DNA of 64,000 bases from Myxococcaceae bacterium JPH2. GTDB taxonomy: Bacteria; Myxococcota; Myxococcia; Myxococcales; Myxococcaceae. The position numbers and the translations under genes were made by a program. The notes beneath the pieces are model-generated. The model worked only from the letters and a program-made list of their open reading frames with translations. It was not told where the DNA came from and made no database searches. Location of the stretch: contig JAEMGR010000009.1 of the NCBI GenBank assembly GCA_016458225.1, forward strand, positions 186,001 to 250,000. The letters run 5' to 3'. Positions 1-64,000 of this stretch are shown here, one piece after another (the first letter of the stretch is position 1; every line of letters starts with the position of its first letter).

Positions 1-138
1 CAGGAGCGATTCTCCCAGGCGCGACAGCTCACCGTCCTCGCGCCGGTGTTGAAGATCCTCCTCTTGCGGCTGCTGCGCGGGCGCAACGCGCCCCTGCTGG
101 AGAAGCTCCTCATGCTCGCGCAGCAGCTGTCCGAATAG
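1..138 (+). CDS. C-terminal end of an unidentified protein (partial)
   Basis: The reading frame is open from the first base and ends at a TAG at 136-138. It gives 45 residues rich in Leu and Arg that end in MLAQQLSE. The fragment looks like an amphipathic helical tail. It is too short to place in a family, and the start lies outside the window. A 155-bp gap separates it from the next gene on the same strand. Confidence 0.5.
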   Translation, partial: QERFSQARQLTVLAPVLKILLLRLLRGRNAPLLEKLLMLAQQLSE

Positions 139-293
139 GTCCGCGCCCTGCCCTTCCGCGGGCCCAGGGCGGCGCGCGGTGAAGGGCGCTCCTGGCGCAC
201 GCATACAATCGCTCCCGACAGGCACGCAGGACCTCCTGCGTCCTTTCATGAGCCCACGGCAGAGCAGAGATTCCCCCTCAGGAGACGAGGCAC

Positions 294-1487
294 ATGCCCC
301 AAGCAAGGGTGCTGATTTCGCGAGGCTCCGCCGACGGCGGATGGGCGACGGACGTCGCGCAAGCGCTGGTGGACACGGATGGACAGGTCACCGTGGACAT
401 CCTCTCCACCAACGAGTTCAACACCACCGAAGGCAGTCCTCGGGGACAGATCATCCGCATGTCCCAGGTTGCCCAGATCGGTCAAACCTTCGCGCCCACT
501 CCCCAGGCCACGGCCCCACTGCTCGCGAGCTTCGCGGGCATCCTCGCGAACAACCAAGCCGTGGATGGCTCCCTGGCCGTGGCGTACAGCGCCTGCACCC
601 GGCTGCTGGCCGACTACACCCACGTGGCGGTGCCACCCACGGGCGCGGGAACGATTCCCATGGCGATGCATGACTATGCCATCGCGCCCATCAGGAGGCT
701 CAGGCACGCGCTCCGGCGCTTCCCCAACCTCCAGCCCAATCCTGACCTCCACCAGGTGAACCTGGGCGCGCCTGGCGAGCAGTTCCTCTCCCCCTGGTTG
801 CAATTCGACGTCGGGCAGTATGGCCGTTCGCTGCTGATCGAGATGTGCCTGATCACCGCGGCCTACCGGAGAGGGATGCCTATCTACGCCACCTGTCATG
901 GAGCCCAGTTGATGTGGTTCATGCTCGGCGGACGGCTGCACCGGATCCCCACCTCGATGCAAAACCGGGGGTGGAGGGCGGGAGGGACCTCGGTCTCCAT
1001 CTCGGGCGGGATGATGCGCGTGCGAACGCTGAACCCCAACAACAGCAAGCAGCACTACTTCCGCAACCCCACCGGGCCCAACCTTGGCCGCACCCGGAGG
1101 AATGCTCATGAATGGGTGGAGGGTGAGAGCAGCCCCCAGGCGCCCATGACCTTGCCCGAAGTGCAGTCTCGGGGCCGGATGCGCCAGCTGATGAAGAACA
1201 TCCGCCAGTTCGACTTCCAGCATGCGTCGTACATGGTTGGCGACCTTCCCGAGGTCCAGGCGGAGTTGGAGCCGCACCCCCTCGTGCGGTGTCCGCCCCC
1301 AGGCGGAATGAACGCGGTAGGGCTGCTCCCCACGGACCTGCCCGGCATCGTGGGGGCGTATCAGATCAAGTCGGTCTACGCGTTCCAGCACCATCCTCAC
1401 AAGGTCGCGCAAGTGGACCCGGAGGCCCGCGCCTTCCTGCGCGGATGGCTGGGCCTCCAGGCAAGCTTCAGCATTCCCTGGATCTAA
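294..1487 (+). CDS. Class I glutamine amidotransferase-like / peptidase C26-like protein
   Basis: This is a 397-residue protein with an AGGAG/GAGG ribosome site before ATG 294. The segment MPIYATCHGAQLMWFMLGG (Cys201) matches the nucleophile elbow of gamma-glutamyl hydrolases and related class I amidotransferases, where a C-x-G-x-Q motif is followed by LGG. Near the C-terminus FQHHPHK (residues 364-370) sits where the family has the Q-W-H-P-E motif. His367 is therefore in the catalytic position, but the usual Glu is replaced by His369. At 397 residues it is longer than a plain C26 domain (about 250), with an N-terminal part of unknown role. It may be a hydrolase of gamma-glutamyl amides or a catalytically altered relative. 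The fold call is fairly safe; substrate and activity are unknown. Confidence 0.65.
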   Translation: MPQARVLISRGSADGGWATDVAQALVDTDGQVTVDILSTNEFNTTEGSPRGQIIRMSQVAQIGQTFAPTPQATAPLLASFAGILANNQAVDGSLAVAYSACTRLLADYTHVAVPPTGAGTIPMAMHDYAIAPIRRLRHALRRFPNLQPNPDLHQVNLGAPGEQFLSPWLQFDVGQYGRSLLIEMCLITAAYRRGMPIYATCHGAQLMWFMLGGRLHRIPTSMQNRGWRAGGTSVSISGGMMRVRTLNPNNSKQHYFRNPTGPNLGRTRRNAHEWVEGESSPQAPMTLPEVQSRGRMRQLMKNIRQFDFQHASYMVGDLPEVQAELEPHPLVRCPPPGGMNAVGLLPTDLPGIVGAYQIKSVYAFQHHPHKVAQVDPEARAFLRGWLGLQASFSIPWI

Positions 1488-1488
1488 A

Positions 1489-2204
1489 GCCGGTGGGCGG
1501 TAGTTTCGCAGGGCTAACTCCCACTTGGAGAGGCAGCGGATCTTGCCGGCGTCGATTCCGCATGAGATCGAATCGTCGGAGACCACGGACGTGAAGTGAC
1601 CCGGCACTCGCTCTTCGATTCGAGAGAAGTCGCTGCCGATCTCGCTTTGAACCGCCTCCCCGTCCGACGTCACAGTCCAGGAAAAGCCATGAAGGTCAAC
1701 AGCAGAGAACGAACCCGAGGCGCGAATCAACTGACGGTTGGGTTTGGGATTGCCGTCGAGGGCCTCCATGCAGAAGAGCGCGCCGCCCTGGCTGATCGCG
1801 CAGGCCCTCCAGTCACTGACCGCCACCTTCTCACCGGTGAGCTTGGTGGCGAAGGCGTGAAGGTTTCGGCGTTCTCCCCGGCACACGAGGCGAGCTGAGG
1901 TCCCCCGGTCATCGACCCTGGGCTCCTCGGAAGAATCACGTGCCACCGGGGCCGAGCCAAGCGCTGGGCTCGGATTGCGCGCCGAGGTCGTGCCCTGTCC
2001 GGCCACCGTGGGCGCCCTACATGTCGACAAGGATGACATGACGACTCGCGCCAGGACAAAGCCATCGCTGTCCGAAGCGAGGCGGCCCTCGGGGTCACAG
2101 CCCCCGAGACATGGTCTCGAGACTTCGGCCCCCGACTTGGAGCGGATGATCACCCATCCAGCGGCGTCTTGAAGCGCACCCGTCGGGAGTCGCACGAGTT
2201 CCAC
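1489..2204 (-). pseudogene. RCC1-like beta-propeller remnant
   Basis: From a GTG at 2204 the minus-strand frame encodes segments such as ACAISQGGALFCM and FTSVVSDDSISCGIDAG. These follow the pattern of the RCC1-like repeats (Cys-Ala-x-x-x-x-Gly-x-x-x-Cys) that are common in myxobacterial secreted proteins. Only two or three repeats are seen and there is no clear signal peptide. The frame then runs open and antisense through the whole neighbouring gene at 294-1487, which is implausible as real coding. I read it as the remains of a truncated gene whose 3' part was lost. A short intact gene ending near 1489 cannot be excluded. Confidence 0.4.
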
Positions 2205-2399
2205 CCGCGCCGCCTACTCGCGCAGCACCTCGCAACCATCACGAACCCGACCGAGGTTGCGCGTTTCGCGTGGGGCGTCGTGCGGGTTCTCATCAAAGGT
2301 CGACGATGACGTTCGTTCGCGACCCACAGATAGAGCCGCGAGTCAGTCGGTATAGGTCACCAGAGACCGCTTCTTCTTCGTGGCTGCGGCGAAGAACCT

Positions 2400-2841
2400 C
2401 TAGAACTCCTTGATTTCCTCGATAATCTCCGCGGCGATCTTGCTGTTGCCAGAGCCTTCGAGCACGCACTCCTCATCGACCTCTTCGTCGTCGCGCAGCT
2501 CATCAAAGTCGGCCTTCTTGAGCGCGGACTTGATTACCGCGAGGTCGACCTTGGTGAGAGCGGCGCTCAGCTTGGCGACGGTCGCGGTGGTGGTGAGATC
2601 GAAGCCAGCGCTCTCCACGGACTTCGCCTTGACGTGCTTCTCTCCGCCCAACACTGCGCTGAGCGGGTGCTTCTTCGCAGGGTACGCGGCGCCGGTGAGG
2701 AAGTAGTTGATCGAAGTGTAGAGCTGCGTCGCGAACTGCTCGCTCGCGGGCTTGTCGATCGATGTGATCGTGTCGGGGGGCCTTCTTGAGCGCGGCGACC
2801 TCTTCATCGGTGAGCATATGAATCCACGTGATCAGTGCCAT
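2400..2841 (-). pseudogene. DUF1877 (YfbM-like) gene broken by a frameshift
   Basis: The frame from ATG 2841 reads MALITWIHMLTDEEVAALKKAP and then derails. A second frame continues with DTITSIDKPASEQFATQLY and INYFLTG...LSAVLGGE, the hallmark region of DUF1877 proteins. Removing one G from the run of six G at 2775-2780 joins the two halves into one protein of about 146 residues that ends at the stop at 2400. The C-terminus is shorter than usual for the family (about 160 residues). Explanations are a true inactivating slip, a phase-variable homopolymer or a sequencing error. The function of DUF1877 is unknown. Confidence 0.7.
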
Positions 2842-3238
2842 GTGAGAAGCTCCGTTCGAACGCGCAGCCTTGCGAGTTTGCGCCCAACACGCGACCTCGC
2901 GCGCCAGCTGCATTCACGAACGCAACTGCTCCGCGTCACGCGCCACTTGTGAGACAGCGTTGATCCACCGCGCGAGCACCTTGCGCTCGCCATGACAGCT
3001 TCAACGGATGCCTTCGCGACGAGTGTCTCAGCAATGAGCGGTAGTCTCATCGTGACGACTCCGGAACGGCGGTCATGCGTCTCGCCTGGGATTCGACGTG
3101 CGTGTTCCCTGGAGAGCAAGCGTTCCGACCGAAGTCTCGACAGCACGCAGACCCAGACAACGCCAGACAGTTCGCTGTCAACCTGAAGCCTGTCATGGCA
3201 AAGGCCGACAGAATCCGGCCCACAGGCGCATCCGCGCG
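2842..3238. other. Intergenic stretch with no recognisable gene
   Basis: This 400-bp stretch lies between the start of the broken DUF1877 gene and the end of the alpha/beta hydrolase gene. Short frames exist on both strands, but none has a ribosome site, family motif or high-GC codon pattern. I see no repeat or RNA gene. With the RCC1 remnant and the frameshifted gene beside it, it looks like decaying DNA. Confidence 0.4.
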
Positions 3239-3261
3239 GCCTGGGGTAGTTTCCCCCAGGC
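3239..3261 (-). terminator. Stem-loop just after the hydrolase gene
   Basis: GCCTGGGG and CCCCAGGC form a perfect 8-bp stem with a 7-nt loop, ending 8 bp downstream of the hydrolase stop codon. No T-run follows on the minus strand, so it may only stabilise the mRNA end or help a factor-dependent stop. Confidence 0.4.
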
Positions 3262-3269
3262 GTCTGGAC

Positions 3270-4217
3270 TCAGAGCGGCGTGGCCACCGGGGTCCGCAGT
3301 CCGTGGTTGATCAAGAAGCCTCGGACCGCGGTGGCGATCTCGGTCCCCGCTTCCAGCAATCCCGCGTGACCCGCGTCGTCCACCTCGAGCCAGTGGGCAT
3401 GCGGGAGCGCGGCGCGGAAGCGCTCCATCTCGAACCTGGGGACGAGGAAGTCATTGCGCGCGGCGATGAGGAACGTGGGCACCGTCACGCTCGGGACCAC
3501 GTCCCAGGCGCTGCCTTCAATCAAGCCTCGCAACGTGAGCCAGTACGCCCGCGGGCTCATGCGCCGCAGCGCGAGCATGAACTCGTCGATGTCCTCACGC
3601 GGCGCCCGCTGGCGGAGCACGCCCACGGCCCTGCCCAGCGGATACGCGATACGGCTGTTCATCATCACGTGCGCCGCGGGCGCCGCCAGCGGAACCAGCG
3701 GCGTGCTCGCGCGGAAGGCCTGGCGCGCGGCGCCGAACATCAGCCGAGAACTGAGCCGACCATTCGCCGCGCCAGGCATGCCAGGAGCCCCGGCGATGAG
3801 CGTCATCGCGGGGACCAGCTCCGGGCGCTTGCGATACAGCTCCAAGAGCACGCGCACGCCCATGGAGAACGCGATGTGGTGCGGTGGCTTGCCATCGCCC
3901 CGCGCCATCATGTCCTCGGTGACGCGCTCCAGGTCGTCCACGTGCACCGGGATGCGGTAGTCGTCCGAGCGCGACTCCTCGCTGCTGCCATGCCCCCGGT
4001 AGTTCCAGTGCACCACCCGGTGGTCCTGCTCCAGGTCGGCGACGATGTAGCGCCAGAAGTTCTCGGAGCTGCCAATGCCATTGGTCAACAGCACCGAGGG
4101 CCGACGCGCCAGCAGGGCGTCCGCCTGCGCCTCCGGCAGGTCTCCGTGGTGCGTGTGACTGGCCACCCGGGTTCCATCGGGGGCCACGACGAAGCGGGTC
4201 AAGCGGCGGTAGGGCAT
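3270..4217 (-). CDS. Alpha/beta hydrolase
   Basis: This 315-residue protein has the alpha/beta-hydrolase fold. LLTNGIGSSENFW (from about residue 43) is the oxyanion region. AFSMG carries the nucleophile Ser118, with Ala in place of the first Gly of the G-x-S-x-G elbow. ARNDFLVP provides Asp256 and DDAGHAG provides His284, completing the triad. There is no signal peptide, so it is probably cytoplasmic. The N-terminal VAPDGTRVASHTHHG resembles the opening of lipase and esterase-like hydrolases. ATG 4232 is an in-frame alternative five codons upstream; neither start has a strong ribosome site. It is divergent from the PhyH-type dioxygenase at 4362. The substrate cannot be predicted. Confidence 0.75.
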   Translation of the reverse strand: MPYRRLTRFVVAPDGTRVASHTHHGDLPEAQADALLARRPSVLLTNGIGSSENFWRYIVADLEQDHRVVHWNYRGHGSSEESRSDDYRIPVHVDDLERVTEDMMARGDGKPPHHIAFSMGVRVLLELYRKRPELVPAMTLIAGAPGMPGAANGRLSSRLMFGAARQAFRASTPLVPLAAPAAHVMMNSRIAYPLGRAVGVLRQRAPREDIDEFMLALRRMSPRAYWLTLRGLIEGSAWDVVPSVTVPTFLIAARNDFLVPRFEMERFRAALPHAHWLEVDDAGHAGLLEAGTEIATAVRGFLINHGLRTPVATPL

Positions 4218-4361
4218 GCCAGCGTCAACCATGCGGCGGTCGGCGCGCTGGCGCAAGGACTCCAAGCAGCCCACCGAGCGGCACGGGAATGCTGGACGGC
4301 GGCCCCCCTGCCGGGCGATGTGTCCCGAGCCATGAGTCCAGGACGGGAGGTACCCTCGGGC

Positions 4362-5144
4362 ATGCTGTGCGTGGATCCAGAGCGATTCGACGTGGCGGCG
4401 GCGCTCGCGCACTACGCCGAGCATGGCTACGCCCGCCTGGGTCGGGTGCTCGGTGATGAGGGCCTGAACTCCCTGCGCGAGCGGGCGGATGACCTGATGC
4501 TCGGACGCGTGGCGTACCCCGGCATGTTCTTCCAGCCAGACGCCCCGTCGGGTCGCTACGAAGACGCACCGCTGGGGCTCGGTTGGCAGGGGCCGTCCCT
4601 GGACTATCGCAAGCTGGAGAAGCTGGAGCTGGACCCTCGCTTCCTCGCGTGGGTCGAGAACCCCCTGTTCGAGCGCATCGTCCATGCGCGCCTCCCCGGC
4701 GACATCGTCCTGTACCGCGCCATCCTCTTCCACAAGGGACAGGCCGGCGGCAGCAACCTCCCGTGGCATCAAGATGGCGGGAAGCTCTGGGGGCTCACGA
4801 GAGATCCCGAGCTGCAGATCTGGACCGCCCTGGACGAGGCCCCACTCGACGGCGGCTGCCTGGAGGTGGTGCCCGGAAGCCATCGCGCGGGCCGGGTGAC
4901 CCAGCTCGGCGGCGTCATCCCCGAGGACCGCGTGCTCGCCGAGTCGGCCGAGTCGCGCACCGTCCCCCTGCCCGTCCAGGCCGGCGAGGCGATCCTCATC
5001 CACAACCACATCTGGCATCGCTCCGGACGCGGGCGTCCCGGTCTGCGCCGCCGCGCGTTCTCCGCCTGCTACATGAGCGCGGACACCACCTGCGTGCGCA
5101 AGAAGAAGGCGCCCCGCGTCTTCCCGCCCGTCTTCCGCCGTTAG
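4362..5144 (+). CDS. Phytanoyl-CoA dioxygenase (PhyH) family protein
   Basis: This is a 260-residue Fe(II)/2-oxoglutarate-dependent oxygenase of the PhyH family. LPWHQDGG gives the metal-binding His136-x-Asp138 pair, HNHIWHRS gives the distal His (likely His219), and the following RRRAF is suited to bind 2-oxoglutarate. WTALDEAPLDGGCLEVVPGSH is the typical PhyH core. ATG 4362 is preferred because a GGGAGG lies 11 nt upstream; ATG 4332 is in frame. No signal peptide is visible. The family hydroxylates very diverse small molecules and the substrate here is unknown. A second, divergent PhyH protein lies at 11796. Confidence 0.85.
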   Translation: MLCVDPERFDVAAALAHYAEHGYARLGRVLGDEGLNSLRERADDLMLGRVAYPGMFFQPDAPSGRYEDAPLGLGWQGPSLDYRKLEKLELDPRFLAWVENPLFERIVHARLPGDIVLYRAILFHKGQAGGSNLPWHQDGGKLWGLTRDPELQIWTALDEAPLDGGCLEVVPGSHRAGRVTQLGGVIPEDRVLAESAESRTVPLPVQAGEAILIHNHIWHRSGRGRPGLRRRAFSACYMSADTTCVRKKKAPRVFPPVFRR

Positions 5145-5151
5145 CGCCGCC

Positions 5152-7254
5152 TCACCCCGCGAAGTCCAACCGAGCCTTTCGTGTTCCCTCGGCGCGAGCG
5201 GGCTGCACCCATGGCAGGGAGACGCGGAAGGTGCTGCCGCGCCCCAGCTCGCTCGCGACGGAGATGTCCCCGCCAAAGCCCGTGACGATGCCGTGGCAGA
5301 TGGACAGCCCCAGGCCCGTTCCCTCTCCCACCGGCTTGGTCGTGAAGAATGGATCGAAGATGCGCGCGCTGACCTCGGGGGACATGCCCGCGCCCGTGTC
5401 CGACACCTCGACGACGACGCGGTCTTCAACGCCGCGAAGCGTGATGCGCACCTCGTTTCGCTCCGGCGCCCCGGGGACGATGGCCTGCGCGGCGTTGATG
5501 AGCAGGTTGAGGAACACCTGCCCGAAGCGCCCCTCACTGCCCTCCACCGGGGGCACGTCCTCATAGTCGCGCACGATGCGCGCGCGGTGCCTCAGTTCTC
5601 CCCGCGCCATGGTGATGGCGGACTCCAACACGCCCTGGAGTTGCACCGGCGCCACCGCGTCGTCGTCCCCGCGCGAAAAGGTCCGCAGGTCGCGCACGAT
5701 GTGCCGCACGCGGTGCGCCCCGTCCGTGGCCTCGCGCAGCACTTCCTCCAGCTCCGCCACGCGGCCCGGGGGCAGCTCGTGCGCCAGTCGCTGCAGCTCG
5801 GTGGCGACGAACGACAGGTTGGAGAGCACGAACGCCAGCGGGTTGTTGATCTCATGCGCCACGCCCGCGGCCAGCGTGCCCACCGCCGCCAGGCGATCCG
5901 ACACCACGAGCTGCGCCTGCATCGAGCGGCGGTCTGTCAGGTCGCTCGCGCTGACGACGGTGGACAATTGCCCGTCGAACAACAGGCCCTGGCTGCTCAC
6001 CTCGGCGGTCATCACCCGCCCGTCGCGTCGCAGGAAGCGCAGCTCGCGGCGCTCCGAGCGCGCACCTCCCGGCGGCGCCGCGACAATCTCCTCCGCCGCG
6101 CGCCGGTCCTCGGGATGGACGAAGTCCAACGGCGCGGCGCCAATCAACTCCGGCCCCGTGAGCCCCAGGAAGCTCAGCGCCGCGGGGTTGACGTAGAGCA
6201 GCGGCCCCCCGCGATGCACGAAGATGGCCACGGGCGAGCCTTCGATGAGCGCGCGAAAGCTCTCCTCCGAGCGCCGCAGCGCCTCCTCCGCGCGCTTGCG
6301 CTCGGTGATGTCCAGCGACACCGCCCCGAGGAAGCGCTGCCCCAAGGCGTCCTTCGCGAGGAAGCGATACGTGAGCCAGTGGTGCTCGGTGCCGTCGCGC
6401 GCGGGCACCATCCCCTCGCCCGCGGTGAGCCGCCCCGTCTCCAGGACCTCGCGATCGCCCGCCCGCACGCCCTCGGCGGCGGACAGGGGCATCAGGTCCG
6501 TGTCGCTCAGCCGGCTCACGTCCGTGTCGCGAGGCAGGCCAAAGAACGCCAGGTAACGCTCGTTGACCCAGACCCGGCGGCCCTGCTCGTTCTTGATGGT
6601 GGCGAGCACCGGGCTGTGATTCATGAACGACTCGAAGCGCTCCTGCGAGACGCGGAGGGCCTCCAGCGCGGCGGTGCGCTCGGCGATGAGGGCCTGACGC
6701 GCGGCGGCCTCGGACGCGTTGCCCATGGCCGAGCCCAACAGCCCCGCCATCAACTCCAGCGTCCGCACGTCCCGGTCCTGGAAGGCGTCGGGCGAGCGCG
6801 CCGTGACGGTGAGCACTCCCACCGGACGGGCGTCTCGCCACAGCGGCGCGATGATGATCGAGCGGGCGCCCACCTCGCTTGCCGCGCGCCGGTCCACGCG
6901 GGGATCCGCGGGCGCATCGTCCGTGCGCAGCACCTCGCCTCGCGTGAAGCACGCGCCGGTGAGGCTGCCCTCCAGCGCCACGATGAAGCCCACGAAACCC
7001 GACAGGCTGCCCGTGGCCACGCGATACGTGAGCTGACGGCCGCCCACCCGAGGCAACCCCACGGCCGCGCCCTCCGCGCCGCACAGCACCCGCGCGCGCT
7101 CGCAGATGAGGCGCATCAGCGCGCCCAGGTCGAGCCCCGCCAGTGCCACGTCCGACTGGGTCTGGATGATGGCGGCCAGCCGCTCCAACTCACCAGGTGG
7201 GCCGGCGCTCGTCGGGGCTCGCGGCGCCATCAGGTTGATGACGAGGAGTCGCAT
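5152..7254 (-). CDS. Sensor histidine kinase with GAF and two PAS domains
   Basis: This 700-residue protein has, in order, a short leader, a GAF domain (about 30-175, with AEGAAVGLPRVGG), a linker helix, a PAS domain (about 205-325, ending DITERKRAEE), a second PAS domain (about 330-450, ending ASDLTDRRS), a dimerisation helix with phospho-acceptor His467 (AAGVAHEINNPLAF) and an HATPase. The ATPase shows the N box NLLINAAQA, G1 DTGAGM, F box FDPFFTTK and G2 GTGLGLS. The HEINNPLA form of the H box is typical of class-4 kinases common in myxobacteria. No transmembrane helix or receiver domain is seen, so it should sense a cytoplasmic signal and pass phosphate to a response regulator elsewhere. 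A TTG at 7257 precedes the chosen ATG. Confidence 0.92.
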   Translation of the reverse strand: MRLLVINLMAPRAPTSAGPPGELERLAAIIQTQSDVALAGLDLGALMRLICERARVLCGAEGAAVGLPRVGGRQLTYRVATGSLSGFVGFIVALEGSLTGACFTRGEVLRTDDAPADPRVDRRAASEVGARSIIIAPLWRDARPVGVLTVTARSPDAFQDRDVRTLELMAGLLGSAMGNASEAAARQALIAERTAALEALRVSQERFESFMNHSPVLATIKNEQGRRVWVNERYLAFFGLPRDTDVSRLSDTDLMPLSAAEGVRAGDREVLETGRLTAGEGMVPARDGTEHHWLTYRFLAKDALGQRFLGAVSLDITERKRAEEALRRSEESFRALIEGSPVAIFVHRGGPLLYVNPAALSFLGLTGPELIGAAPLDFVHPEDRRAAEEIVAAPPGGARSERRELRFLRRDGRVMTAEVSSQGLLFDGQLSTVVSASDLTDRRSMQAQLVVSDRLAAVGTLAAGVAHEINNPLAFVLSNLSFVATELQRLAHELPPGRVAELEEVLREATDGAHRVRHIVRDLRTFSRGDDDAVAPVQLQGVLESAITMARGELRHRARIVRDYEDVPPVEGSEGRFGQVFLNLLINAAQAIVPGAPERNEVRITLRGVEDRVVVEVSDTGAGMSPEVSARIFDPFFTTKPVGEGTGLGLSICHGIVTGFGGDISVASELGRGSTFRVSLPWVQPARAEGTRKARLDFAG

Positions 7255-7349
7255 CAAAGCTCGTTTGTACGGGCGAAGCGCGGAATCGTATGGTTGTGGA
7301 CGGGAGGCAGTCCAGGTCCACCCCTCCGGACAGTGGACTCAAACAATTC

Positions 7350-8141
7350 ATGCCGGAGTCGGGTCACCCTGGAGTGCTGGTCGCCGAGCAACCCCATTAC
7401 CTGCCCTGGGTGGACTATTACGAGCAGGTGGCCCGAGCCGGCACCTTGCTCGTCTTGGATGACGTCCAGTGGCTGCGGCGAGGGTGGCAGCGGCGCACGC
7501 GCGTGGCGCTGCCAGTGGGCGTGCCCACCCCGCCCCCCTCCGAGCCTGGCTTCCAATGGCTGTCCATTCCCTTGGAGGACCCGCATCGGGACGTCCGAAT
7601 CCGAGACCTCGCGGTGGACGCAAGCCAACCCTGGGCGCGCAAGCACTTGCAGTCGCTGGTGACTCTGTATGGCCGGCGGCCGTACTTCCGCACGCAGGTG
7701 CTGCCCCAGGTGGAGCCTTTCTACGACGCGGCCTCGCGTGAGGCGGGGCCGGGCTCGCTGCTGCGCCTGCTGCTCGCGAGCATGGCGCTCTTCTACGCGC
7801 CGCTGGGGCTGGCGCCGCGCATCCTCCTGGCGTCCTCGATGGAGCGCACGGGCGAGGACAAGAGTCAGCGGTTGGTGGAGTACTGTCGGCAGCTCGGGGC
7901 GCATACCTATTACTCGGGACTGGGCTCGTCGCTGTACCTGCGAGTGGATCGCTTCCGCGACGCGGACGTGCGCGTGTTGTGGCAGCGCTTCCGCCACCCC
8001 ACCTATGCGCAGGGACGCGAGGGACGCTTCGTGCTGGGATTGTCCATCGTGGATGTACTGGCCAACGTGCCCCTGGACGAGGTGAAAGCCTGGCTTCAGC
8101 CCTCGCCCTGGGGACCGTTCGCGCCGCGCTCAGCGGAATGA
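7350..8141 (+). CDS. WbqC-like family protein
   Basis: This protein of about 263 residues opens with VLVAEQPHYLPWVDYYEQVA, then LLVLDDVQWLRRGWQRRTRV. Both are signature blocks of the WbqC-like family, found beside glycan and O-antigen genes; the biochemical role is not established. ATG 7350 is chosen because the in-frame extension to ATG 7290 uses codons that are rare in high-GC genes (AGG, AGT, GGA, AAA, CAA) and adds no family sequence. It is divergent from the histidine kinase and overlaps the end of the convergent AAA ATPase gene by 12 bp. No other surface-polysaccharide gene lies beside it. Confidence 0.8.
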   Translation: MPESGHPGVLVAEQPHYLPWVDYYEQVARAGTLLVLDDVQWLRRGWQRRTRVALPVGVPTPPPSEPGFQWLSIPLEDPHRDVRIRDLAVDASQPWARKHLQSLVTLYGRRPYFRTQVLPQVEPFYDAASREAGPGSLLRLLLASMALFYAPLGLAPRILLASSMERTGEDKSQRLVEYCRQLGAHTYYSGLGSSLYLRVDRFRDADVRVLWQRFRHPTYAQGREGRFVLGLSIVDVLANVPLDEVKAWLQPSPWGPFAPRSAE

Positions 8142-9899
8142 CGCGGCGGAGCCTCCAGCGGACGGACGCTTGTCAAAGCGCACGAAGTAGCTGTGCACGG
8201 CCGAGTCCAGGAGCGCCGGATCCAGGCGCGGGACGATGCCCTGGTAGTGCGCCATGTCGATGACCTGATCCAACAGGTCGCGAGGCTGGCACGCCGCGAA
8301 GGGCCGCCCCAAGGGCCGATAGTGTTTGTCGATGAGGTAGTCCACCGCGCCCGCGTCGTACGGGACGCCGCGCTTGTGACACATCAGCTGGAAGATTTCG
8401 TGGAACTGCTCCTCGTCCGGGCGCTGGACCTCCAGCTTGTAGCGGACGCGGCGCAGGAAGGCGTCATCCACCAGGTCGCTGGGGTCGAGGTTCGTGGAGA
8501 ACGCGGCGAACACGTCGAAGGGCACCTGCACCTTCTTGCCCGTGTGCAGCGTGAGGATGTCCACGTCGCTCTCCAGCGGGACGATCCACCGGTTGAGCAA
8601 ATCCTTGGGCGACACCTTCTGACGGCCGAAGTCGTCGATGAGGAGCATCCCGTTGCTCGCCTTCATCTGGAACGGGGCCTCGTAGTACTTGACCTCCGGC
8701 GTGTAGACGAGGTCGAGCATCTCCAGCGTCAGCTCGCCGCCCACCACCACCAACGGCCGACGGCAGCGCACCCAGCGCCGATCATACGCGGGCGCGCCGG
8801 GCTCATCCGCCACGGGCTTGTGCAGGTTGACGTCGAAGATCTTCACCACGAAGTCATCGATGAGCAGCGCATGCGGGACGAAGATGTCCTCGTCGAAGCA
8901 GTTCACCATGCCCTGGCAGATGGCTGTCTTGCCATTGCCCGGAGGCCCATAGAAGAAGATGGCGCGGCCCGAGTTCATCGCCGGGCCAATGCCATCAAAG
9001 ATGTAGTCGCGGATGATGAGGTCCCCGAACTTGTCCTCCATCCGCGCGCGGGTGATGCGATTGCCGCGCACCGTCTGCCGCCGCACCGCGGCCACCCACT
9101 CCTGGAAGGGCACGGGCGCCGGGCCGTTGTAGCGATTGCGATCCAGGATCTGCCGCATCACGTCCGTCACGAACGTGGTGAGCTGGTAGATCATCGTGGA
9201 CTTGCCCACGCCCGAGGAACCGCCGCCGCGGATGTCCACGTACTTCTGGCGGCGCAGCCCCTCGATGGTCTCGTCCACCAGCGCGGTGGGGAGCTGGAGT
9301 CGGCCGGCGATGTCCATGCCGCGCATCTCGCCGGCGAAGAACAGCGCCTTGAGGACCAGCTCCTCGATGAAGGTAGCGTTGAGGCCGGTGTCCTCCAGGG
9401 TGCGCGGCTGCGCGGGCCAGAAGCGGTCCACGGGAGGCGGCGCCTCGGCGGCTCGGCGCGGCGGCAGCGCGGTGCGGCGCTCCGGTCCCGGCGGCGGGCC
9501 CGCCATCCCCGAGACCCGGCGCTCCGGCCCCGCGTAGCCCGAGGCGGCGGGCGGCAGCGTGCGGCGCTCGGTGGGGACTTCGGGCGAGCCCGCGAAAGGA
9601 GCCGGGGTCGCCGCGGGGGGACGCGGCGGGGGCCGCATGGCCGCCTCGGCGGCGGGCGTCAGGGCGGGCGCAAGTCCCGTGGTGCCACGCGGACGCGGAG
9701 GCGCCTCCAGCAGCCCAGAAGGCGGCGGCGCACCGGGCGCCGCGCGAGGCCGGGGCGGCGCCGAGAGCACCGGACCGGGCGCGGGTTGGGGCGCGGCGGG
9801 GCTCTCCAGCGGGGTGACGGTGCGGTTGCGGTCCTCGGCGGAGTCGGGCTGGGATGGGCTGGAGGGGGGTGCCCCCGGCCTCCTGAAGAAATCGGGCAT
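8130..9899 (-). CDS. AAA ATPase with Pro-rich N-terminus and winged-helix-like domain
   Basis: This 589-residue protein starts at ATG 9899 with GGAG six nt upstream. Residues 1-160 are rich in Pro, Ala and Arg and probably disordered, with twice-repeated GPERR motifs. A helical or winged-helix-like module follows (about 165-225, TGLNATFIEELVLKALFFAG). The ATPase core has Walker A FYGPPGNGKTA, Walker B GMLLIDDFGRQ, a sensor-1-like AAFSTNLDP and an arginine-containing FLRRVRYK. The D-D-F Walker B and the overall plan resemble MoxR/ATPase-type remodelling proteins, but I cannot name the family. It is divergent from the acyl-CoA dehydrogenase gene and has no obvious partner. It may be a regulatory or assembly ATPase. 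Confidence 0.8.
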   Translation of the reverse strand: MPDFFRRPGAPPSSPSQPDSAEDRNRTVTPLESPAAPQPAPGPVLSAPPRPRAAPGAPPPSGLLEAPPRPRGTTGLAPALTPAAEAAMRPPPRPPAATPAPFAGSPEVPTERRTLPPAASGYAGPERRVSGMAGPPPGPERRTALPPRRAAEAPPPVDRFWPAQPRTLEDTGLNATFIEELVLKALFFAGEMRGMDIAGRLQLPTALVDETIEGLRRQKYVDIRGGGSSGVGKSTMIYQLTTFVTDVMRQILDRNRYNGPAPVPFQEWVAAVRRQTVRGNRITRARMEDKFGDLIIRDYIFDGIGPAMNSGRAIFFYGPPGNGKTAICQGMVNCFDEDIFVPHALLIDDFVVKIFDVNLHKPVADEPGAPAYDRRWVRCRRPLVVVGGELTLEMLDLVYTPEVKYYEAPFQMKASNGMLLIDDFGRQKVSPKDLLNRWIVPLESDVDILTLHTGKKVQVPFDVFAAFSTNLDPSDLVDDAFLRRVRYKLEVQRPDEEQFHEIFQLMCHKRGVPYDAGAVDYLIDKHYRPLGRPFAACQPRDLLDQVIDMAHYQGIVPRLDPALLDSAVHSYFVRFDKRPSAGGSAASFR

Positions 9900-9958
9900 G
9901 ACGGCTCCGGTTGGAACTGCCGGCGCAGCCTACTCCACCCGCCCGGATTTCAACGATG

Positions 9959-9980
9959 TGGCATATCCAGGGATTTGCCA
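9959..9980. promoter_or_regulatory. TGGCA-N12-TGCCA inverted repeat between divergent genes
   Basis: A five-base dyad lies in the 128-bp space between the AAA ATPase and acyl-CoA dehydrogenase starts. It could be an operator shared by both genes. The arms are short, so chance is a real alternative. Confidence 0.25.
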
Positions 9981-10027
9981 TGGTCTTCGCTCGGCCACGC
10001 CGGGCGTCCTGGTGCTAGCTTCACCCC

Positions 10028-11689
<1,662 letters not shown>

Positions 11690-11718
11690 GCGGCATCCGT
11701 TCGATGCGAGCAGGACGC

Positions 11719-11753
11719 GCGGGGGCGGCTTCGTGGCTGCCCCCGCTGCGTTT
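11719..11753 (+). terminator. Rho-independent-like terminator
   Basis: GCGGGGGC pairs with GCCCCCGC (8 bp, 12-nt loop) and is followed by TGCGTTT. It lies 30 bp after the acyl-CoA dehydrogenase stop and before the next gene. The T-run is short. Confidence 0.5.
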
Positions 11754-11795
11754 CCGGCTGCGTCCGCGAGACACTCTCGCTAAGAGACGGGCGCC

Positions 11796-12542
11796 ATGTC
11801 CGTCCTGAGTCCCGCGCAGAGCCAGCAGTTCGCCGCCCAAGGCTTTCTCATCCTGCCCGCCTTCGTCGCGCGGGAGCGCACCGAGCGCATGCTCGCGCGC
11901 GCGAAGGAACAGGTCGCCGCGGACCAGGGCCCCGCCGAGTACGAGGCCGACCTGCGCTACCCCGGCGCGCCCGAGAGCCGCACCGCCGAGGGAGGCCGCA
12001 CCATCCGACGCCTCCTCCAGGCCCACGCGCGCGGCGAGTCCTTTGCCCAGTGGTTCTCCGAGGACCGGTTGCTCGGAGCGCTGGCGGAGTTGTTGGGCGG
12101 TCCCGTGAAGCAGGCGCGCTCGCACCACAACTGCGTGATGACCAAGCAGCCGCGTTACTCCTCGGAGACGGGCTGGCATCAGGACATCCGCTACTGGTCC
12201 TTCACCCAGCCCGAGCTCATCTCCGTCTGGTTGGCGCTCGGAAGCGAGACGCCCAGGAACGGCGGGCTCCTCGTCATCCCGGGCACGCATCGGATGGACT
12301 TCGCTCCCGAGCGCTACGACGAGCGCCTCTTCCTGCGCCCCGAGCACCCGGAGAACGCGCCCCTCATCGCCCGCGCCGTGAACGTGTCACTGGAGCCCGG
12401 TGACGTGCTGCTGTTCCATGCCCGGCTGTTCCACGCCGCCAGCCGCAATCACACACAAGACACGAAGTACTCCGTGGTCGCGACGTACCGGACGCTCGAC
12501 AACGCGCCGGTGCCTGGGTCGCGCTCCGCCGCGCAGGACTGA
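11796..12542 (+). CDS. Phytanoyl-CoA dioxygenase (PhyH) family protein
   Basis: This 248-residue protein is a second Fe(II)/2-oxoglutarate oxygenase of the PhyH family. GWHQDIRYW supplies His128-x-Asp130, LFHARLFHAASRN supplies the distal His213, and VWLALGSETPRNGGLLVIPGTHR is the family core. It differs strongly from the PhyH protein at 4362, so the two are unlikely to be recent duplicates. The arrangement GWHQD-x2-YW is common in small PhyH proteins that act on polar substrates. It is followed by the cassette and receptor genes on the same strand, but I see no functional link to them. The substrate is unknown. Confidence 0.87.
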   Translation: MSVLSPAQSQQFAAQGFLILPAFVARERTERMLARAKEQVAADQGPAEYEADLRYPGAPESRTAEGGRTIRRLLQAHARGESFAQWFSEDRLLGALAELLGGPVKQARSHHNCVMTKQPRYSSETGWHQDIRYWSFTQPELISVWLALGSETPRNGGLLVIPGTHRMDFAPERYDERLFLRPEHPENAPLIARAVNVSLEPGDVLLFHARLFHAASRNHTQDTKYSVVATYRTLDNAPVPGSRSAAQD

Positions 12543-12563
12543 GTCAGCGGTGCGCGCTCCCGA

Positions 12564-12594
12564 GCGTGATGAAACGATGATGAAGTGAGGAGGC
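12564..12594 (+). repeat. 31-bp cassette, copy 1, upstream of the first receptor gene
   Basis: The element contains GATGAAACGATGATGAAG and ends with GAGGAGGC. A second copy at 15222-15252 differs at two positions. Each copy precedes one of two paralogous receptor genes. The GGAGG at its end is five nt before a start codon in both copies; here that is GTG 12599, which opens a 16-codon frame ending at 12649. It may be a duplicated promoter or leader with a ribosome site, 149 bp before the receptor start. Confidence 0.6.
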
Positions 12595-12742
12595 TCTCGT
12601 GCGGCGCACGACGGACTGGCCAGTTCACCATCTGGCTTGTTGTTCGTGAATACCGCCGACTTCCTTGCCGTCACGCGCCGAGATGCCGCCCCCACCCCCG
12701 CAGAGTCCCCGTCGCCTCGGCGCATGCGGCTCCCAGCGGGCG

Positions 12743-15151
12743 ATGGCGCCGAGGACGCTCCACCTCCTGTGGCTCCTGCTGTTCTCCGCCAGCACCAACG
12801 CCTGGGCACAAGACTCCTCCATAGGCGGGACCGTCATCCATGCCGCGGACCGCCTGCCCGTCACCAATGCGCGCGTCACGGCGAGTTCGCCGGCCCTGGA
12901 TGAGGAGCGGATCACCGTCACGGATGACGCGGGGAAGTTTCAATTCACTCAGCTTCCACCGGGCCTCTATGTCCTGCAGTTCGAGGCGGATGACTTCCTT
13001 CCCCAGCGTCGAAACGAAGTGAGCCTGCGGGCAGGGAGAGCCATTCGCGTCAACGTCGAACTCATCCCCGAGCAGTTCATCGAGTTCGATGAAGAGCGGC
13101 TTCCGGTGGCGGGGGTGAACCCCTGGCCGGACTTCGATGCGCGGGTGCCCACCGCGCGAGAATCCATCGAGGAAGGCTTCACCGATGAGCTGGCGCGTCA
13201 CCGTCCCGCCATGGACTTCGGAGGCCTGCTGCGCTCATTCGACAGCAGCCTGGAGCTCTTTCCGGGGACCCGGGTGATGGCAGGGGGACTCAGCCTTCAC
13301 GGCGCATCTCCGTTCGAGAACGACACCCTCCTCGACGGACTGTCCATTCAGGACCCCGTCTTCGGCGTCAACGCCCTGCCCCTTCCCGAGGCCTTCGTCG
13401 CGAACCTGAGCCTCGTCACCCGCGGCGCCCTGCCCGATGACGCGCGGGCCGTGGGCGCCCACATCATCGCAACCACCCCTTCCGGCCACACCCGACCGCA
13501 TGGGGCCATCTTCGCGACCTGGACGCCAGGCCTGTGGGAAGGACCTCGCTCGCGAGCCCAACTCGCCGCGGGCCTGGTGCGCCAGGAGTCCCTTCACCAG
13601 TTTGGCGATCTCGGCGGCATCATTCGTGGCTCCTTGATGAAGCACCGGAAGTGGACCTTCGTCCTCGGAGCCGCGCCCACCTTCCGCCGAATGGCCCTGT
13701 CGACAGCCTCCTCCAACGAGGACTCGACACCCGAATCCGTCTCGAACTTTCACGACCGACGCGCTGTCCAGGTGATGGGCAAGCTCGAGTTCGCGCCCTC
13801 GCGGGCCGAGTCGCTTTCCCTGTCCTTCATCACCCTGCCGACGCTCTCCGACGGCTTCGCTCCGGTGGCGAGCACCCCCGCTTCAGCGGCGCTCGTGAAC
13901 AGCACCTCCACTCGGACGAGCCTTGCCTGGGCCCGCCGCCTCGTTGAATCGAACGTGAAGCTCCAGGCCCAGGTCGGATGGCTTCACCGGGACTCCACCT
14001 TCGAGGAGAGGACGTCGCTGGAGCGGACCGACCTGGGCGAACAGCGCGAGGACAGCGCGGAGCGCTACCAGGCGAACTTCCAGTTCGAGCGCGACGCGGA
14101 AGATGCCCATGCCCTCAAGGCGGGCGTGAACACGGAGTACCTCGTCCACGAGCGCTCCGGCCACCTCCTGGAGAACACCTTCCACGGACAGGACGAGACC
14201 GACCTTCGCCATGACGTGCTCGCGGCGAGAACGCGAGGACAACGCCTTGGGGCCTTCGTCCAGGATGCCTGGTCCCCTCTGCGTGGACTCTCCGTGTCCG
14301 GGGGGCTTCGCTATGACCTCCAGCGCGTGCTGCCCGAGGCAGGAGGCCCCGCGCTTCTCACCGGAAGCCGCGTGTCTCCACGGCTGGGCGTGACGTATGG
14401 GCAGGACCACTTCGTGCGCTACTTCGCGCAGTTCGGGATGGCCATGTCGCAAGTACCGCTCGCACTCGTGGAGGCCCACGCGCTGGCGCGAGAGACCGTG
14501 CTCACCGCGCCCACGGCGCAGGACTTCGTGGCTGGACTGGATGCCCGCAGTGGGTTCGAGACGAGGCTCAGCCTCCAGTACCTCCGCCGTGCGCTGCACG
14601 CCCCCATCGACGACGTGCGGAGCGCACATCCATCGAACGACCGCACCTATGACGCCGTCACGGTGGTGCTCGGTCGCAACGACCCCGAGGCCCAGGACGG
14701 CCTGCAATTCCTGCTCAGCTACACGTGGTCGCGACTCGCGGAAGAAGGCCAGGGGCGCGTCCGTCTCGCGCCAACGCCCACCTCCAGTCCTGACCCGATG
14801 GGCTTGGGTGTGCTCTCCGCGTCGCCCGCGGATCGCCCCCACGCCGTGAAGGCCTTTGCCGCGTGGACGCTCTTGATGGGCCGCGACCTCATCTCCCAGG
14901 TGGGGCTCTCGTATCTGGGTGAGTCAGGCGCATGGATGACCGAGGCCCCTCGCCGGCTGGACTGGCATCACAGCCTGGATGCCTTCGTGACGCTCGGCAC
15001 CTGGAACACGGGCTCCGGGCGATTCGTCGGCGGACTGGATGTCTTCAACCTGCTCAACTTCCAGAGTGTCACTCGGACCGATGCCCTCGGCGCACCGTCC
15101 GAGTACCAATCCCCCCGGCAGCTCCGCATCCAGGCACGCTACACGTTCTGA
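12743..15151 (+). CDS. Outer-membrane TonB-receptor-like beta-barrel with N-terminal carboxypeptidase-regulatory-like domain (copy 1)
   Basis: From ATG 12743 the protein (about 802 residues) starts with a signal peptide (LHLLWLLLFSASTNAWAQ). A carboxypeptidase-regulatory-like fold follows (about 25-105, SIGGTVIHAADRLPVTNA, ...DDAGKFQFTQLPPGLYVL). A plug-like region contains LLRSFDSSLELFPGTRVMAGG, and the long barrel ends in an aromatic residue (RIQARYTF), as outer-membrane barrels do. No clear TonB box is seen. In-frame starts at 12665 and 12683 only add a Pro-rich leader ahead of the signal peptide. It is paralogous along its full length to the next gene. It probably imports or binds a ligand at the cell surface; the ligand is unknown. 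Confidence 0.85.
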   Translation: MAPRTLHLLWLLLFSASTNAWAQDSSIGGTVIHAADRLPVTNARVTASSPALDEERITVTDDAGKFQFTQLPPGLYVLQFEADDFLPQRRNEVSLRAGRAIRVNVELIPEQFIEFDEERLPVAGVNPWPDFDARVPTARESIEEGFTDELARHRPAMDFGGLLRSFDSSLELFPGTRVMAGGLSLHGASPFENDTLLDGLSIQDPVFGVNALPLPEAFVANLSLVTRGALPDDARAVGAHIIATTPSGHTRPHGAIFATWTPGLWEGPRSRAQLAAGLVRQESLHQFGDLGGIIRGSLMKHRKWTFVLGAAPTFRRMALSTASSNEDSTPESVSNFHDRRAVQVMGKLEFAPSRAESLSLSFITLPTLSDGFAPVASTPASAALVNSTSTRTSLAWARRLVESNVKLQAQVGWLHRDSTFEERTSLERTDLGEQREDSAERYQANFQFERDAEDAHALKAGVNTEYLVHERSGHLLENTFHGQDETDLRHDVLAARTRGQRLGAFVQDAWSPLRGLSVSGGLRYDLQRVLPEAGGPALLTGSRVSPRLGVTYGQDHFVRYFAQFGMAMSQVPLALVEAHALARETVLTAPTAQDFVAGLDARSGFETRLSLQYLRRALHAPIDDVRSAHPSNDRTYDAVTVVLGRNDPEAQDGLQFLLSYTWSRLAEEGQGRVRLAPTPTSSPDPMGLGVLSASPADRPHAVKAFAAWTLLMGRDLISQVGLSYLGESGAWMTEAPRRLDWHHSLDAFVTLGTWNTGSGRFVGGLDVFNLLNFQSVTRTDALGAPSEYQSPRQLRIQARYTF

Positions 15152-15221
15152 CCCAGCCGCCTGCTCGGTGAACGCATCCCGAAGCCAGGCGACGGCACCG
15201 CGGCGTGGGCGGCTCCGCCAC

Positions 15222-15252
15222 GCATGATGAAACGATGATGAAGAGAGGAGGC
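15222..15252 (+). repeat. 31-bp cassette, copy 2, upstream of the second receptor gene
   Basis: This copy matches 12564-12594 except for two substitutions. It ends in GAGGAGGC, five nt before ATG 15257 of a 93-residue frame, and lies 333 bp before the start of the second receptor gene. Confidence 0.6.
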
Positions 15253-15256
15253 GCCC

Positions 15257-15538
15257 ATGCAGCGCCCGGATGAAGCCTCCGCGCAGGATGGGATGTCCCT
15301 TTCTTCCGAGGCGTCTGTCATGCATTCCCGCTGGTGCAGTCGCCTGTTTCACCTGTCGCGCGGGACGATGCTGTTCGCACGCGCATTCGTTCGCGCAGTC
15401 TTGAGTGAAGATGCCCCAGGCGCCCCGGCACCGCGTGGAGCGCCACCTCCGCCGGACCAGCGCCCCCGGGTGTCGCTACGACTGGTGACCTCGCCCACCC
15501 CGATGTCGCCTCCGCGCGCCTTCGAGGCTGATGCGTGA
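15257..15538 (+). CDS. Small protein encoded between the two receptor genes
   Basis: This 93-residue frame begins at ATG 15257 with a near-perfect GAGGAGG five nt upstream, supplied by the repeated cassette. Its TGA at 15536 overlaps an in-frame ATG (15531) 18 codons ahead of the second receptor's preferred start, so translational coupling is possible. The sequence has a basic middle part (MHSRWCSRLFHLSRG) and a Pro-rich tail. I recognise no family. The frame at the matching place in copy 1 is only 16 codons long, so this may be a leader frame or a remnant rather than a functional protein. Confidence 0.4.
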   Translation: MQRPDEASAQDGMSLSSEASVMHSRWCSRLFHLSRGTMLFARAFVRAVLSEDAPGAPAPRGAPPPPDQRPRVSLRLVTSPTPMSPPRAFEADA

Positions 15539-15584
15539 ACCTGCCACCGTCGAGTTCTGCGCTCGCCCCGACTTCAAGCTCACC

Positions 15585-18026
15585 ATGACTACTCGACACT
15601 CCCGCTGGGTGTGGCTCCTGCTCGTCTCCGCCAGCACCGTCGCCTGGGCACAGGGCGGCGCATCCATCCTTGGCACGGTCATCGACACCGAAGACAAACA
15701 ACCCTTCCCACATGTCTATGTCTGGCTGACAACCCAGAACCCGTTCGACACACCGCCCGCGGTCGAGACCGATGCCCAAGGAAACTATCATTTCACGGAT
15801 CTTCCCCCTGGCATCTACACCCTCCACTTCCACACGGGAGTCCCCAACTCGGCGGACCGCGAACTCGGGCCTCTCCAGCCAGGACAAGTCCTTCGTGTCG
15901 ACATCGCACTTGTCGACCCCAATGAAGAGGATTTCCCGGTTGCTGAAGTGGGACGCAGTTGGCCGACCTTCGATATGGGGTCTCCTTCCACGTCCGAACC
16001 CCTTGAAGAAGGCTTCACGGATGAACTGGCGCGGCACCGTCCCGCGCGAGACGTTGGCGGCCTGCTGCGCTCGTTCGACAGCAGCCTGGAGCTCTTCGCC
16101 GGCACACGGGTCATGGCGAACGGCCTCGGACTTCACGGAGCCTCCCCTCTCGAGAGCGACACCCTGGTCGACGGGCTCTCCACCATGGACCCGGCCTACA
16201 GCGGCAACGCACTGCCCCTTCCCGAGTCCTTCGTGGAGGACCTGATCCTCGTCACCAGTGGTGCACTGCCCGACAGCGCGCGGGCCGTGGGCGCGAACAT
16301 CGCCGCATCCACCCCGACCGGAGGCACCCGGCTCCATGGCACCGTCTTCACCACCTGGACACCGGGGATGTGGGAAGGGCATCGCTCTCGGCCCCAGTTC
16401 GCCACGGGGCAGGCGCGCGACGAATCCCTTCATCAGCTCGGCGACCTTGGAGGCATCGTCGGTGGGCCGTTGATCAAACACCGCAAGCTGACCTTCATGC
16501 TTGGCGCCATCCCGACCTTCCGCCGCATGGCGGTGTCTTCGGCCCCCTCCAGCGAGGACTCGCTCCCGAGTCCGCCATCCACCTCGAACTTCCTCGACAG
16601 ACGCGCCGTCCAGGTGATGGGCAAGCTCGACTTCTCGCCTTCGTGGGACGAGAACCTGACGCTGTCCTTCATCACGCTGCCGATCACATCCGATGCGCTC
16701 TCCCCTTTCACAGGCGCTCTCGTGGATCCAGCGCCCGTGAACAGCACTGTTACTCGGACCAGTTTGTCCTGGCTGCACCGCCGCACGGACACACGCCACC
16801 TGGGACTTCTGGTCCAGGTCGGGTGGCTCCACCGAATCACCTCTCGAGATTGGGAGACATCACTGGACACGCCGAGTGCTCCAACGTTGCTGAAGGGGCG
16901 CAGCGAGGACGGCGCGGATCGCTATCAAGCGAGTGTCGACCTCAACGGTCGATACGGCGCTCATTGGCTAGCGATGGGTTTGACCGGCGAGTACCTCGTC
17001 CACGACCAACGTGACAACACCATGGGAAGCACTCCATCGCTCTCGGATCCAATCGAGCGCTACCCGTTGGCCCTCACGTCGAGGACACGTGGACAGGTCA
17101 TCGGCGCATCCCTGCAAGACGAGTGGTCACCCGTGCCCGGATGCAATTTCTCATTGACCAGCGGCCTTCGCTACGACCTTCAGCGCCTGCTATCCGCGGA
17201 TGGCGGCCCTCCCATCTTTACTGGGAGCCGTGTCTCGCCGCGCCTGGGCATGACTTATCTATGGAATGGGCGCACTCGAGTCTTCGCCCAGTACGGGATG
17301 GCCATGTCCCAAGTCCCCTTGCGTCTCGTAGAGACCCACGCCCTTGGCCGCGATTCCACCACTGCGTCCCTCGTTCCGCCCTCTTCTCGTGACGCTGTCA
17401 TCGGCGTGGATACCGAGCCCTGGTTTGATACCCGACTCAGTCTCCAGTATCTCCATCGGGCCTTGGGTGCCCCCATCGACAGTGTATGGAGCGCGACTCC
17501 GCCCCGGGACCGCAGCTACAACGCATTCATGGTCGTGCTTGGCCACAACAATGCCGAATCCCTAACGGGCCTGAAGCTCCTGCTCAGTTATACGTGGTCA
17601 CGATTGACGGAGGAGGGCAAGGGGCGAGTCCGACTCTCGCCAACCCCTGACTCCGTGGCCACGGTGTTCGGCCCCGCAGGGAAGGGCGACTCCGCGCCCG
17701 TGGATCGCCCACACACCGTCAAGGCGTGTGTCGCGTGGGCACAGCGACTCGGCCCGAAGCTCATCACTCGAGTGGGACTCTCCTATCTGGGTGAATCCGG
17801 CGCCTGGATGAGCGGCGCGCCCCAGCGGCTGGACTGGAATCACAGCCTGGATGCTTTCGTTTCCCTCGCGACAGTGGATTGGGGAGACCGCGAGCGATTC
17901 ACCGGAGGCGTGGATGTCTTCAACCTGCTCAACTTCCAGACCGTCACCCGGACTGATGTCCTTGGCGCTCCCGCTGAGTACCAGCAACCCCGTCAAATCC
18001 GCATCCAGGCCCGCTATGCCTTCTGA
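15585..18026 (+). CDS. Outer-membrane TonB-receptor-like beta-barrel with N-terminal carboxypeptidase-regulatory-like domain (copy 2)
   Basis: From ATG 15585 the protein (813 residues) has the signal peptide VWLLLVSASTVAWAQ, a carboxypeptidase-regulatory-like domain (SILGTVIDTEDKQPFPHVY ... YHFTDLPPGIYTLHF), the shared plug-like segment LLRSFDSSLELFAGTRVMANG, and a barrel ending RIQARYAF. It aligns throughout with the protein at 12743, including LDWNHSLDAFV and VDVFNLLNFQTVTRTDVLGA near the end, so the pair arose by tandem duplication. ATG 15531 is in frame and overlaps the small frame upstream. The pair may differ in ligand, since loop regions such as residues 330-420 vary most. It is convergent with the met importer. 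Confidence 0.85.
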   Translation: MTTRHSRWVWLLLVSASTVAWAQGGASILGTVIDTEDKQPFPHVYVWLTTQNPFDTPPAVETDAQGNYHFTDLPPGIYTLHFHTGVPNSADRELGPLQPGQVLRVDIALVDPNEEDFPVAEVGRSWPTFDMGSPSTSEPLEEGFTDELARHRPARDVGGLLRSFDSSLELFAGTRVMANGLGLHGASPLESDTLVDGLSTMDPAYSGNALPLPESFVEDLILVTSGALPDSARAVGANIAASTPTGGTRLHGTVFTTWTPGMWEGHRSRPQFATGQARDESLHQLGDLGGIVGGPLIKHRKLTFMLGAIPTFRRMAVSSAPSSEDSLPSPPSTSNFLDRRAVQVMGKLDFSPSWDENLTLSFITLPITSDALSPFTGALVDPAPVNSTVTRTSLSWLHRRTDTRHLGLLVQVGWLHRITSRDWETSLDTPSAPTLLKGRSEDGADRYQASVDLNGRYGAHWLAMGLTGEYLVHDQRDNTMGSTPSLSDPIERYPLALTSRTRGQVIGASLQDEWSPVPGCNFSLTSGLRYDLQRLLSADGGPPIFTGSRVSPRLGMTYLWNGRTRVFAQYGMAMSQVPLRLVETHALGRDSTTASLVPPSSRDAVIGVDTEPWFDTRLSLQYLHRALGAPIDSVWSATPPRDRSYNAFMVVLGHNNAESLTGLKLLLSYTWSRLTEEGKGRVRLSPTPDSVATVFGPAGKGDSAPVDRPHTVKACVAWAQRLGPKLITRVGLSYLGESGAWMSGAPQRLDWNHSLDAFVSLATVDWGDRERFTGGVDVFNLLNFQTVTRTDVLGAPAEYQQPRQIRIQARYAF

Positions 18027-18164
18027 GCGATCCTTCCCAAACAGCGCGCATCCAAGGGGCATCCAGACGTCAATGCTCTCGATGAATGCGCGCGGCAGCG
18101 GCTCCTGACGGACGCCGCCGCACACGGCGCCCATTCAACACACGTCAGGTGGATGACGCGGGGG

Positions 18165-18989
18165 TCAGAACGCTGGAACCACCGCACCCTCGTAGGTCTT
18201 CTCGATGAAGCGGCGCACCTCTTCCGAGCGCAGGGCCTTCACGAGCGCCTGGATCTCCGGACGCGCTTCGTCTCCCTTCCGCACGACGAGGACGTTGGCG
18301 TAGGGATTGTCCTTCGCGGACTCCTGCGCCAGCGTCTTCGCGTTCAGGCGGAGGTTCTTCTTCGCCTCCAGGAAGTAGTTGCCGTTGATGACCGCGGCAT
18401 CCACGTCCTCCAGCGTGCGCGGCTGCTGTTCCGCGTCAAGCTCTCGCAGCTCCAGCTTGCGCGGGTTGCCCACCACATCCTGGATCGTGGCGGCGGCGCC
18501 CACGCCGTCACGCAGCCGCAGCAGGCCCTGCTGCTCCAGGAGGCGGAGTGCTCGGCCCGCGTTGCTCGGGTCGGCGGGGATGGTCACCTTGGCGCCCTCG
18601 GGCAGCTCCGCGAGCTGTGCGTGCTTTGTCGAGTAGAGCGCCAGCGGCTCCAGGTGCACCGCCCCCACGCTCACGAGCGTCAGCTTGCGGTCCGCGCTGA
18701 AGCGCTCCAGGTAGGGCACGTGCTGGAAGTAGTTCGCGTCCAGCTGCCCATCCGCGAGCGCGAGGTTCGGCTGCACGTAGTCCGTGAACTCGACGACCTG
18801 GACATGCGTGCCAGCCCGCTCCGCCACGGGCACGGCGACGCGAAGGATTTCTCCATGGGGCACGGGATTGACGCCCACCTTGAGCGTGCGCGCGCCCTCC
18901 CCGGCCGCGTCTGACTTCTTGCAGCCCGACACACTCCCCACTCCCACGAGAAACAACGAAGCCAACAGCGCGCGAGACCAACGGTTCAT
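18165..18989 (-). CDS. metQ: Methionine ABC transporter substrate-binding lipoprotein MetQ
   Basis: This 274-residue MetQ/NlpA-family lipoprotein has a signal peptide and lipobox at LFLVGVGSVSGCKK. TLKVGVNPVPHGEILRVA opens the mature domain and is the family signature. VEFTDYVQPNLALADGQLDANYFQHVPYLE is the ligand-binding segment typical of MetQ (here quoted as blocks VEFTDYVQPN and LDANYFQHVPYL). It is the last gene of metN-metI-metQ. GGAG lies nine nt before ATG 18989. It captures D- or L-methionine in the periplasm and delivers it to MetI. Related NlpA proteins bind other ligands, but the operon context favours methionine. Confidence 0.93.
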   Translation of the reverse strand: MNRWSRALLASLFLVGVGSVSGCKKSDAAGEGARTLKVGVNPVPHGEILRVAVPVAERAGTHVQVVEFTDYVQPNLALADGQLDANYFQHVPYLERFSADRKLTLVSVGAVHLEPLALYSTKHAQLAELPEGAKVTIPADPSNAGRALRLLEQQGLLRLRDGVGAAATIQDVVGNPRKLELRELDAEQQPRTLEDVDAAVINGNYFLEAKKNLRLNAKTLAQESAKDNPYANVLVVRKGDEARPEIQALVKALRSEEVRRFIEKTYEGAVVPAF

Positions 18990-19010
18990 GGATGTGTTCT
19001 CCAGGGAGAC

Positions 19011-19670
19011 TCAAGAAGACGTGCGTTCAAATCGGGCGGCGAGCCGATCGCCCAGCCACTGGACGAGTTGCACCAGCACCAACAGCACCACGAGACAGCC
19101 CAGCATCACGTCGGTGCGAAAGCGCATGTAGCCGTACTTCACCGCGAGGTCGCCCAGACCACCGCCCCCCACGGCGCCCGCCATGGCGCTGTAGCCGAGC
19201 AGGCTGATAATCATCAGCGCGAGCCCGCGGATGAGAGACGCGCGTGCCTCGGGGATGAGCACGCGGAGGATGACCTGCGCATGGGTGGACCCCATCGCGA
19301 CCGCGGCCTCAATCTTTCCCGGATCCACTTCGCGAAGGGCCTGCTCCACCACGCGCCCCATGAAGGGGATGGCGGCCACGACCAAGGGGACGATGGCGGC
19401 GGTGGTGCCAATCGTGGTGCCCGCGAGCAAGCGCGTCAGCGGGACGATGGCCACCATGAGGATGATGAAGGGCACCGAGCGCCCCACGTTGACGAGCACG
19501 CCCACGGCTCGATGCAGCGCGGGACGGGGCCACAGGCCGCCCGCGTCGGCGATGGCCAACAGGACGCCCAGGGGCAGGCCCGCCAGGAGCACCAGCACCG
19601 CGGCCACCGAGGTCATGTAGAGCGTCTCGCCCGTGGCAATCCAGAGGGAGTTCAGCAGCTCGTTAGACAT
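19011..19670 (-). CDS. metI: Methionine ABC transporter permease MetI
   Basis: This 219-residue inner-membrane permease has about five hydrophobic segments. It carries the MetI pattern TLYMTSVAAVLVLLAGLPLG near the start and the ABC-contact EAA loop VEQALREVDPGKIEAAVAMG, then YSAMAGAVGGGGLGDLA. The ATG at 19670 has GAGGAG eight nt upstream; the GTG at 19676 is too close to that site. It overlaps the end of metN by 8 bp, indicating translational coupling. It forms the membrane channel of the methionine importer with MetN and MetQ. Confidence 0.93.
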   Translation of the reverse strand: MSNELLNSLWIATGETLYMTSVAAVLVLLAGLPLGVLLAIADAGGLWPRPALHRAVGVLVNVGRSVPFIILMVAIVPLTRLLAGTTIGTTAAIVPLVVAAIPFMGRVVEQALREVDPGKIEAAVAMGSTHAQVILRVLIPEARASLIRGLALMIISLLGYSAMAGAVGGGGLGDLAVKYGYMRFRTDVMLGCLVVLLVLVQLVQWLGDRLAARFERTSS

Positions 19671-20661
19671 GGGCACGCTCCTCGGGGGACAGGCCCTGCT
19701 CTCGCAGGAAGTCGAGGGCTCGGCTCACCGCCTCGGGTTCGCCGGTGAGTTCGAAGAGCAGGCGTCCCACGGGCGCGCCACCCACGCGATCCAACGTGCC
19801 CTCCATCAAGTTCGCGTCCACGTCGAAGCGGCGCGCCATGGTGGTGAGCACGGGCCGAGTCGCATGCGCGCCCACGAGGAACAACTCCACCAGCCGGCGC
19901 CCCGGATTCGCGGGCCACTCGCGCATGGCGAACGGCGCGTAGCAGAGCCCATGCAGTCGCGTGCCGGGACGGGACAACAGGTCGAGCACCTTGCCCTGCT
20001 CCAGCAACTGGCCTCGCTCCAGCACCGCGACGGAGTCGCAGAGTTCCTTCACCACATCCATCTGGTGGGTGATGAGGAGGATGGTGAGGCCCAGCTTCCG
20101 ATTGATGTCTCGCAGGAGGTCGAGCACGGAGCGCGTCGTCTCGGGATCCAACGCGGAGGTGGCCTCGTCGGACAGGAGCAACCGGGGCCGAGGCGCCAGG
20201 GCACGAGCGATGCCCACGCGCTGCTTCTGTCCCCCGGAGAGCTGGGAGGGATAGGCCTGCGCGCGGTCAGACAGGCCCACGAGGGCCAGCAACTCCGCCA
20301 CGCGCTCACGAATCAGCGCGCGCGACCAGCCCGCCACTTCGAGCGGATAGGCGACGTTGCCCTCCACGGTGCGCGAGGCGAACAGGTTGAAGTGCTGGAA
20401 GATCATCCCGATGCCCTGCCGCGCCTCGCGGAGCTGACGGTCATCGAGGGAGAGCATGTCCTTGCCGTCCACCCGCACCGTGCCCGAGGTGGGGCGCTCC
20501 AGCAGGTTGACGCAGCGGATGAGCGTGGACTTGCCGGCGCCGCTCTGGCCGAGGACACCGAAGACCTCGCCGGGGGCGACGCGCAGGGAGACCTCGCGCA
20601 GGGCCGCCACGTCGCGATCTCCTTGTCGATACAGCTTGGTGACTTCGTGCAGCTCAACCAC
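19663..20661 (-). CDS. metN: Methionine ABC transporter ATP-binding protein MetN
   Basis: This protein of about 332 residues is the importer ATPase. It has Walker [14 protein letters not shown], the Q loop [12 protein letters not shown], signature [15 protein letters not shown], Walker [14 protein letters not shown] and switch His [10 protein letters not shown]. After the ATPase comes a C-terminal NIL domain (about 255-330, [11 protein letters not shown] ... [10 protein letters not shown]), which binds methionine and inhibits transport in characterised MetN proteins. GTG 20661 is chosen because GGAG lies six nt upstream and the protein then starts [11 protein letters not shown], as in other MetN. 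An in-frame GTG at 20688 adds nine residues. It is the first gene of the operon and follows a structured leader. Confidence 0.93.
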
Positions 20662-21096
20662 GGACCACTCCGGCGGGGGTGCTCGCACGCGAGGGGCGGC
20701 GAGCGCTGGGGATGGCGATGAACAAAGCGGCCAGGTTCATGATTCAGGGGCGGGAGGCAATGAGAGGAGCGCCCCACCGAGCAGGCTGGCGTGCGCCGTG
20801 TCGCTCGGGGAGCGGGCACGAGGGGCACAGGGAGACCGGGAGGCGGAAACGACAACGCCCCGGTCCGAGGCGCGGAACCGGGGCGGCGCGAGAAGGCGTC
20901 GGCGAGAAGCCGACCACTCTTCGAAGACTACGTGCGCACGCGGGCTCCCTCGTGGCCACACCAGGTGGCGACGACGTGGGGACAACAGCGAGCGCAGGCT
21001 AGGAGCACGGGCGGAGTGGTACGGCGCGAGGCGCGACGTGTCAAGCCACGCGGATGCAAGGAACTGATGGGAGCAGTGACGGACAGCGACCGAGCA
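20662..21096. other. Intergenic region before metN, mostly leader
   Basis: No gene is supported in this 435-bp stretch; the long plus-strand frame here is an antisense shadow lacking any family motif. On the minus strand it should hold the metN promoter and the 5' untranslated region with the two hairpins described separately. I found no match to the conserved core of SAM-I or SAM-II riboswitches by eye. Confidence 0.4.
20856..20914 (-). promoter_or_regulatory. Two stem-loops in the met operon leader (possible attenuator)
   Basis: Read on the minus strand, GTCGGC-TTCTC-GCCGAC (20914-20898) is followed by CGCCCCGGT-N12-ACCGGGGCG (20885-20856). The second has a perfect 9-bp stem followed by TTGTCGTTT. 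This looks like an upstream element and a terminator-like hairpin about 195 nt before the metN start. It could instead be the terminator of the transcript at 21097-22489. Confidence 0.45.
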
Positions 21097-21663
21097 TCAC
21101 GGCGAATAGGGATAGCGCTCGAGGATCCGGCCCTCCCGGGATACCGCATAGAGTTCGAACCAATCGGTTTCGAAGTCTCCGCCGGGCCCCATCCCCTTGC
21201 AGCGATCCATCCGGCGATTGACGCGGACGATGTACAGACCCTTGGCTTCTCCGACGACCACTTCCAAGGCCTGAGCCGAGAAGGCACACGTCCCCGCATA
21301 CTCCTTGGGGAAACGGGCCACCACACGCAGGAGCACCGCGTTCGCGGCCACCACCGCGGAGCCATCCAGCGTCGCCAGGGGCTGAACGTCGCTCGGCCAT
21401 TCGAACGCAGTGGAGGCATCAGCCCCAGAAGGAGCCCCCTGAGTGCCATACCCACCGGGGGGGCTTGGCTGAACCGCCACACCCGCGTCCCCGTCCCGTC
21501 GGTCAACAGAAGCATCAACGCCAACGACGTGGACACTCGTTGCAGGCGTAGCCCGTTGCGGGGCCACGCTGCTGGAATCCCGAGCCCGCACTCCAGTCGG
21601 CGCGTGAGCGCCCCCGTCAGCGCCCCCAAGCAACACCAGAAGTGCGACACCTAATTCAATCAT
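21097..21663 (-). CDS. Secreted protein of unknown function
   Basis: From ATG 21663 this 188-residue protein starts with a signal-like segment (MIELGVALLVLLGGADGGAHA). A low-complexity linker follows, then a C-terminal domain (about 95-188) with the blocks LLRVVARFPKEYAGTCAFSA, EVVVGEAKGLYIVRVNRR and DWFELYAVSREGRILERYPY. I do not recognise the family. A TTG at 21714 is in frame and would overlap the upstream lipoprotein gene by 11 bp. The two genes are close and on one strand, so they are probably co-transcribed and may act together in the envelope. Confidence 0.6.
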   Translation of the reverse strand: MIELGVALLVLLGGADGGAHAPTGVRARDSSSVAPQRATPATSVHVVGVDASVDRRDGDAGVAVQPSPPGGYGTQGAPSGADASTAFEWPSDVQPLATLDGSAVVAANAVLLRVVARFPKEYAGTCAFSAQALEVVVGEAKGLYIVRVNRRMDRCKGMGPGGDFETDWFELYAVSREGRILERYPYSP

Positions 21664-21703
21664 ACCGACACCACCCAGAAGCCGCCGATGAAGACGAACC
21701 AAC

Positions 21704-22489
21704 CTACCAGTCAAATGATGGATCGCATTCAGGCCTTGCTCCGGCAGGGGTCAGCACACCGGAGAATCGTGGCTGGCACTTCGCCTGAAACACCCACCTT
21801 CGCGCGCCAGCACTCCATTTATGGACCGCACCGCCACGATCCCATTTGTAGAAGCGCGGCTCATCTCGATGTCCTGTGGCAAGCCAGCCCAACGCTGGAA
21901 TGGGCTGCCCGTTCGAGTCGCGCGCGAGCCTCCCACTCGGACTGGTCGCGTATGCGACCACAATCCAATCTCCCTCTTGGGATTTCGCTCTCGGCCAATT
22001 TGCCAGGTCTCGACTACTCGCCCCTGTCCCACATGGGTGATTGTGGGCATAGCCAAACACGGGGAGTTCATTTCCAAAGTCGGAATCCGCAACTCCACCA
22101 AATGGTGGCCAACACGAGTTGGCCGAATCCGTCAAACCACGGATTGGCCAAGAGACACGCCAGTCATCTGGTGTCTGGTAGAGCGCGACGCAGTATTCCG
22201 AAGCATCAGGCCGAGGACGACCTGTAATGGGGTCACAAGCGTCGGTCGCCCCTGGCAGCGCCATCAATGCGCTCAACGCCGGAACCACCAAGTCATCTGG
22301 AACTTCCGGCGTATCTGCAACGACGCTCGGAACCTCCGGCCATGGCCCCGGCGCCACGGCCAACTGGGGAGCTCCCTCCAACTTGGTGAGTTCGCTGTGC
22401 AGGTAGTACCGCCTGGCACTGGAACACGCCAAGAAAGCCAAGCTCCCCAGCAATACCAAATGACGAAGTGACCTGCCGGCCACTATCAT
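21704..22489 (-). CDS. Lipoprotein with a JAMM/JAB-like metal-binding motif
   Basis: This 261-residue protein has an N-terminal signal with a likely lipobox (LAFLACSS) and is probably an anchored periplasmic or outer-membrane protein. Its centre contains VFGYAHNHPCGTGASSRDL (about residues 145-163). The pattern H-x-H-P-x5-S-x2-D is close to the JAMM zinc motif H-x-H-x7-S-x2-D of JAB proteases and RadC-like proteins, one residue shorter. YCVALYQTPDDW, EGDWIVVAYATSP and EPRFYKWDRGG surround it. GAGGTG lies seven nt before ATG 22489. It may be a metallopeptidase or isopeptidase; the required upstream Glu cannot be assigned by eye. It is followed by a secreted protein gene. Confidence 0.6.
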   Translation of the reverse strand: MIVAGRSLRHLVLLGSLAFLACSSARRYYLHSELTKLEGAPQLAVAPGPWPEVPSVVADTPEVPDDLVVPALSALMALPGATDACDPITGRPRPDASEYCVALYQTPDDWRVSWPIRGLTDSANSCWPPFGGVADSDFGNELPVFGYAHNHPCGTGASSRDLANWPRAKSQEGDWIVVAYATSPSGRLARDSNGQPIPALGWLATGHRDEPRFYKWDRGGAVHKWSAGARRWVFQAKCQPRFSGVLTPAGARPECDPSFDW

Positions 22490-22504
22490 GATGGGTTCAC
22501 CTCG

Positions 22505-23212
22505 TTAGGCGCGGAGCTGACTCAGGGCTTCCTCGACGTACTTGACGCCCTTGGACGTGATGGCCTTGCCCTTCTTGGTGTCCTGCGCGTAGCCCGCATG
22601 GAGCCGCAGCGCCTTCGCCGCGTTGGGCGCCGCGTACGTCACGCCGAACTCACCCCAGAAACGCGACATGGTCCCGGACGTCACCTCCACGTCCAGCGAG
22701 CGCGCCAGATAGAGCGGGATGAGCGAGCGCAGGAGCTGATCCTTCTGTCGACCAGCCGACACCAGCACCGATTCCTTGGGGTGCGATCGCAGCGCGTCCA
22801 CCAACTGCCCCACCACGTCCCCCGGCTCGGGCGCCCGCGCGACCTTCTTGCGCGCCGCGGGCTTCTTGCGGACCCCCGCCGCTGCCTTCTTCGCCGCCGG
22901 ACGCGCCTTCTTCACCGCTGCCTTCTTCACTCGAACCCCCGCTGACTTCGCTGGCTTGCGCCGAGCCTCCGCCGGTCGGACCTCCATCCGCCCCGTCATC
23001 GGCAGGAACGCCGCTCCCGAGAACTCCGGCACCTCGACCCTCTCCACGGAGCCATCCGGTACAGGCGACGACGTCCGAGGCGAGGCGCTCCGGGACACGT
23101 CAGGGGCTCGGCCCTGGACGTAGTACCGCAGCATCTCGCGCGCGTCGTTCACCACGCCTCCGAGACCCACGCGATCGAACAGCGATTCCAACCACCGGAG
23201 ACCGTTGAGCAC
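22505..23212 (-). CDS. Lys/Ala-rich histone-H1-like protein of unknown function
   Basis: GTG 23212 has AAGGAGG eight nt upstream. The protein has 235 residues. Residues 1-35 form a helical segment (LNGLRWLESLFDRVG). Residues 80-125 are a basic tract of repeated K-K-A/P-A-A-K-K units (VKKARPAAKKAAAGVRKKP), as in eukaryotic H1 tails and bacterial histone-like proteins. The C-terminal domain (130-235) is folded and helical (VGQLVDALRSHPKESVLVSAG ... ITSKGVKYVEEALSQL), with a winged-helix feel. It could be a nucleoid-binding protein, but no DNA-binding motif is certain. It lies between a lipoprotein gene and dnaE2. Confidence 0.6.
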   Translation of the reverse strand: MLNGLRWLESLFDRVGLGGVVNDAREMLRYYVQGRAPDVSRSASPRTSSPVPDGSVERVEVPEFSGAAFLPMTGRMEVRPAEARRKPAKSAGVRVKKAAVKKARPAAKKAAAGVRKKPAARKKVARAPEPGDVVGQLVDALRSHPKESVLVSAGRQKDQLLRSLIPLYLARSLDVEVTSGTMSRFWGEFGVTYAAPNAAKALRLHAGYAQDTKKGKAITSKGVKYVEEALSQLRA

Positions 23213-23282
23213 CTGCGAGCCCTCCTTGAGAGTTCCCGGACGCTACTACAGCCCCCGGAATTCCGGATCATCCCTCGTCGGA

Positions 23283-26200
23283 TCATCGACTCACGGACAT
23301 CACGGTCCGCACCTTCACGTTCACCACCTGCCCCGAGCGCTCCACCACCCCCTGCCCCACCAGGAACAAGGATCCGTGGATCTCCCTCCTGCACCGCGCA
23401 TACACCTCGGGCGGCACCACCAGGTTGGCGATCCCCGTCTCATCCTCCAGCGACACGAAGCACACGCCCTTGGCCGTCGGGGGCCGCTGACGACAGATGG
23501 ACAATCCGCCCACCGAGACCGTCCGGCCCGCCGGCACCTGCTTCAGCCCCTCCGCCGTCACCGCCCCCAGCCGTTTCAAGCTCGGCCGCAACAGCTCCAA
23601 CGGGTGCTTCTCCAACGACAACCCCACCGTGTCGTAGTCCGCGCAGACCCGCTCGTGCACGGACATCGGAGGCAATTCCACCGCCGAGCCATCCATGGCC
23701 ATTCCGAAGAAGAGGTCGTCCGGATCCAACGGCCCCAAGGCCTGGATGTCCCACAGCGCCTGCCGCCGCGCCCCGCACAACGAGCCCAGCGCCCCCGCCA
23801 AGGCCAGACGCGTCAGCTCATGCCGAGGCACCCGCGCCCGCCGCGCCAGCTCGCCCACCGTCGCATAGCCCTCGCCCCGAGACGCCGCCACGCGCTGGCC
23901 TACCGCGTCGCCCAGCCCCCGCACCATCCGCAATCCCAGCCGCAGCGCGCCATCCTCCTCCAGCGTGCAGTCCCAATCCGAGCGCCGCACGTCCACCTCG
24001 CGCACCTCCACCCCATGGCGCTGCGCGTCCGCCACCAAGGTGTGTGGCGCATAGAAGCCCATGGGCTGTGAGTTGAGCAGCGCCGCCGCGAAGGCCGCCG
24101 GGTAATGACATTTCAGCCAGCTCGACGCATAGGCGATGAGCGCGAAGCTCGCCGCGTGGCTCTCTGGAAACCCATACTCGGCGAACCCTCGGAAGTTCCC
24201 GAACCACTCCTCCGCCAGGGCGCGCGCGTACCCGCGAGCCACACAGCCCTCCACGAAGCGCTCGCGATAGGACAGCATGCGCGACTCGGCCTGCTTGTGG
24301 CTGAGCGCCCGTCGCAACCCATCCGCCTCCGCCGCGGAGAACCCCGCCGCCGCCATGGCGAGCTTCATCGCCTGCTCTTGAAACAGCGGCACGCCCAGCG
24401 TCTTGCCCAGGATGTCTCGCACCGCCTCGCTGGGATAGTGCACCGGCTCCAATCCATCGCGGCGCCGCAGGAAGGGATGCACCATCTTCCCCACGATGGG
24501 CCCCGGGCGGATGAGGGCAATCTCCACCACCAGGTCATAGAAGGTCCGCGGCTTGAGGCGCGGCAGCATGTTCATCTGGGCGCGGCTCTCCACCTGGAAC
24601 ACGCCCACGGTGTCCGCCGCGCACAGCATGTCGTAGACCTTCGGGTCCTCGGGCGGGATGGTCGCCAGGGACAGCTCCTTGCCGTGGTGCTCGCGGATCA
24701 ACGCGAAGCACTTCGACAGCGCCGTGAGCATGCCCAGGGACAAGAGGTCCACCTTCAGCAAGCCCATGGTGCTGATGTCATCCTTCTCCCACTGGATGAC
24801 GGTGCGGCCTGGCATGGCCGCGTTCTCCACCGGCACCAGCTCCACCAACGGCTCGCGCGTCAGGACGAAGCCGCCCACGTGGATGGACAGGTGGCGCGGA
24901 AAGCCTTCCAGCTCCGCGGCCAGCGCCAAGGTCTGCCTCACGCGCGCGTCTCCCCCGGACAGGCCGGCCTCGGCCAAGACGTCGGGGGTCACCTCGAAGC
25001 CGTGCGCCGCCGAGACCTTCGACAGCCGGTCCACCTGATCCAACGACAGCCCGAGCGACTTGCCCGCCTCGCGCAGGGCCAGCCGGCCCCGGAAGCAGAT
25101 GACCTCGCACACCATGCCCGCGCGCTGACGTCCGTGCTTCGCGTAGACGTACTGGAGCACCTCCTCGCGGCGCTCGTGCTCGAAGTCCACGTCGATGTCG
25201 GGCGGCTCCTTGCGCTCCATGCTGAGGAAGCGCTCGAAGAGCAGCCCCATGCGCACCGGATCGATGGAGGTGATTTGAAGCGCGTAGCAGACCGCCGAGT
25301 TCGCCGCGCTCCCTCGCCCCTGACACAGGATGCCCTGCTCACGCGCGAACCGGACGATGTCCCACAGCGCCAGGAAGTACCCCGCGAAGTCCAGGGCCGC
25401 GATGAGGCGCAGCTCGTGTTCAATCTGCTTCACCACGTCCGCGGGCACGCCGCCTGGGTAGCGAACCTGGAGCCCCCGGGAGGTGAGGTCCCGGAGGTGT
25501 TCGTTCGCGCTCATCCCGGGCGGCAGGTCCTCCTCGGGGAAGCGGTAGTGCAAGTCATCCAGCGAGGCCTGACACCGCGAGGCCAGCGCGAGGCTGTGCT
25601 CCAGCGCCTCGGGCCGATCCGCGAACAGCCGCGCCATGTCCTCCGGGGACTTCAGCGTGCGCTCGCCGTTGGGCATGAGGCGCGTGCCGGCCGCGTCCAG
25701 AGGCACCCCGTGGCGGATGGACACCAGCATGTCCTGCAGGGGCTGGCGGCGACGGTGGTGCGTGTGCACGTCGTTGTGGGCCACCAGCGGGACGCCCAGG
25801 GCACGGGCGAGCGCCTCCGAGCGAACCTCGCGCCCCGCGTCCCCCGCGGACAGCGAGCGGCACAGCCCCACGTGGAAGCGATCCGCGAAGGCCTCGGCCA
25901 GGGGCGCCACCACCGCAGGCGGCGCGGGCGCGGGCAAGAGCGCAAGCAGTCCCTCGGAGCGCTCGGCCACCGCGCGCCACGGCAGCCCGGACTCGCCCTT
26001 GGGATGCGACATGCGGCTCTGCGAGACGAGCCCGCACAGGTTCGAGTATCCCCGCGCGTTCTGCGCGTACACCGCCACGGGCGGGCCGTCCTCGAGGGTC
26101 AGCTCGGCGCCGAGCAGCAGCTTCACCCCGTGCTCCTTCGCCGCCAGGTGGGCCTTCACCACGCCGTACAGGCCGTCCACGTCGGTGAGGGCCAGCGCGG

Positions 26201-26300
26201 ACAGACCGAGGCGCGCCGCCGTGGAGATGAGCTCCTCGGGGTGGGAGGCCCCGCGAAGAAACGAGAAGTTGGAGCGGCACACGAGCTCGGCGTAGGTCAC
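23283..26300 (-). CDS. dnaE2: Error-prone DNA polymerase DnaE2 (ImuC)
   Basis: This C-family polymerase (about 1005 residues) acts in damage-induced translesion synthesis with ImuA and ImuB. The N-terminus [20 protein letters not shown] is characteristic of DnaE2 and opens the PHP domain. The palm has [16 protein letters not shown] with the catalytic aspartates. Helix-hairpin-helix and OB-fold segments follow, the latter near [23 protein letters not shown] 26300 is preferred because it gives the family-like start; GTG 26315 abuts the LexA-like operator. imuA and imuB lie about 15 kb away on the same strand instead of forming one operon with this gene. Confidence 0.95.
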
Positions 26301-26314
26301 ACCGGATCCAAACA

Positions 26315-26331
26315 CTGAGCGGGCGTTCAGG
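26315..26331 (-). promoter_or_regulatory. LexA-like operator of dnaE2
   Basis: On the plus strand CTGAGCGGGCGTTCAGG is an imperfect dyad, CTGAGC-N4-GTTCAG, 15 nt before GTG 26300. It fits 15 of 17 positions of the M. xanthus LexA box as I recall it from the literature (CTRHAMRYBYGTTCAGS). A closely related site precedes imuA. Confidence 0.7.
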
Positions 26332-26535
26332 CGCTAGATTGGATCTTCGCTCGGTGGGTGGAGAACCTCGTGGGTTGATGGAACACCCCGGGACGTCGGG
26401 CGGCCAAATCGAACCCGCCGCGTCACGGTGTCTGGCATTCCCTGGCAGGATAATGTTTGCCATTTCATTCCACTTCGCTAGGCTTCAATCGCTGTCATCC
26501 ACGACAGTGCTTGTGAAACTCTTCACGGAGGCATC

Positions 26536-26844
26536 ATGAGTGAGCGATTGAAGTCCCTGGCCCGCGTCGCGCTGTTCGCAGTCCTGGCGATGGGGGCTCC
26601 CGCGATGGCCGCGCCCAATCAGTGCGATGTGGTCTGTTCCTGCTCGGGCTCGTGCAACTGGCTGTGTTCCGACGGGACGGCGCGGACGAACTGCGGCACC
26701 TACGGCGTCTGCAACGGGACGTGCCGGACGGGGCCGCAGACGTCCCAGAACGAGGCCCCCAAGTCCGATGCGGCCGACCGCGCCTCGCAGCAGGTCTGCG
26801 GTGAGAAGGCCCCAGAGTCCTCGTCTCCGCCCGCCAAGGGCTGA
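26536..26844 (+). CDS. Small secreted cysteine-rich protein
   Basis: This 102-residue protein has GGAGG seven nt before ATG 26536 and a clear signal peptide ending AMGAPAMA. The mature part starts APNQCDVVCSCSGSCNWLC and continues TNCGTYGVCNGTC, giving ten cysteines in about 40 residues. It ends in a hydrophilic tail with one more Cys. The spacing suggests a compact disulphide-bonded domain. I do not recognise a family. It is transcribed divergently from dnaE2, and the 220-bp gap holds the dnaE2 operator. A role in the cell envelope or as a secreted peptide is possible but unproven. Confidence 0.7.
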   Translation: MSERLKSLARVALFAVLAMGAPAMAAPNQCDVVCSCSGSCNWLCSDGTARTNCGTYGVCNGTCRTGPQTSQNEAPKSDAADRASQQVCGEKAPESSSPPAKG

Positions 26845-26968
26845 GGCCCTCGGGCCGCCGCCGGTCCCCCACTCGGGCCGGCGGCGTCCCTTGCCCGGAC
26901 TGCAACCCACCCTCCTCGGAGACTCGCGGGTTTGACAGGAGGGCGACCCGGCTGCCAAAGAGCGGAAC

Positions 26969-27460
26969 ATGGACCCCTCCGCCTGGCAGCTTTGGATCAT
27001 CGCCGCGCTGCTCGCTGGCGCCCTGGAAATCAAGCTCTCCGGCTTCGTCATGCTGTGGTTCGCCGTGGGCTCTCTGGCGGCCGCGCTGGCCGCCAGCGTG
27101 GGCCTGGGCATCAACGGCCAGCTGTTCCTCTTCACCCTGGTCTCCGCGGCGCTCTTCAGCGCCTCGCGCACCATCTTCAAGCACGCTTTCATGCGCCGCG
27201 CGGCGCACTTAAAGACGGGCGTGGAGGCCATGGTGGGCCAGGAGGCGGTCGTGGTGGAGGCGCTCACCGAGGGGCACGGGGGCGCGGTGCGCATCAACGG
27301 GGAGCAGTGGACGGCTCGGTCGCTGTCAGGGCCCGTGCCCGAGGGCGAGCGCGTCACCGTCGAGCAGGTCGAGGGCCTCAAGCTATGGGTGCGACGCGCC
27401 TCCGCGTCGCACGAGATTTCCGCACAGGAAAAGAAGGAGAAGGCCGGATGGACTTCCTGA
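26969..27460 (+). CDS. NfeD-like membrane protein
   Basis: This 163-residue protein has an N-terminal membrane region with two or three helices (LWIIAALLAGALEI, FVMLWFAVGSLAAALAASVG, LFLFTLVSAALFSA). A C-terminal OB-fold domain follows (about 85-150, GQEAVVVEALTEGHGGAVRINGE ... GERVTVEQVEGLKLWVRR). This is the short NfeD plan. It overlaps the SPFH gene by 13 bp. NfeD proteins act with SPFH proteins at inner-membrane microdomains, probably in membrane quality control. No protease domain is present. Confidence 0.88.
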   Translation: MDPSAWQLWIIAALLAGALEIKLSGFVMLWFAVGSLAAALAASVGLGINGQLFLFTLVSAALFSASRTIFKHAFMRRAAHLKTGVEAMVGQEAVVVEALTEGHGGAVRINGEQWTARSLSGPVPEGERVTVEQVEGLKLWVRRASASHEISAQEKKEKAGWTS

Positions 27461-28545
27461 CTGTCGTCTTCATCATCGCGGCGCTGGTGGTGGGCTTCGC
27501 GCTCATCACGGGCATCCGCATCGTGCCGCAAGCCAAGGTCATGGTGGTGGAGCGGCTCGGCAAGTTCCACAACGTGGCCACCAGCGGGTTGAACATCCTC
27601 ATCCCGTTCCTGGACAGCCCCCGGGCCATGGAGATGCGCACGGGCAACCGCTTCCTGCGCACCACCATGGTGGACTTGCGTGAGCAGGTCATGGGCTTCG
27701 AGACCGTGCAGGTCATCACCCACGACAACGTGAACATGGAGGTCGGCTCGGTCATCTACTACCAGATCATCGACCCGGCCAAGGCGCTCTACCAGGTGGA
27801 GAACCTGGCGCTGGCCATCGAGCAGCTCACCATGACCAACCTGCGCAACGTCATGGGCGGGCTGACGCTGGATCAGACGCTCACCAGCCGCGAGACGGTG
27901 AACACCAAGCTGCGTATGGTCCTGGACGAGGCCACGGAGAAGTGGGGCGTGAAGGTGACGCGCGTGGAGCTGCGCGAAATCGAGCCGCCCCAGGCCATCA
28001 AGGCCGCCATGGCCAAGCAGATGACCGCCGAGCGCGAGCGCCGCGCCGAGGTCACCAAGGCCGAGGGCGACAAGGCCGCCGCCATCCTCCAGGCCGAGGG
28101 CGAGAAGATCTCCCGCATCCTCCGCGCCGAGGCCGAACGCGACGCGGAGATCGCCCGCGCCGAGGGTAACAAGCGCGCCACCATGCTGGAGGCCGAGGGC
28201 AAGGCCGAGGCCACGCGCCTGCTCTTCGAGTCCATCCACAACGGCCGCGCCACGCCCGAGGTGCTCGCGCTGCGCTACCTGGAGACGCTCCAGGAGCTGG
28301 GCAAGGGCCCCAACAAGATGTTCATCCCCTACGAGGCCACCGCGGCCCTGGGCTCGATTGGCGTGCTCAAGGACCTGTTCACCAACGTGAACTCGGAGCC
28401 TGCCGCCCAGAAGCGCGCCGCCGCGCCCACGGGCCGGCCCACCGCCTCGGCGACGAGTGCACAGACCATCGCCCGCAACCTGAACGAGCCCGCGCCCGTC
28501 CCGGTGCGCCGGCCGCTGCCGCCCACTGAAAACAAGGACGACTGA
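27448..28545 (+). CDS. SPFH/stomatin-like (paraslipin, QmcA-type) membrane protein
   Basis: This 365-residue protein has an N-terminal membrane anchor (DFLTVVFIIAALVVGFALI) and an SPFH/Band-7 domain (about 25-190, MVVERLGKFHNVATSGLNIL ... VTRVELREIEPPQAI). A long charged coiled coil follows (about 190-265, Glu/Ala/Lys repeats such as AEGDKAAAILQAEGEK). The ending FIPYEATAALGSIGVLKDLF and a Pro-rich tail complete it. The order nfeD then SPFH with a 13-bp overlap is the standard bacterial paraslipin operon. It should oligomerise on the inner membrane. A strong terminator follows. Confidence 0.92.
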   Translation: MDFLTVVFIIAALVVGFALITGIRIVPQAKVMVVERLGKFHNVATSGLNILIPFLDSPRAMEMRTGNRFLRTTMVDLREQVMGFETVQVITHDNVNMEVGSVIYYQIIDPAKALYQVENLALAIEQLTMTNLRNVMGGLTLDQTLTSRETVNTKLRMVLDEATEKWGVKVTRVELREIEPPQAIKAAMAKQMTAERERRAEVTKAEGDKAAAILQAEGEKISRILRAEAERDAEIARAEGNKRATMLEAEGKAEATRLLFESIHNGRATPEVLALRYLETLQELGKGPNKMFIPYEATAALGSIGVLKDLFTNVNSEPAAQKRAAAPTGRPTASATSAQTIARNLNEPAPVPVRRPLPPTENKDD

Positions 28546-28567
28546 ACACTGTCTTTGAGCAGTCCTG

Positions 28568-28606
28568 AGCGCCTCCCATGATTGCATGGCGAGGCGCTTT
28601 TCTTTG
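28568..28606 (+). terminator. Rho-independent terminator after the NfeD-SPFH operon
   Basis: AGCGCCTCCCATG pairs with CATGGCGAGGCGCT across an ATTG loop with a single bulge. The stem of about 13 bp is followed by TTTCTTT. It ends the operon 20 bp past the stop of the SPFH gene. Confidence 0.85.
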
Positions 28607-28643
28607 GATTACTGCGGCCTCCTCAACGCGAGGAGCACGCACC

Positions 28644-29579
28644 ATGGTCCAGCTCGGCACGAGCGCGCTGAACGTCTCCCCCCTCTGTCTGGGTGGCAAT
28701 GTCTTCGGATGGACAGCCACCGAGCCGCAGACCTTCGCGGTCCTGGATGCCTACGCGGCGGCCGGGGGCAACTTCGTCGACACCGCCGACGTGTATTCCG
28801 CGTGGATCCCCGGCAACTCAGGCGGCGAGTCCGAGACCCTCCTGGGAAAGTGGATGGCCTCGCGCCACAACCGCGCGAACGTGATTGTGGCCACCAAGGT
28901 GGGCCAGCTCTCCGGACGCAAGGGATTGTCCGCCGCCAACATCCGCGCCGCCGCCGAGGACTCCCTGCGCCGGCTGAAGACCGATTACATCGACCTGTAT
29001 TACGCACACATCGACGACGGCTCACCGCTCGAGGAGACGCTGGGCGCGTTCGACGCGCTCGTGCGCGAGGGCAAGGTGCGAGCCCTGGGCGCCTCCAACT
29101 ACTCGGCCGAGCGGCTGGCCCAGGCGCTCGAGGTCTCGCGCCGCAATGGCCTGGCGCGCTACGTGGCCCTGCAGCCCCACTACAACCTGATGGAGCGCGC
29201 GGGCTTCGAGGGCTCGCTCCAATCGCTGTGTGAGCGCGAGAAGCTCGGCACCCTGCCCTACTTCGCGCTCGCGGCGGGCTTCCTCACCGGCAAGTACCGG
29301 CCCGGCCAGCGCGTGGAGAGCGCCCGCGCCGAGCGCGCCCGTGCCTATCTGAATCCGCGCGGCCTGCGCGTCCTCGCCGCGCTCGATGAGGTGGCTTCCG
29401 CGCAGCGCACCACCGTGTCCGCCGTGGCGCTCGCCTGGCTGCGTGCCCAGCCCTCGGTCGCGTCCCCCATCGCCAGCGCGCGCACCGTCGAGCAGCTCCA
29501 GGACCTGCTGCCCATGCTCCAGCTTCAGTTGAGCGCGGAACAGGTCCGCCTGCTGACCGAAGCCTCCGCCGAGCCGTGA
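28644..29579 (+). CDS. Aldo/keto reductase
   Basis: This 311-residue NADPH-dependent oxidoreductase of the aldo/keto reductase superfamily starts at ATG 28644 with GAGGAG eight nt before. MVQLGTSALNVSPLCLGGN is the typical N-terminus. NFVDTADVYSAW has the catalytic Asp and Tyr, VIVATKVGQ the Lys, and YYAHIDDG the His region. SPIASARTVEQLQDLL forms the cofactor-binding end. In-frame sequence upstream to 28578 overlaps the terminator and is not coding. A second, different aldo/keto reductase lies at 48159. The substrate is unknown, and the gene stands alone. Confidence 0.9.
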   Translation: MVQLGTSALNVSPLCLGGNVFGWTATEPQTFAVLDAYAAAGGNFVDTADVYSAWIPGNSGGESETLLGKWMASRHNRANVIVATKVGQLSGRKGLSAANIRAAAEDSLRRLKTDYIDLYYAHIDDGSPLEETLGAFDALVREGKVRALGASNYSAERLAQALEVSRRNGLARYVALQPHYNLMERAGFEGSLQSLCEREKLGTLPYFALAAGFLTGKYRPGQRVESARAERARAYLNPRGLRVLAALDEVASAQRTTVSAVALAWLRAQPSVASPIASARTVEQLQDLLPMLQLQLSAEQVRLLTEASAEP

Positions 29580-29607
29580 GTCCGCCGGCCGCGCGGGGAG
29601 CGAGCAG

Positions 29608-29636
29608 TTGCATCATCTGCGCGCGCCGTTTATAGC
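29608..29636 (+). promoter_or_regulatory. Candidate sigma-70-type promoter of the ABC-F gene
   Basis: TTGCAT and TATAGC are separated by exactly 17 nt, about 180 bp upstream of the ABC-F start. AT-rich boxes are rare here, which raises the interest. A transcript from about 29643 would contain the whole leader hairpin. Confidence 0.45.
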
Positions 29637-29738
29637 TAGCTGCGCTGTTCGACGCGTCATCCCGAGGGCCGCCGCCCTCTTGTCGCTCTGGAGGGACCCG
29701 CCCTCCGCCACACGAGGTCGTCACACCCTTGCGCCTGC

Positions 29739-29808
29739 ACTCCTGAATCCCCGGTTGCCGTTGACGTACCCCTTCGCGCTCTTCGGGGCGTGATCCGGAT
29801 TCAGGAGT
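29739..29808 (+). promoter_or_regulatory. Leader hairpin that sequesters the ABC-F ribosome-binding site
   Basis: ACTCCTGAATCC (29739-29750) and GGATTCAGGAGT (29797-29808) are perfectly complementary over 12 bp. The right arm contains CAGGAG, the ribosome site for the TTG start at 29815. The 46-nt loop holds an inner CCCC/GGGG stem. A five-codon frame, TTG-CGC-CTG-CAC-TCC-TGA (29729-29746), preceded by GAGG, ends inside the left arm. A ribosome stalled there would open the hairpin, as in translational attenuators of resistance genes. Confidence 0.6.
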
Positions 29809-29814
29809 CGCTGC

Positions 29815-31329
<1,515 letters not shown>

Positions 31330-31385
31330 GACGCGAGACACCAATCCCTGTCGCGCCCCCGGAACCCTACCTTTCCGGTGCTTCT

Positions 31386-31405
31386 CCAGAATTACAAGTT
31401 TCTGG
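31386..31405. promoter_or_regulatory. CCAGAA-N8-TTCTGG inverted repeat upstream of the CARDB lipoprotein gene
   Basis: A perfect 6-bp dyad lies 77 bp before the lipoprotein start and 57 bp after the ABC-F stop. TTCTGG and CCAGAA half-sites recur at about 31421 and 31454. It may be an operator; no T-run follows, so it is unlikely to be a terminator. Confidence 0.35.
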
Positions 31406-31481
31406 TAACTCCCCGACCTGTTCTGGAGTGGACGAAGGGCCGGCAGCGCCGCTCCAGAACCCCTCACAGGAAGGGGAGTCC

Positions 31482-34400
31482 ATGAAACGGCAACAACCGA
31501 CGTCGAGCATCACCCGCCTGCTTTGGCTCGCGGGGATGCTTGCGGCAGTGGGCTGTGGTGGCGCAGGTGATTCCAACGCGACAGACACCTTGGGCAAGAA
31601 AGGGCAGGCGCTCGTCTCCGCGCCGGATCTCGTCATCACGTCTCTGAGTGGTCCCCCCAGCGCCACCCCGGGCGGCGCCTTCACGGCGACCGTGAAGGTG
31701 TGCAACATCGGCACGGCGGGCTCCTCCAACGCGCGACTGGAGCTGTATCTCTCCACCACCGCGACCTTGGTCTATCCGCCCGCGCCCCCGGCCTCGGGCC
31801 AGATGCTCATCGGCTCGCTGGATGTGCCGGGCCTGATGAATGGCCAGTGCGCGACGCGCACGGTCCCCGCCTATGCCTCAATCCCTCCGGGTGGGTCGCC
31901 GGACTCCGCCTACTCCCTGGGCGCGGTCATCGACGCGAACCAGGCCCAGTCGGAGCTGCGTGAGGACAACAACACGTTCGTCGCGGGGTTGATGGGCGTG
32001 GGCAACCGCTTGGACCTCGTCGTCACCCGCGTGAGCGCGCCCGCGAGCGTGCGCCCGGGGAACGCCTTCACCGCTTCCGTCACCGTCTGCAACCAGGGCA
32101 CGTCCTCGACGAACGCCAGCAACATCCCCGTGGAGCTGTACCTGTCCACCGTCCCCAGCCTCACGATGCCCGGCATGGGCGTGCCCCCGCCGCCCACGCA
32201 GATGATGCTGGGCGCCACGACCGTGAGCTGGCTCGCCCAGGGACAGTGCACCACGCGCTCGCTGACCGTGAACGCCTACCTGCCCCCCGCCGCGACGGGG
32301 GACGGCGCCTATACGCTGGGCGCCATCGTGGATTCGTACCGCTCCGAGCAGGAGCTGCGTGAGGACAACAACGTCTTCATCAGCGGCCTCATCGGCGTGG
32401 GCAACCGCTCCGACCTCGTCATCACCCGGCTGAGCGCGCCGCCCAGCGTGACGCCGGGCAACCCCTTCACCGCGTCCCTCACCGTCTGCAACCAGGGCAC
32501 CAACCCCACGAACACCAGCAACATCCCGGTGGAGCTGTACCTGTCCACCGTGGCCAGCCTCACCTCGCCGCCCACGCCGCCCCCGGCGACGCAGCGGATG
32601 ATCGGCTCCACGCAACTGCCCATGGTTCCGCCGGGCCAGTGCCTCACCGTCGACGTGTCCGTCTCCGCCCAGCTTCCTCCGGCGGCCACGGGCGACGGGG
32701 CCTACACGCTGGGCGCCATCGTCGATCCGTATGGCTATGAGCAGGAGCTGCGCGAGGACAACAACGTCTTCATCAGCGGGCTCGTGGGCGTGGGCTATCG
32801 CTCGGACCTCGTCGTCACCCGCGTGAGCGCGCCAGCCAGCGTGACGCAGGGAGGTCCGTTCATCGCCTCCGTCACCGTCTGCAACCAGGGCACGTCGACC
32901 ACGGGCGCCAGCAACATCCCCGTGGAGGTGTACCTGTCCACCGTGGCCAGCCTCGCCGCGCCCGTCTCGGGCGGCCCCTATGCGCCTCCGCCGAGCCAGA
33001 TCATGCTCAGCTCGTTCTCCCTGTCGTACCTCGCGCAGGGGCAGTGCACCACGAGAGACCTGCAGGTGAACGCGTACCTGCCTCCCGAGGCCACCCCCGA
33101 CACCGCGCTCTTCGTCGGCGCCATCGTCGATCCGTACGGCTATGAGATGGAGCTGCGCGAGGACAACAACACCTTCGTCGGCGGGCTCATCGGCGTGGGC
33201 AATCGCTCGGACCTCGTCATCACCCAGCTGAGCGCGCCGCCCAGCGTGCGGATGAGCGCCCCTTTCACCGCATCCGTCACCGTCTGCAACCAGGGCACGT
33301 CCACGACGAGCAGCAGCAACATCCCCGTGGAGCTGTACCTGTCCACCGTCCCCAGCCTCGCGCTGCCGGGCATGGGCGCCCCGCCGCCGTCCACGCAGAC
33401 GGTGCTGGGCTCCGTCTCGCTGTCCTCGCTCGCGCCGGGGCAGTGCGTGACTCGCAGCCTCACGGTGAACGCCTACCTGCCTCCGGACAGCACGGGTGAC
33501 GGCGCCTATACGCTGGGCGCCATCGTGGATCCGTACCGCTCCGAGCAGGAGCTGCGCGAGGACAACAACGTCTTCATCAGCGGCCTCATCGGCGTGGGCA
33601 ACCGCTCCGACCTCGTCGTCACCCAGGTGAGCGGTCCCCCCAGCGTGATGCCTGGCGCGGCGTTCACCGCCACCGTCACCGTCTGCAACCAGGGCACCAC
33701 GATGACGAGCGCCAGCAACATCCCCGTGGAGCTGTACCTGTCCACCCTCCCCACGCTCACCGCGCCGTCGCCCATGTCCGGGCCTCCGCCCAGCACGCAG
33801 AGCCTGCTGGGCGCGCTCGCGCTCACGCCCCTCGACGTGGGGCAGTGCACCACGCGCACCCTGACGGTGAACGCCTACCCGCCTCCGCCGACTTCGCCTT
33901 TGGCGGACCGGGCCTACTACCTGGGCGCCATCGTGGATTCGTTCGGCAGTGAGCTGGAGCTGCGCGAGGACAACAACACCTTCATCGGCGGACTCGTCGG
34001 GGTGGGCACCAGTCCCGACCTCGTCGTCACGCAGGTGACGGGCCCCGCCAGCGTGCGCTCGGGCACCTCGTTCACGGCCGTCGTCACCGTGTGCAACCAG
34101 GGCACGTACCCGATGAGCTACACCGCGCTCCCGGCGGAGCTGTACCTGTCCACCACCTCCACGCTCGCCCTTCCGTCCCCGTCCGGCCCGGGCCCGATGA
34201 ACCCCAATCAGATGCGGGTGGGCATCCTCACCCTGCCGCAGCTCGCGCCCGGTCAGTGCACCACCCAGACGGTGCAGGCCTACGCGGACCTCCCGCCCTC
34301 GAACACCGGCGACGGGGCCTACTACCTGGGCGCCATCGTGGATCCGAACCGCTCCGAGCCGGAGCTGCGCGAGGACAACAACACCTTCGTCGCGGGCCTC

Positions 34401-34826
34401 ATCGGCGTGGGCAATCGCTCGGACCTCGTCGTCACCCAGGTGACCGCTCCGACGAGCGTGCGCATCGGCGCTCCGTTCACCGCCACCGTCACCGTGTGCA
34501 ACCGAGGCACGGCCATGGTCATGAACAACAACATCGCCGTGGAGCTGTACATCTCCACCGTGCCCCGCATCACCCCGCCTCCGTCGCCGCCCTCGGGGCC
34601 CGCGCCCACGAGCCAGCTCATGTTGAGCTACCTCGTCATCTCGCCGCTCGACGCGGGGCAGTGCACCACGCGCACGATGAACCCCAACGCGTACCTCCCC
34701 TCCGACGCGGGTGGCCTCGCCGGGGTGTATTCCCTGGGCGTGATCGTTGACTCGTACCGCCAGGAGCTGGAGCTGCGCGAGGACAACAACATCTCGGCGC
34801 TCTCCTCGTTGTTCGTGTTGCCGTAG
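31482..34826 (+). CDS. Lipoprotein with eight CARDB-like repeats
   Basis: AAGGGGAG precedes ATG 31482. The 1114-residue protein has a signal peptide with lipobox (LLWLAGMLAAVGCGG) and then eight repeats of 129-136 residues. Each begins with D-L-V-V/I-T-x-(V/L)-(S/T)-x-P-x-S-V and ends with ELREDNN followed by GL-(I/V)-GVG. Each contains VTVCNQGT and VELYLSTV and one paired Cys per half. This matches the CARDB (cell adhesion related domain) pattern, an immunoglobulin-like fold found in surface proteins of bacteria and archaea. It probably forms a rod on the cell surface, with disulphide-stabilised domains. The ligand is unknown. Confidence 0.85.
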   Translation: MKRQQPTSSITRLLWLAGMLAAVGCGGAGDSNATDTLGKKGQALVSAPDLVITSLSGPPSATPGGAFTATVKVCNIGTAGSSNARLELYLSTTATLVYPPAPPASGQMLIGSLDVPGLMNGQCATRTVPAYASIPPGGSPDSAYSLGAVIDANQAQSELREDNNTFVAGLMGVGNRLDLVVTRVSAPASVRPGNAFTASVTVCNQGTSSTNASNIPVELYLSTVPSLTMPGMGVPPPPTQMMLGATTVSWLAQGQCTTRSLTVNAYLPPAATGDGAYTLGAIVDSYRSEQELREDNNVFISGLIGVGNRSDLVITRLSAPPSVTPGNPFTASLTVCNQGTNPTNTSNIPVELYLSTVASLTSPPTPPPATQRMIGSTQLPMVPPGQCLTVDVSVSAQLPPAATGDGAYTLGAIVDPYGYEQELREDNNVFISGLVGVGYRSDLVVTRVSAPASVTQGGPFIASVTVCNQGTSTTGASNIPVEVYLSTVASLAAPVSGGPYAPPPSQIMLSSFSLSYLAQGQCTTRDLQVNAYLPPEATPDTALFVGAIVDPYGYEMELREDNNTFVGGLIGVGNRSDLVITQLSAPPSVRMSAPFTASVTVCNQGTSTTSSSNIPVELYLSTVPSLALPGMGAPPPSTQTVLGSVSLSSLAPGQCVTRSLTVNAYLPPDSTGDGAYTLGAIVDPYRSEQELREDNNVFISGLIGVGNRSDLVVTQVSGPPSVMPGAAFTATVTVCNQGTTMTSASNIPVELYLSTLPTLTAPSPMSGPPPSTQSLLGALALTPLDVGQCTTRTLTVNAYPPPPTSPLADRAYYLGAIVDSFGSELELREDNNTFIGGLVGVGTSPDLVVTQVTGPASVRSGTSFTAVVTVCNQGTYPMSYTALPAELYLSTTSTLALPSPSGPGPMNPNQMRVGILTLPQLAPGQCTTQTVQAYADLPPSNTGDGAYYLGAIVDPNRSEPELREDNNTFVAGLIGVGNRSDLVVTQVTAPTSVRIGAPFTATVTVCNRGTAMVMNNNIAVELYISTVPRITPPPSPPSGPAPTSQLMLSYLVISPLDAGQCTTRTMNPNAYLPSDAGGLAGVYSLGVIVDSYRQELELREDNNISALSSLFVLP
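31626..34826 (+). repeat. Eight tandem coding repeats of about 390-410 bp
   Basis: Units begin at about 31626, 32013, 32412, 32805, 33210, 33609, 34017 and 34422. Spacing is 387, 399, 393, 405, 399, 408 and 405 bp, always a multiple of three. Middle units are most alike, for example the segment encoding GDGAYTLGAIVD, which suggests expansion by unequal exchange. Confidence 0.9.
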
Positions 34827-34953
34827 TCGTCGCGAAACTGGGACGCGTCCTCGCTCGGTGCTGCATGCGCCGGGCGAGGCGCGATATCCCCTGCGCCCTT
34901 TCGGATGAGCGACTAGCGTGGAGCCGCTGAGTCCTCGCCGGAAGGAAGCGCGC

Positions 34954-36201
34954 ATGTCCCATCGAAACTTCAGTCGGAGTGAGTTCCTCGCCCTCACGGG
35001 CCTGCTCGCGGGCACCTCGCTCCTGCCGACCTCCGCGAACGCGGCCCCTGGCAAGCCCGCCGCTCCCGCGAGCACGGGCGGCGCTGCCCCGGCTCGCCCG
35101 ACGTCACCGCCGCCCTCGCCGGACGAGTGGGAGCGGCTGCGTCACGCCTGCCGCGCCGCCATCCCGCATGAGATTCCCAGCGACGACGGATCCGAACTCA
35201 TCCGCGTGGGCGAGTGGATGAAGCGCCAGGGCATCCGCGGGGACTTCTACGGCAACAGCGAGTTCATCCAGGCCTTCGAGAAGCGCATCGCGGAGATGCT
35301 CGGCTTCGAGGACGGCTGCTACATGCCCACCGGCACCATGGGCCAACTCATCCTCCTGCGCATCCACGCGGACACCACGGGCAAGCGCAGCTTCGGCGTC
35401 CACCCGTCCTCGCACCACGTGATGCATGAGGACGATGCAGAGTCCGAGCTGCATGGATTGCAACCCGTGCTGCTCGGGCCGTGGAGCCGCCCGCTGCTGG
35501 GCAACGACGTGCGCGAGGCCCGCGAGCCGCTCGGCTCGGTGAGCGTGGAGCTGCCCGTGCGCTGGCTGGGCGGACAGCTCCAGACGTGGGAGCAGTTGGA
35601 GGACCTGAAGCACGCGTGCCAGGAGCGCGGCGTGAAGCTGCACATGGATGGCGCGCGGCTGTGGGAGAGCCAGCCCTTCTATGGCCGCTCCTACGCGGAC
35701 ATCTGCCGAGGCTTCGACTCCGTCTACGTCTCCCTCTACAAGATGGTGGGCGCGCTCAGCGGCGCCATGGTGGTGGGCAGCAAGGAGCTGATGCGCTCCG
35801 CGCGCCTCTGGCGTCACCGGCACGGTGGCAACCTGTTCCAGATGACGCCCTACGTGGCCTCGGCGGCCATGCGCCTGGACGCCGCGCTCGCGCGCATCCC
35901 CGCCTACGTCCAGCGCGCGCGCACGCTCACCGAGGCCCTGGCCGCGGACGCGCGCATCACCGTGCTGCCCCGCCCCGTGCAGACGAACATGTTCCACGTC
36001 TTCCTGCGCGGCGACCCCATGGACTTGATGCGCCAGCGCGACCGCATCGCGAAGGAGAGCGGCATCTGGGTGGCGGATGGCTTCGGCCGCACCCGCGTGC
36101 CCGGCATCGCGCAGACAGAGATTCAGATCGGCGAGGGCCTGGGCAAGCTCACCGACGCGGAGGCCGCGCGCGCGTTCTGGCGGCTGCTCGAGCCGGCTTA
36201 G
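34954..36201 (+). CDS. Exported threonine-aldolase-like PLP enzyme
   Basis: This 415-residue protein starts at ATG 34954, with GGAAGGA just upstream. Residues 1-33 look like an export signal (NFSRSEFLALTGLLAGTSLL, then TSANA); the S-R-S-E-F-L is close to a Tat motif but lacks the second Arg. The rest is a fold-type-I PLP enzyme of the threonine aldolase/beta-eliminating lyase family. FYGNSEFIQAFEKRIAEMLG and MPTGTMGQL form the cofactor phosphate region, LHMDGARLWES the PLP Asp, and YVSLYKMVGALSGAM the Schiff-base Lys263. The canonical enzymes are cytoplasmic, so export is unusual. Its 3' end overlaps the convergent gene by 53 bp. Confidence 0.82.
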   Translation: MSHRNFSRSEFLALTGLLAGTSLLPTSANAAPGKPAAPASTGGAAPARPTSPPPSPDEWERLRHACRAAIPHEIPSDDGSELIRVGEWMKRQGIRGDFYGNSEFIQAFEKRIAEMLGFEDGCYMPTGTMGQLILLRIHADTTGKRSFGVHPSSHHVMHEDDAESELHGLQPVLLGPWSRPLLGNDVREAREPLGSVSVELPVRWLGGQLQTWEQLEDLKHACQERGVKLHMDGARLWESQPFYGRSYADICRGFDSVYVSLYKMVGALSGAMVVGSKELMRSARLWRHRHGGNLFQMTPYVASAAMRLDAALARIPAYVQRARTLTEALAADARITVLPRPVQTNMFHVFLRGDPMDLMRQRDRIAKESGIWVADGFGRTRVPGIAQTEIQIGEGLGKLTDAEAARAFWRLLEPA

Positions 36202-37312
36202 CCGCCTCGCCCGCGACGCGGACCTCGAAGTCCCGAGCCTCCGGCTCCATGAAGCGCAGGAGGGCCTCGCCCTCCTCCGTGAGCGCCGTTCGCACCGGCT
36301 TCGTCAACGCACCGAAGGGCTCCAGCTCCAGCGCCGCCACCGAGCGCTTGAGTTCGCAGGACCAGGTGCCCGCCGCGAAGCCGTCCACCAGGAACGTGGG
36401 CAGGATGCGCAGGTTCGCCTTGGAGATGAGCTTGCGATGCGCATCCGCCACCACGCGCGTGCGGTCATCGTGGCCCAGGATCAAGTTGTCGAAGTCGGGG
36501 AGGAAGCGCACGGGCGCCTCCACGTCCTCGGACGGCCGCGGCGCCTTCGGCAGATCGAAGAGTTCACGGCCCCGCTCATCGCGGAACGTCACCAGTTGGG
36601 GACGCAGTGACTCGAAGGTGTCTTTCAGTCGAGAGAGGCCGGACCACTCCTGCGCATCGGTGACCGAAGCCGGGCCGAACGCCGCGAGGTAGCGCAGCAC
36701 GAGTTCCCGGGGCGACACGTCAGTGCTCAGCGGAGCGCCCAGCCACGTCTCCGCCACCGCGAAGTCCGTGGTGCCCGGGAATGCCCACGCGTCGTCCTCG
36801 GTGGGCACCTGGAGCACGGGCAGCGACATCCGCACGGTGAAGCCCATGGCCCGCTCGTCGAACTTCGGATGGCGCGCGACGAGGAAGTCCCGCAGGGCCT
36901 CGAAGGGGCGCGGCTGCTCGTCGAAGAAGGCCCGCGCCTCCGCCACCAGCGCCGGCACGTCCAGGTTCTCCGCGCGCTCGCGCAGGATGGACTTCGCCGA
37001 CTGCGTGAACAGCTCCTGGAACACGGCCCGCTGCGCGCGGTAGTCCCTCGCGCTCGCCAGGTGCAGCGTGCCGCGCATCAGCGTGCCCCGGACCACCTTG
37101 CGCGACAGCAGCAGCTTCGAGAGGTCCTCGCGCTGGAAGTCGCGCACGCGAGACCACAAGCCCAGGAAGGGCGGACGGGCCAATTGCGCCTGGAGTCCCG
37201 CGAGGCGCTCGACCGCATCGAGCGTGGAGACCTTCTCGCGAGACAGCAGCATCTGTCGCGCGAGCGTGGCCCGGTTGATTTGGCGCCGAGTCAGCGTGGG
37301 GGAGACGGACAT
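36149..37312 (-). CDS. AlkZ/YcaQ-like winged-helix protein (putative DNA glycosylase)
   Basis: This 387-residue protein belongs to the winged-helix (HTH_42) family that includes DNA interstrand-crosslink glycosylases AlkZ and YcaQ. It opens TLTRRQINRATLARQMLL, and VERLAGLQAQLARPPFLGLW carries the family's Q-x-Q motif (Q-A-Q here), the catalytic loop in characterised members. RGTLMRGTLHLASARDY and the central LVLRYLAAFGPASVTDAQEW are further family blocks; PDFDNLILGHDDR lies near the end. The basic tail (AAARTRARPPRR) runs 53 bp into the convergent upstream gene. It may unhook bulky or crosslinked lesions made by natural products. Some relatives have no known activity. Confidence 0.8.
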   Translation of the reverse strand: MSVSPTLTRRQINRATLARQMLLSREKVSTLDAVERLAGLQAQLARPPFLGLWSRVRDFQREDLSKLLLSRKVVRGTLMRGTLHLASARDYRAQRAVFQELFTQSAKSILRERAENLDVPALVAEARAFFDEQPRPFEALRDFLVARHPKFDERAMGFTVRMSLPVLQVPTEDDAWAFPGTTDFAVAETWLGAPLSTDVSPRELVLRYLAAFGPASVTDAQEWSGLSRLKDTFESLRPQLVTFRDERGRELFDLPKAPRPSEDVEAPVRFLPDFDNLILGHDDRTRVVADAHRKLISKANLRILPTFLVDGFAAGTWSCELKRSVAALELEPFGALTKPVRTALTEEGEALLRFMEPEARDFEVRVAGEAAKPARAAARTRARPPRR

Positions 37313-37344
37313 TCCCCCACGCTAGTGGAGCCGATGGACTCGCG

Positions 37345-38484
37345 TCACATCGACTTGCAGTCACGCCACTGGAGCCCCGCCGTGGAGGCGAAATCTAGCA
37401 ACTGCGGCAGCGCCACGTGCACCTTGTCGTGCACGTCGTGGAACAACACGATGCCTCGCCGCCACAGCAGCATCAGGCTGACGAGCCGGTCCGTCATGGG
37501 CGCCGGGCCAATCTTCGCGTTCCAGTCCTGCGAGTCGATGTTCCACAGCACCACCGACGCGCCCTCGCCCTTCAGGAACGTCGTCAGCTCCGCCGAGCGC
37601 TGGCCATACGGCGGCCGGAACAGCACCTTCGCGTTGCCCTGGATGCCGAGCGACGCGATGAGGCCGCGCGAGCCCTCCAGCGAGTCCTTCCAGGTGGCGA
37701 GCTTCTGGTGCGACGTGTGCGTCTGCCCGTGCGATCCCACGCACTGCCCCTGGTACAGCGCCTGGAGGCTCTCCGCGCTCGTCTTCGTCTGCCGCGTCTT
37801 CAGCGAGTCCCCGAGCACGAAGAAGATGCCGTTCGCCTTGCGGGCCTTCAGCATCGCCATGAGGCGGTCCGTCCCGCCGCCCGCGGGCGTGGGCCCGTCA
37901 TCGAACGTGAGCAGGAACTGCCGGTCCGGCCAGTCCGAGCCCGTCACCTCGCCCGGCGCCAGCGTGAGGATCTCACTGGTGGGCCCGGGGAACAGCGCCG
38001 CAAGCCGCAGCTGCTCCTTCGCATAGAGGCCATAGAAGCGCGTGGCCATCTCCAGCCACGCCTGATGGCTGGCCGGCACGCCCGCCGCGAACGACTGTCC
38101 CTGCGCGACGACGTTCGCGGCGGTGGGGGCCGCGCCCTCGCAGCCCAGCTCGCTCGGGGCGGCACACGCCACGCGCGCCGCCTTCAGGTTCTCCGCCACG
38201 CGCCCCTTCACCTCGCCCAGCCAGCGGCGCACGGAGTCCTCGTGCACCTGCTTCACCCCGAGCAGCGTGCTCAGGGTGGCCACGTCGCTCCCTTCCAGCT
38301 CGCCCAGCGCGTTGGCGAAGGCGAGGTTCTCCGCGCGGGACGCCCGATCGAAATCCTTCGGGGAGCGGATGGGCTCGGGCCACAGCGAGCGATCCGCCGA
38401 GGCCACCTCCTTGGGACCCGCGGCCTGGGCCACCGGCCCGAGTACGAGGAGCGACGCGACAAGGAATGGAATGGATGGGCGCAT
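37345..38484 (-). CDS. Secreted polysaccharide deacetylase (NodB family)
   Basis: This 379-residue protein starts with a signal peptide (MRPSIPFLVASLLVLGPVAQA). A helical region (30-185) precedes a NodB homology domain. It shows TFDDGPT with the catalytic base and metal Asp, SHGQTHTSHQ with the metal His pair, FRPPYGQRS, WNIDSQDW and IVLFHDVH with the final catalytic His. All canonical motifs are present. It should remove N-acetyl groups from peptidoglycan or an exopolysaccharide in the periplasm or outside. It lies 17 bp downstream of the TPR gene on the same strand, likely in one operon. Confidence 0.9.
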   Translation of the reverse strand: MRPSIPFLVASLLVLGPVAQAAGPKEVASADRSLWPEPIRSPKDFDRASRAENLAFANALGELEGSDVATLSTLLGVKQVHEDSVRRWLGEVKGRVAENLKAARVACAAPSELGCEGAAPTAANVVAQGQSFAAGVPASHQAWLEMATRFYGLYAKEQLRLAALFPGPTSEILTLAPGEVTGSDWPDRQFLLTFDDGPTPAGGGTDRLMAMLKARKANGIFFVLGDSLKTRQTKTSAESLQALYQGQCVGSHGQTHTSHQKLATWKDSLEGSRGLIASLGIQGNAKVLFRPPYGQRSAELTTFLKGEGASVVLWNIDSQDWNAKIGPAPMTDRLVSLMLLWRRGIVLFHDVHDKVHVALPQLLDFASTAGLQWRDCKSM

Positions 38485-38501
38485 GGCGGAGTCGTCCTGA
38501 C

Positions 38502-39701
38502 TTACGGCTGACCGAGCTTCTGCTTCATCTTCTCGATGCCACTGCGGTAGGCGGGGTGCTCCTTCTTGCCCAGCGCGGCCTGGTAGTTCTCCAGCGCGTC
38601 ACTCCACTGGCTCTGGCTCTCGTAGACGCGGGCGATGTTGTAGAAGGAGCTGGCCTGGATGGTGTTGGCGTTCGGGCCCGAGGCCAGCGCGATGGCCTTG
38701 CGGTTGGCCCACAGCGCCTCGGCGCTCCGGTCGAGCTTCTGGTACGCGAGGCCCAGGTTGCTGTACGCCTGCCCGTGCTCGGGGTTGTTGGCGATGGCCT
38801 CCAGGTAGAGCGCCACGGCCTCGTCCAGCTTCTTCGCGTGGTAGGCCTGCTCGCCCTGGCGGTTGAGCTTGTCCGCGAGCTTGACCTGATCCGACGACAC
38901 CTCGGGAACGGACTTGAAGCCCTCGCCGGAGATGAGGCCCTGCATGAAGTCGCCGACCTTCGAGCGGTCGCTCACGTCGGTGAACTTGTTGATGTCATAG
39001 AACTCGCCGTTGTCGCCAATGCCAAACACCACCCAGACATTGCCTGCCTTGCCCTGGGGCGGCGTGAAGGTGCGGACGAGCGAGGAGCCCACATAGACAA
39101 ACACCTTGGCCTGGCTCGCGTTGGACAGCGTGGTGGAGCCCTGCGCGTCGCCCTCGGTGTAGTTGTGCACGGCGTAGAGGTACTTCACGCCCGGCTTCTT
39201 CTTCTCCAGGGTGATGGTCTCCGGCCCGTAGCTCGTGGTGTCGTCCACGTCGAGGTTGGCCAGGTCCCCCTTCTTCTTGGAGAAGAAGACGTGGGTGGAC
39301 GGGTGCACCAGGTGCGAGTCGAGGTCCGCCGGCTTGGCGCCCCAGTTCAGCACGATGCGCATGCCGTCCAGGTTCTGGGTCATCACGGGGCTGACGGCAT
39401 ACGTCAGGCCGTTGCACGGGCAGCGCGCCACGAGGTTGGAATAGCCATCCTTCTTCACGATGAGGCTGACGCCGCTGTCGTCCAGGCCGCCAAAGGGCTT
39501 CTCGAAGCGCACCGTGCCATCCGCCGCCGTGCTGCCCTGGACGGAGGCCTCACCGTTCTTCTGAAGGATGACCTCCGCGCCGGCGATGGTCTGATCCTTC
39601 ACCGTCGCGCTGAGGATCTGCACCCGAACCGACTCTGCCCCCAACGCGCTCATCGGCAGTCCCAAACCCAGGGAGACCGCCAGCGCCAGAACCCGCTTCA
39701 T
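38502..39701 (-). CDS. Secreted protein with DUF2135 (YfaP-like) domain and TPRs
   Basis: This protein of 399 residues begins with a signal peptide (RVLALAVSLGLGLPMSALGAE). An N-terminal Ig-like segment (AGAEVILQKNGEASVQGST) is followed by a DUF2135-like domain (about 110-225, IVLNWGAKPADLDSHLVHP, ...YLYAVHNYTEGD). The C-terminal half has two or three TPR motifs (LDEAVALYLEAIANNPEHGQ, then AYSNLGLAYQKLDRS). GGAG lies seven nt upstream of ATG 39701. It probably works in the periplasm or at the surface as a scaffold, together with the deacetylase encoded downstream. Confidence 0.78.
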   Translation of the reverse strand: MKRVLALAVSLGLGLPMSALGAESVRVQILSATVKDQTIAGAEVILQKNGEASVQGSTAADGTVRFEKPFGGLDDSGVSLIVKKDGYSNLVARCPCNGLTYAVSPVMTQNLDGMRIVLNWGAKPADLDSHLVHPSTHVFFSKKKGDLANLDVDDTTSYGPETITLEKKKPGVKYLYAVHNYTEGDAQGSTTLSNASQAKVFVYVGSSLVRTFTPPQGKAGNVWVVFGIGDNGEFYDINKFTDVSDRSKVGDFMQGLISGEGFKSVPEVSSDQVKLADKLNRQGEQAYHAKKLDEAVALYLEAIANNPEHGQAYSNLGLAYQKLDRSAEALWANRKAIALASGPNANTIQASSFYNIARVYESQSQWSDALENYQAALGKKEHPAYRSGIEKMKQKLGQP

Positions 39702-39880
39702 CGTGTCACTCCGTCGAATCATTGAGATGGAAGGTGCGCCGCACGGGCCGCCCGGACGAAGTGATACTGCAAGGCGCTCGCCAGCCATAGCCCCCCATGC
39801 GCACACCGAAATGTGGGAGCGGGACCGCGCTCGCGGCGCGCCCGTGTGGCCAAAGGGACGCACCGGGCCCGCGAGAGGGC

Positions 39881-40843
39881 TCAGCCCGCGCGCGACGCCC
39901 GGTGCCACGCCACCAATCGCGCCACGCCCTCCTCCACCGGGACCTGGGGACGAAAGCCCGTCTCGCGCTCCAGCGCGGCGGTGTCCGCCCAGGTGGCCTC
40001 CATCTCGCCCACCTGGGCGGGCCGCGACTCCAGCCGGGCCGTCACACCGAGGTTCCGCTCGAGCAGCGCCACGAAGTCTCGCAGCGCCACCGCGCGGCCA
40101 AAGCCCACGTTGAGGACGCGGTGCGGCGGAGCCGAGGCCGGGGGCCTGTCGAGCACGCGCAGCACCGCCTCGGCCACGTCGTCCACGAAGGTGAAGTCGC
40201 GCCGCATCCACCCGTCGCCGTGCAGCGCGAGCGGTCGCCCCTCCTCCATCGCGCGCAGGAACAGCAAGGGCGCCATGTCCGGCCGGCCCCAGGGTCCGTA
40301 CACGGTGAAGAAGCGCAGGCCCGTGGTGGGCAGCCCGTGCTGATAGCTGGCCGCGTGCGCCATCAGCTCATTGGCGCGCTTGGTGGCGCCGTAGAGATTG
40401 AGCGGGCGATCCGCCGCGGCGTCCTCGCGAAACGGCGGCGTCCCCGCGCCATAGACAGAGCTGGAGGAGGCGTAGACGAGGTGCCCGACCCGCGCCTCGC
40501 GGCAAGCCTCCAGCACCTGGAGGAAGCCCGTGACGTTGGTGTCCGTGTAGCGCCGGGGCTCGCTGCTCGCGTCGCGTACGCCCACGCGCGCGGCCAGGTG
40601 CACCACGGCCTGGGGTCGCTCGTGCGCGAACAGCTCACACAGCGCGGGCCCGTCCGTGATGTCCACCGGCTGGTAGAGGAAGCCCCGCGTGCCCAGGAGC
40701 CGCGCCAGCCGCGCCCGCCCCGCGTTCACATCGGTGGAGGCCGGCAGGTGATCCACACCCACCACGGTGTCGCCGCGCCCGAGCAATCGCTCACAGACAT
40801 GAAACCCGATGAAGCCCGCCGCGCCTGTTACCAGAACCCGCAT
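39881..40843 (-). CDS. NAD-dependent sugar epimerase/dehydratase (UDP-glucuronate 4-epimerase-like)
   Basis: This 320-residue extended short-chain dehydrogenase/reductase has the NAD-binding motif VTGAAGFIGFHV. It has the catalytic Ser in VYASSSSVYGAG and the Y-x3-K motif in LYGATKRANELM. TGLRFFTVYGPWGRPDMAP and RDFTFVDDVAEAV are typical of UDP-glucuronate and UDP-glucose 4-epimerases. It starts four bp after the stop of the upstream lipoprotein gene. The product is likely a nucleotide sugar for surface polysaccharide. Distinguishing 4-epimerase from dehydratase would need comparison of substrate-contact residues. Confidence 0.88.
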   Translation of the reverse strand: MRVLVTGAAGFIGFHVCERLLGRGDTVVGVDHLPASTDVNAGRARLARLLGTRGFLYQPVDITDGPALCELFAHERPQAVVHLAARVGVRDASSEPRRYTDTNVTGFLQVLEACREARVGHLVYASSSSVYGAGTPPFREDAAADRPLNLYGATKRANELMAHAASYQHGLPTTGLRFFTVYGPWGRPDMAPLLFLRAMEEGRPLALHGDGWMRRDFTFVDDVAEAVLRVLDRPPASAPPHRVLNVGFGRAVALRDFVALLERNLGVTARLESRPAQVGEMEATWADTAALERETGFRPQVPVEEGVARLVAWHRASRAG

Positions 40844-40847
40844 GCGC

Positions 40848-41384
40848 TCAGGGCACGGCCCGCACGGCGTCCACCGCCGCGCGCCGCAGGTACGACTGCC
40901 AATCCGACTGCGCGGCGTACACGCTGATGACGGGCTGGGAGCGGAAGGTGTCCGTCCACTTCACCTGTCCATCGGGGCCCACCACGCCCATGCGCAGCAC
41001 CACGTCCGCCCGGCCCATCACCGCGGCGCCGGACACATCCAGCCAGTCCAGGATGATGACCACCGCGGCCTCGGCCTGGTTCTGCTGGATGAAGGACATC
41101 ACCTCGTTGGTCTGCGGCAGCGGCGCCTCGGAGGCGCGCGTCGCCACCACCTCGAAGCCGCGCTCGCTCAGCACCGCCTCCGCCTGCCTCGCGAGCACCT
41201 GCCGAGGGTTGCTCTCATCGAGCATGTCCTGGCGATAGGTGCCCGTGGGCAGCCGCTCCACGCGCGAGCCGGACACCACCACCACCTTGCGGATGGCGCC
41301 CGGCGGACGCACCTCGCGCTGGCCCGCGCAGGACGCGGCGACGAGGCACAGCAGCAGGACGGGGACGACTCGGAGGGCGCGCAT
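40848..41384 (-). CDS. Lipoprotein of unknown function
   Basis: This 178-residue protein has a lipoprotein signal (VVPVLLLCLVAASCAG) with the lipobox Cys. The mature domain contains RKVVVVSGSRVERLPTGTYR, QAEAVLSERGFEVVATR and AAVVIILDWLDVSG, ending in WQSYLRRAAVDAVRAV. The alternating strands and helices resemble small periplasmic proteins that accompany polysaccharide or organelle assembly systems, but no family is certain. It is directly upstream of the epimerase gene and 85 bp downstream of imuB. Confidence 0.65.
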   Translation of the reverse strand: MRALRVVPVLLLCLVAASCAGQREVRPPGAIRKVVVVSGSRVERLPTGTYRQDMLDESNPRQVLARQAEAVLSERGFEVVATRASEAPLPQTNEVMSFIQQNQAEAAVVIILDWLDVSGAAVMGRADVVLRMGVVGPDGQVKWTDTFRSQPVISVYAAQSDWQSYLRRAAVDAVRAVP

Positions 41385-41469
41385 GCCCCCGACGCTAGGC
41401 CACCTCGCGGCCGCCCTCCACCGACATGTGACGCAACTGCGCGAGGCCAGACACCGCGTGTCTCCCTGC

Positions 41470-42990
41470 TCAGTCAAACAATCCTTGCAGGTAGTAGCGG
41501 CCGTCGCGCGCATCGCGGAACACCCACGCGGGCCCCAGTCCCTCGAAGAACACGCGGTAGTAATCGCGCGAGAAGGCCGACTCGGACCACCACTCACCGG
41601 CCAGTCGCTCCGGCCCTTCCATCATCGTCACCCCATGACGACGCCCGTTCAGCCAGGCCGCCTGCATCCCGCCGGATGACGACAGCTCTGCCTCCAGGCA
41701 GGCGGGCTGCGCCAACAACCGGGGCGGTCGCTCCCACGCCACCGAGTCCCGCCCCACCGCGCGCCCAGGCTCCGCGGGCCGCCCCAGCAACTCCATCCCC
41801 AGTCCCCGCCGCGCCTCCGGAGGTTGGAAGCGCCGAGGCTGGTGCGCGGCCTCGGGCCGGAACGCCGCCTCCAGCGCCGAGGAGAACAGCGACTCGTCCC
41901 CCATCGTGGTCACCAACCGGGACAGCACCACCTCCAGCGCCGCGTCCCCTTCCGGCACTTCGCCCAGCGAGAGCTGCTGACCCGAGTCCTCTCCGTGCTC
42001 GTCCACCCGCGCGGCCACCTCCACCACGGGGTGCTCCACGCGCTGCTCGCTCAGCCGGTGCCGGGCCAGATCCAACAGGAGCTTCGCGCGGGCCGTGGGG
42101 CGCGCCAGCGTCAGCGGCAGCTCCAGACACCCCGTGGGATCCAACTTCAGCCGGAAGGTGAGCTTCACCGCCGCCAGGCCTCGGCCGGACAGCCGCGCGC
42201 CCAGGCGATCCAGCAGCGTCTTCAGCGCGAACTGGAGCGGCTCGAAGGACTCGACAGGCCCCTCCAGCACCACCCGCTCCTCCAGCACTTCCTCCAGCAC
42301 GGCGGGCACGAAGGGCGTGTCATCCGCGCCTCGACAGCGCGCTTGGATGCGTGCGCCCGCCGCGCCTCCGCGCGCCGTCACCGCCGCGGGAGGCAGCGCC
42401 GCCACCTGCCCCAGCGTGGACAGCCCGAGCGCCGAGAACGCCTCGGCCTCGCGAGACTCCAAGGCGGACAGCGACAGCGGCGAGAGCGCCCGGCCACTCT
42501 CGCCCTCGGCCACCACCTCCACGCGCCGCGCCCCATGCCGAGCCAGCGCCCGCGCGGTAAACGACTCCGAGGCCACCGCCACGTGCCCCCGGTAACCCTG
42601 CTCGGCGCAGACCTCCAGCACCCGGTTCCCCAGGGCCTCCTCGCCGCCCACCAGATGCGCCGCGCTCGCGTCGAACCACAGGCCTTCCGGCGCGCTGAGC
42701 TGGAAGCCCGGACACAACCCCAGCAACGCCTCCCCCAAGGCGACGAGCGCGGCCGTCTCCGCCTCCGGCCGATAGGGGAAGTTCCCCAGCGAGGGCTCCA
42801 GCGCGCACGCCGCCGTCAGCGTCAGCCCCGGCCGCGCACCGGCCCGCAGCGCGCTCGTGGACGCGAACGCCACCCGGCGCTGGCCACGCGACTCCTCCAC
42901 GAGCACGAAGGGCCGCCCCGCCAGCTCCGGCGACTCGACCACCTTGCGCTGCACCGGGAAGCGCACGAGGTGCAGATAGCCTCGCCGCAT
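41470..42990 (-). CDS. imuB: ImuB, Y-family polymerase-like protein of the mutasome
   Basis: This 506-residue protein has the Y-family polymerase layout but lacks the catalytic acids. It opens LHLVRFPVQRKVVESP and has LWFDASAAHLVGGEEAL where active polymerases have S-I-D-E. The fingers and little-finger-like region follow, then a C-terminal extension with GPERLAGEWWSESAFSRDYY and WVFRDARDGRYYLQGLFD, the conserved ImuB end. Characterised ImuB proteins link the beta clamp, ImuA and DnaE2 in SOS mutagenesis. It starts three bp after imuA. The partner dnaE2 lies 15 kb away at 23283. Confidence 0.92.
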   Translation of the reverse strand: MRRGYLHLVRFPVQRKVVESPELAGRPFVLVEESRGQRRVAFASTSALRAGARPGLTLTAACALEPSLGNFPYRPEAETAALVALGEALLGLCPGFQLSAPEGLWFDASAAHLVGGEEALGNRVLEVCAEQGYRGHVAVASESFTARALARHGARRVEVVAEGESGRALSPLSLSALESREAEAFSALGLSTLGQVAALPPAAVTARGGAAGARIQARCRGADDTPFVPAVLEEVLEERVVLEGPVESFEPLQFALKTLLDRLGARLSGRGLAAVKLTFRLKLDPTGCLELPLTLARPTARAKLLLDLARHRLSEQRVEHPVVEVAARVDEHGEDSGQQLSLGEVPEGDAALEVVLSRLVTTMGDESLFSSALEAAFRPEAAHQPRRFQPPEARRGLGMELLGRPAEPGRAVGRDSVAWERPPRLLAQPACLEAELSSSGGMQAAWLNGRRHGVTMMEGPERLAGEWWSESAFSRDYYRVFFEGLGPAWVFRDARDGRYYLQGLFD

Positions 42991-42993
42991 GGA

Positions 42994-43887
42994 TCAGCAC
43001 CGCCCCGCGCCGCGCGCCCCCTCGGCACGCGACATCGAGGGCAGGCGGACAGACCGCGCCTGGCCTTGGACTCCAGCGCCGTTGCGCAGGGCGCTCCGCT
43101 GCTCCCGCTGGAAGTCCGCCGTGGCGTCCGCGGCTCCCACCGCCACGTCCAGCAGGTGCCCGCCGCCGTCCAGCCCCAGCTCCGGATACAGCTCACTCCA
43201 CGGGCGCACCACGCGGCTGCCCGTGCCGCCCTGCCGGCTGCGCACCAGCTCCACGGACCAGCCCTCCACGCCCCGGGCCTCCAGCCGCAGCCGCGTCATC
43301 CCATCCGCGGGCGCGTCCGGCGTGGTGAGCAGCAGCAGCCCGCCACCGCGCCCCGCCGCATCCGCCAGCTTGCGCGTCTCCGGCAAAGACAACCGCGTCG
43401 GCCGCCCCGCCGCGCCCACCCCGCGCGTCAGGTCCAACACCACGCAGGCGAAGGCGCCGCTGCGAGCCAGCTGCACCGCGGCCCACACGCGCTGCTCCGG
43501 CAGCGGAGGCCGCACCACCAGGAGGCGCTCCAGGTCCACGCCCAGGGCCGCCGCCGCCGGGGGGTAAAGCTCTTTCGGCCCATCCACCCACGCGCACAGC
43601 CGCTGCTCCCGGTGCGCCGCTGCCACCGCGCGCAGGGCCAGGCTGGTGCGCCCCGAGGCCGCCTCGCCGCACAGCTCCACGGCCTGTCCCAGGGGGAAGC
43701 CTCCCGCGGGCAGCAGCGCGTCCACCGCCGCCACGCCCGTGCGCAGCACCGCCAGGTACTGGCGCGGCGCCGCCTGGAGCTTCCGGATGCGCTCGCGGAG
43801 CTGCTCGACCACCGAGCCCGTCGCCGAGCCTGTCGCCGAGGCCGCTGGTTCCGCGCGCATCGCCTGCTGATCCACCGCCGCGCTCAT
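42994..43887 (-). CDS. imuA: ImuA, RecA-like protein of the mutasome
   Basis: This 297-residue RecA/SulA-like protein begins at ATG 43887 with GGGAGG four nt upstream. An N-terminal helix (VVEQLRERIRKLQAAPRQYL) precedes a RecA-like core. VELCGEAASGRTSLAL is a Walker A with Arg replacing Lys, and FACVVLDLTRG is the Walker B strand, so ATP hydrolysis may be weak. LLLLTTPDAPADGMTRLRLE and the C-terminal VRLPSMSRAEGARGAGR follow. It is the first gene of imuA-imuB and follows a LexA-like site. Confidence 0.9.
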   Translation of the reverse strand: MSAAVDQQAMRAEPAASATGSATGSVVEQLRERIRKLQAAPRQYLAVLRTGVAAVDALLPAGGFPLGQAVELCGEAASGRTSLALRAVAAAHREQRLCAWVDGPKELYPPAAAALGVDLERLLVVRPPLPEQRVWAAVQLARSGAFACVVLDLTRGVGAAGRPTRLSLPETRKLADAAGRGGGLLLLTTPDAPADGMTRLRLEARGVEGWSVELVRSRQGGTGSRVVRPWSELYPELGLDGGGHLLDVAVGAADATADFQREQRSALRNGAGVQGQARSVRLPSMSRAEGARGAGRC

Positions 43888-43920
43888 CTCGCCTCCCGCA
43901 CACGTCCGCCAGCCCCTCGG

Positions 43921-43937
43921 CTGGACGGTCGTTCAGT
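43921..43937 (-). promoter_or_regulatory. LexA-like operator of imuA-imuB
   Basis: On the plus strand CTGGACGGTCGTTCAGT forms the dyad CTGGAC-N4-GTTCAG, 34 nt before ATG 43887. It fits 14 of 17 positions of the M. xanthus LexA box as I recall it, and 13 of 17 positions of the site before dnaE2. Confidence 0.7.
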
Positions 43938-44029
43938 ATGCTAGGAGGTCTGACACCAACCGCTGTGGACACAGGGTGGTGGATGGTGGCGGATGACGTG
44001 TCAGGTCTGGTGACGAAAAGCCGCGCGAG

Positions 44030-45247
44030 CTAGCCCGCGCAGAGCAGCTTCACATCCACCCGGGTATCGCCCACGCGACGCAGACACCCACCCAGGAAGT
44101 ACAGCCGCGCCGAGCGTCCCTCCGCGGACGGCTCGTAGCGCAGCTCGCCTCCCGCCACCGAGCACACCTGCACCGAGCCATCCGCGCGCGTCAGCTCCAC
44201 GCGCGCCAGCCGCGCATCCGGCAGGTTCATCACGTCCACGCTCTGGCCCACCGTGGCCAGCGCCGCGATGCCGATGAGCGTGTCCCGGTAGTTGCTCTTG
44301 CAGACGGAGTCCAGGTTCACCAGCTTGCGGTCGAACTTCTCCGCCATGGCGCGCTGGCGGTAGCCCGGGCCGTAGGACGTCGGGCAATCCGCGTTGCGCA
44401 CGACAGGCCCCTGCGGCGTGCTGTCCTGCACCAACTCCGCCCGCTTGTCGCTCAGCGCCACCGGCCCGATGGTGGCCCAGAGCACCTCGCGCGAGGCGCC
44501 CGTCCCGTCATGCAGGCCCTGGAAGATGGCGTAGTAGTCATCCACCGACGTCAGCAGGTTCTCCTGCTCGTGGCAGAAGTCGCGCGAGGCGTCGTCGCGC
44601 AGCGCCACCGGAGGCGGCCGCACCGTGGAGCTGCAGTCCTCCTCGTCCGTCACCACCACCACCAGCAGGCGCGCGCCATCCCGGAGGAAGCCTCCGTTGC
44701 CCCCCTGGGCGATGGCCGTGGTGCTCAGCGGGCTGGAGACGGCCAGGCGCACCGCCTCGAAGGGCGTCTCCTGGCCACTGCCCTCCGTGCCCTGCTTCAC
44801 CAGCCGGCGGAACTTCTCCACGAGGAAGCCGTCCGTGCCGTCGATGAAGCGCTCGTCCGTGGGGTTCCCGACGGCATCCGGCACCGCCTGGAGACGGCCG
44901 GCTTGATCCGGGTACTGCCGGGTGACGTCCTGGCCCGTGTTCAGGATGTGCCGCTGATACACCGACGTCGTGATGACCCCCACGCGAAAGTCCTGCGCCA
45001 CCCCGCTGCCCTCCTTGATGGCCTCCAGGAAGGCGGGCAGCTCCGTGGCGATGCCCGCCTGCTCCTCGGCCATGGAGCCGGAGTTGTCGATGACGAAGAG
45101 GATGTCCGTCTTCTGCGGCGCGACGAGCGGCGGAGCGGATTCGCAAGTCCCAGGCACGGTGGAACCCGGGTCATCCACGGGAGAATGACAGGCCGCCGCC
45201 AGCAGGGCGGACAGCAGGACGAGGGGGGCTCGGAAAGGGCGCGTCAC
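44030..45247 (-). CDS. Lipoprotein with von Willebrand factor A domain
   Basis: This 405-residue protein starts at GTG 45247 with GGAGG six nt upstream. The signal ends in the lipobox LLAAACHS. The vWA domain has an intact MIDAS (ILFVIDNSGSMAEEQ) and VVVVTDEEDCSS. Six or more cysteines in the C-terminal half suggest disulphides. The sequence between residues 120 and 210 (DGTDGFLVEKFRRLVKQ) is typical of myxobacterial vWA lipoproteins. It probably binds a partner at the cell surface through the metal site. It stands between imuA and lonV, which is divergent. Confidence 0.85.
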   Translation of the reverse strand: MTRPFRAPLVLLSALLAAACHSPVDDPGSTVPGTCESAPPLVAPQKTDILFVIDNSGSMAEEQAGIATELPAFLEAIKEGSGVAQDFRVGVITTSVYQRHILNTGQDVTRQYPDQAGRLQAVPDAVGNPTDERFIDGTDGFLVEKFRRLVKQGTEGSGQETPFEAVRLAVSSPLSTTAIAQGGNGGFLRDGARLLVVVVTDEEDCSSTVRPPPVALRDDASRDFCHEQENLLTSVDDYYAIFQGLHDGTGASREVLWATIGPVALSDKRAELVQDSTPQGPVVRNADCPTSYGPGYRQRAMAEKFDRKLVNLDSVCKSNYRDTLIGIAALATVGQSVDVMNLPDARLARVELTRADGSVQVCSVAGGELRYEPSAEGRSARLYFLGGCLRRVGDTRVDVKLLCAG

Positions 45248-45389
45248 GGGGGGCCTCCTGCACGCGGCACGCACCAGCGACGCACCGCCTCGGACAGAGG
45301 GGGCGAGCATGCCCCACCCCGCTCCTGGACGCGAGACGCGAGAGGAGCGTCGCGCATCCGACGAGGCACGGAAAAAACGCACACCGCGT

Positions 45390-45417
45390 TTGCCACATCC
45401 GTTTTGGTTGTTACCTT
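45390..45417 (+). promoter_or_regulatory. Candidate sigma-70-type promoter of lonV
   Basis: TTGCCA and TACCTT are separated by 16 nt, about 85 bp upstream of the lonV start. The surrounding bases are AT-richer than the rest of the window. Confidence 0.45.
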
Positions 45418-45502
45418 GCTTCATCTGCCGCAGAAAAACGACAGATGGTTCACCGGCTCGGTTGCTTGCTGACCGGGATCAAGAAGGAAGAGGCCGAACT
45501 TC

Positions 45503-47995
45503 ATGTCTGACGAGAAGAAGAAGGGCACCGCGGCCAGCGCCATGCCCACCGCGATGGCTCCTCCAGGGCTGATCAACAAGGAAGACATCCCGCAGGTGCT
45601 GCCCATCCTGCCGCTGCGGAACAGTGTCTTCTTCCCGGGCGGCGTGCTCCCGCTGGCCGTCGGCCGCCAGAAGACGATTGCACTCATCAAGGACGCGGTC
45701 CGTGACGACCAGGTGATTGGCGTCGTCACCCAGCGCCGCGCCGAGGAAGAGGACCCGGGCGCCTCCGACCTCTACACCATGGGCACGGTTGCCCGCATCG
45801 TGAAGCTCCTGAAGATGGGCGAGGACAACTACTCGCTCGTCGTCCAGGGTCTGGCGCGCTTCCGCGTGCTGGAGCTGGTCCAGGAGGCCCCCTACCTCAA
45901 GGCCCGCATCGACGCGGTCGAGGACAAGACCTCGGCGGAGAACGTCGAGGTGGAGGCCCTGGGCATCAACCTGAAGAAGCTCGCGCGCGAGGTCATCGAG
46001 CTGATGCCCGAGCTGCCCGCGGCGGCCACGGAGCTCGTGGAGAGCATCACGCACCCCGGCCACCTGGCGGACCTCATCGCCGCCAACGTGGACGTGCCCA
46101 TCGAGGAGAAGCAGGCCGTCCTGGAGACGGTGGACCTCAAGGCGCGGATGAAGCTGGTGCTGGAGCTGCTCAACCGCAAGCGCGAGATCCTCAAGCTCTC
46201 CAACAAGATCGACTCCGCCGTGAAGGGCGAGATGTCGAAGACCCAGCGCGAGTACTACCTGCGCCAGCAGCTCAAGGCGATCAAGGAAGAGCTCGGCGAG
46301 ATGGGCGAGGAGGAGGAGGAGCTCGACGAGCTGCAGGAGCGCCTGAAGAAGGCGGGCCTGCCGCCCGACGTGGAGAAGGTGGCGCAGAAGGAGCTCAACC
46401 GCCTGAAGACGATTCCGGCGGCCTCCAGCGAGTACACCGTCGCGCGCACCTACCTGGATTGGATCGCGGATCTGCCGTGGGCCAAGCTGTCCGAGGACAA
46501 CCTCGACATCGAGAACGCGCGCCAGCAGCTCGACAAGGATCACTTCGGCATCAAGAAGGTGAAGAAGCGCATCCTGGAGTACCTGGCCGTGCGCAAGCTG
46601 AAGAACGACATGCGCGGCCCCATCCTGTGCCTGGTCGGTCCTCCGGGCGTGGGCAAGACGTCGCTCGGCCAGAGCGTGGCCAAGGCCACGGGGCGCAAGT
46701 TCGTGCGCCTGAGCCTGGGCGGCGTGCGGGACGAGGCCGAGATCCGCGGGCACCGGCGCACCTACGTGGGCGCGCTGCCCGGCCGCTTCATCCAGAGCAT
46801 GAAGAAGGCCGGCACCAAGAACCCGGTGATGATGCTCGATGAGATCGACAAGCTGGGCGCGGACTTCCGCGGCGACCCCAGCGCGGCGCTCCTCGAGGTG
46901 CTGGATCCGGAGCAGAACAACTCGTTCAGCGACCACTACCTGGACGTGCCGTTCGACCTGTCCAAGGTGATGTTCGTCGCCACGGCGAACCAGCTCGACC
47001 CCATCCCCGGGCCGCTCCGCGACCGCATGGAGATCATCGAGCTGTCCGGCTACACGTTCGAGGAGAAGCAGCAGATCGCCCGCATCCACCTGGTGCCCAA
47101 GCAGCTCAAGGAGCACGGGCTGTCTCCGGACCACATCGAGATCACCGACGACTCGTTGCTCGTGCTGACCACCTCGTACACGCGAGAGGCCGGCGTGCGT
47201 AACCTCGAGCGGCGCATCGCGGACATCTGCCGCGCCATCGCGGTGGAGGTCGCGGGCGGCAAGACGGAGAAGCAGATCATCAACTCCGACCGCGTGAAGG
47301 AGATCCTCGGGCCCGAGATGTTCTACTCGGAGGTCGCGGAGCGCACGGAAGTCCCCGGTGTGGCCACGGGCCTCGCCTGGACGGCGGCGGGCGGCGATCT
47401 GCTCTTCATCGAGGCGACGAAGATGGCGGGCAAGGGCGGCATGACGCTCACCGGCCAGCTGGGCGACGTGATGAAGGAGAGCGCGACGGCGGCGCTCAGC
47501 TACCTGCGCAGCAAGGCGGAGTCGCTGGGCATCAGCCCGAACTTCCTCGAGAAGACGGACCTGCACCTGCACTTCCCCGCGGGCTCCATCCCCAAGGATG
47601 GTCCCTCGGCCGGCGTCACCATCCTCACCGCGCTCACCAGCCTCCTGACGGGCATCCGGGTGCGGCACGACACGGCGATGACGGGCGAGGCCACCCTGCG
47701 TGGCCTGGTGCTGCCGGTGGGCGGCATCAAGGAGAAGGTGCTGGCGGCGCACCGGGCGGGCATCAAGCGGGTCATCCTGCCCGAGCGGTGCCGCAAGGAC
47801 CTGGTGGACGTGCCGGATCAGGCCAAGAACGAGCTGGAGTTCATCTTCGTCAAGGAGATGGACGAGGTGCTCAAGGCGGCGCTGGAGACCTCGCCGTTCA
47901 AGGGCGCCGCGTCCGCCTCGGGCGGCGGTGAGCCGGGCAAGGAGGCTCCTGCCATCCCGCCCTCGGCCGAGAGCGCTCCCGAGGTCCGCGCGTAG
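45503..47995 (+). CDS. lon: ATP-dependent Lon protease, LonV type
   Basis: This 830-residue cytoplasmic AAA+ protease has an N-terminal LON substrate domain (LPILPLRNSVFFPGGVLPL), a coiled coil (TQREYYLRQQLKAIKEELGE), Walker A GPPGVGKTSL, Walker B VMMLDEIDK, and a proteolytic domain. The protease dyad is Ser702 (PKDGPSAGV) and Lys745 (GGIKEKVLAAHRAG). The N-terminus (MSDEKKKG...AMPTAMAPPG) and overall sequence recall LonV of M. xanthus, one of its two Lon enzymes, distinct from the developmental LonD/BsgA. AAGGAAG lies about 12 nt upstream of the start. It degrades damaged and regulatory proteins. A strong terminator follows. Confidence 0.95.
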   Translation: MSDEKKKGTAASAMPTAMAPPGLINKEDIPQVLPILPLRNSVFFPGGVLPLAVGRQKTIALIKDAVRDDQVIGVVTQRRAEEEDPGASDLYTMGTVARIVKLLKMGEDNYSLVVQGLARFRVLELVQEAPYLKARIDAVEDKTSAENVEVEALGINLKKLAREVIELMPELPAAATELVESITHPGHLADLIAANVDVPIEEKQAVLETVDLKARMKLVLELLNRKREILKLSNKIDSAVKGEMSKTQREYYLRQQLKAIKEELGEMGEEEEELDELQERLKKAGLPPDVEKVAQKELNRLKTIPAASSEYTVARTYLDWIADLPWAKLSEDNLDIENARQQLDKDHFGIKKVKKRILEYLAVRKLKNDMRGPILCLVGPPGVGKTSLGQSVAKATGRKFVRLSLGGVRDEAEIRGHRRTYVGALPGRFIQSMKKAGTKNPVMMLDEIDKLGADFRGDPSAALLEVLDPEQNNSFSDHYLDVPFDLSKVMFVATANQLDPIPGPLRDRMEIIELSGYTFEEKQQIARIHLVPKQLKEHGLSPDHIEITDDSLLVLTTSYTREAGVRNLERRIADICRAIAVEVAGGKTEKQIINSDRVKEILGPEMFYSEVAERTEVPGVATGLAWTAAGGDLLFIEATKMAGKGGMTLTGQLGDVMKESATAALSYLRSKAESLGISPNFLEKTDLHLHFPAGSIPKDGPSAGVTILTALTSLLTGIRVRHDTAMTGEATLRGLVLPVGGIKEKVLAAHRAGIKRVILPERCRKDLVDVPDQAKNELEFIFVKEMDEVLKAALETSPFKGAASASGGGEPGKEAPAIPPSAESAPEVRA

Positions 47996-48024
47996 TTCCA
48001 GCGGTCCTCCGTCATGAAGTCACG

Positions 48025-48065
48025 CGGGCAGGCTCCCTCCTCGGGGGCCTGCCCGTCGTCTTTTT
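48025..48065 (+). terminator. Rho-independent terminator of lonV
   Basis: CGGGCAGGC pairs with GCCTGCCCG in a perfect 9-bp stem with a 13-nt loop, followed by TCGTCTTTTT. It lies 30 bp past the lonV stop. Confidence 0.85.
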
Positions 48066-48158
48066 GGCCACGTCGGACGAAAGTCGCGCTGGGCGGACCG
48101 GGCGCGACCCACGAAGATGCCGCGCGCCACGCGCATGACGCGCGAAAGGAGCGCACCG

Positions 48159-49139
48159 ATGAAGTACGTGAACCTGGGCCGCACGGGCCTGCGGGTGTCT
48201 CGCCTCTGCCTGGGGTGCATGAGCTACGGCACGCCCAAGTGGCGCCCCTGGGTGCTGGACGAGGAGGCCGCCCAGCCGTTCTTCCGCCGCGCCGTGGAGC
48301 TGGGCATCAACTTCTTCGACACCGCGAACATGTACTCGCTGGGCGTCAGCGAGGAGATCACCGGCCGCGCGCTGCGCCGCTACGCGCGCATGGAAGAGGT
48401 GGTGGTGGCCACCAAGGTCTTCTTCCCCACCGGCGATGGCCAGAACATGCGCGGCCTGTCGCGCAAGCACGTCGTCCAGGCGTGCGAGGCGAGCCTCAAG
48501 CGGCTCGGCGTGGACACCATCGACCTGTACCAGCTGCACCGCATGGATCCGATGACGCCCGTGGAGGAGACGCTCGCCGCGCTGGAGCTGCTCGTGCAGC
48601 AGGGCAAGGTCCGGTACATCGGCGCGAGCACCGCGTTCGCGTGGCAGTTCGCGCGCGCGCTCGGCGTCTCCGAGCGCCGCGGGTGGAGTCGCTTCGTCTC
48701 CATGCAGAACCACTACAACCTCGTCTACCGCGAGGAGGAGCGAGAGATGCTCCCCCTGTGCGAAGCCGAAGGCGTGGGCGTCATCCCCTGGTCTCCGCTG
48801 GCGCGCGGGCTGCTGGCGGGCTCGCGAAAGTCCCTGGACGATCGGGAGTCCACCAAGCGCGCGGGCACCGACTCGCTCTCCCCCATCCTCTACGATCAAC
48901 CCAGCGACTGGGACGTGGTGGAGGCGGTGCGACAGGTGGCGGAGACGCGCGGTGTTCCGGCCGCTCAGGTGTCACTCGCGTGGCTGCTGTCCAAGCCCGT
49001 GGTGACCGCGCCCATCATCGGCGCCACCAAGCTCACGCACCTGGAGGACGCCGCGCGCGCGGTGGACCTCAAGCTGGAGCCCGCGGAGGTTCAGATGCTG
49101 GAGGCGCCCTACCGGCCCCACTCCGTCAAGGGCATGTAG
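48159..49139 (+). CDS. Aldo/keto reductase
   Basis: This 326-residue protein has AAAGGAG upstream of ATG 48159. It is an aldo/keto reductase with YVNLGRTGLRVSRLCLGCMS at the start. NFFDTANMYSLG supplies Asp and Tyr, VVVATKVFFPTG the Lys, and DLYQLHRMD the His. VIPWSPLARGLLAG and PIIGATKLTHLED form the cofactor end. It is of the AKR11/YajO-like kind and differs from the protein at 28644. The in-frame start at 48117 is unlikely. Its last 31 bp overlap the convergent UdgX-like gene. Confidence 0.92.
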   Translation: MKYVNLGRTGLRVSRLCLGCMSYGTPKWRPWVLDEEAAQPFFRRAVELGINFFDTANMYSLGVSEEITGRALRRYARMEEVVVATKVFFPTGDGQNMRGLSRKHVVQACEASLKRLGVDTIDLYQLHRMDPMTPVEETLAALELLVQQGKVRYIGASTAFAWQFARALGVSERRGWSRFVSMQNHYNLVYREEEREMLPLCEAEGVGVIPWSPLARGLLAGSRKSLDDRESTKRAGTDSLSPILYDQPSDWDVVEAVRQVAETRGVPAAQVSLAWLLSKPVVTAPIIGATKLTHLEDAARAVDLKLEPAEVQMLEAPYRPHSVKGM

Positions 49140-50383
49140 CGCCCCGCGCCCCGCATCCACTCCGCCGCCGAGCGCAGATCCGCCTCGAAGTGGATCCGCG
49201 CCTCGGCCCGGGCTCGCGGCTCGGCGAGCCGGAGCACCTCGGCGGGGTCGAACGTGGCCATCCAGGCTTCCGCCCAGGGCGTGCGCAGCAACCGGCCTCG
49301 GTCCAGGTGGAAGCGGAAGCTCGGCCCCAGGAAGGCCCGCGCGGCGCCCTCGCCCAGCGCGACCACCATCCGGGGCCGCACCGTCGCCACCTCGGACTCC
49401 AGCCACGTCCGGCACTCCGCTTCCTCGGCGTGCCGTGGCACCCACGTCACATGAAGCGCCGAGCGCCGCAGCCGCGCCCGCGCGAGGACCTCGCCGAGCA
49501 GGGGCTCCTCGGATCCGTGGAGCGCAGTGGCTGCGTTCGCGTCCTCATCTCCGGGCCGCTCGCGCACCAGCATCAGTGAAACCTTTCCGTCGCCCTCCCC
49601 CGCCGCCTGCTCCTCGGCGCCTCTGGCGCGAGGCTCGGGCAGCCCAGGGTCCGAGACCCCGGCTTCAAAGCGCAGCTGCCCCGCGTCCCAGTGCGCGCTC
49701 GCGTCCGGAGTGAGGAGGCTCCAGCGCGCGAAGGCGAATCGCCGTGCGACGCGCGGGGCGACGTACCGGACGATGCGGTGCTCCGGCCGGAACCACGCGA
49801 CGAACCGCTCGCCCTCGTCCGAAGCCACGCGGCGGAACCGCGCGCCCTCCAGCAGCACATGGGCATCACGCCCCACCGCGCGCTCCATCTCGCGCAGGCG
49901 CGCCACGGCCTCATCGCGCGAGCGTTCCAACAAGCCTCGCTCCCCACGCGTGAGTCGCCAGAGGACGCGATAGAGCAGTCCCCAACGCTCTGGGGAGCGA
50001 TGACATGCCACCGCCTCCGCCAGCGCGAGGAAGTCCCGAGGCACGCTCGCCGTGACGGGTGGTGGCACCATCCCCGAAGCGATCGTCCCAGGTGTTCGAG
50101 CCGCATCCAGATCAGCGGGCTCCGAGCCAGTTGCCCCCGCTGAGGACGACGCCGACACGCGAGCGCCCATCGAGAACTCCGAACCGCGAGCACCCGCCGA
50201 GAACTCCGGGCCACGAGCGCCCGCCGAGAACTCCGAGCTGCGAGCTCCCTCCGCGGACTCCACGAAGAGAACCCGCTCCGGAGGCACGCCGCGCGCAAGC
50301 AGTCCGCGCGCGACCTCGCGGAAGGACGTCAGCTCGGGCGCGACGTGGACGCGCGTGAGGGACTCGGGCAGGACTCCAGACAT
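49109..50383 (-). CDS. DUF4130 domain fused to a degenerate UdgX-type uracil-DNA glycosylase domain
   Basis: This 424-residue protein has two parts. Residues 1-250 match the DUF4130 (DNA metabolism) pattern: FREVARGLLARGVPPERVLFVE, VPRDFLALAEAVACHRSPERWG, LLYRVLWRLTRGERGLLERS, FVAWFRPEHRIVRYVAPRV and WSLLTPDASAHWD. Residues 270-405 follow the UdgX layout: CRTWLESEVATVRPRMVVAL then GEGAARAFLG, with RERPGDEDA in place of the usual G-E-Q-P-G-D-x-E-D. The R-loop K-R-R-I-H that forms the covalent uracil bond is missing, and H-P-S is replaced by FDPAEVLR. A 9-residue repeat (GARGPEFSA) interrupts the N-terminal part. It may have lost glycosylase activity. Confidence 0.7.
   Translation of the reverse strand: MSGVLPESLTRVHVAPELTSFREVARGLLARGVPPERVLFVESAEGARSSEFSAGARGPEFSAGARGSEFSMGARVSASSSAGATGSEPADLDAARTPGTIASGMVPPPVTASVPRDFLALAEAVACHRSPERWGLLYRVLWRLTRGERGLLERSRDEAVARLREMERAVGRDAHVLLEGARFRRVASDEGERFVAWFRPEHRIVRYVAPRVARRFAFARWSLLTPDASAHWDAGQLRFEAGVSDPGLPEPRARGAEEQAAGEGDGKVSLMLVRERPGDEDANAATALHGSEEPLLGEVLARARLRRSALHVTWVPRHAEEAECRTWLESEVATVRPRMVVALGEGAARAFLGPSFRFHLDRGRLLRTPWAEAWMATFDPAEVLRLAEPRARAEARIHFEADLRSAAEWMRGAGRYMPLTEWGR
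50163..50270 (+). repeat. 27-bp tandem repeat inside the UdgX-like gene
   Basis: Three good copies (50163-50189, 50190-50216, 50217-50243) and a decayed fourth share the core GAGAACTCCG. The period of 27 keeps the frame and encodes nine-residue units ending EFSAGAR. Confidence 0.85.
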
Positions 50384-50430
50384 GGGCAGCCCTGCGTCCT
50401 ACCTCACCCGTCCGACACGCGCGACCTCGT

Positions 50431-51399
50431 TCATTCCTCCTGAGCCAGCGAGTCCACGTCCTTCTGGAGCTGACTGCTGTCCTGGAAGAACGAGTCGAGG
50501 GACTGGGTCCGAGCCATGCGGAACGAGGGCGGCAGCATCGAGCGGGAGAAGTCCAGCTCCGGGCTGAACTCCTCATTGGCGAGCAGCGTGGGGATGTGCG
50601 TGAGCGCCAGGAACACGCCCGAGCCCACCACCAGCACGCGCAGCAGCCGCCTGGGCTCCCAGCGCGTCACGTAGCGCAAGTGCCAGAACAGCCCCCACAC
50701 CAACAGGCCCAGGTAGGCCACCTTCGTCAGGAAGCCCAGGCCCCAGTGCACCGACAGGCTGAAGCCCAGCGTCGCCGTCGCGGGCGGGACCAGCGTCACG
50801 CCCAACAGCATCAACCCACCGATGGTGGCGTGGGTGCGGAACTGGAAGCTCCGGCGCGAGATGCGACTCGCCAGCGACCAGCCCCCCGCCCAGAGGAGCG
50901 CCACGCCCAGGGGAATCAACCCTGAGGTGATCAGGTCTCCCCAATCCGTGCGCTGGTAGTTGGTGACGTAGCCGGAGACGAGGCAGGCGAACACCAACAC
51001 CAGGATGGTCGCCGAGAAGGCACGCGGCTGCTCGAAGAGGCGGGCGCGAGGAGACTCGGCCGTCCGCGCGATGACGGTGTCCTCCACCTTGTGGCTCCGC
51101 GGGCGGAAGCGCAGCACCGTGTCGCCCAGCGCCACGCGCGCGTCGGGCGTCAGCACCACCTCGGCCAGCGGGGCCCACGGCTCCACGCGGAAGGTGCCGT
51201 TCTGGCTGCCCAGGTCGCGCAACACCAGCGCGCCGTCCTCGCGGCGCTCGACGCGCAGGTGCGACGCGGACACCTTCGGGTCATCCAGGATGATGTCGTT
51301 GTCGTAGCCGCGGCCCACGCTGACGGGGAAGCGCTCCAGCCGATGCCGGGCCTGGACGCCGTCTCCCTCCAGCACCTCCAGGAAGATCACTTCGTCCAC
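50431..51399 (-). CDS. Membrane protein with N-terminal FHA domain
   Basis: This 322-residue protein starts with a complete FHA domain (about 20-95): PVSVGRGYDNDIILDD, KVSASHLRVERR and DLGSQNGTFRV contain the Gly-Arg, Ser-x-x-His and Asn residues needed for phosphothreonine binding. About five or six transmembrane helices follow (ATILVLVFACLVSGYV, LIPLGVALLWAGGWSLA, ATIGGLMLLGVTLV, VAYLGLLVWGLFW, VLVVGSGVFLAL). The tail is acidic. It should link Ser/Thr phosphorylation to the membrane. Its start overlaps the protease gene by 13 bp, so the two are coupled. Confidence 0.85.
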   Translation of the reverse strand: MDEVIFLEVLEGDGVQARHRLERFPVSVGRGYDNDIILDDPKVSASHLRVERREDGALVLRDLGSQNGTFRVEPWAPLAEVVLTPDARVALGDTVLRFRPRSHKVEDTVIARTAESPRARLFEQPRAFSATILVLVFACLVSGYVTNYQRTDWGDLITSGLIPLGVALLWAGGWSLASRISRRSFQFRTHATIGGLMLLGVTLVPPATATLGFSLSVHWGLGFLTKVAYLGLLVWGLFWHLRYVTRWEPRRLLRVLVVGSGVFLALTHIPTLLANEEFSPELDFSRSMLPPSFRMARTQSLDSFFQDSSQLQKDVDSLAQEE

Positions 51400-52706
51400 G
51401 AGAGGGCCTCCAGGTAGCGCCGCGCCAGCTTGCGGGCGTTGTCCGCGCTGAAGCCAGCCAGGGTGAGGCTGGAGTCCACGCCGCTCGTGCTCGCGTTGAG
51501 CGTGGCGGCGCGCAGCACCAGGTCATAGAGGCCCGGGAAGCGCCGGTACGCACGCAGGCACATCGACGCGCGCACGGGCAGCCCGCCCACATCCACGAAC
51601 TCCGACTGACAGCGGAAGTTGGTCACGTCCTCGCGCGTGGCGGAAACGGAGTCCGGGTCCTGCGAGTACAGCGAGCTGTACAGCGACGCGAAGCGCAGCG
51701 CTCCCAACTCTCGGCTGCTCACGTGCTGGTGGAGATAGGACACCACGCCCGTGCTGTGACTGGAGGACAGGTAGATGTCCTCCTCGGATGAGCACTGGTA
51801 GTTCGTCACCGTGTAGGGCGTATCCGGCTCGTGGGCCGTGTCGCCCCAGCACTTGAGGAAGTTGTTCCACCGCCCCGGCACGCGGTAGTCGTCCAGCGGC
51901 TGCTGCGGCAGAGGCGAGGCGAGCAGCCGCTCCGTCAGCCGCTGCTGGTTCTCCAGGAGCTGTTGATGGACCACCGGCAGCAGGGACTCGTCCACCTGCT
52001 TTCGCGGGGTCTGGAGCCCACGGGCCAGCAACGCGCGCGCATGAGACACGGGCACCAGGAACCCGACTTGATTGCCCATCGTGGAGACGTTGATGCCCAC
52101 CACGCGGCCCTCGCCGGTGAGCGTGGGCCCACCGCTCATGCCCGGGTTGATGGCGCCCGTGAAGTGGATGCGCTCGTACAGCGCATCCTGGACGAGTCCG
52201 TTGTACGTGCCCTCGACGATGGTGGTGCCCAGGTCACGCGGGTTGCCCATGGCGAACAGGCGTGTGCCCTGCGCCGGCTCATGATCATCCAAGGGGAAGA
52301 AGTCGGGGGCCGGCACATCCGTCTGGATGAGGGCCAGGTCGTGCACCACGTCTACGTCCAAGAGCCGCACCAGCACGGTGCCAGCGCCGCGCTCCAGCTC
52401 GGCGGTGTAGTCCTCCGGGTGGAGCACCAGGTCCGAGACCACGTGGTAGTTCGTGATGGCGTGTCCCTGCGCGCTCACGAAGAAGGCCGAGCCGATGGAC
52501 GACTTCGTCCCCGAGCGCCGCTCGATGATGCGCACCTGCGCGACCCGCCCTTGAATCTTGCGGAACAGCTCGTGGGTGGCGGGCGGCAGCACGGGAGGCG
52601 GTGCCTCGGGACGCGCGGCCTCGGACGATCCGGGAGCAATGCCCGGCTCCACGGGGGCCACCACGGGCGTCTGCGCGAGCACGGCGACGGCGAAGAGGAC
52701 GATCAT
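51387..52706 (-). CDS. Exported trypsin-like serine protease
   Basis: This 439-residue protein has a signal peptide (MIVLFAVAVLAQ) and a Pro-rich linker. An S1C/Deg-type protease domain follows, with all three catalytic residues: His88 (ITNYHVVSD), Asp123 (VHDLALIQTD) and Ser191 (NPGMSGGPTL). No PDZ domain is evident. Residues 270-439 form an unknown Cys-containing domain (NNFLKCWGDTAHEPDTPY ... VTNYQCSSEEDIYLSS). It should act in the periplasm. It sits between a secreted protein gene and the FHA membrane protein. The start at ATG 52706 lacks a clear ribosome site; GTG 52712 is an alternative. Confidence 0.85.
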   Translation of the reverse strand: MIVLFAVAVLAQTPVVAPVEPGIAPGSSEAARPEAPPPVLPPATHELFRKIQGRVAQVRIIERRSGTKSSIGSAFFVSAQGHAITNYHVVSDLVLHPEDYTAELERGAGTVLVRLLDVDVVHDLALIQTDVPAPDFFPLDDHEPAQGTRLFAMGNPRDLGTTIVEGTYNGLVQDALYERIHFTGAINPGMSGGPTLTGEGRVVGINVSTMGNQVGFLVPVSHARALLARGLQTPRKQVDESLLPVVHQQLLENQQRLTERLLASPLPQQPLDDYRVPGRWNNFLKCWGDTAHEPDTPYTVTNYQCSSEEDIYLSSSHSTGVVSYLHQHVSSRELGALRFASLYSSLYSQDPDSVSATREDVTNFRCQSEFVDVGGLPVRASMCLRAYRRFPGLYDLVLRAATLNASTSGVDSSLTLAGFSADNARKLARRYLEALSWTK

Positions 52707-52790
52707 GGGCACGGCGCACAGTACCCCAGGGGGCCCCACACAGGGACAGGACGAAGCAGGGCGGGCCGCCACGGAAGCGCCCGTCCGCGC

Positions 52791-53465
52791 TCAGCCACGC
52801 GGCTCGAGCACGGCGCGCCCCCGCTGTCGCCTTCGCCAGGCGGCATAGGAGGCCACCAGCGCGCCCGCCAGTGTCCCCGCCAGCGCGCCAGCGACCCGCC
52901 GGGGCACCACGCCCGCGACAGGAGGCTCCATCCGGAAGGTCTCCAACGAGGCGCGCACTTGAGGCGCCAGCGTCTCCCAGCGCTCCGCGGGAGCGCTCAC
53001 CGTCACCACCGCGTGGCGCCCCTCCGAGGCCAGCGCCGTCACCAGCACCGCGCGCACCTGCCCCGACTCGCGCAGCGTGCCCAGCACCTCCACCCGAGGC
53101 ACCGGCCCCCCCACCCGGTCCACCCGCTCGGGCGACAACGTCAGGCCCAGCTCCCGGAGGAAATGTCCCGGCACGGCCGAGGCGAACGCGTCCCGCTCGG
53201 AAGGGCTGGCGGAGAAGCCCTGCTCTACCACCGACACCAGCAGCGTGGCGGCCTCCGCGCCCTCGCCATCCGTCAGCACCGCGGACAGGCTGCGCGCCTC
53301 CCCGGGCTCGAGCGACACCGCGCCCACGCGCGAGCCGGCGTAGCGCTCCCAGCCCGTCATCCGGAAGGACGCCGGGGGCCGGAAGCTGTAACCATCCCGG
53401 CGCAGCTCGGCGCCGAGCGCCCCCGGCTGCACCACCACCATCAGCGTCAGAAGCGGCAACACCAC
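52791..53465 (-). CDS. Secreted membrane-anchored protein of unknown function
   Basis: From GTG 53465 this 224-residue protein has a signal-like segment (VVLPLLTLMVVVQPGALGA). A soluble domain contains RRDGYSFRPPASFRMTGWER, FSASPSERDAFASAVPGHF and RAVLVTALASEGRHAVVTVS. It ends with a C-terminal membrane helix (VAGALAGTLAGALVASYAAW) and a basic tail. An in-frame ATG at 53540 would add 25 residues. The domain resembles small PsbP/Mog1-like modules, but this is only an impression. It lies 85 bp upstream of the trypsin-like protease and probably shares its transcript. Confidence 0.6.
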   Translation of the reverse strand: MVLPLLTLMVVVQPGALGAELRRDGYSFRPPASFRMTGWERYAGSRVGAVSLEPGEARSLSAVLTDGEGAEAATLLVSVVEQGFSASPSERDAFASAVPGHFLRELGLTLSPERVDRVGGPVPRVEVLGTLRESGQVRAVLVTALASEGRHAVVTVSAPAERWETLAPQVRASLETFRMEPPVAGVVPRRVAGALAGTLAGALVASYAAWRRRQRGRAVLEPRG

Positions 53466-53572
53466 GCGGCGAGCATAGCCCGCGTCGCCTTCCCGCCCGT
53501 ATTCCAGGAAGTCCCGCGCGCCTGCTTCCTCGTGTGACATCCCCGTCGGGCGCGGCTAACGTTCGCGCCCCG

Positions 53573-54055
53573 ATGACTCCAGCCGCCAGGGCCGAATTGG
53601 AGGCGCGCGCCGACCGCGCCCTGCGCCGTGGCGAACTCGCCGAGGCCCTCGGCCTGTTCGAGCAGCTCGCTCGTGCGTTCCCCTCGGAGGAGGGGCTCGC
53701 CCACAAGCTCGTGCTGGTGCGCGAGTCGCTCCAGCCGCACGAGCTGCAGCACCTCCAGAATCGCCCGCGCGAGCCGCATGAGCTGCCCTCGCTCGGCCCC
53801 TCCTCACCCATGCAGGAAGGCGAGCGCCTCTTCGCGCTGGGGGACTATGTGGGCGCGGCCGCCGCCTACCGCCGCGCGCTCCAGGAGCGCCCCGGCAACG
53901 AGCTGCTCCAGGAGCGCCTCCTGGAGTTGTACGAGCTTGCCCGCGCCCTGCCCGTCCAGTCGCCCACGGACAAGGCCCTCCCGCCGGAGCCCGAGGACAA
54001 GCTCCAGGCCCTGCTGGATCGGCTGGCCTCCCGGCGCCGCCTCAAGCGCGACTGA
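53573..54055 (+). CDS. TPR-like protein
   Basis: This 160-residue cytoplasmic protein has two tetratricopeptide-like pairs: ADRALRRGELAEALGLFEQL near the start and ERLFALGDYVGAAAAYRRAL in the middle (about 85-115). The C-terminus is basic. There is no signal peptide. It is divergent from the 53465 gene and lies 150 bp ahead of pfk, separated by a candidate hairpin and promoter. It is likely an adaptor for protein contacts, partner unknown. Confidence 0.72.
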   Translation: MTPAARAELEARADRALRRGELAEALGLFEQLARAFPSEEGLAHKLVLVRESLQPHELQHLQNRPREPHELPSLGPSSPMQEGERLFALGDYVGAAAAYRRALQERPGNELLQERLLELYELARALPVQSPTDKALPPEPEDKLQALLDRLASRRRLKRD

Positions 54056-54107
54056 AGTGCCCCATCTCCCTGGCACCGGGAGATCCGACGTGGTGCGTAT
54101 TCACGCG

Positions 54108-54136
54108 TTGCGCCCCCCGGAGCGCGCTCCTACAAT
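54108..54136 (+). promoter_or_regulatory. Candidate promoter of the pfk-pkn4 cluster
   Basis: TTGCGC and TACAAT are separated by 17 nt, about 65 bp before the pfk start. A hairpin (ATCTCCC-N7-GGGAGAT, 54064-54084) lies between the TPR gene and this promoter. Confidence 0.45.
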
Positions 54137-54206
54137 CCGCCCCCGACGTCGCTGTCATAGCGCGGCCCCAACCTTGTGACACCCACGTCCGACTTGACTC
54201 GTGACC

Positions 54207-55304
54207 ATGACCCGACCCCTGCGACTCGGAGTCCTCACCGGTGGTGGTGACTGCCCGGGGCTCAACGCCCTCATCCGGGGCCTCGTCCGCCGCGGCGCGC
54301 ACGAGTTCGGCCACGAGTTCGTGGGCATCGAGAACGGCTTCATGGGGCTGTGCGAGCCGGAGCTCATCCGCCCGCTCGGCGTGGAGGACACGCGCGGCAT
54401 CCTGCCCAAGGGCGGCACCATCCTGGGCACGTCCAACCGGGCCAACCCCTTCGCCTACGCCCTGCGCGAGGGCGACCACTGGGTGGAGCGGGACGTGTCG
54501 GACCGGGTGCTGCGCCGCTGCGAGGAGCTGGGCCTGGATGGGCTCGTCGCCATCGGCGGAGACGGCACGCTGTCCATCGGGCACCGCCTGGCGGAGAAGG
54601 GGCTGAAGGTCGTCGGGTGTCCGAAGACCATCGACAACGACTTGTCCGGCACGGACCAGACGTTCGGCTTCGACACCGCGCGGCTCATCGTCACCGAGGC
54701 GTTGGATCGCCTGCACTCCACCGCCGAGTCGCATGACCGGGTGATGGTCGTGGAGATCATGGGCCGGCACGCCGGCTTCCTCACGCTGGACAGCGGCATC
54801 GCGGGCGGCGCGGACGTCATCCTGCTTCCGGAGATTCCGTACCGCGTGGAGTCCATCGTGGAGAAGATCCACCGCCGGGCCACGCGCCGGCGCAGCTTCT
54901 CCATCATCGCCATCTCCGAGGGCGCCTTCCCCGAGGGCGGCACGCTCGCCGTGCAGGAGAAGGCCGAGGACATTCCGGGACGCGGCGTGGTGCGGCTGGG
55001 TGGCGCGGGCAAGGTGTGCGCGGACTTGCTGGCGAAGCACATCGACGCGGAGATCCGCGTCACGGTGCTGGGCCACCTGCAACGCGGTGGCAGTCCCAGC
55101 GCGGCGGACCGCGTGCTGGCCACGCGCTACGGCTGCAAGGTGTTGGACCTGGTGCGCGACGGGCAGTGGGGCCACATGGTGGCGCTGCGCAACAACGACA
55201 TCGTCGCGGTGCCGCTGAGTGAGTCGCGCAAGGAGCGCCGGGTGGATCCGCACGGGGAGCTGGTGCGGTTCGCCAAGAGCATGGGAATCGGATTCGGGGA
55301 CTGA
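54207..55304 (+). CDS. pfk: 6-phosphofructokinase
   Basis: This 365-residue cytoplasmic enzyme phosphorylates fructose 6-phosphate in glycolysis. The opening LGVLTGGGDCPGLNALIRG, AIGGDGTLSIG and CPKTIDNDLSGTD are the substrate and nucleotide sites. Gly in GGDGT points to ATP as donor, while Lys in PKTIDND is more typical of PPi-type enzymes, the mixed signature of group III. EIMGRHAGFLTL and GHLQRGGSPSAADRVLATR complete the site. GTG 54201 is an in-frame alternative. In M. xanthus the homologue is activated by phosphorylation by Pkn4, encoded immediately downstream, as here. Confidence 0.93.
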   Translation: MTRPLRLGVLTGGGDCPGLNALIRGLVRRGAHEFGHEFVGIENGFMGLCEPELIRPLGVEDTRGILPKGGTILGTSNRANPFAYALREGDHWVERDVSDRVLRRCEELGLDGLVAIGGDGTLSIGHRLAEKGLKVVGCPKTIDNDLSGTDQTFGFDTARLIVTEALDRLHSTAESHDRVMVVEIMGRHAGFLTLDSGIAGGADVILLPEIPYRVESIVEKIHRRATRRRSFSIIAISEGAFPEGGTLAVQEKAEDIPGRGVVRLGGAGKVCADLLAKHIDAEIRVTVLGHLQRGGSPSAADRVLATRYGCKVLDLVRDGQWGHMVALRNNDIVAVPLSESRKERRVDPHGELVRFAKSMGIGFGD

Positions 55305-55331
55305 GTCGAGGGAGGAGGGGTAACGCGAACC

Positions 55332-57154
<1,823 letters not shown>

Positions 57155-57158
<4 letters not shown>

Positions 57159-58144
57159 GCCGCGCCCTGTCGCTCCTCCTCTTCTGCCTGACGCTCGTGC
57201 TCGCCCTGCCCGCGCGCGCGCAGGACCTGACCGATCCCGAGGTCTCCGCGCTCCGCGCCGCCTTCGAGTACGGCAAGTACGCCGAGGTGTTGGATCGCGC
57301 CGGCCTGCGCATCGACCGCGGCAACCTCGGCCCCGAGGACCTTCAAGAGCTGCACAAGCTGGCGGGCCTGGCGGCCTTCAACCTGGGGCGCACCGAAGAG
57401 GCCGCGCGGCACCTGCGCGCGCTCCTGCGGTTGGATCCCGACTTCAACCTGGATCCGTTCGTCGTCCCGCCCCCGGCCGTGGCCTTCTTCGAGGACCTGA
57501 AGAACCAGATGGCCAGCGAGCTGGAGTTCCTGCGTCAGGAGCAGCGGCTTCGCGTGGAGCGCGAGAAGTCCGAGGCGGAGCGCCGCGAGCAGGAGCGCCT
57601 GGCCGCCGAGACGCAGCGCCGCCGCGCCGAGGAACTCTCGCGACAGGTCGTCGTGCGCACGGTGGAGAAGCGCAACTTCCTGGTCAACTTCGTCCCCTTC
57701 GGCGCGGGCCAGTTCCAACAAGGCCGCAACAGCCTGGGCATCGTCTTCGCCGCGACCGAGGGCGCGCTCGCGGTGACGAGCATCATCTCCTTCTTCGCGT
57801 ACGGCTCGCTCTACAAGGAAGGCTTCATCCGCCTCGACAACGTCTATGACGAGGACGGCCAGGCCTCCATCCCGGTGCGATACATCCCCACGGACCGCGC
57901 GCGGCAAGCGGACACGTGGCAGTTGCTGAAGCTGGCGTCGGCGACGGGCTTCTACACCGTCTATGCGCTGGGCGTGGTGGACGCCATCTACCACCACGAG
58001 GATCAAGTCGTGCGCACCACCATGGAGGCTCGCCCGGAACCCTCGCCCTCCGAGTCCCTCCGCTCTCCTGCCCCCCCGCCCCTGCGACTGCGGCTGCATG
58101 CCTCCCCGGATGGCGTGGGCGCGGGCCTCACCCTCAAGTTCTAG
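57155..58144 (+). CDS. Secreted TPR/coiled-coil protein with membrane segments
   Basis: This 329-residue protein starts with a signal peptide (LSLLLFCLTLVLALPARAQ) and overlaps pkn4 by an ATGA. A TPR-like region (25-110, LAAFNLGRTEEAARHLRALL) is followed by an Arg/Glu coiled coil (125-165). A hydrophobic C-terminal part holds FVPFGAGQFQQGRNSLG, GALAVTSIISFFAYGSLY and GFYTVYALGVVDAIYHH. FGAGQFxQGR resembles DUF5683-like membrane proteins. The tight coupling suggests a partner of the kinase's outer domain. The function is unknown. Confidence 0.7.
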
Positions 58145-58165
58145 AACCCAGGTACGCGCTCTCTT

Positions 58166-60058
<1,893 letters not shown>

Positions 60059-60078
60059 CGGCACCGGGTCCCCGCACG

Positions 60079-60666
60079 ATGCGACGCTCCTCGATCCCAG
60101 CCCCGCGCGAACGACGGACCCTCACGGCGTGGGGGCTGTTCGGGCTCGCCCTGTGCCTGGGCGTGGCGGCCGGCTGCCTCGTCCCGCAGGACAGCGCGTC
60201 CTTCCTGGACTCCTTGCCGGTGATGCTCAACCGGCCGCCGCGCATCATCGAGAACCAGGTGCGGCCCCCGGAGCGTCTCATTCGCGACTTCGGCGCCACC
60301 ACGTGCGCGCTCGACTTCAGCGTGGAGGTGCAGGATCCCGACGTGGACGACACGCTCAGCGTCGAGTGGTACGTGGACTACCCCACCGACGGTCGCATCC
60401 AACAGGTGGACGAGTTCACCAACACCGGGCGACCTGACCGCGCGGGTGGCGCGCAGCTCCACGTGGACCTGCGCGCGGCCAACAGCCTGCTGGCGAGCCC
60501 GGGCCTGCACGTCGTGGAGGCCATCGTGACGGACACCCGGCTCATCCACCGCGAGCCCCGGCCGCGCGGGCAGCTCGATCTCGCGGACGGCGGCACCGTG
60601 GTCAATCCGGGCTTCGCCACCAGCTACGCCTGGGTGGTGAACACCGTGCAGGGGAACTGCCGATGA
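60079..60666 (+). CDS. Lipoprotein of unknown function
   Basis: This 195-residue protein has a signal with lipobox (FGLALCLGVAAGCLV). The mature part contains PPRIIENQVRPPERLIRD, CALDFSVEVQDPDVDDTLSV and EWYVDYPTDG, followed by LHVVEAIVTDTRLI. This is consistent with an Ig-like or cadherin-like beta sandwich. It starts 20 bp after the sigma-54 activator gene and overlaps the next lipoprotein gene by 4 bp (ATGA). The family is not recognised. Confidence 0.72.
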   Translation: MRRSSIPAPRERRTLTAWGLFGLALCLGVAAGCLVPQDSASFLDSLPVMLNRPPRIIENQVRPPERLIRDFGATTCALDFSVEVQDPDVDDTLSVEWYVDYPTDGRIQQVDEFTNTGRPDRAGGAQLHVDLRAANSLLASPGLHVVEAIVTDTRLIHREPRPRGQLDLADGGTVVNPGFATSYAWVVNTVQGNCR

Positions 60667-62300
60667 ACGCTCCGCTTCGCATCACCGCGTGGGTGGCGCT
60701 GGCGCTGGGCGCCCCCGCGTGCGGACTCATCGACGAGCCGCCCCCGGCCTCCCAGCTCGTGTGCGCCTCGGACGCCGAATGCGGCCCCAAGCAGGTGTGC
60801 TTCGCGGATGGCTGCGGAGACCCGGGCCGGGACATCGTCGTCGAGGTGACTGCCGCGCCGAGCCAGGGCGTGCACGCCCAGGACTTCCCGGTGGACAACC
60901 TCCGCCCGCAGCAGGACCTCCAGCTCTTCGGCCCGGCGTCGCTCCAGGGGCAGGTGACGCGCAACCTGAGCGCGGCCTCCGACGGCGGCATGGTCGCCAC
61001 CGCGTACCGCGACAGCATCACCGTGCGGGCCACGGGCACCAGCCGGCTCATCCCCGGCGTCTCGCGCCACTACGAGGCGACGCTCGTGCCCACGGACGGC
61101 GCGTACGCGCTGCCGGTGGGCACTGGGGACTACTCCGTGACGGTGGTCCCCGGTGACGTGACGGTGCCCCCCGTCACGAAAACCGGCGCGGTGGATCCCG
61201 GCCTCCGCACGTCGCTGGACTTCACCCTCGCCGCTCCGGAGGCGCTGGTGCGCCTGGAGGGCGTGCTCGTGGAGCAAGGCACGCAGGCGGTGGCCACGGA
61301 CATGGAGGTGCAGGCGCTGGATGCCAGCCTGCGTCCGCTGTCCCAGCGCGTGCGGGTGGAGCGCGGGACGGGGCGCTTCGTGCTCAACCTGGTCCCCGAG
61401 GCGGCTCGACTCGCCACCGTGCTCCTGGCCGCGACGTCGGTGAACAACGACGACGGCGTGCCCCGCAAGACGTTCGTGGTGGATCCGCGCGTGAAGCTCC
61501 CCAAGCCGCTGGAGCTGGGCGCCTTCGGAACCCTGGTGCGCGTGGGAGGCCGCGTGCTCGACGCGCGAGGGCAGCCCATCTCGGGCGCCACCGTGTCGAT
61601 GGAGGGCAAGGTCGGCGGAGGCGGCAGCTACGTGAGCCGCCCCGTGCTCACCGGCACGGACGGGCGCTTCGAGTTGCTGTCGCTGCCGAGCGGCGCGGAC
61701 GGCGCGCTCGCGCTGGTGACGGTGCCGCCGCCCGCGTCCACCGCGCGCATCACCCGGCAGGCCGTGACGGTGCCCGCCGCGCTCACCGTCCTGCCGGACA
61801 CCACCTGCCAGGATCGCCTCCTCATCAGCGGCACGATGCTGACGCCGGACGGGAATCCCGCCCCGGGCGTGCGCATCGTCGCCGAGCCGATGGCCGAGGT
61901 GGCCGGATGGCCCCTGCCCTCCTCGGGCACGCAGCCTCGGGGCATCACGGACGCGGACGGCCACTTCGAGTTCCGAGTGGACCCCGCCACCTACCGGCTG
62001 GACTTCACCCCAGGGGAGAACCTGCCGCGCGTCAGCCGCTTCGTCACCGTGCAGCCCTTGGGCTCCGGCGATCTCGGGACCACGCGGCTGGAGCCCTTCA
62101 CGCTCTACAAGGGACGCAGCATCACCGGGCTCGTCACGATGCCGGGAGGCGTGCTGCACACGCCGGGAGACCTGGTCCCCAACGCCTCCATCCGCTTCTT
62201 CCGCGTCGTCACCGTGGCGGGCAAGCCCTCCGCCGTGCTGCTGGCGCAGGCGCTCTCCGACAGCTCCGGTCACTACACGGTGGTGCTGCCCACCCGCTGA
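60663..62300 (+). CDS. Lipoprotein with carboxypeptidase-regulatory-like repeats
   Basis: This 545-residue protein has a lipoprotein-like signal (ITAWVALALGAPACGL), followed by a Cys-rich segment (CASDAECGPKQVCFADGCG) of the kind common in myxobacterial lipoproteins. Several beta-sandwich modules then follow: VRVGGRVLDARGQPISGATV with TGTDGRFELLSLPSG, LISGTMLTPDGNPAPGVRIV with ITDADGHFEFRV, and SITGLVTMPGGVLHTPGD. These are carboxypeptidase-regulatory-like repeats. It is likely a surface or outer-membrane scaffold coupled to the preceding lipoprotein. It ends five bp from the convergent gene at 62305. Confidence 0.78.
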   Translation: MNAPLRITAWVALALGAPACGLIDEPPPASQLVCASDAECGPKQVCFADGCGDPGRDIVVEVTAAPSQGVHAQDFPVDNLRPQQDLQLFGPASLQGQVTRNLSAASDGGMVATAYRDSITVRATGTSRLIPGVSRHYEATLVPTDGAYALPVGTGDYSVTVVPGDVTVPPVTKTGAVDPGLRTSLDFTLAAPEALVRLEGVLVEQGTQAVATDMEVQALDASLRPLSQRVRVERGTGRFVLNLVPEAARLATVLLAATSVNNDDGVPRKTFVVDPRVKLPKPLELGAFGTLVRVGGRVLDARGQPISGATVSMEGKVGGGGSYVSRPVLTGTDGRFELLSLPSGADGALALVTVPPPASTARITRQAVTVPAALTVLPDTTCQDRLLISGTMLTPDGNPAPGVRIVAEPMAEVAGWPLPSSGTQPRGITDADGHFEFRVDPATYRLDFTPGENLPRVSRFVTVQPLGSGDLGTTRLEPFTLYKGRSITGLVTMPGGVLHTPGDLVPNASIRFFRVVTVAGKPSAVLLAQALSDSSGHYTVVLPTR

Positions 62301-62304
62301 AGCG

Positions 62305-62823
62305 TCAGGGCAGCGATCCGGCCGCGGCGTTGGCCTGCGCTGCGTCGAACGCGGCGTGCAGCGCATCCACCGCGCCGCCCACCTCGCCCGCGTACTGCAC
62401 GGCGTGGATGGTGTAGAGGTCCTGCACGTGCTCCAGGCTGCGGAACAGCGTGCGCAGCTGCACGCGCGAGGGGTCCCTCGAATCCAGCGCGCAGCGTGAC
62501 TCTTCCTGGCGCGTGCGCGTGAGCCAGTCCGCGCGAAACCGCATCCACTCCTGATCCACCTTCTGCGCCGGCACCACGCGCACGAGCTTCTCGCGCTCCG
62601 TCTCCAGGTCTGCCCAGAGCGAGCGCGCGGTGTCCAAGCACTCGCGGAAGGTGAGCGGCGGCGTGGACGGTGGCGGCCGGGCGGGCGTCATCGCCGCCAC
62701 CGAGCGCCCCACGTTCCAGATGAGCCAGAGGCAGAACAGCGTCGAGAGCGCGATGTGGATCCCATAGGCGCCACCGCGGAAGCGGCGGTAGCGGGGATCT
62801 TTGCCAGGGTCGGGAGCGGACAC
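62305..62823 (-). CDS. Single-pass membrane protein of unknown function
   Basis: This 172-residue protein has a short basic cytoplasmic start (DPRYRRFRGGAYG), a transmembrane helix (IHIALSTLFCLWLIWNVG), and a helical outer domain with TFRECLDTARSLWADLETER and EWMRFRADWLTRTRQEESRC. No known family is recognised. It is downstream of, and on the same strand as, the TPR protein at 62908, so the pair may be one transcript. Confidence 0.68.
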   Translation of the reverse strand: MSAPDPGKDPRYRRFRGGAYGIHIALSTLFCLWLIWNVGRSVAAMTPARPPPSTPPLTFRECLDTARSLWADLETEREKLVRVVPAQKVDQEWMRFRADWLTRTRQEESRCALDSRDPSRVQLRTLFRSLEHVQDLYTIHAVQYAGEVGGAVDALHAAFDAAQANAAAGSLP

Positions 62824-62907
62824 GGGGTCCAGGTCTTACGACCGTGGACCCCGCGTGGCAACGCCCCTGTCATGGACTGCGTCCGCTTCCAGGGAGGCGG
62901 GACGGAC

Positions 62908-63900
62908 CTACTGCGGCGCTGGGGTGGCCGCGGGAGCCTGGGCCGGCGCGGCGGCCGGAGCAGGCGCGGCGGCGGCCGGGGTGGGCACCGGGCCCGGCGC
63001 GGCGGTGTCACCGCTCATCAGGCGCTTCACCGTGGAGAGGCGCCCGCGGAACTGCGACAGGTACTGGGTGGCCGGGTACGTGGCCAGCGCCGAGCGCACC
63101 GTCTCCGCCGCCTTCTCGAGCTGGTTGGTCTCCTGGTACGACTGGGCCAGCAGCAGCATGGCGTAGTCGCGCGTCTTGGACTTCTTGTCGTTCTCCACGA
63201 AGCGCACCAGGAGCGGCACCGCCTTCTCGTGCTGACGCAGCTGGTTGTAGGCCGTGCCCAGGAAGAAGGACGCATCCAGCGCATCCGCCTCCGAGGGGTT
63301 CATGGCCAGGAAGCGCGAGAGGTCCTCCACCACGGCGCTCATCTCATTGCGGCGGAACGCGGCCTTGCCACGCTCCAGCGCCGCGTCACCCGTCTCGCGG
63401 CGGAGGATGGCGGCGCGATCGTTCAGCGCCTGGCGCTCCAGCGAGCTGAGCCGCGACGTGTCCAGCTTCACCAGCGCATCAATGCCCTTGAGGCGCTCGT
63501 CACCCGGCAGCGTGGTCATCATCTTGTAGACCTCGGCCGCCGCGCGCTGCGCGGTCTGGTGCGAGGACAGCTCGCCGCGCTGCTTCTCCTGCTGCGAGCT
63601 CAAGTCCGCCACCTGCTTCTCCAACCGCTCACGCTCCCCCGTGGCGCTGGAGCTGCGCGCGCTGGTCACCATCACCGCGGCGCCGGTGGCCAGGATGGCG
63701 AACAGCGCGTAGGCCACGGCGGAGGACAGCCACTGGCGCTTCTGGAAGTCCTCGTGGCGCTTGCCCACCGCCTTCACCTCCGCATGGAGGTTCTTCAACA
63801 GGTTGTCGGTCTTGATGACCAGGTTGCGCGACTCGATGACTTCCCTGCGGAGTTCGGAAAGTTCCTTCTCGACATCGGACTTCGGCTGTTCGCTTGGCAT
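62908..63900 (-). CDS. Membrane-anchored coiled-coil/TPR protein
   Basis: This 330-residue protein has ATG 63900 with AGGAAG six nt upstream; ATG 63906 is in frame but too close to that site. An N-terminal coiled coil (EKELSELRREVIESRNLVIK) precedes a transmembrane helix (SSAVAYALFAILATGAAVMV) and a second coiled coil. TPR-like repeats follow (about 185-300, AAFRRNEMSAVVEDLSRFLA, FFLGTAYNQLRQHEKAVPLL and AQSYQETNQLEKAAETVRS). The end is Ala/Pro-rich. The plan resembles a scaffold such as the YfgM/BamD-like periplasmic TPR proteins. The exact role is unknown. Confidence 0.75.
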   Translation of the reverse strand: MPSEQPKSDVEKELSELRREVIESRNLVIKTDNLLKNLHAEVKAVGKRHEDFQKRQWLSSAVAYALFAILATGAAVMVTSARSSSATGERERLEKQVADLSSQQEKQRGELSSHQTAQRAAAEVYKMMTTLPGDERLKGIDALVKLDTSRLSSLERQALNDRAAILRRETGDAALERGKAAFRRNEMSAVVEDLSRFLAMNPSEADALDASFFLGTAYNQLRQHEKAVPLLVRFVENDKKSKTRDYAMLLLAQSYQETNQLEKAAETVRSALATYPATQYLSQFRGRLSTVKRLMSGDTAAPGPVPTPAAAAPAPAAAPAQAPAATPAPQ

Positions 63901-64000
63901 GGACATCTTCCTGGGCCCGGAGACGACTTCGGCCGACTCGCGCATGGTAGGGAACTCCGAGGGTGGTGCAGCGACTTTTCCGCACCGGAACAGGACTCGG

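Follow-up and report, generated by a model that had tools for sequence, protein, structure and literature searches.

The window analysed here, a stretch of 64,000 nucleotides from Myxococcaceae bacterium JPH2, carries on its + strand a gene for a 504-residue ABC-F ATPase (29815–31329), which starts with TTG at a place where its orthologues mostly have ATG or GTG. In the leader of this gene, ACTCCTGAATCC (29739–29750) and GGATTCAGGAGT (29797–29808), separated by 46 nt, make up a perfect 12-bp inverted repeat on the same strand. The right arm includes CAGGAG, 6 nt before the TTG start, and within it the SD of the ABC-F gene (GGAG, 29804–29807), which is nearly invariant among orthologues and has co-varying flanks, and the left arm includes CTCC (29740–29743) as the putative anti-SD. 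A five-codon uORF on the + strand (TTG CGC CTG CAC TCC TGA, 29729–29746) ends inside the left arm and has GAGG upstream (29714–29717) as its putative own SD, 11 nt from the uORF start, a spacing above the usual. The original prediction had placed both the repeat burying the CAGGAG of the TTG start and the five-codon frame, preceded by GAGG and ending inside the left arm, at these very positions, which proved correct. Folding of the leader in silico, which it had proposed as a check, agreed with this placement: in the minimum-energy fold of 29700–29850 the 12-bp helix is formed and the CAGGAG SD is paired. The fold energy of the leader is overall unremarkable (z −1.43), and the improbable part is the arrangement. 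No intrinsic terminator was found in a terminator scan of 29400–30000, so that control would be translational, and comparison of the leader with Rfam returned no relevant family.

A candidate promoter-like pair on the + strand, TTGCAT (29608–29613) and TATAGC (29631–29636) spaced by 17 nt, had also been predicted. The sequence is present, but the 29608–29636 pair was missed by a strict sigma-70 scan, which found no promoter. Most orthologues have similar pairs, of the form TTGC-N17 or N19-TA, ahead of their uORF and usually closer to it than in the window, where the pair ends 92 nt before the uORF and the transcript start is thus uncertain. In the window's family, the GAGG of the uORF can pair with an upstream CCTC into a small hairpin (29702–29717, + strand), as judged from the GAGG of orthologues and from folding of the 32 nt that precede the uORF. 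This hairpin may partly occlude the SD of the uORF itself.

The product of the 29815–31329 gene has two ABC_tran matches, contains DEPTNHLD, with the catalytic glutamates, twice, and is devoid of a transmembrane part. Its best NCBIfam model is NF000355 (ribosomal protection-like ABC-F), at 287 bits and below the cut-off of 380. The distance from Walker A to the signature of ABC1 is 78 residues, which indicates that the EttA-type Arm is missing; this subdomain is also missing or strongly reduced in ARE1 and ARE2 (PMC6723617). An AlphaFold model (mean pLDDT 91) displays a soluble two-ABC fold with linker helices at residues 195–245 and 255–289. The solved structures nearest to this model are VgaL (Z 33.9), VmlR2 (33.8), human ABCF1 (32.2) and VmlR (31.5), with further matches to LsaA (30.5), VgaA-LC (30.4) and EttA (30.1), and querying the PDB with only the linker yielded no match. 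With PLSA-type resistance ABC-Fs nearest to the model, the evidence leans towards a protection factor against drugs of the pleuromutilin, lincosamide and streptogramin A type, and the gene is a probable, predicted ribosome-protection gene. Alternatively, the ABC-F might be a housekeeping translation factor under general translation-state control, with the uORF serving for coupling or reinitiation or sensing slow initiation or starvation. Such a role would suit a chromosomal gene that is near-universal in the family, scores below the resistance-model cut-off and has EttA only about 4 Z units under its best structural match. We nonetheless regard it as improbable, given the absence of the Arm as in ARE1/2, the long distance from uORF stop to SD, mostly 42–84 nt, which argues against reinitiation, and the start-anchored geometry described below, which is as expected for initiation-arresting drugs.

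Orthologues of the ABC-F were found in 79 of the 96 genomes of the window's family (E ≤ 1e-60) and also in other families belonging to the same order and phylum, with that of Sorangium cellulosum at 57% identity. Leaders were sampled from 91 orthologues, two of which were cut by contig ends, leaving 89 complete leaders. A uORF of 2–5 codons, located on or adjoining the segment that pairs with a recognisable SD, is present in 86 of these; in eight leaders, mostly with several candidates, the uORF resembling those of the others was picked by hand. The exceptions are L179 and L187, which lack the arrangement and may be regulated differently, and L197, which has ATG CAC TCC TGA but no clear SD. 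The 86 uORFs start with TTG (56), ATG (23) or GTG (7), and with no other codon, stop with TGA (77) or TAG (9), and comprise five codons in 72 cases, three in 12, and two and four in one each. When mapped onto the protein tree, start type changed at least five times, length five times and stop type twice, always to another valid state. The encoded peptides vary in sequence and length between orthologues, and no conserved stalling peptide is present among them. The upstream neighbour, an aldo/keto reductase gene, adjoins the ABC-F gene within the genus only. The leader has thus been retained together with the ABC-F gene rather than within some larger conserved block, and a conserved operon was therefore discarded as the cause of conservation. 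As judged from these leaders, the uORF and the SD-sequestering helix have been kept, in the same relative position, throughout the order and outside it, and the arrangement is old and widespread rather than recently acquired.

The region preceding the uORF differs among orthologues. In 61 of them, GAGG precedes the uORF start by 11–12 nt, and in many distant ones the uORF has no SD in front. In L172–L178 and L182–L196, such an SD-less uORF follows a hairpin, in many cases with a 7-bp stem and a 4-nt loop, that is contained within the 32 nt upstream and ends about 4 nt before the ATG; its sequence varies by species while the hairpin is kept. A promoter-like pair near −57 in these distant orthologues would put the hairpin near the mRNA 5′ end.

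The arrangement was also compared with chance expectations. The SD-pairing energy considered by itself gave P = 0.015 against shuffled leaders. When the uORF and the SD-pairing arm were considered jointly, by counting shuffles with a 2–5 codon ORF ending in the right zone and a following segment whose pairing with the SD matches that of the actual leader, none of 3000 dinucleotide shuffles was as good (P 1/3001). If pairing is ignored, about 11% of the shuffles of the window leader have a 2–5 codon ORF in the zone. Over 35 representatives, a uORF is expected in about 9% of cases per leader (shuffle mean) and was observed in 35/35, although the leaders share descent, the per-leader P values are thus not independent, and their combined value is not to be read as a probability. 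The pattern CTCCTGA-N40-70-TCAGGAG occurs once in the 9.0-Mb genome, at this locus, and no further copy of the repeat was found; the reversed control pattern occurs twice, so that uniqueness alone means little.

Conservation of the pairing in relatives, the test on which the original prediction had staked itself beforehand, was found throughout the order and outside it and included compensatory changes. Standard pairs make up 84% of the cells of the 12-bp helix across 30 distinct sequences from the window's family, compared with 17–48% in a control with the partner slid by 1–3 columns. One pair is exchanged from C-G to G-C in seven sequences and another from U-A to A-U in four, and several pairs vary by G-U exchange. 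Mismatches occur beside or within the anti-SD core in several sequences, with two in the core in one large genus, where the SD would hence be only partly closed; it is not fully closed in every genus. As the pairing register shifts across families, an alignment-free test was applied to 24 distant representatives, in which each leader segment was paired with its own SD region and with those of the others, and the pairing energies were compared. Native arms outpaired swapped ones for the segment spanning −8 to +12 nt of the first base of the uORF stop (z −5.8, 0/20000 permutations), whereas segments without this zone reached |z| values of up to 2.9. The latter result is direct evidence for co-evolution, through base pairing, of the SD with the end of the uORF. 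The comparisons also bear on the reading of the repeat as a DNA operator or a non-regulatory hairpin, with the uORF being incidental. A perfect 12-bp repeat can serve as an operator site, and the match to a consensus promoter is weak; yet the arms co-vary, also with G-U pairs that break DNA symmetry, their spacing differs between genomes with one arm always on the SD, and a uORF is found in every representative instead of the small fraction expected. We consider this explanation highly improbable overall, and the operator was rejected on account of the G-U exchanges and the variable arm spacing.

In 51 distinct five-codon leaders, the centre of the GGAG partner lies 13.5 nt (sd 0.3) past the uORF start; the distance has a median of 14.5 nt in the twelve three-codon leaders (10/12 within 12.5–16.5) and is 14.5 and 10.5 nt in the two-codon and the four-codon leader, respectively. 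When positions are referred to the stop, the means are −2.6 (five codons), +3.2 (three) and +7.5 (two), so that the anti-SD precedes the stop in five-codon uORFs and follows it in most three-codon ones. Hence, irrespective of how long the uORF is, nearly every leader keeps its anti-SD about 12–16 nt from the uORF start. On the vmlR uORF, the toeprint of a ribosome whose P site holds the start codon was measured 16 nt downstream (PMC9226507); by this measure, the start-anchored anti-SD would be beneath the leading edge of an initiation-arrested ribosome. Because the anti-SD is anchored to the uORF start and not to a conserved peptide, the sensed event is probably arrest at initiation, as in vmlR and cplR, rather than peptide-specific stalling, as in erm.

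In the erm leader-peptide attenuators, a leader ORF is likewise combined with RNA structure, and arrest depends on the leader peptide together with macrolides. A related explanation for the myxobacterial leaders would be peptide-specific or termination-stage stalling in the uORF, similar to erm or msrD, or a stop codon that senses release-factor activity. The location of the stop codon inside the helix in five-codon uORFs and the M-[KR] that begins most Myxococcaceae-type uORFs would fit such a mechanism, but neither peptide sequence nor length is conserved, TAG replaces TGA in nine leaders, and the distance to the anti-SD is constant from the start and not from the stop, all of which makes it unlikely. 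Sensing specific to the stop codon or RF2 is disfavoured in particular, owing to this same replacement and to the shift of the stop relative to the anti-SD.

We therefore favour initiation arrest as the sensed event and regard it as likely that the leader is a translational attenuator that works like those of vmlR and cplR. The original prediction had already read it as a translational attenuator, a reading that is reinforced by the conserved uORF, helix and relative position, and no terminator was found. We infer that the uORF is translated and that arrest on it induces the downstream gene, as follows. In normal translation, the five-codon uORF would be crossed fast, and the left arm, with the anti-SD and the uORF stop, would refold onto the SD, so that little ABC-F would be made. 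If a ribosome were arrested at or just after the uORF start, for instance by a drug preventing formation of the first peptide bonds, its leading edge, at about +16 and here at 29744, would cover the anti-SD at 29740–29743. The SD at 29804–29807 would thereby be freed, and the ABC-F factor would be made and help clear the drug from ribosomes. In short, a ribosome stuck at the uORF start, such as by an antibiotic, would probably switch the putative protection gene on. When a ribosome footprint was modelled on the uORF start, the unpaired probability of the SD rose from 0.00 to 0.30 in the window, while over 86 leaders the mean SD accessibility rose only from 0.19 to 0.21, so that the release is not general. 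As the effect averages out over the orthologues, thermodynamic modelling alone would not reveal the mechanism.

By analogy, initiation-arresting PLSA drugs (pleuromutilin, lincosamide and streptogramin A type) would be candidate inducers. Among natural candidates, myxovalargin, a peptide of myxobacterial origin that halts translation immediately after initiation (PMC9853869), may be considered attractive. A broader reading, which we hold to be evenly poised, is that myxobacteria and their relatives possess an old, peptide-independent RNA sensor of initiation-arrested ribosomes. It would consist of an ORF of 2–5 codons whose start lies ~12–16 nt from the anti-SD, so that any start-freezing drug would elicit a rescue ABC-F, and in several lineages the uORF would lack an SD and follow a GC-rich hairpin ending ~4 nt before the ATG.

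Control of ABC-F factors by ultrashort uORFs has been worked out in Firmicutes (PMC9226507, PMC10201436). In Bacillus subtilis, the MIN uORF of vmlR is accompanied by a hairpin that sequesters the SD of the gene, and initiation-arresting drugs induce (PMC9226507). The myxobacterial system shares with it a chromosomal ABC-F gene, an ultrashort uORF of variable sequence and an SD-sequestering hairpin, here as read from sequence. It differs in that vmlR relies mainly on a transcription terminator/anti-terminator and RNA polymerase pausing (PMC9226507), whereas no terminator was found in the myxobacterial leader, and in that the uORF itself overlaps the anti-SD, giving one merged element. The cplR leader of Clostridioides difficile, with its MRI uORF, for which translational attenuation suffices for repression, is alike in its ultrashort uORF and SD sequestration (PMC10201436), but it belongs to Firmicutes, has three codons and carries an intrinsic terminator overlapping the SD, in contrast to the mostly five-codon, terminator-free myxobacterial leaders. 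In msrD, a leader ORF and RNA structure also control a ribosome-directed resistance gene, but arrest requires the leader peptide plus macrolides (PMC10314930), unlike here, where peptides differ among orthologues and the start codon anchors the geometry. The myxobacterial leader can thus be said to work like the vmlR/cplR kind, by translation only, and is not a full member given the lack of a terminator, the differences being the phylum, the absent terminator, the merged uORF and anti-SD, and the breadth of conservation. The original comparison with the ABC-F and erm architecture of Firmicutes holds for the vmlR/cplR part and probably not for the erm part, as the anti-SD is anchored to the start and a conserved stalling peptide is lacking. 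In line with its supposition that a myxobacterial case would be new, no account of this type of regulation in myxobacteria turned up in the literature searched, which covered only a minority of subscription papers and does not prove novelty.

If correct, this would be a minimal, terminator-free version in Gram-negative antibiotic producers and predators, and sensing of initiation arrest would be old and widespread. The natural series of uORFs, with 2, 3, 4 or 5 codons, TTG, GTG or ATG starts and TGA or TAG stops, bears on the question of sensing at the start codon. For these producers of myxovalargin and other drugs, the ABC-F itself would be a candidate factor of intrinsic protection.

A long frame on the + strand (30750–34826), located downstream of the ABC-F gene, contains many repeats of a motif like SDLVVTQVSAPASV...REDNN and probably encodes a secreted repeat protein.
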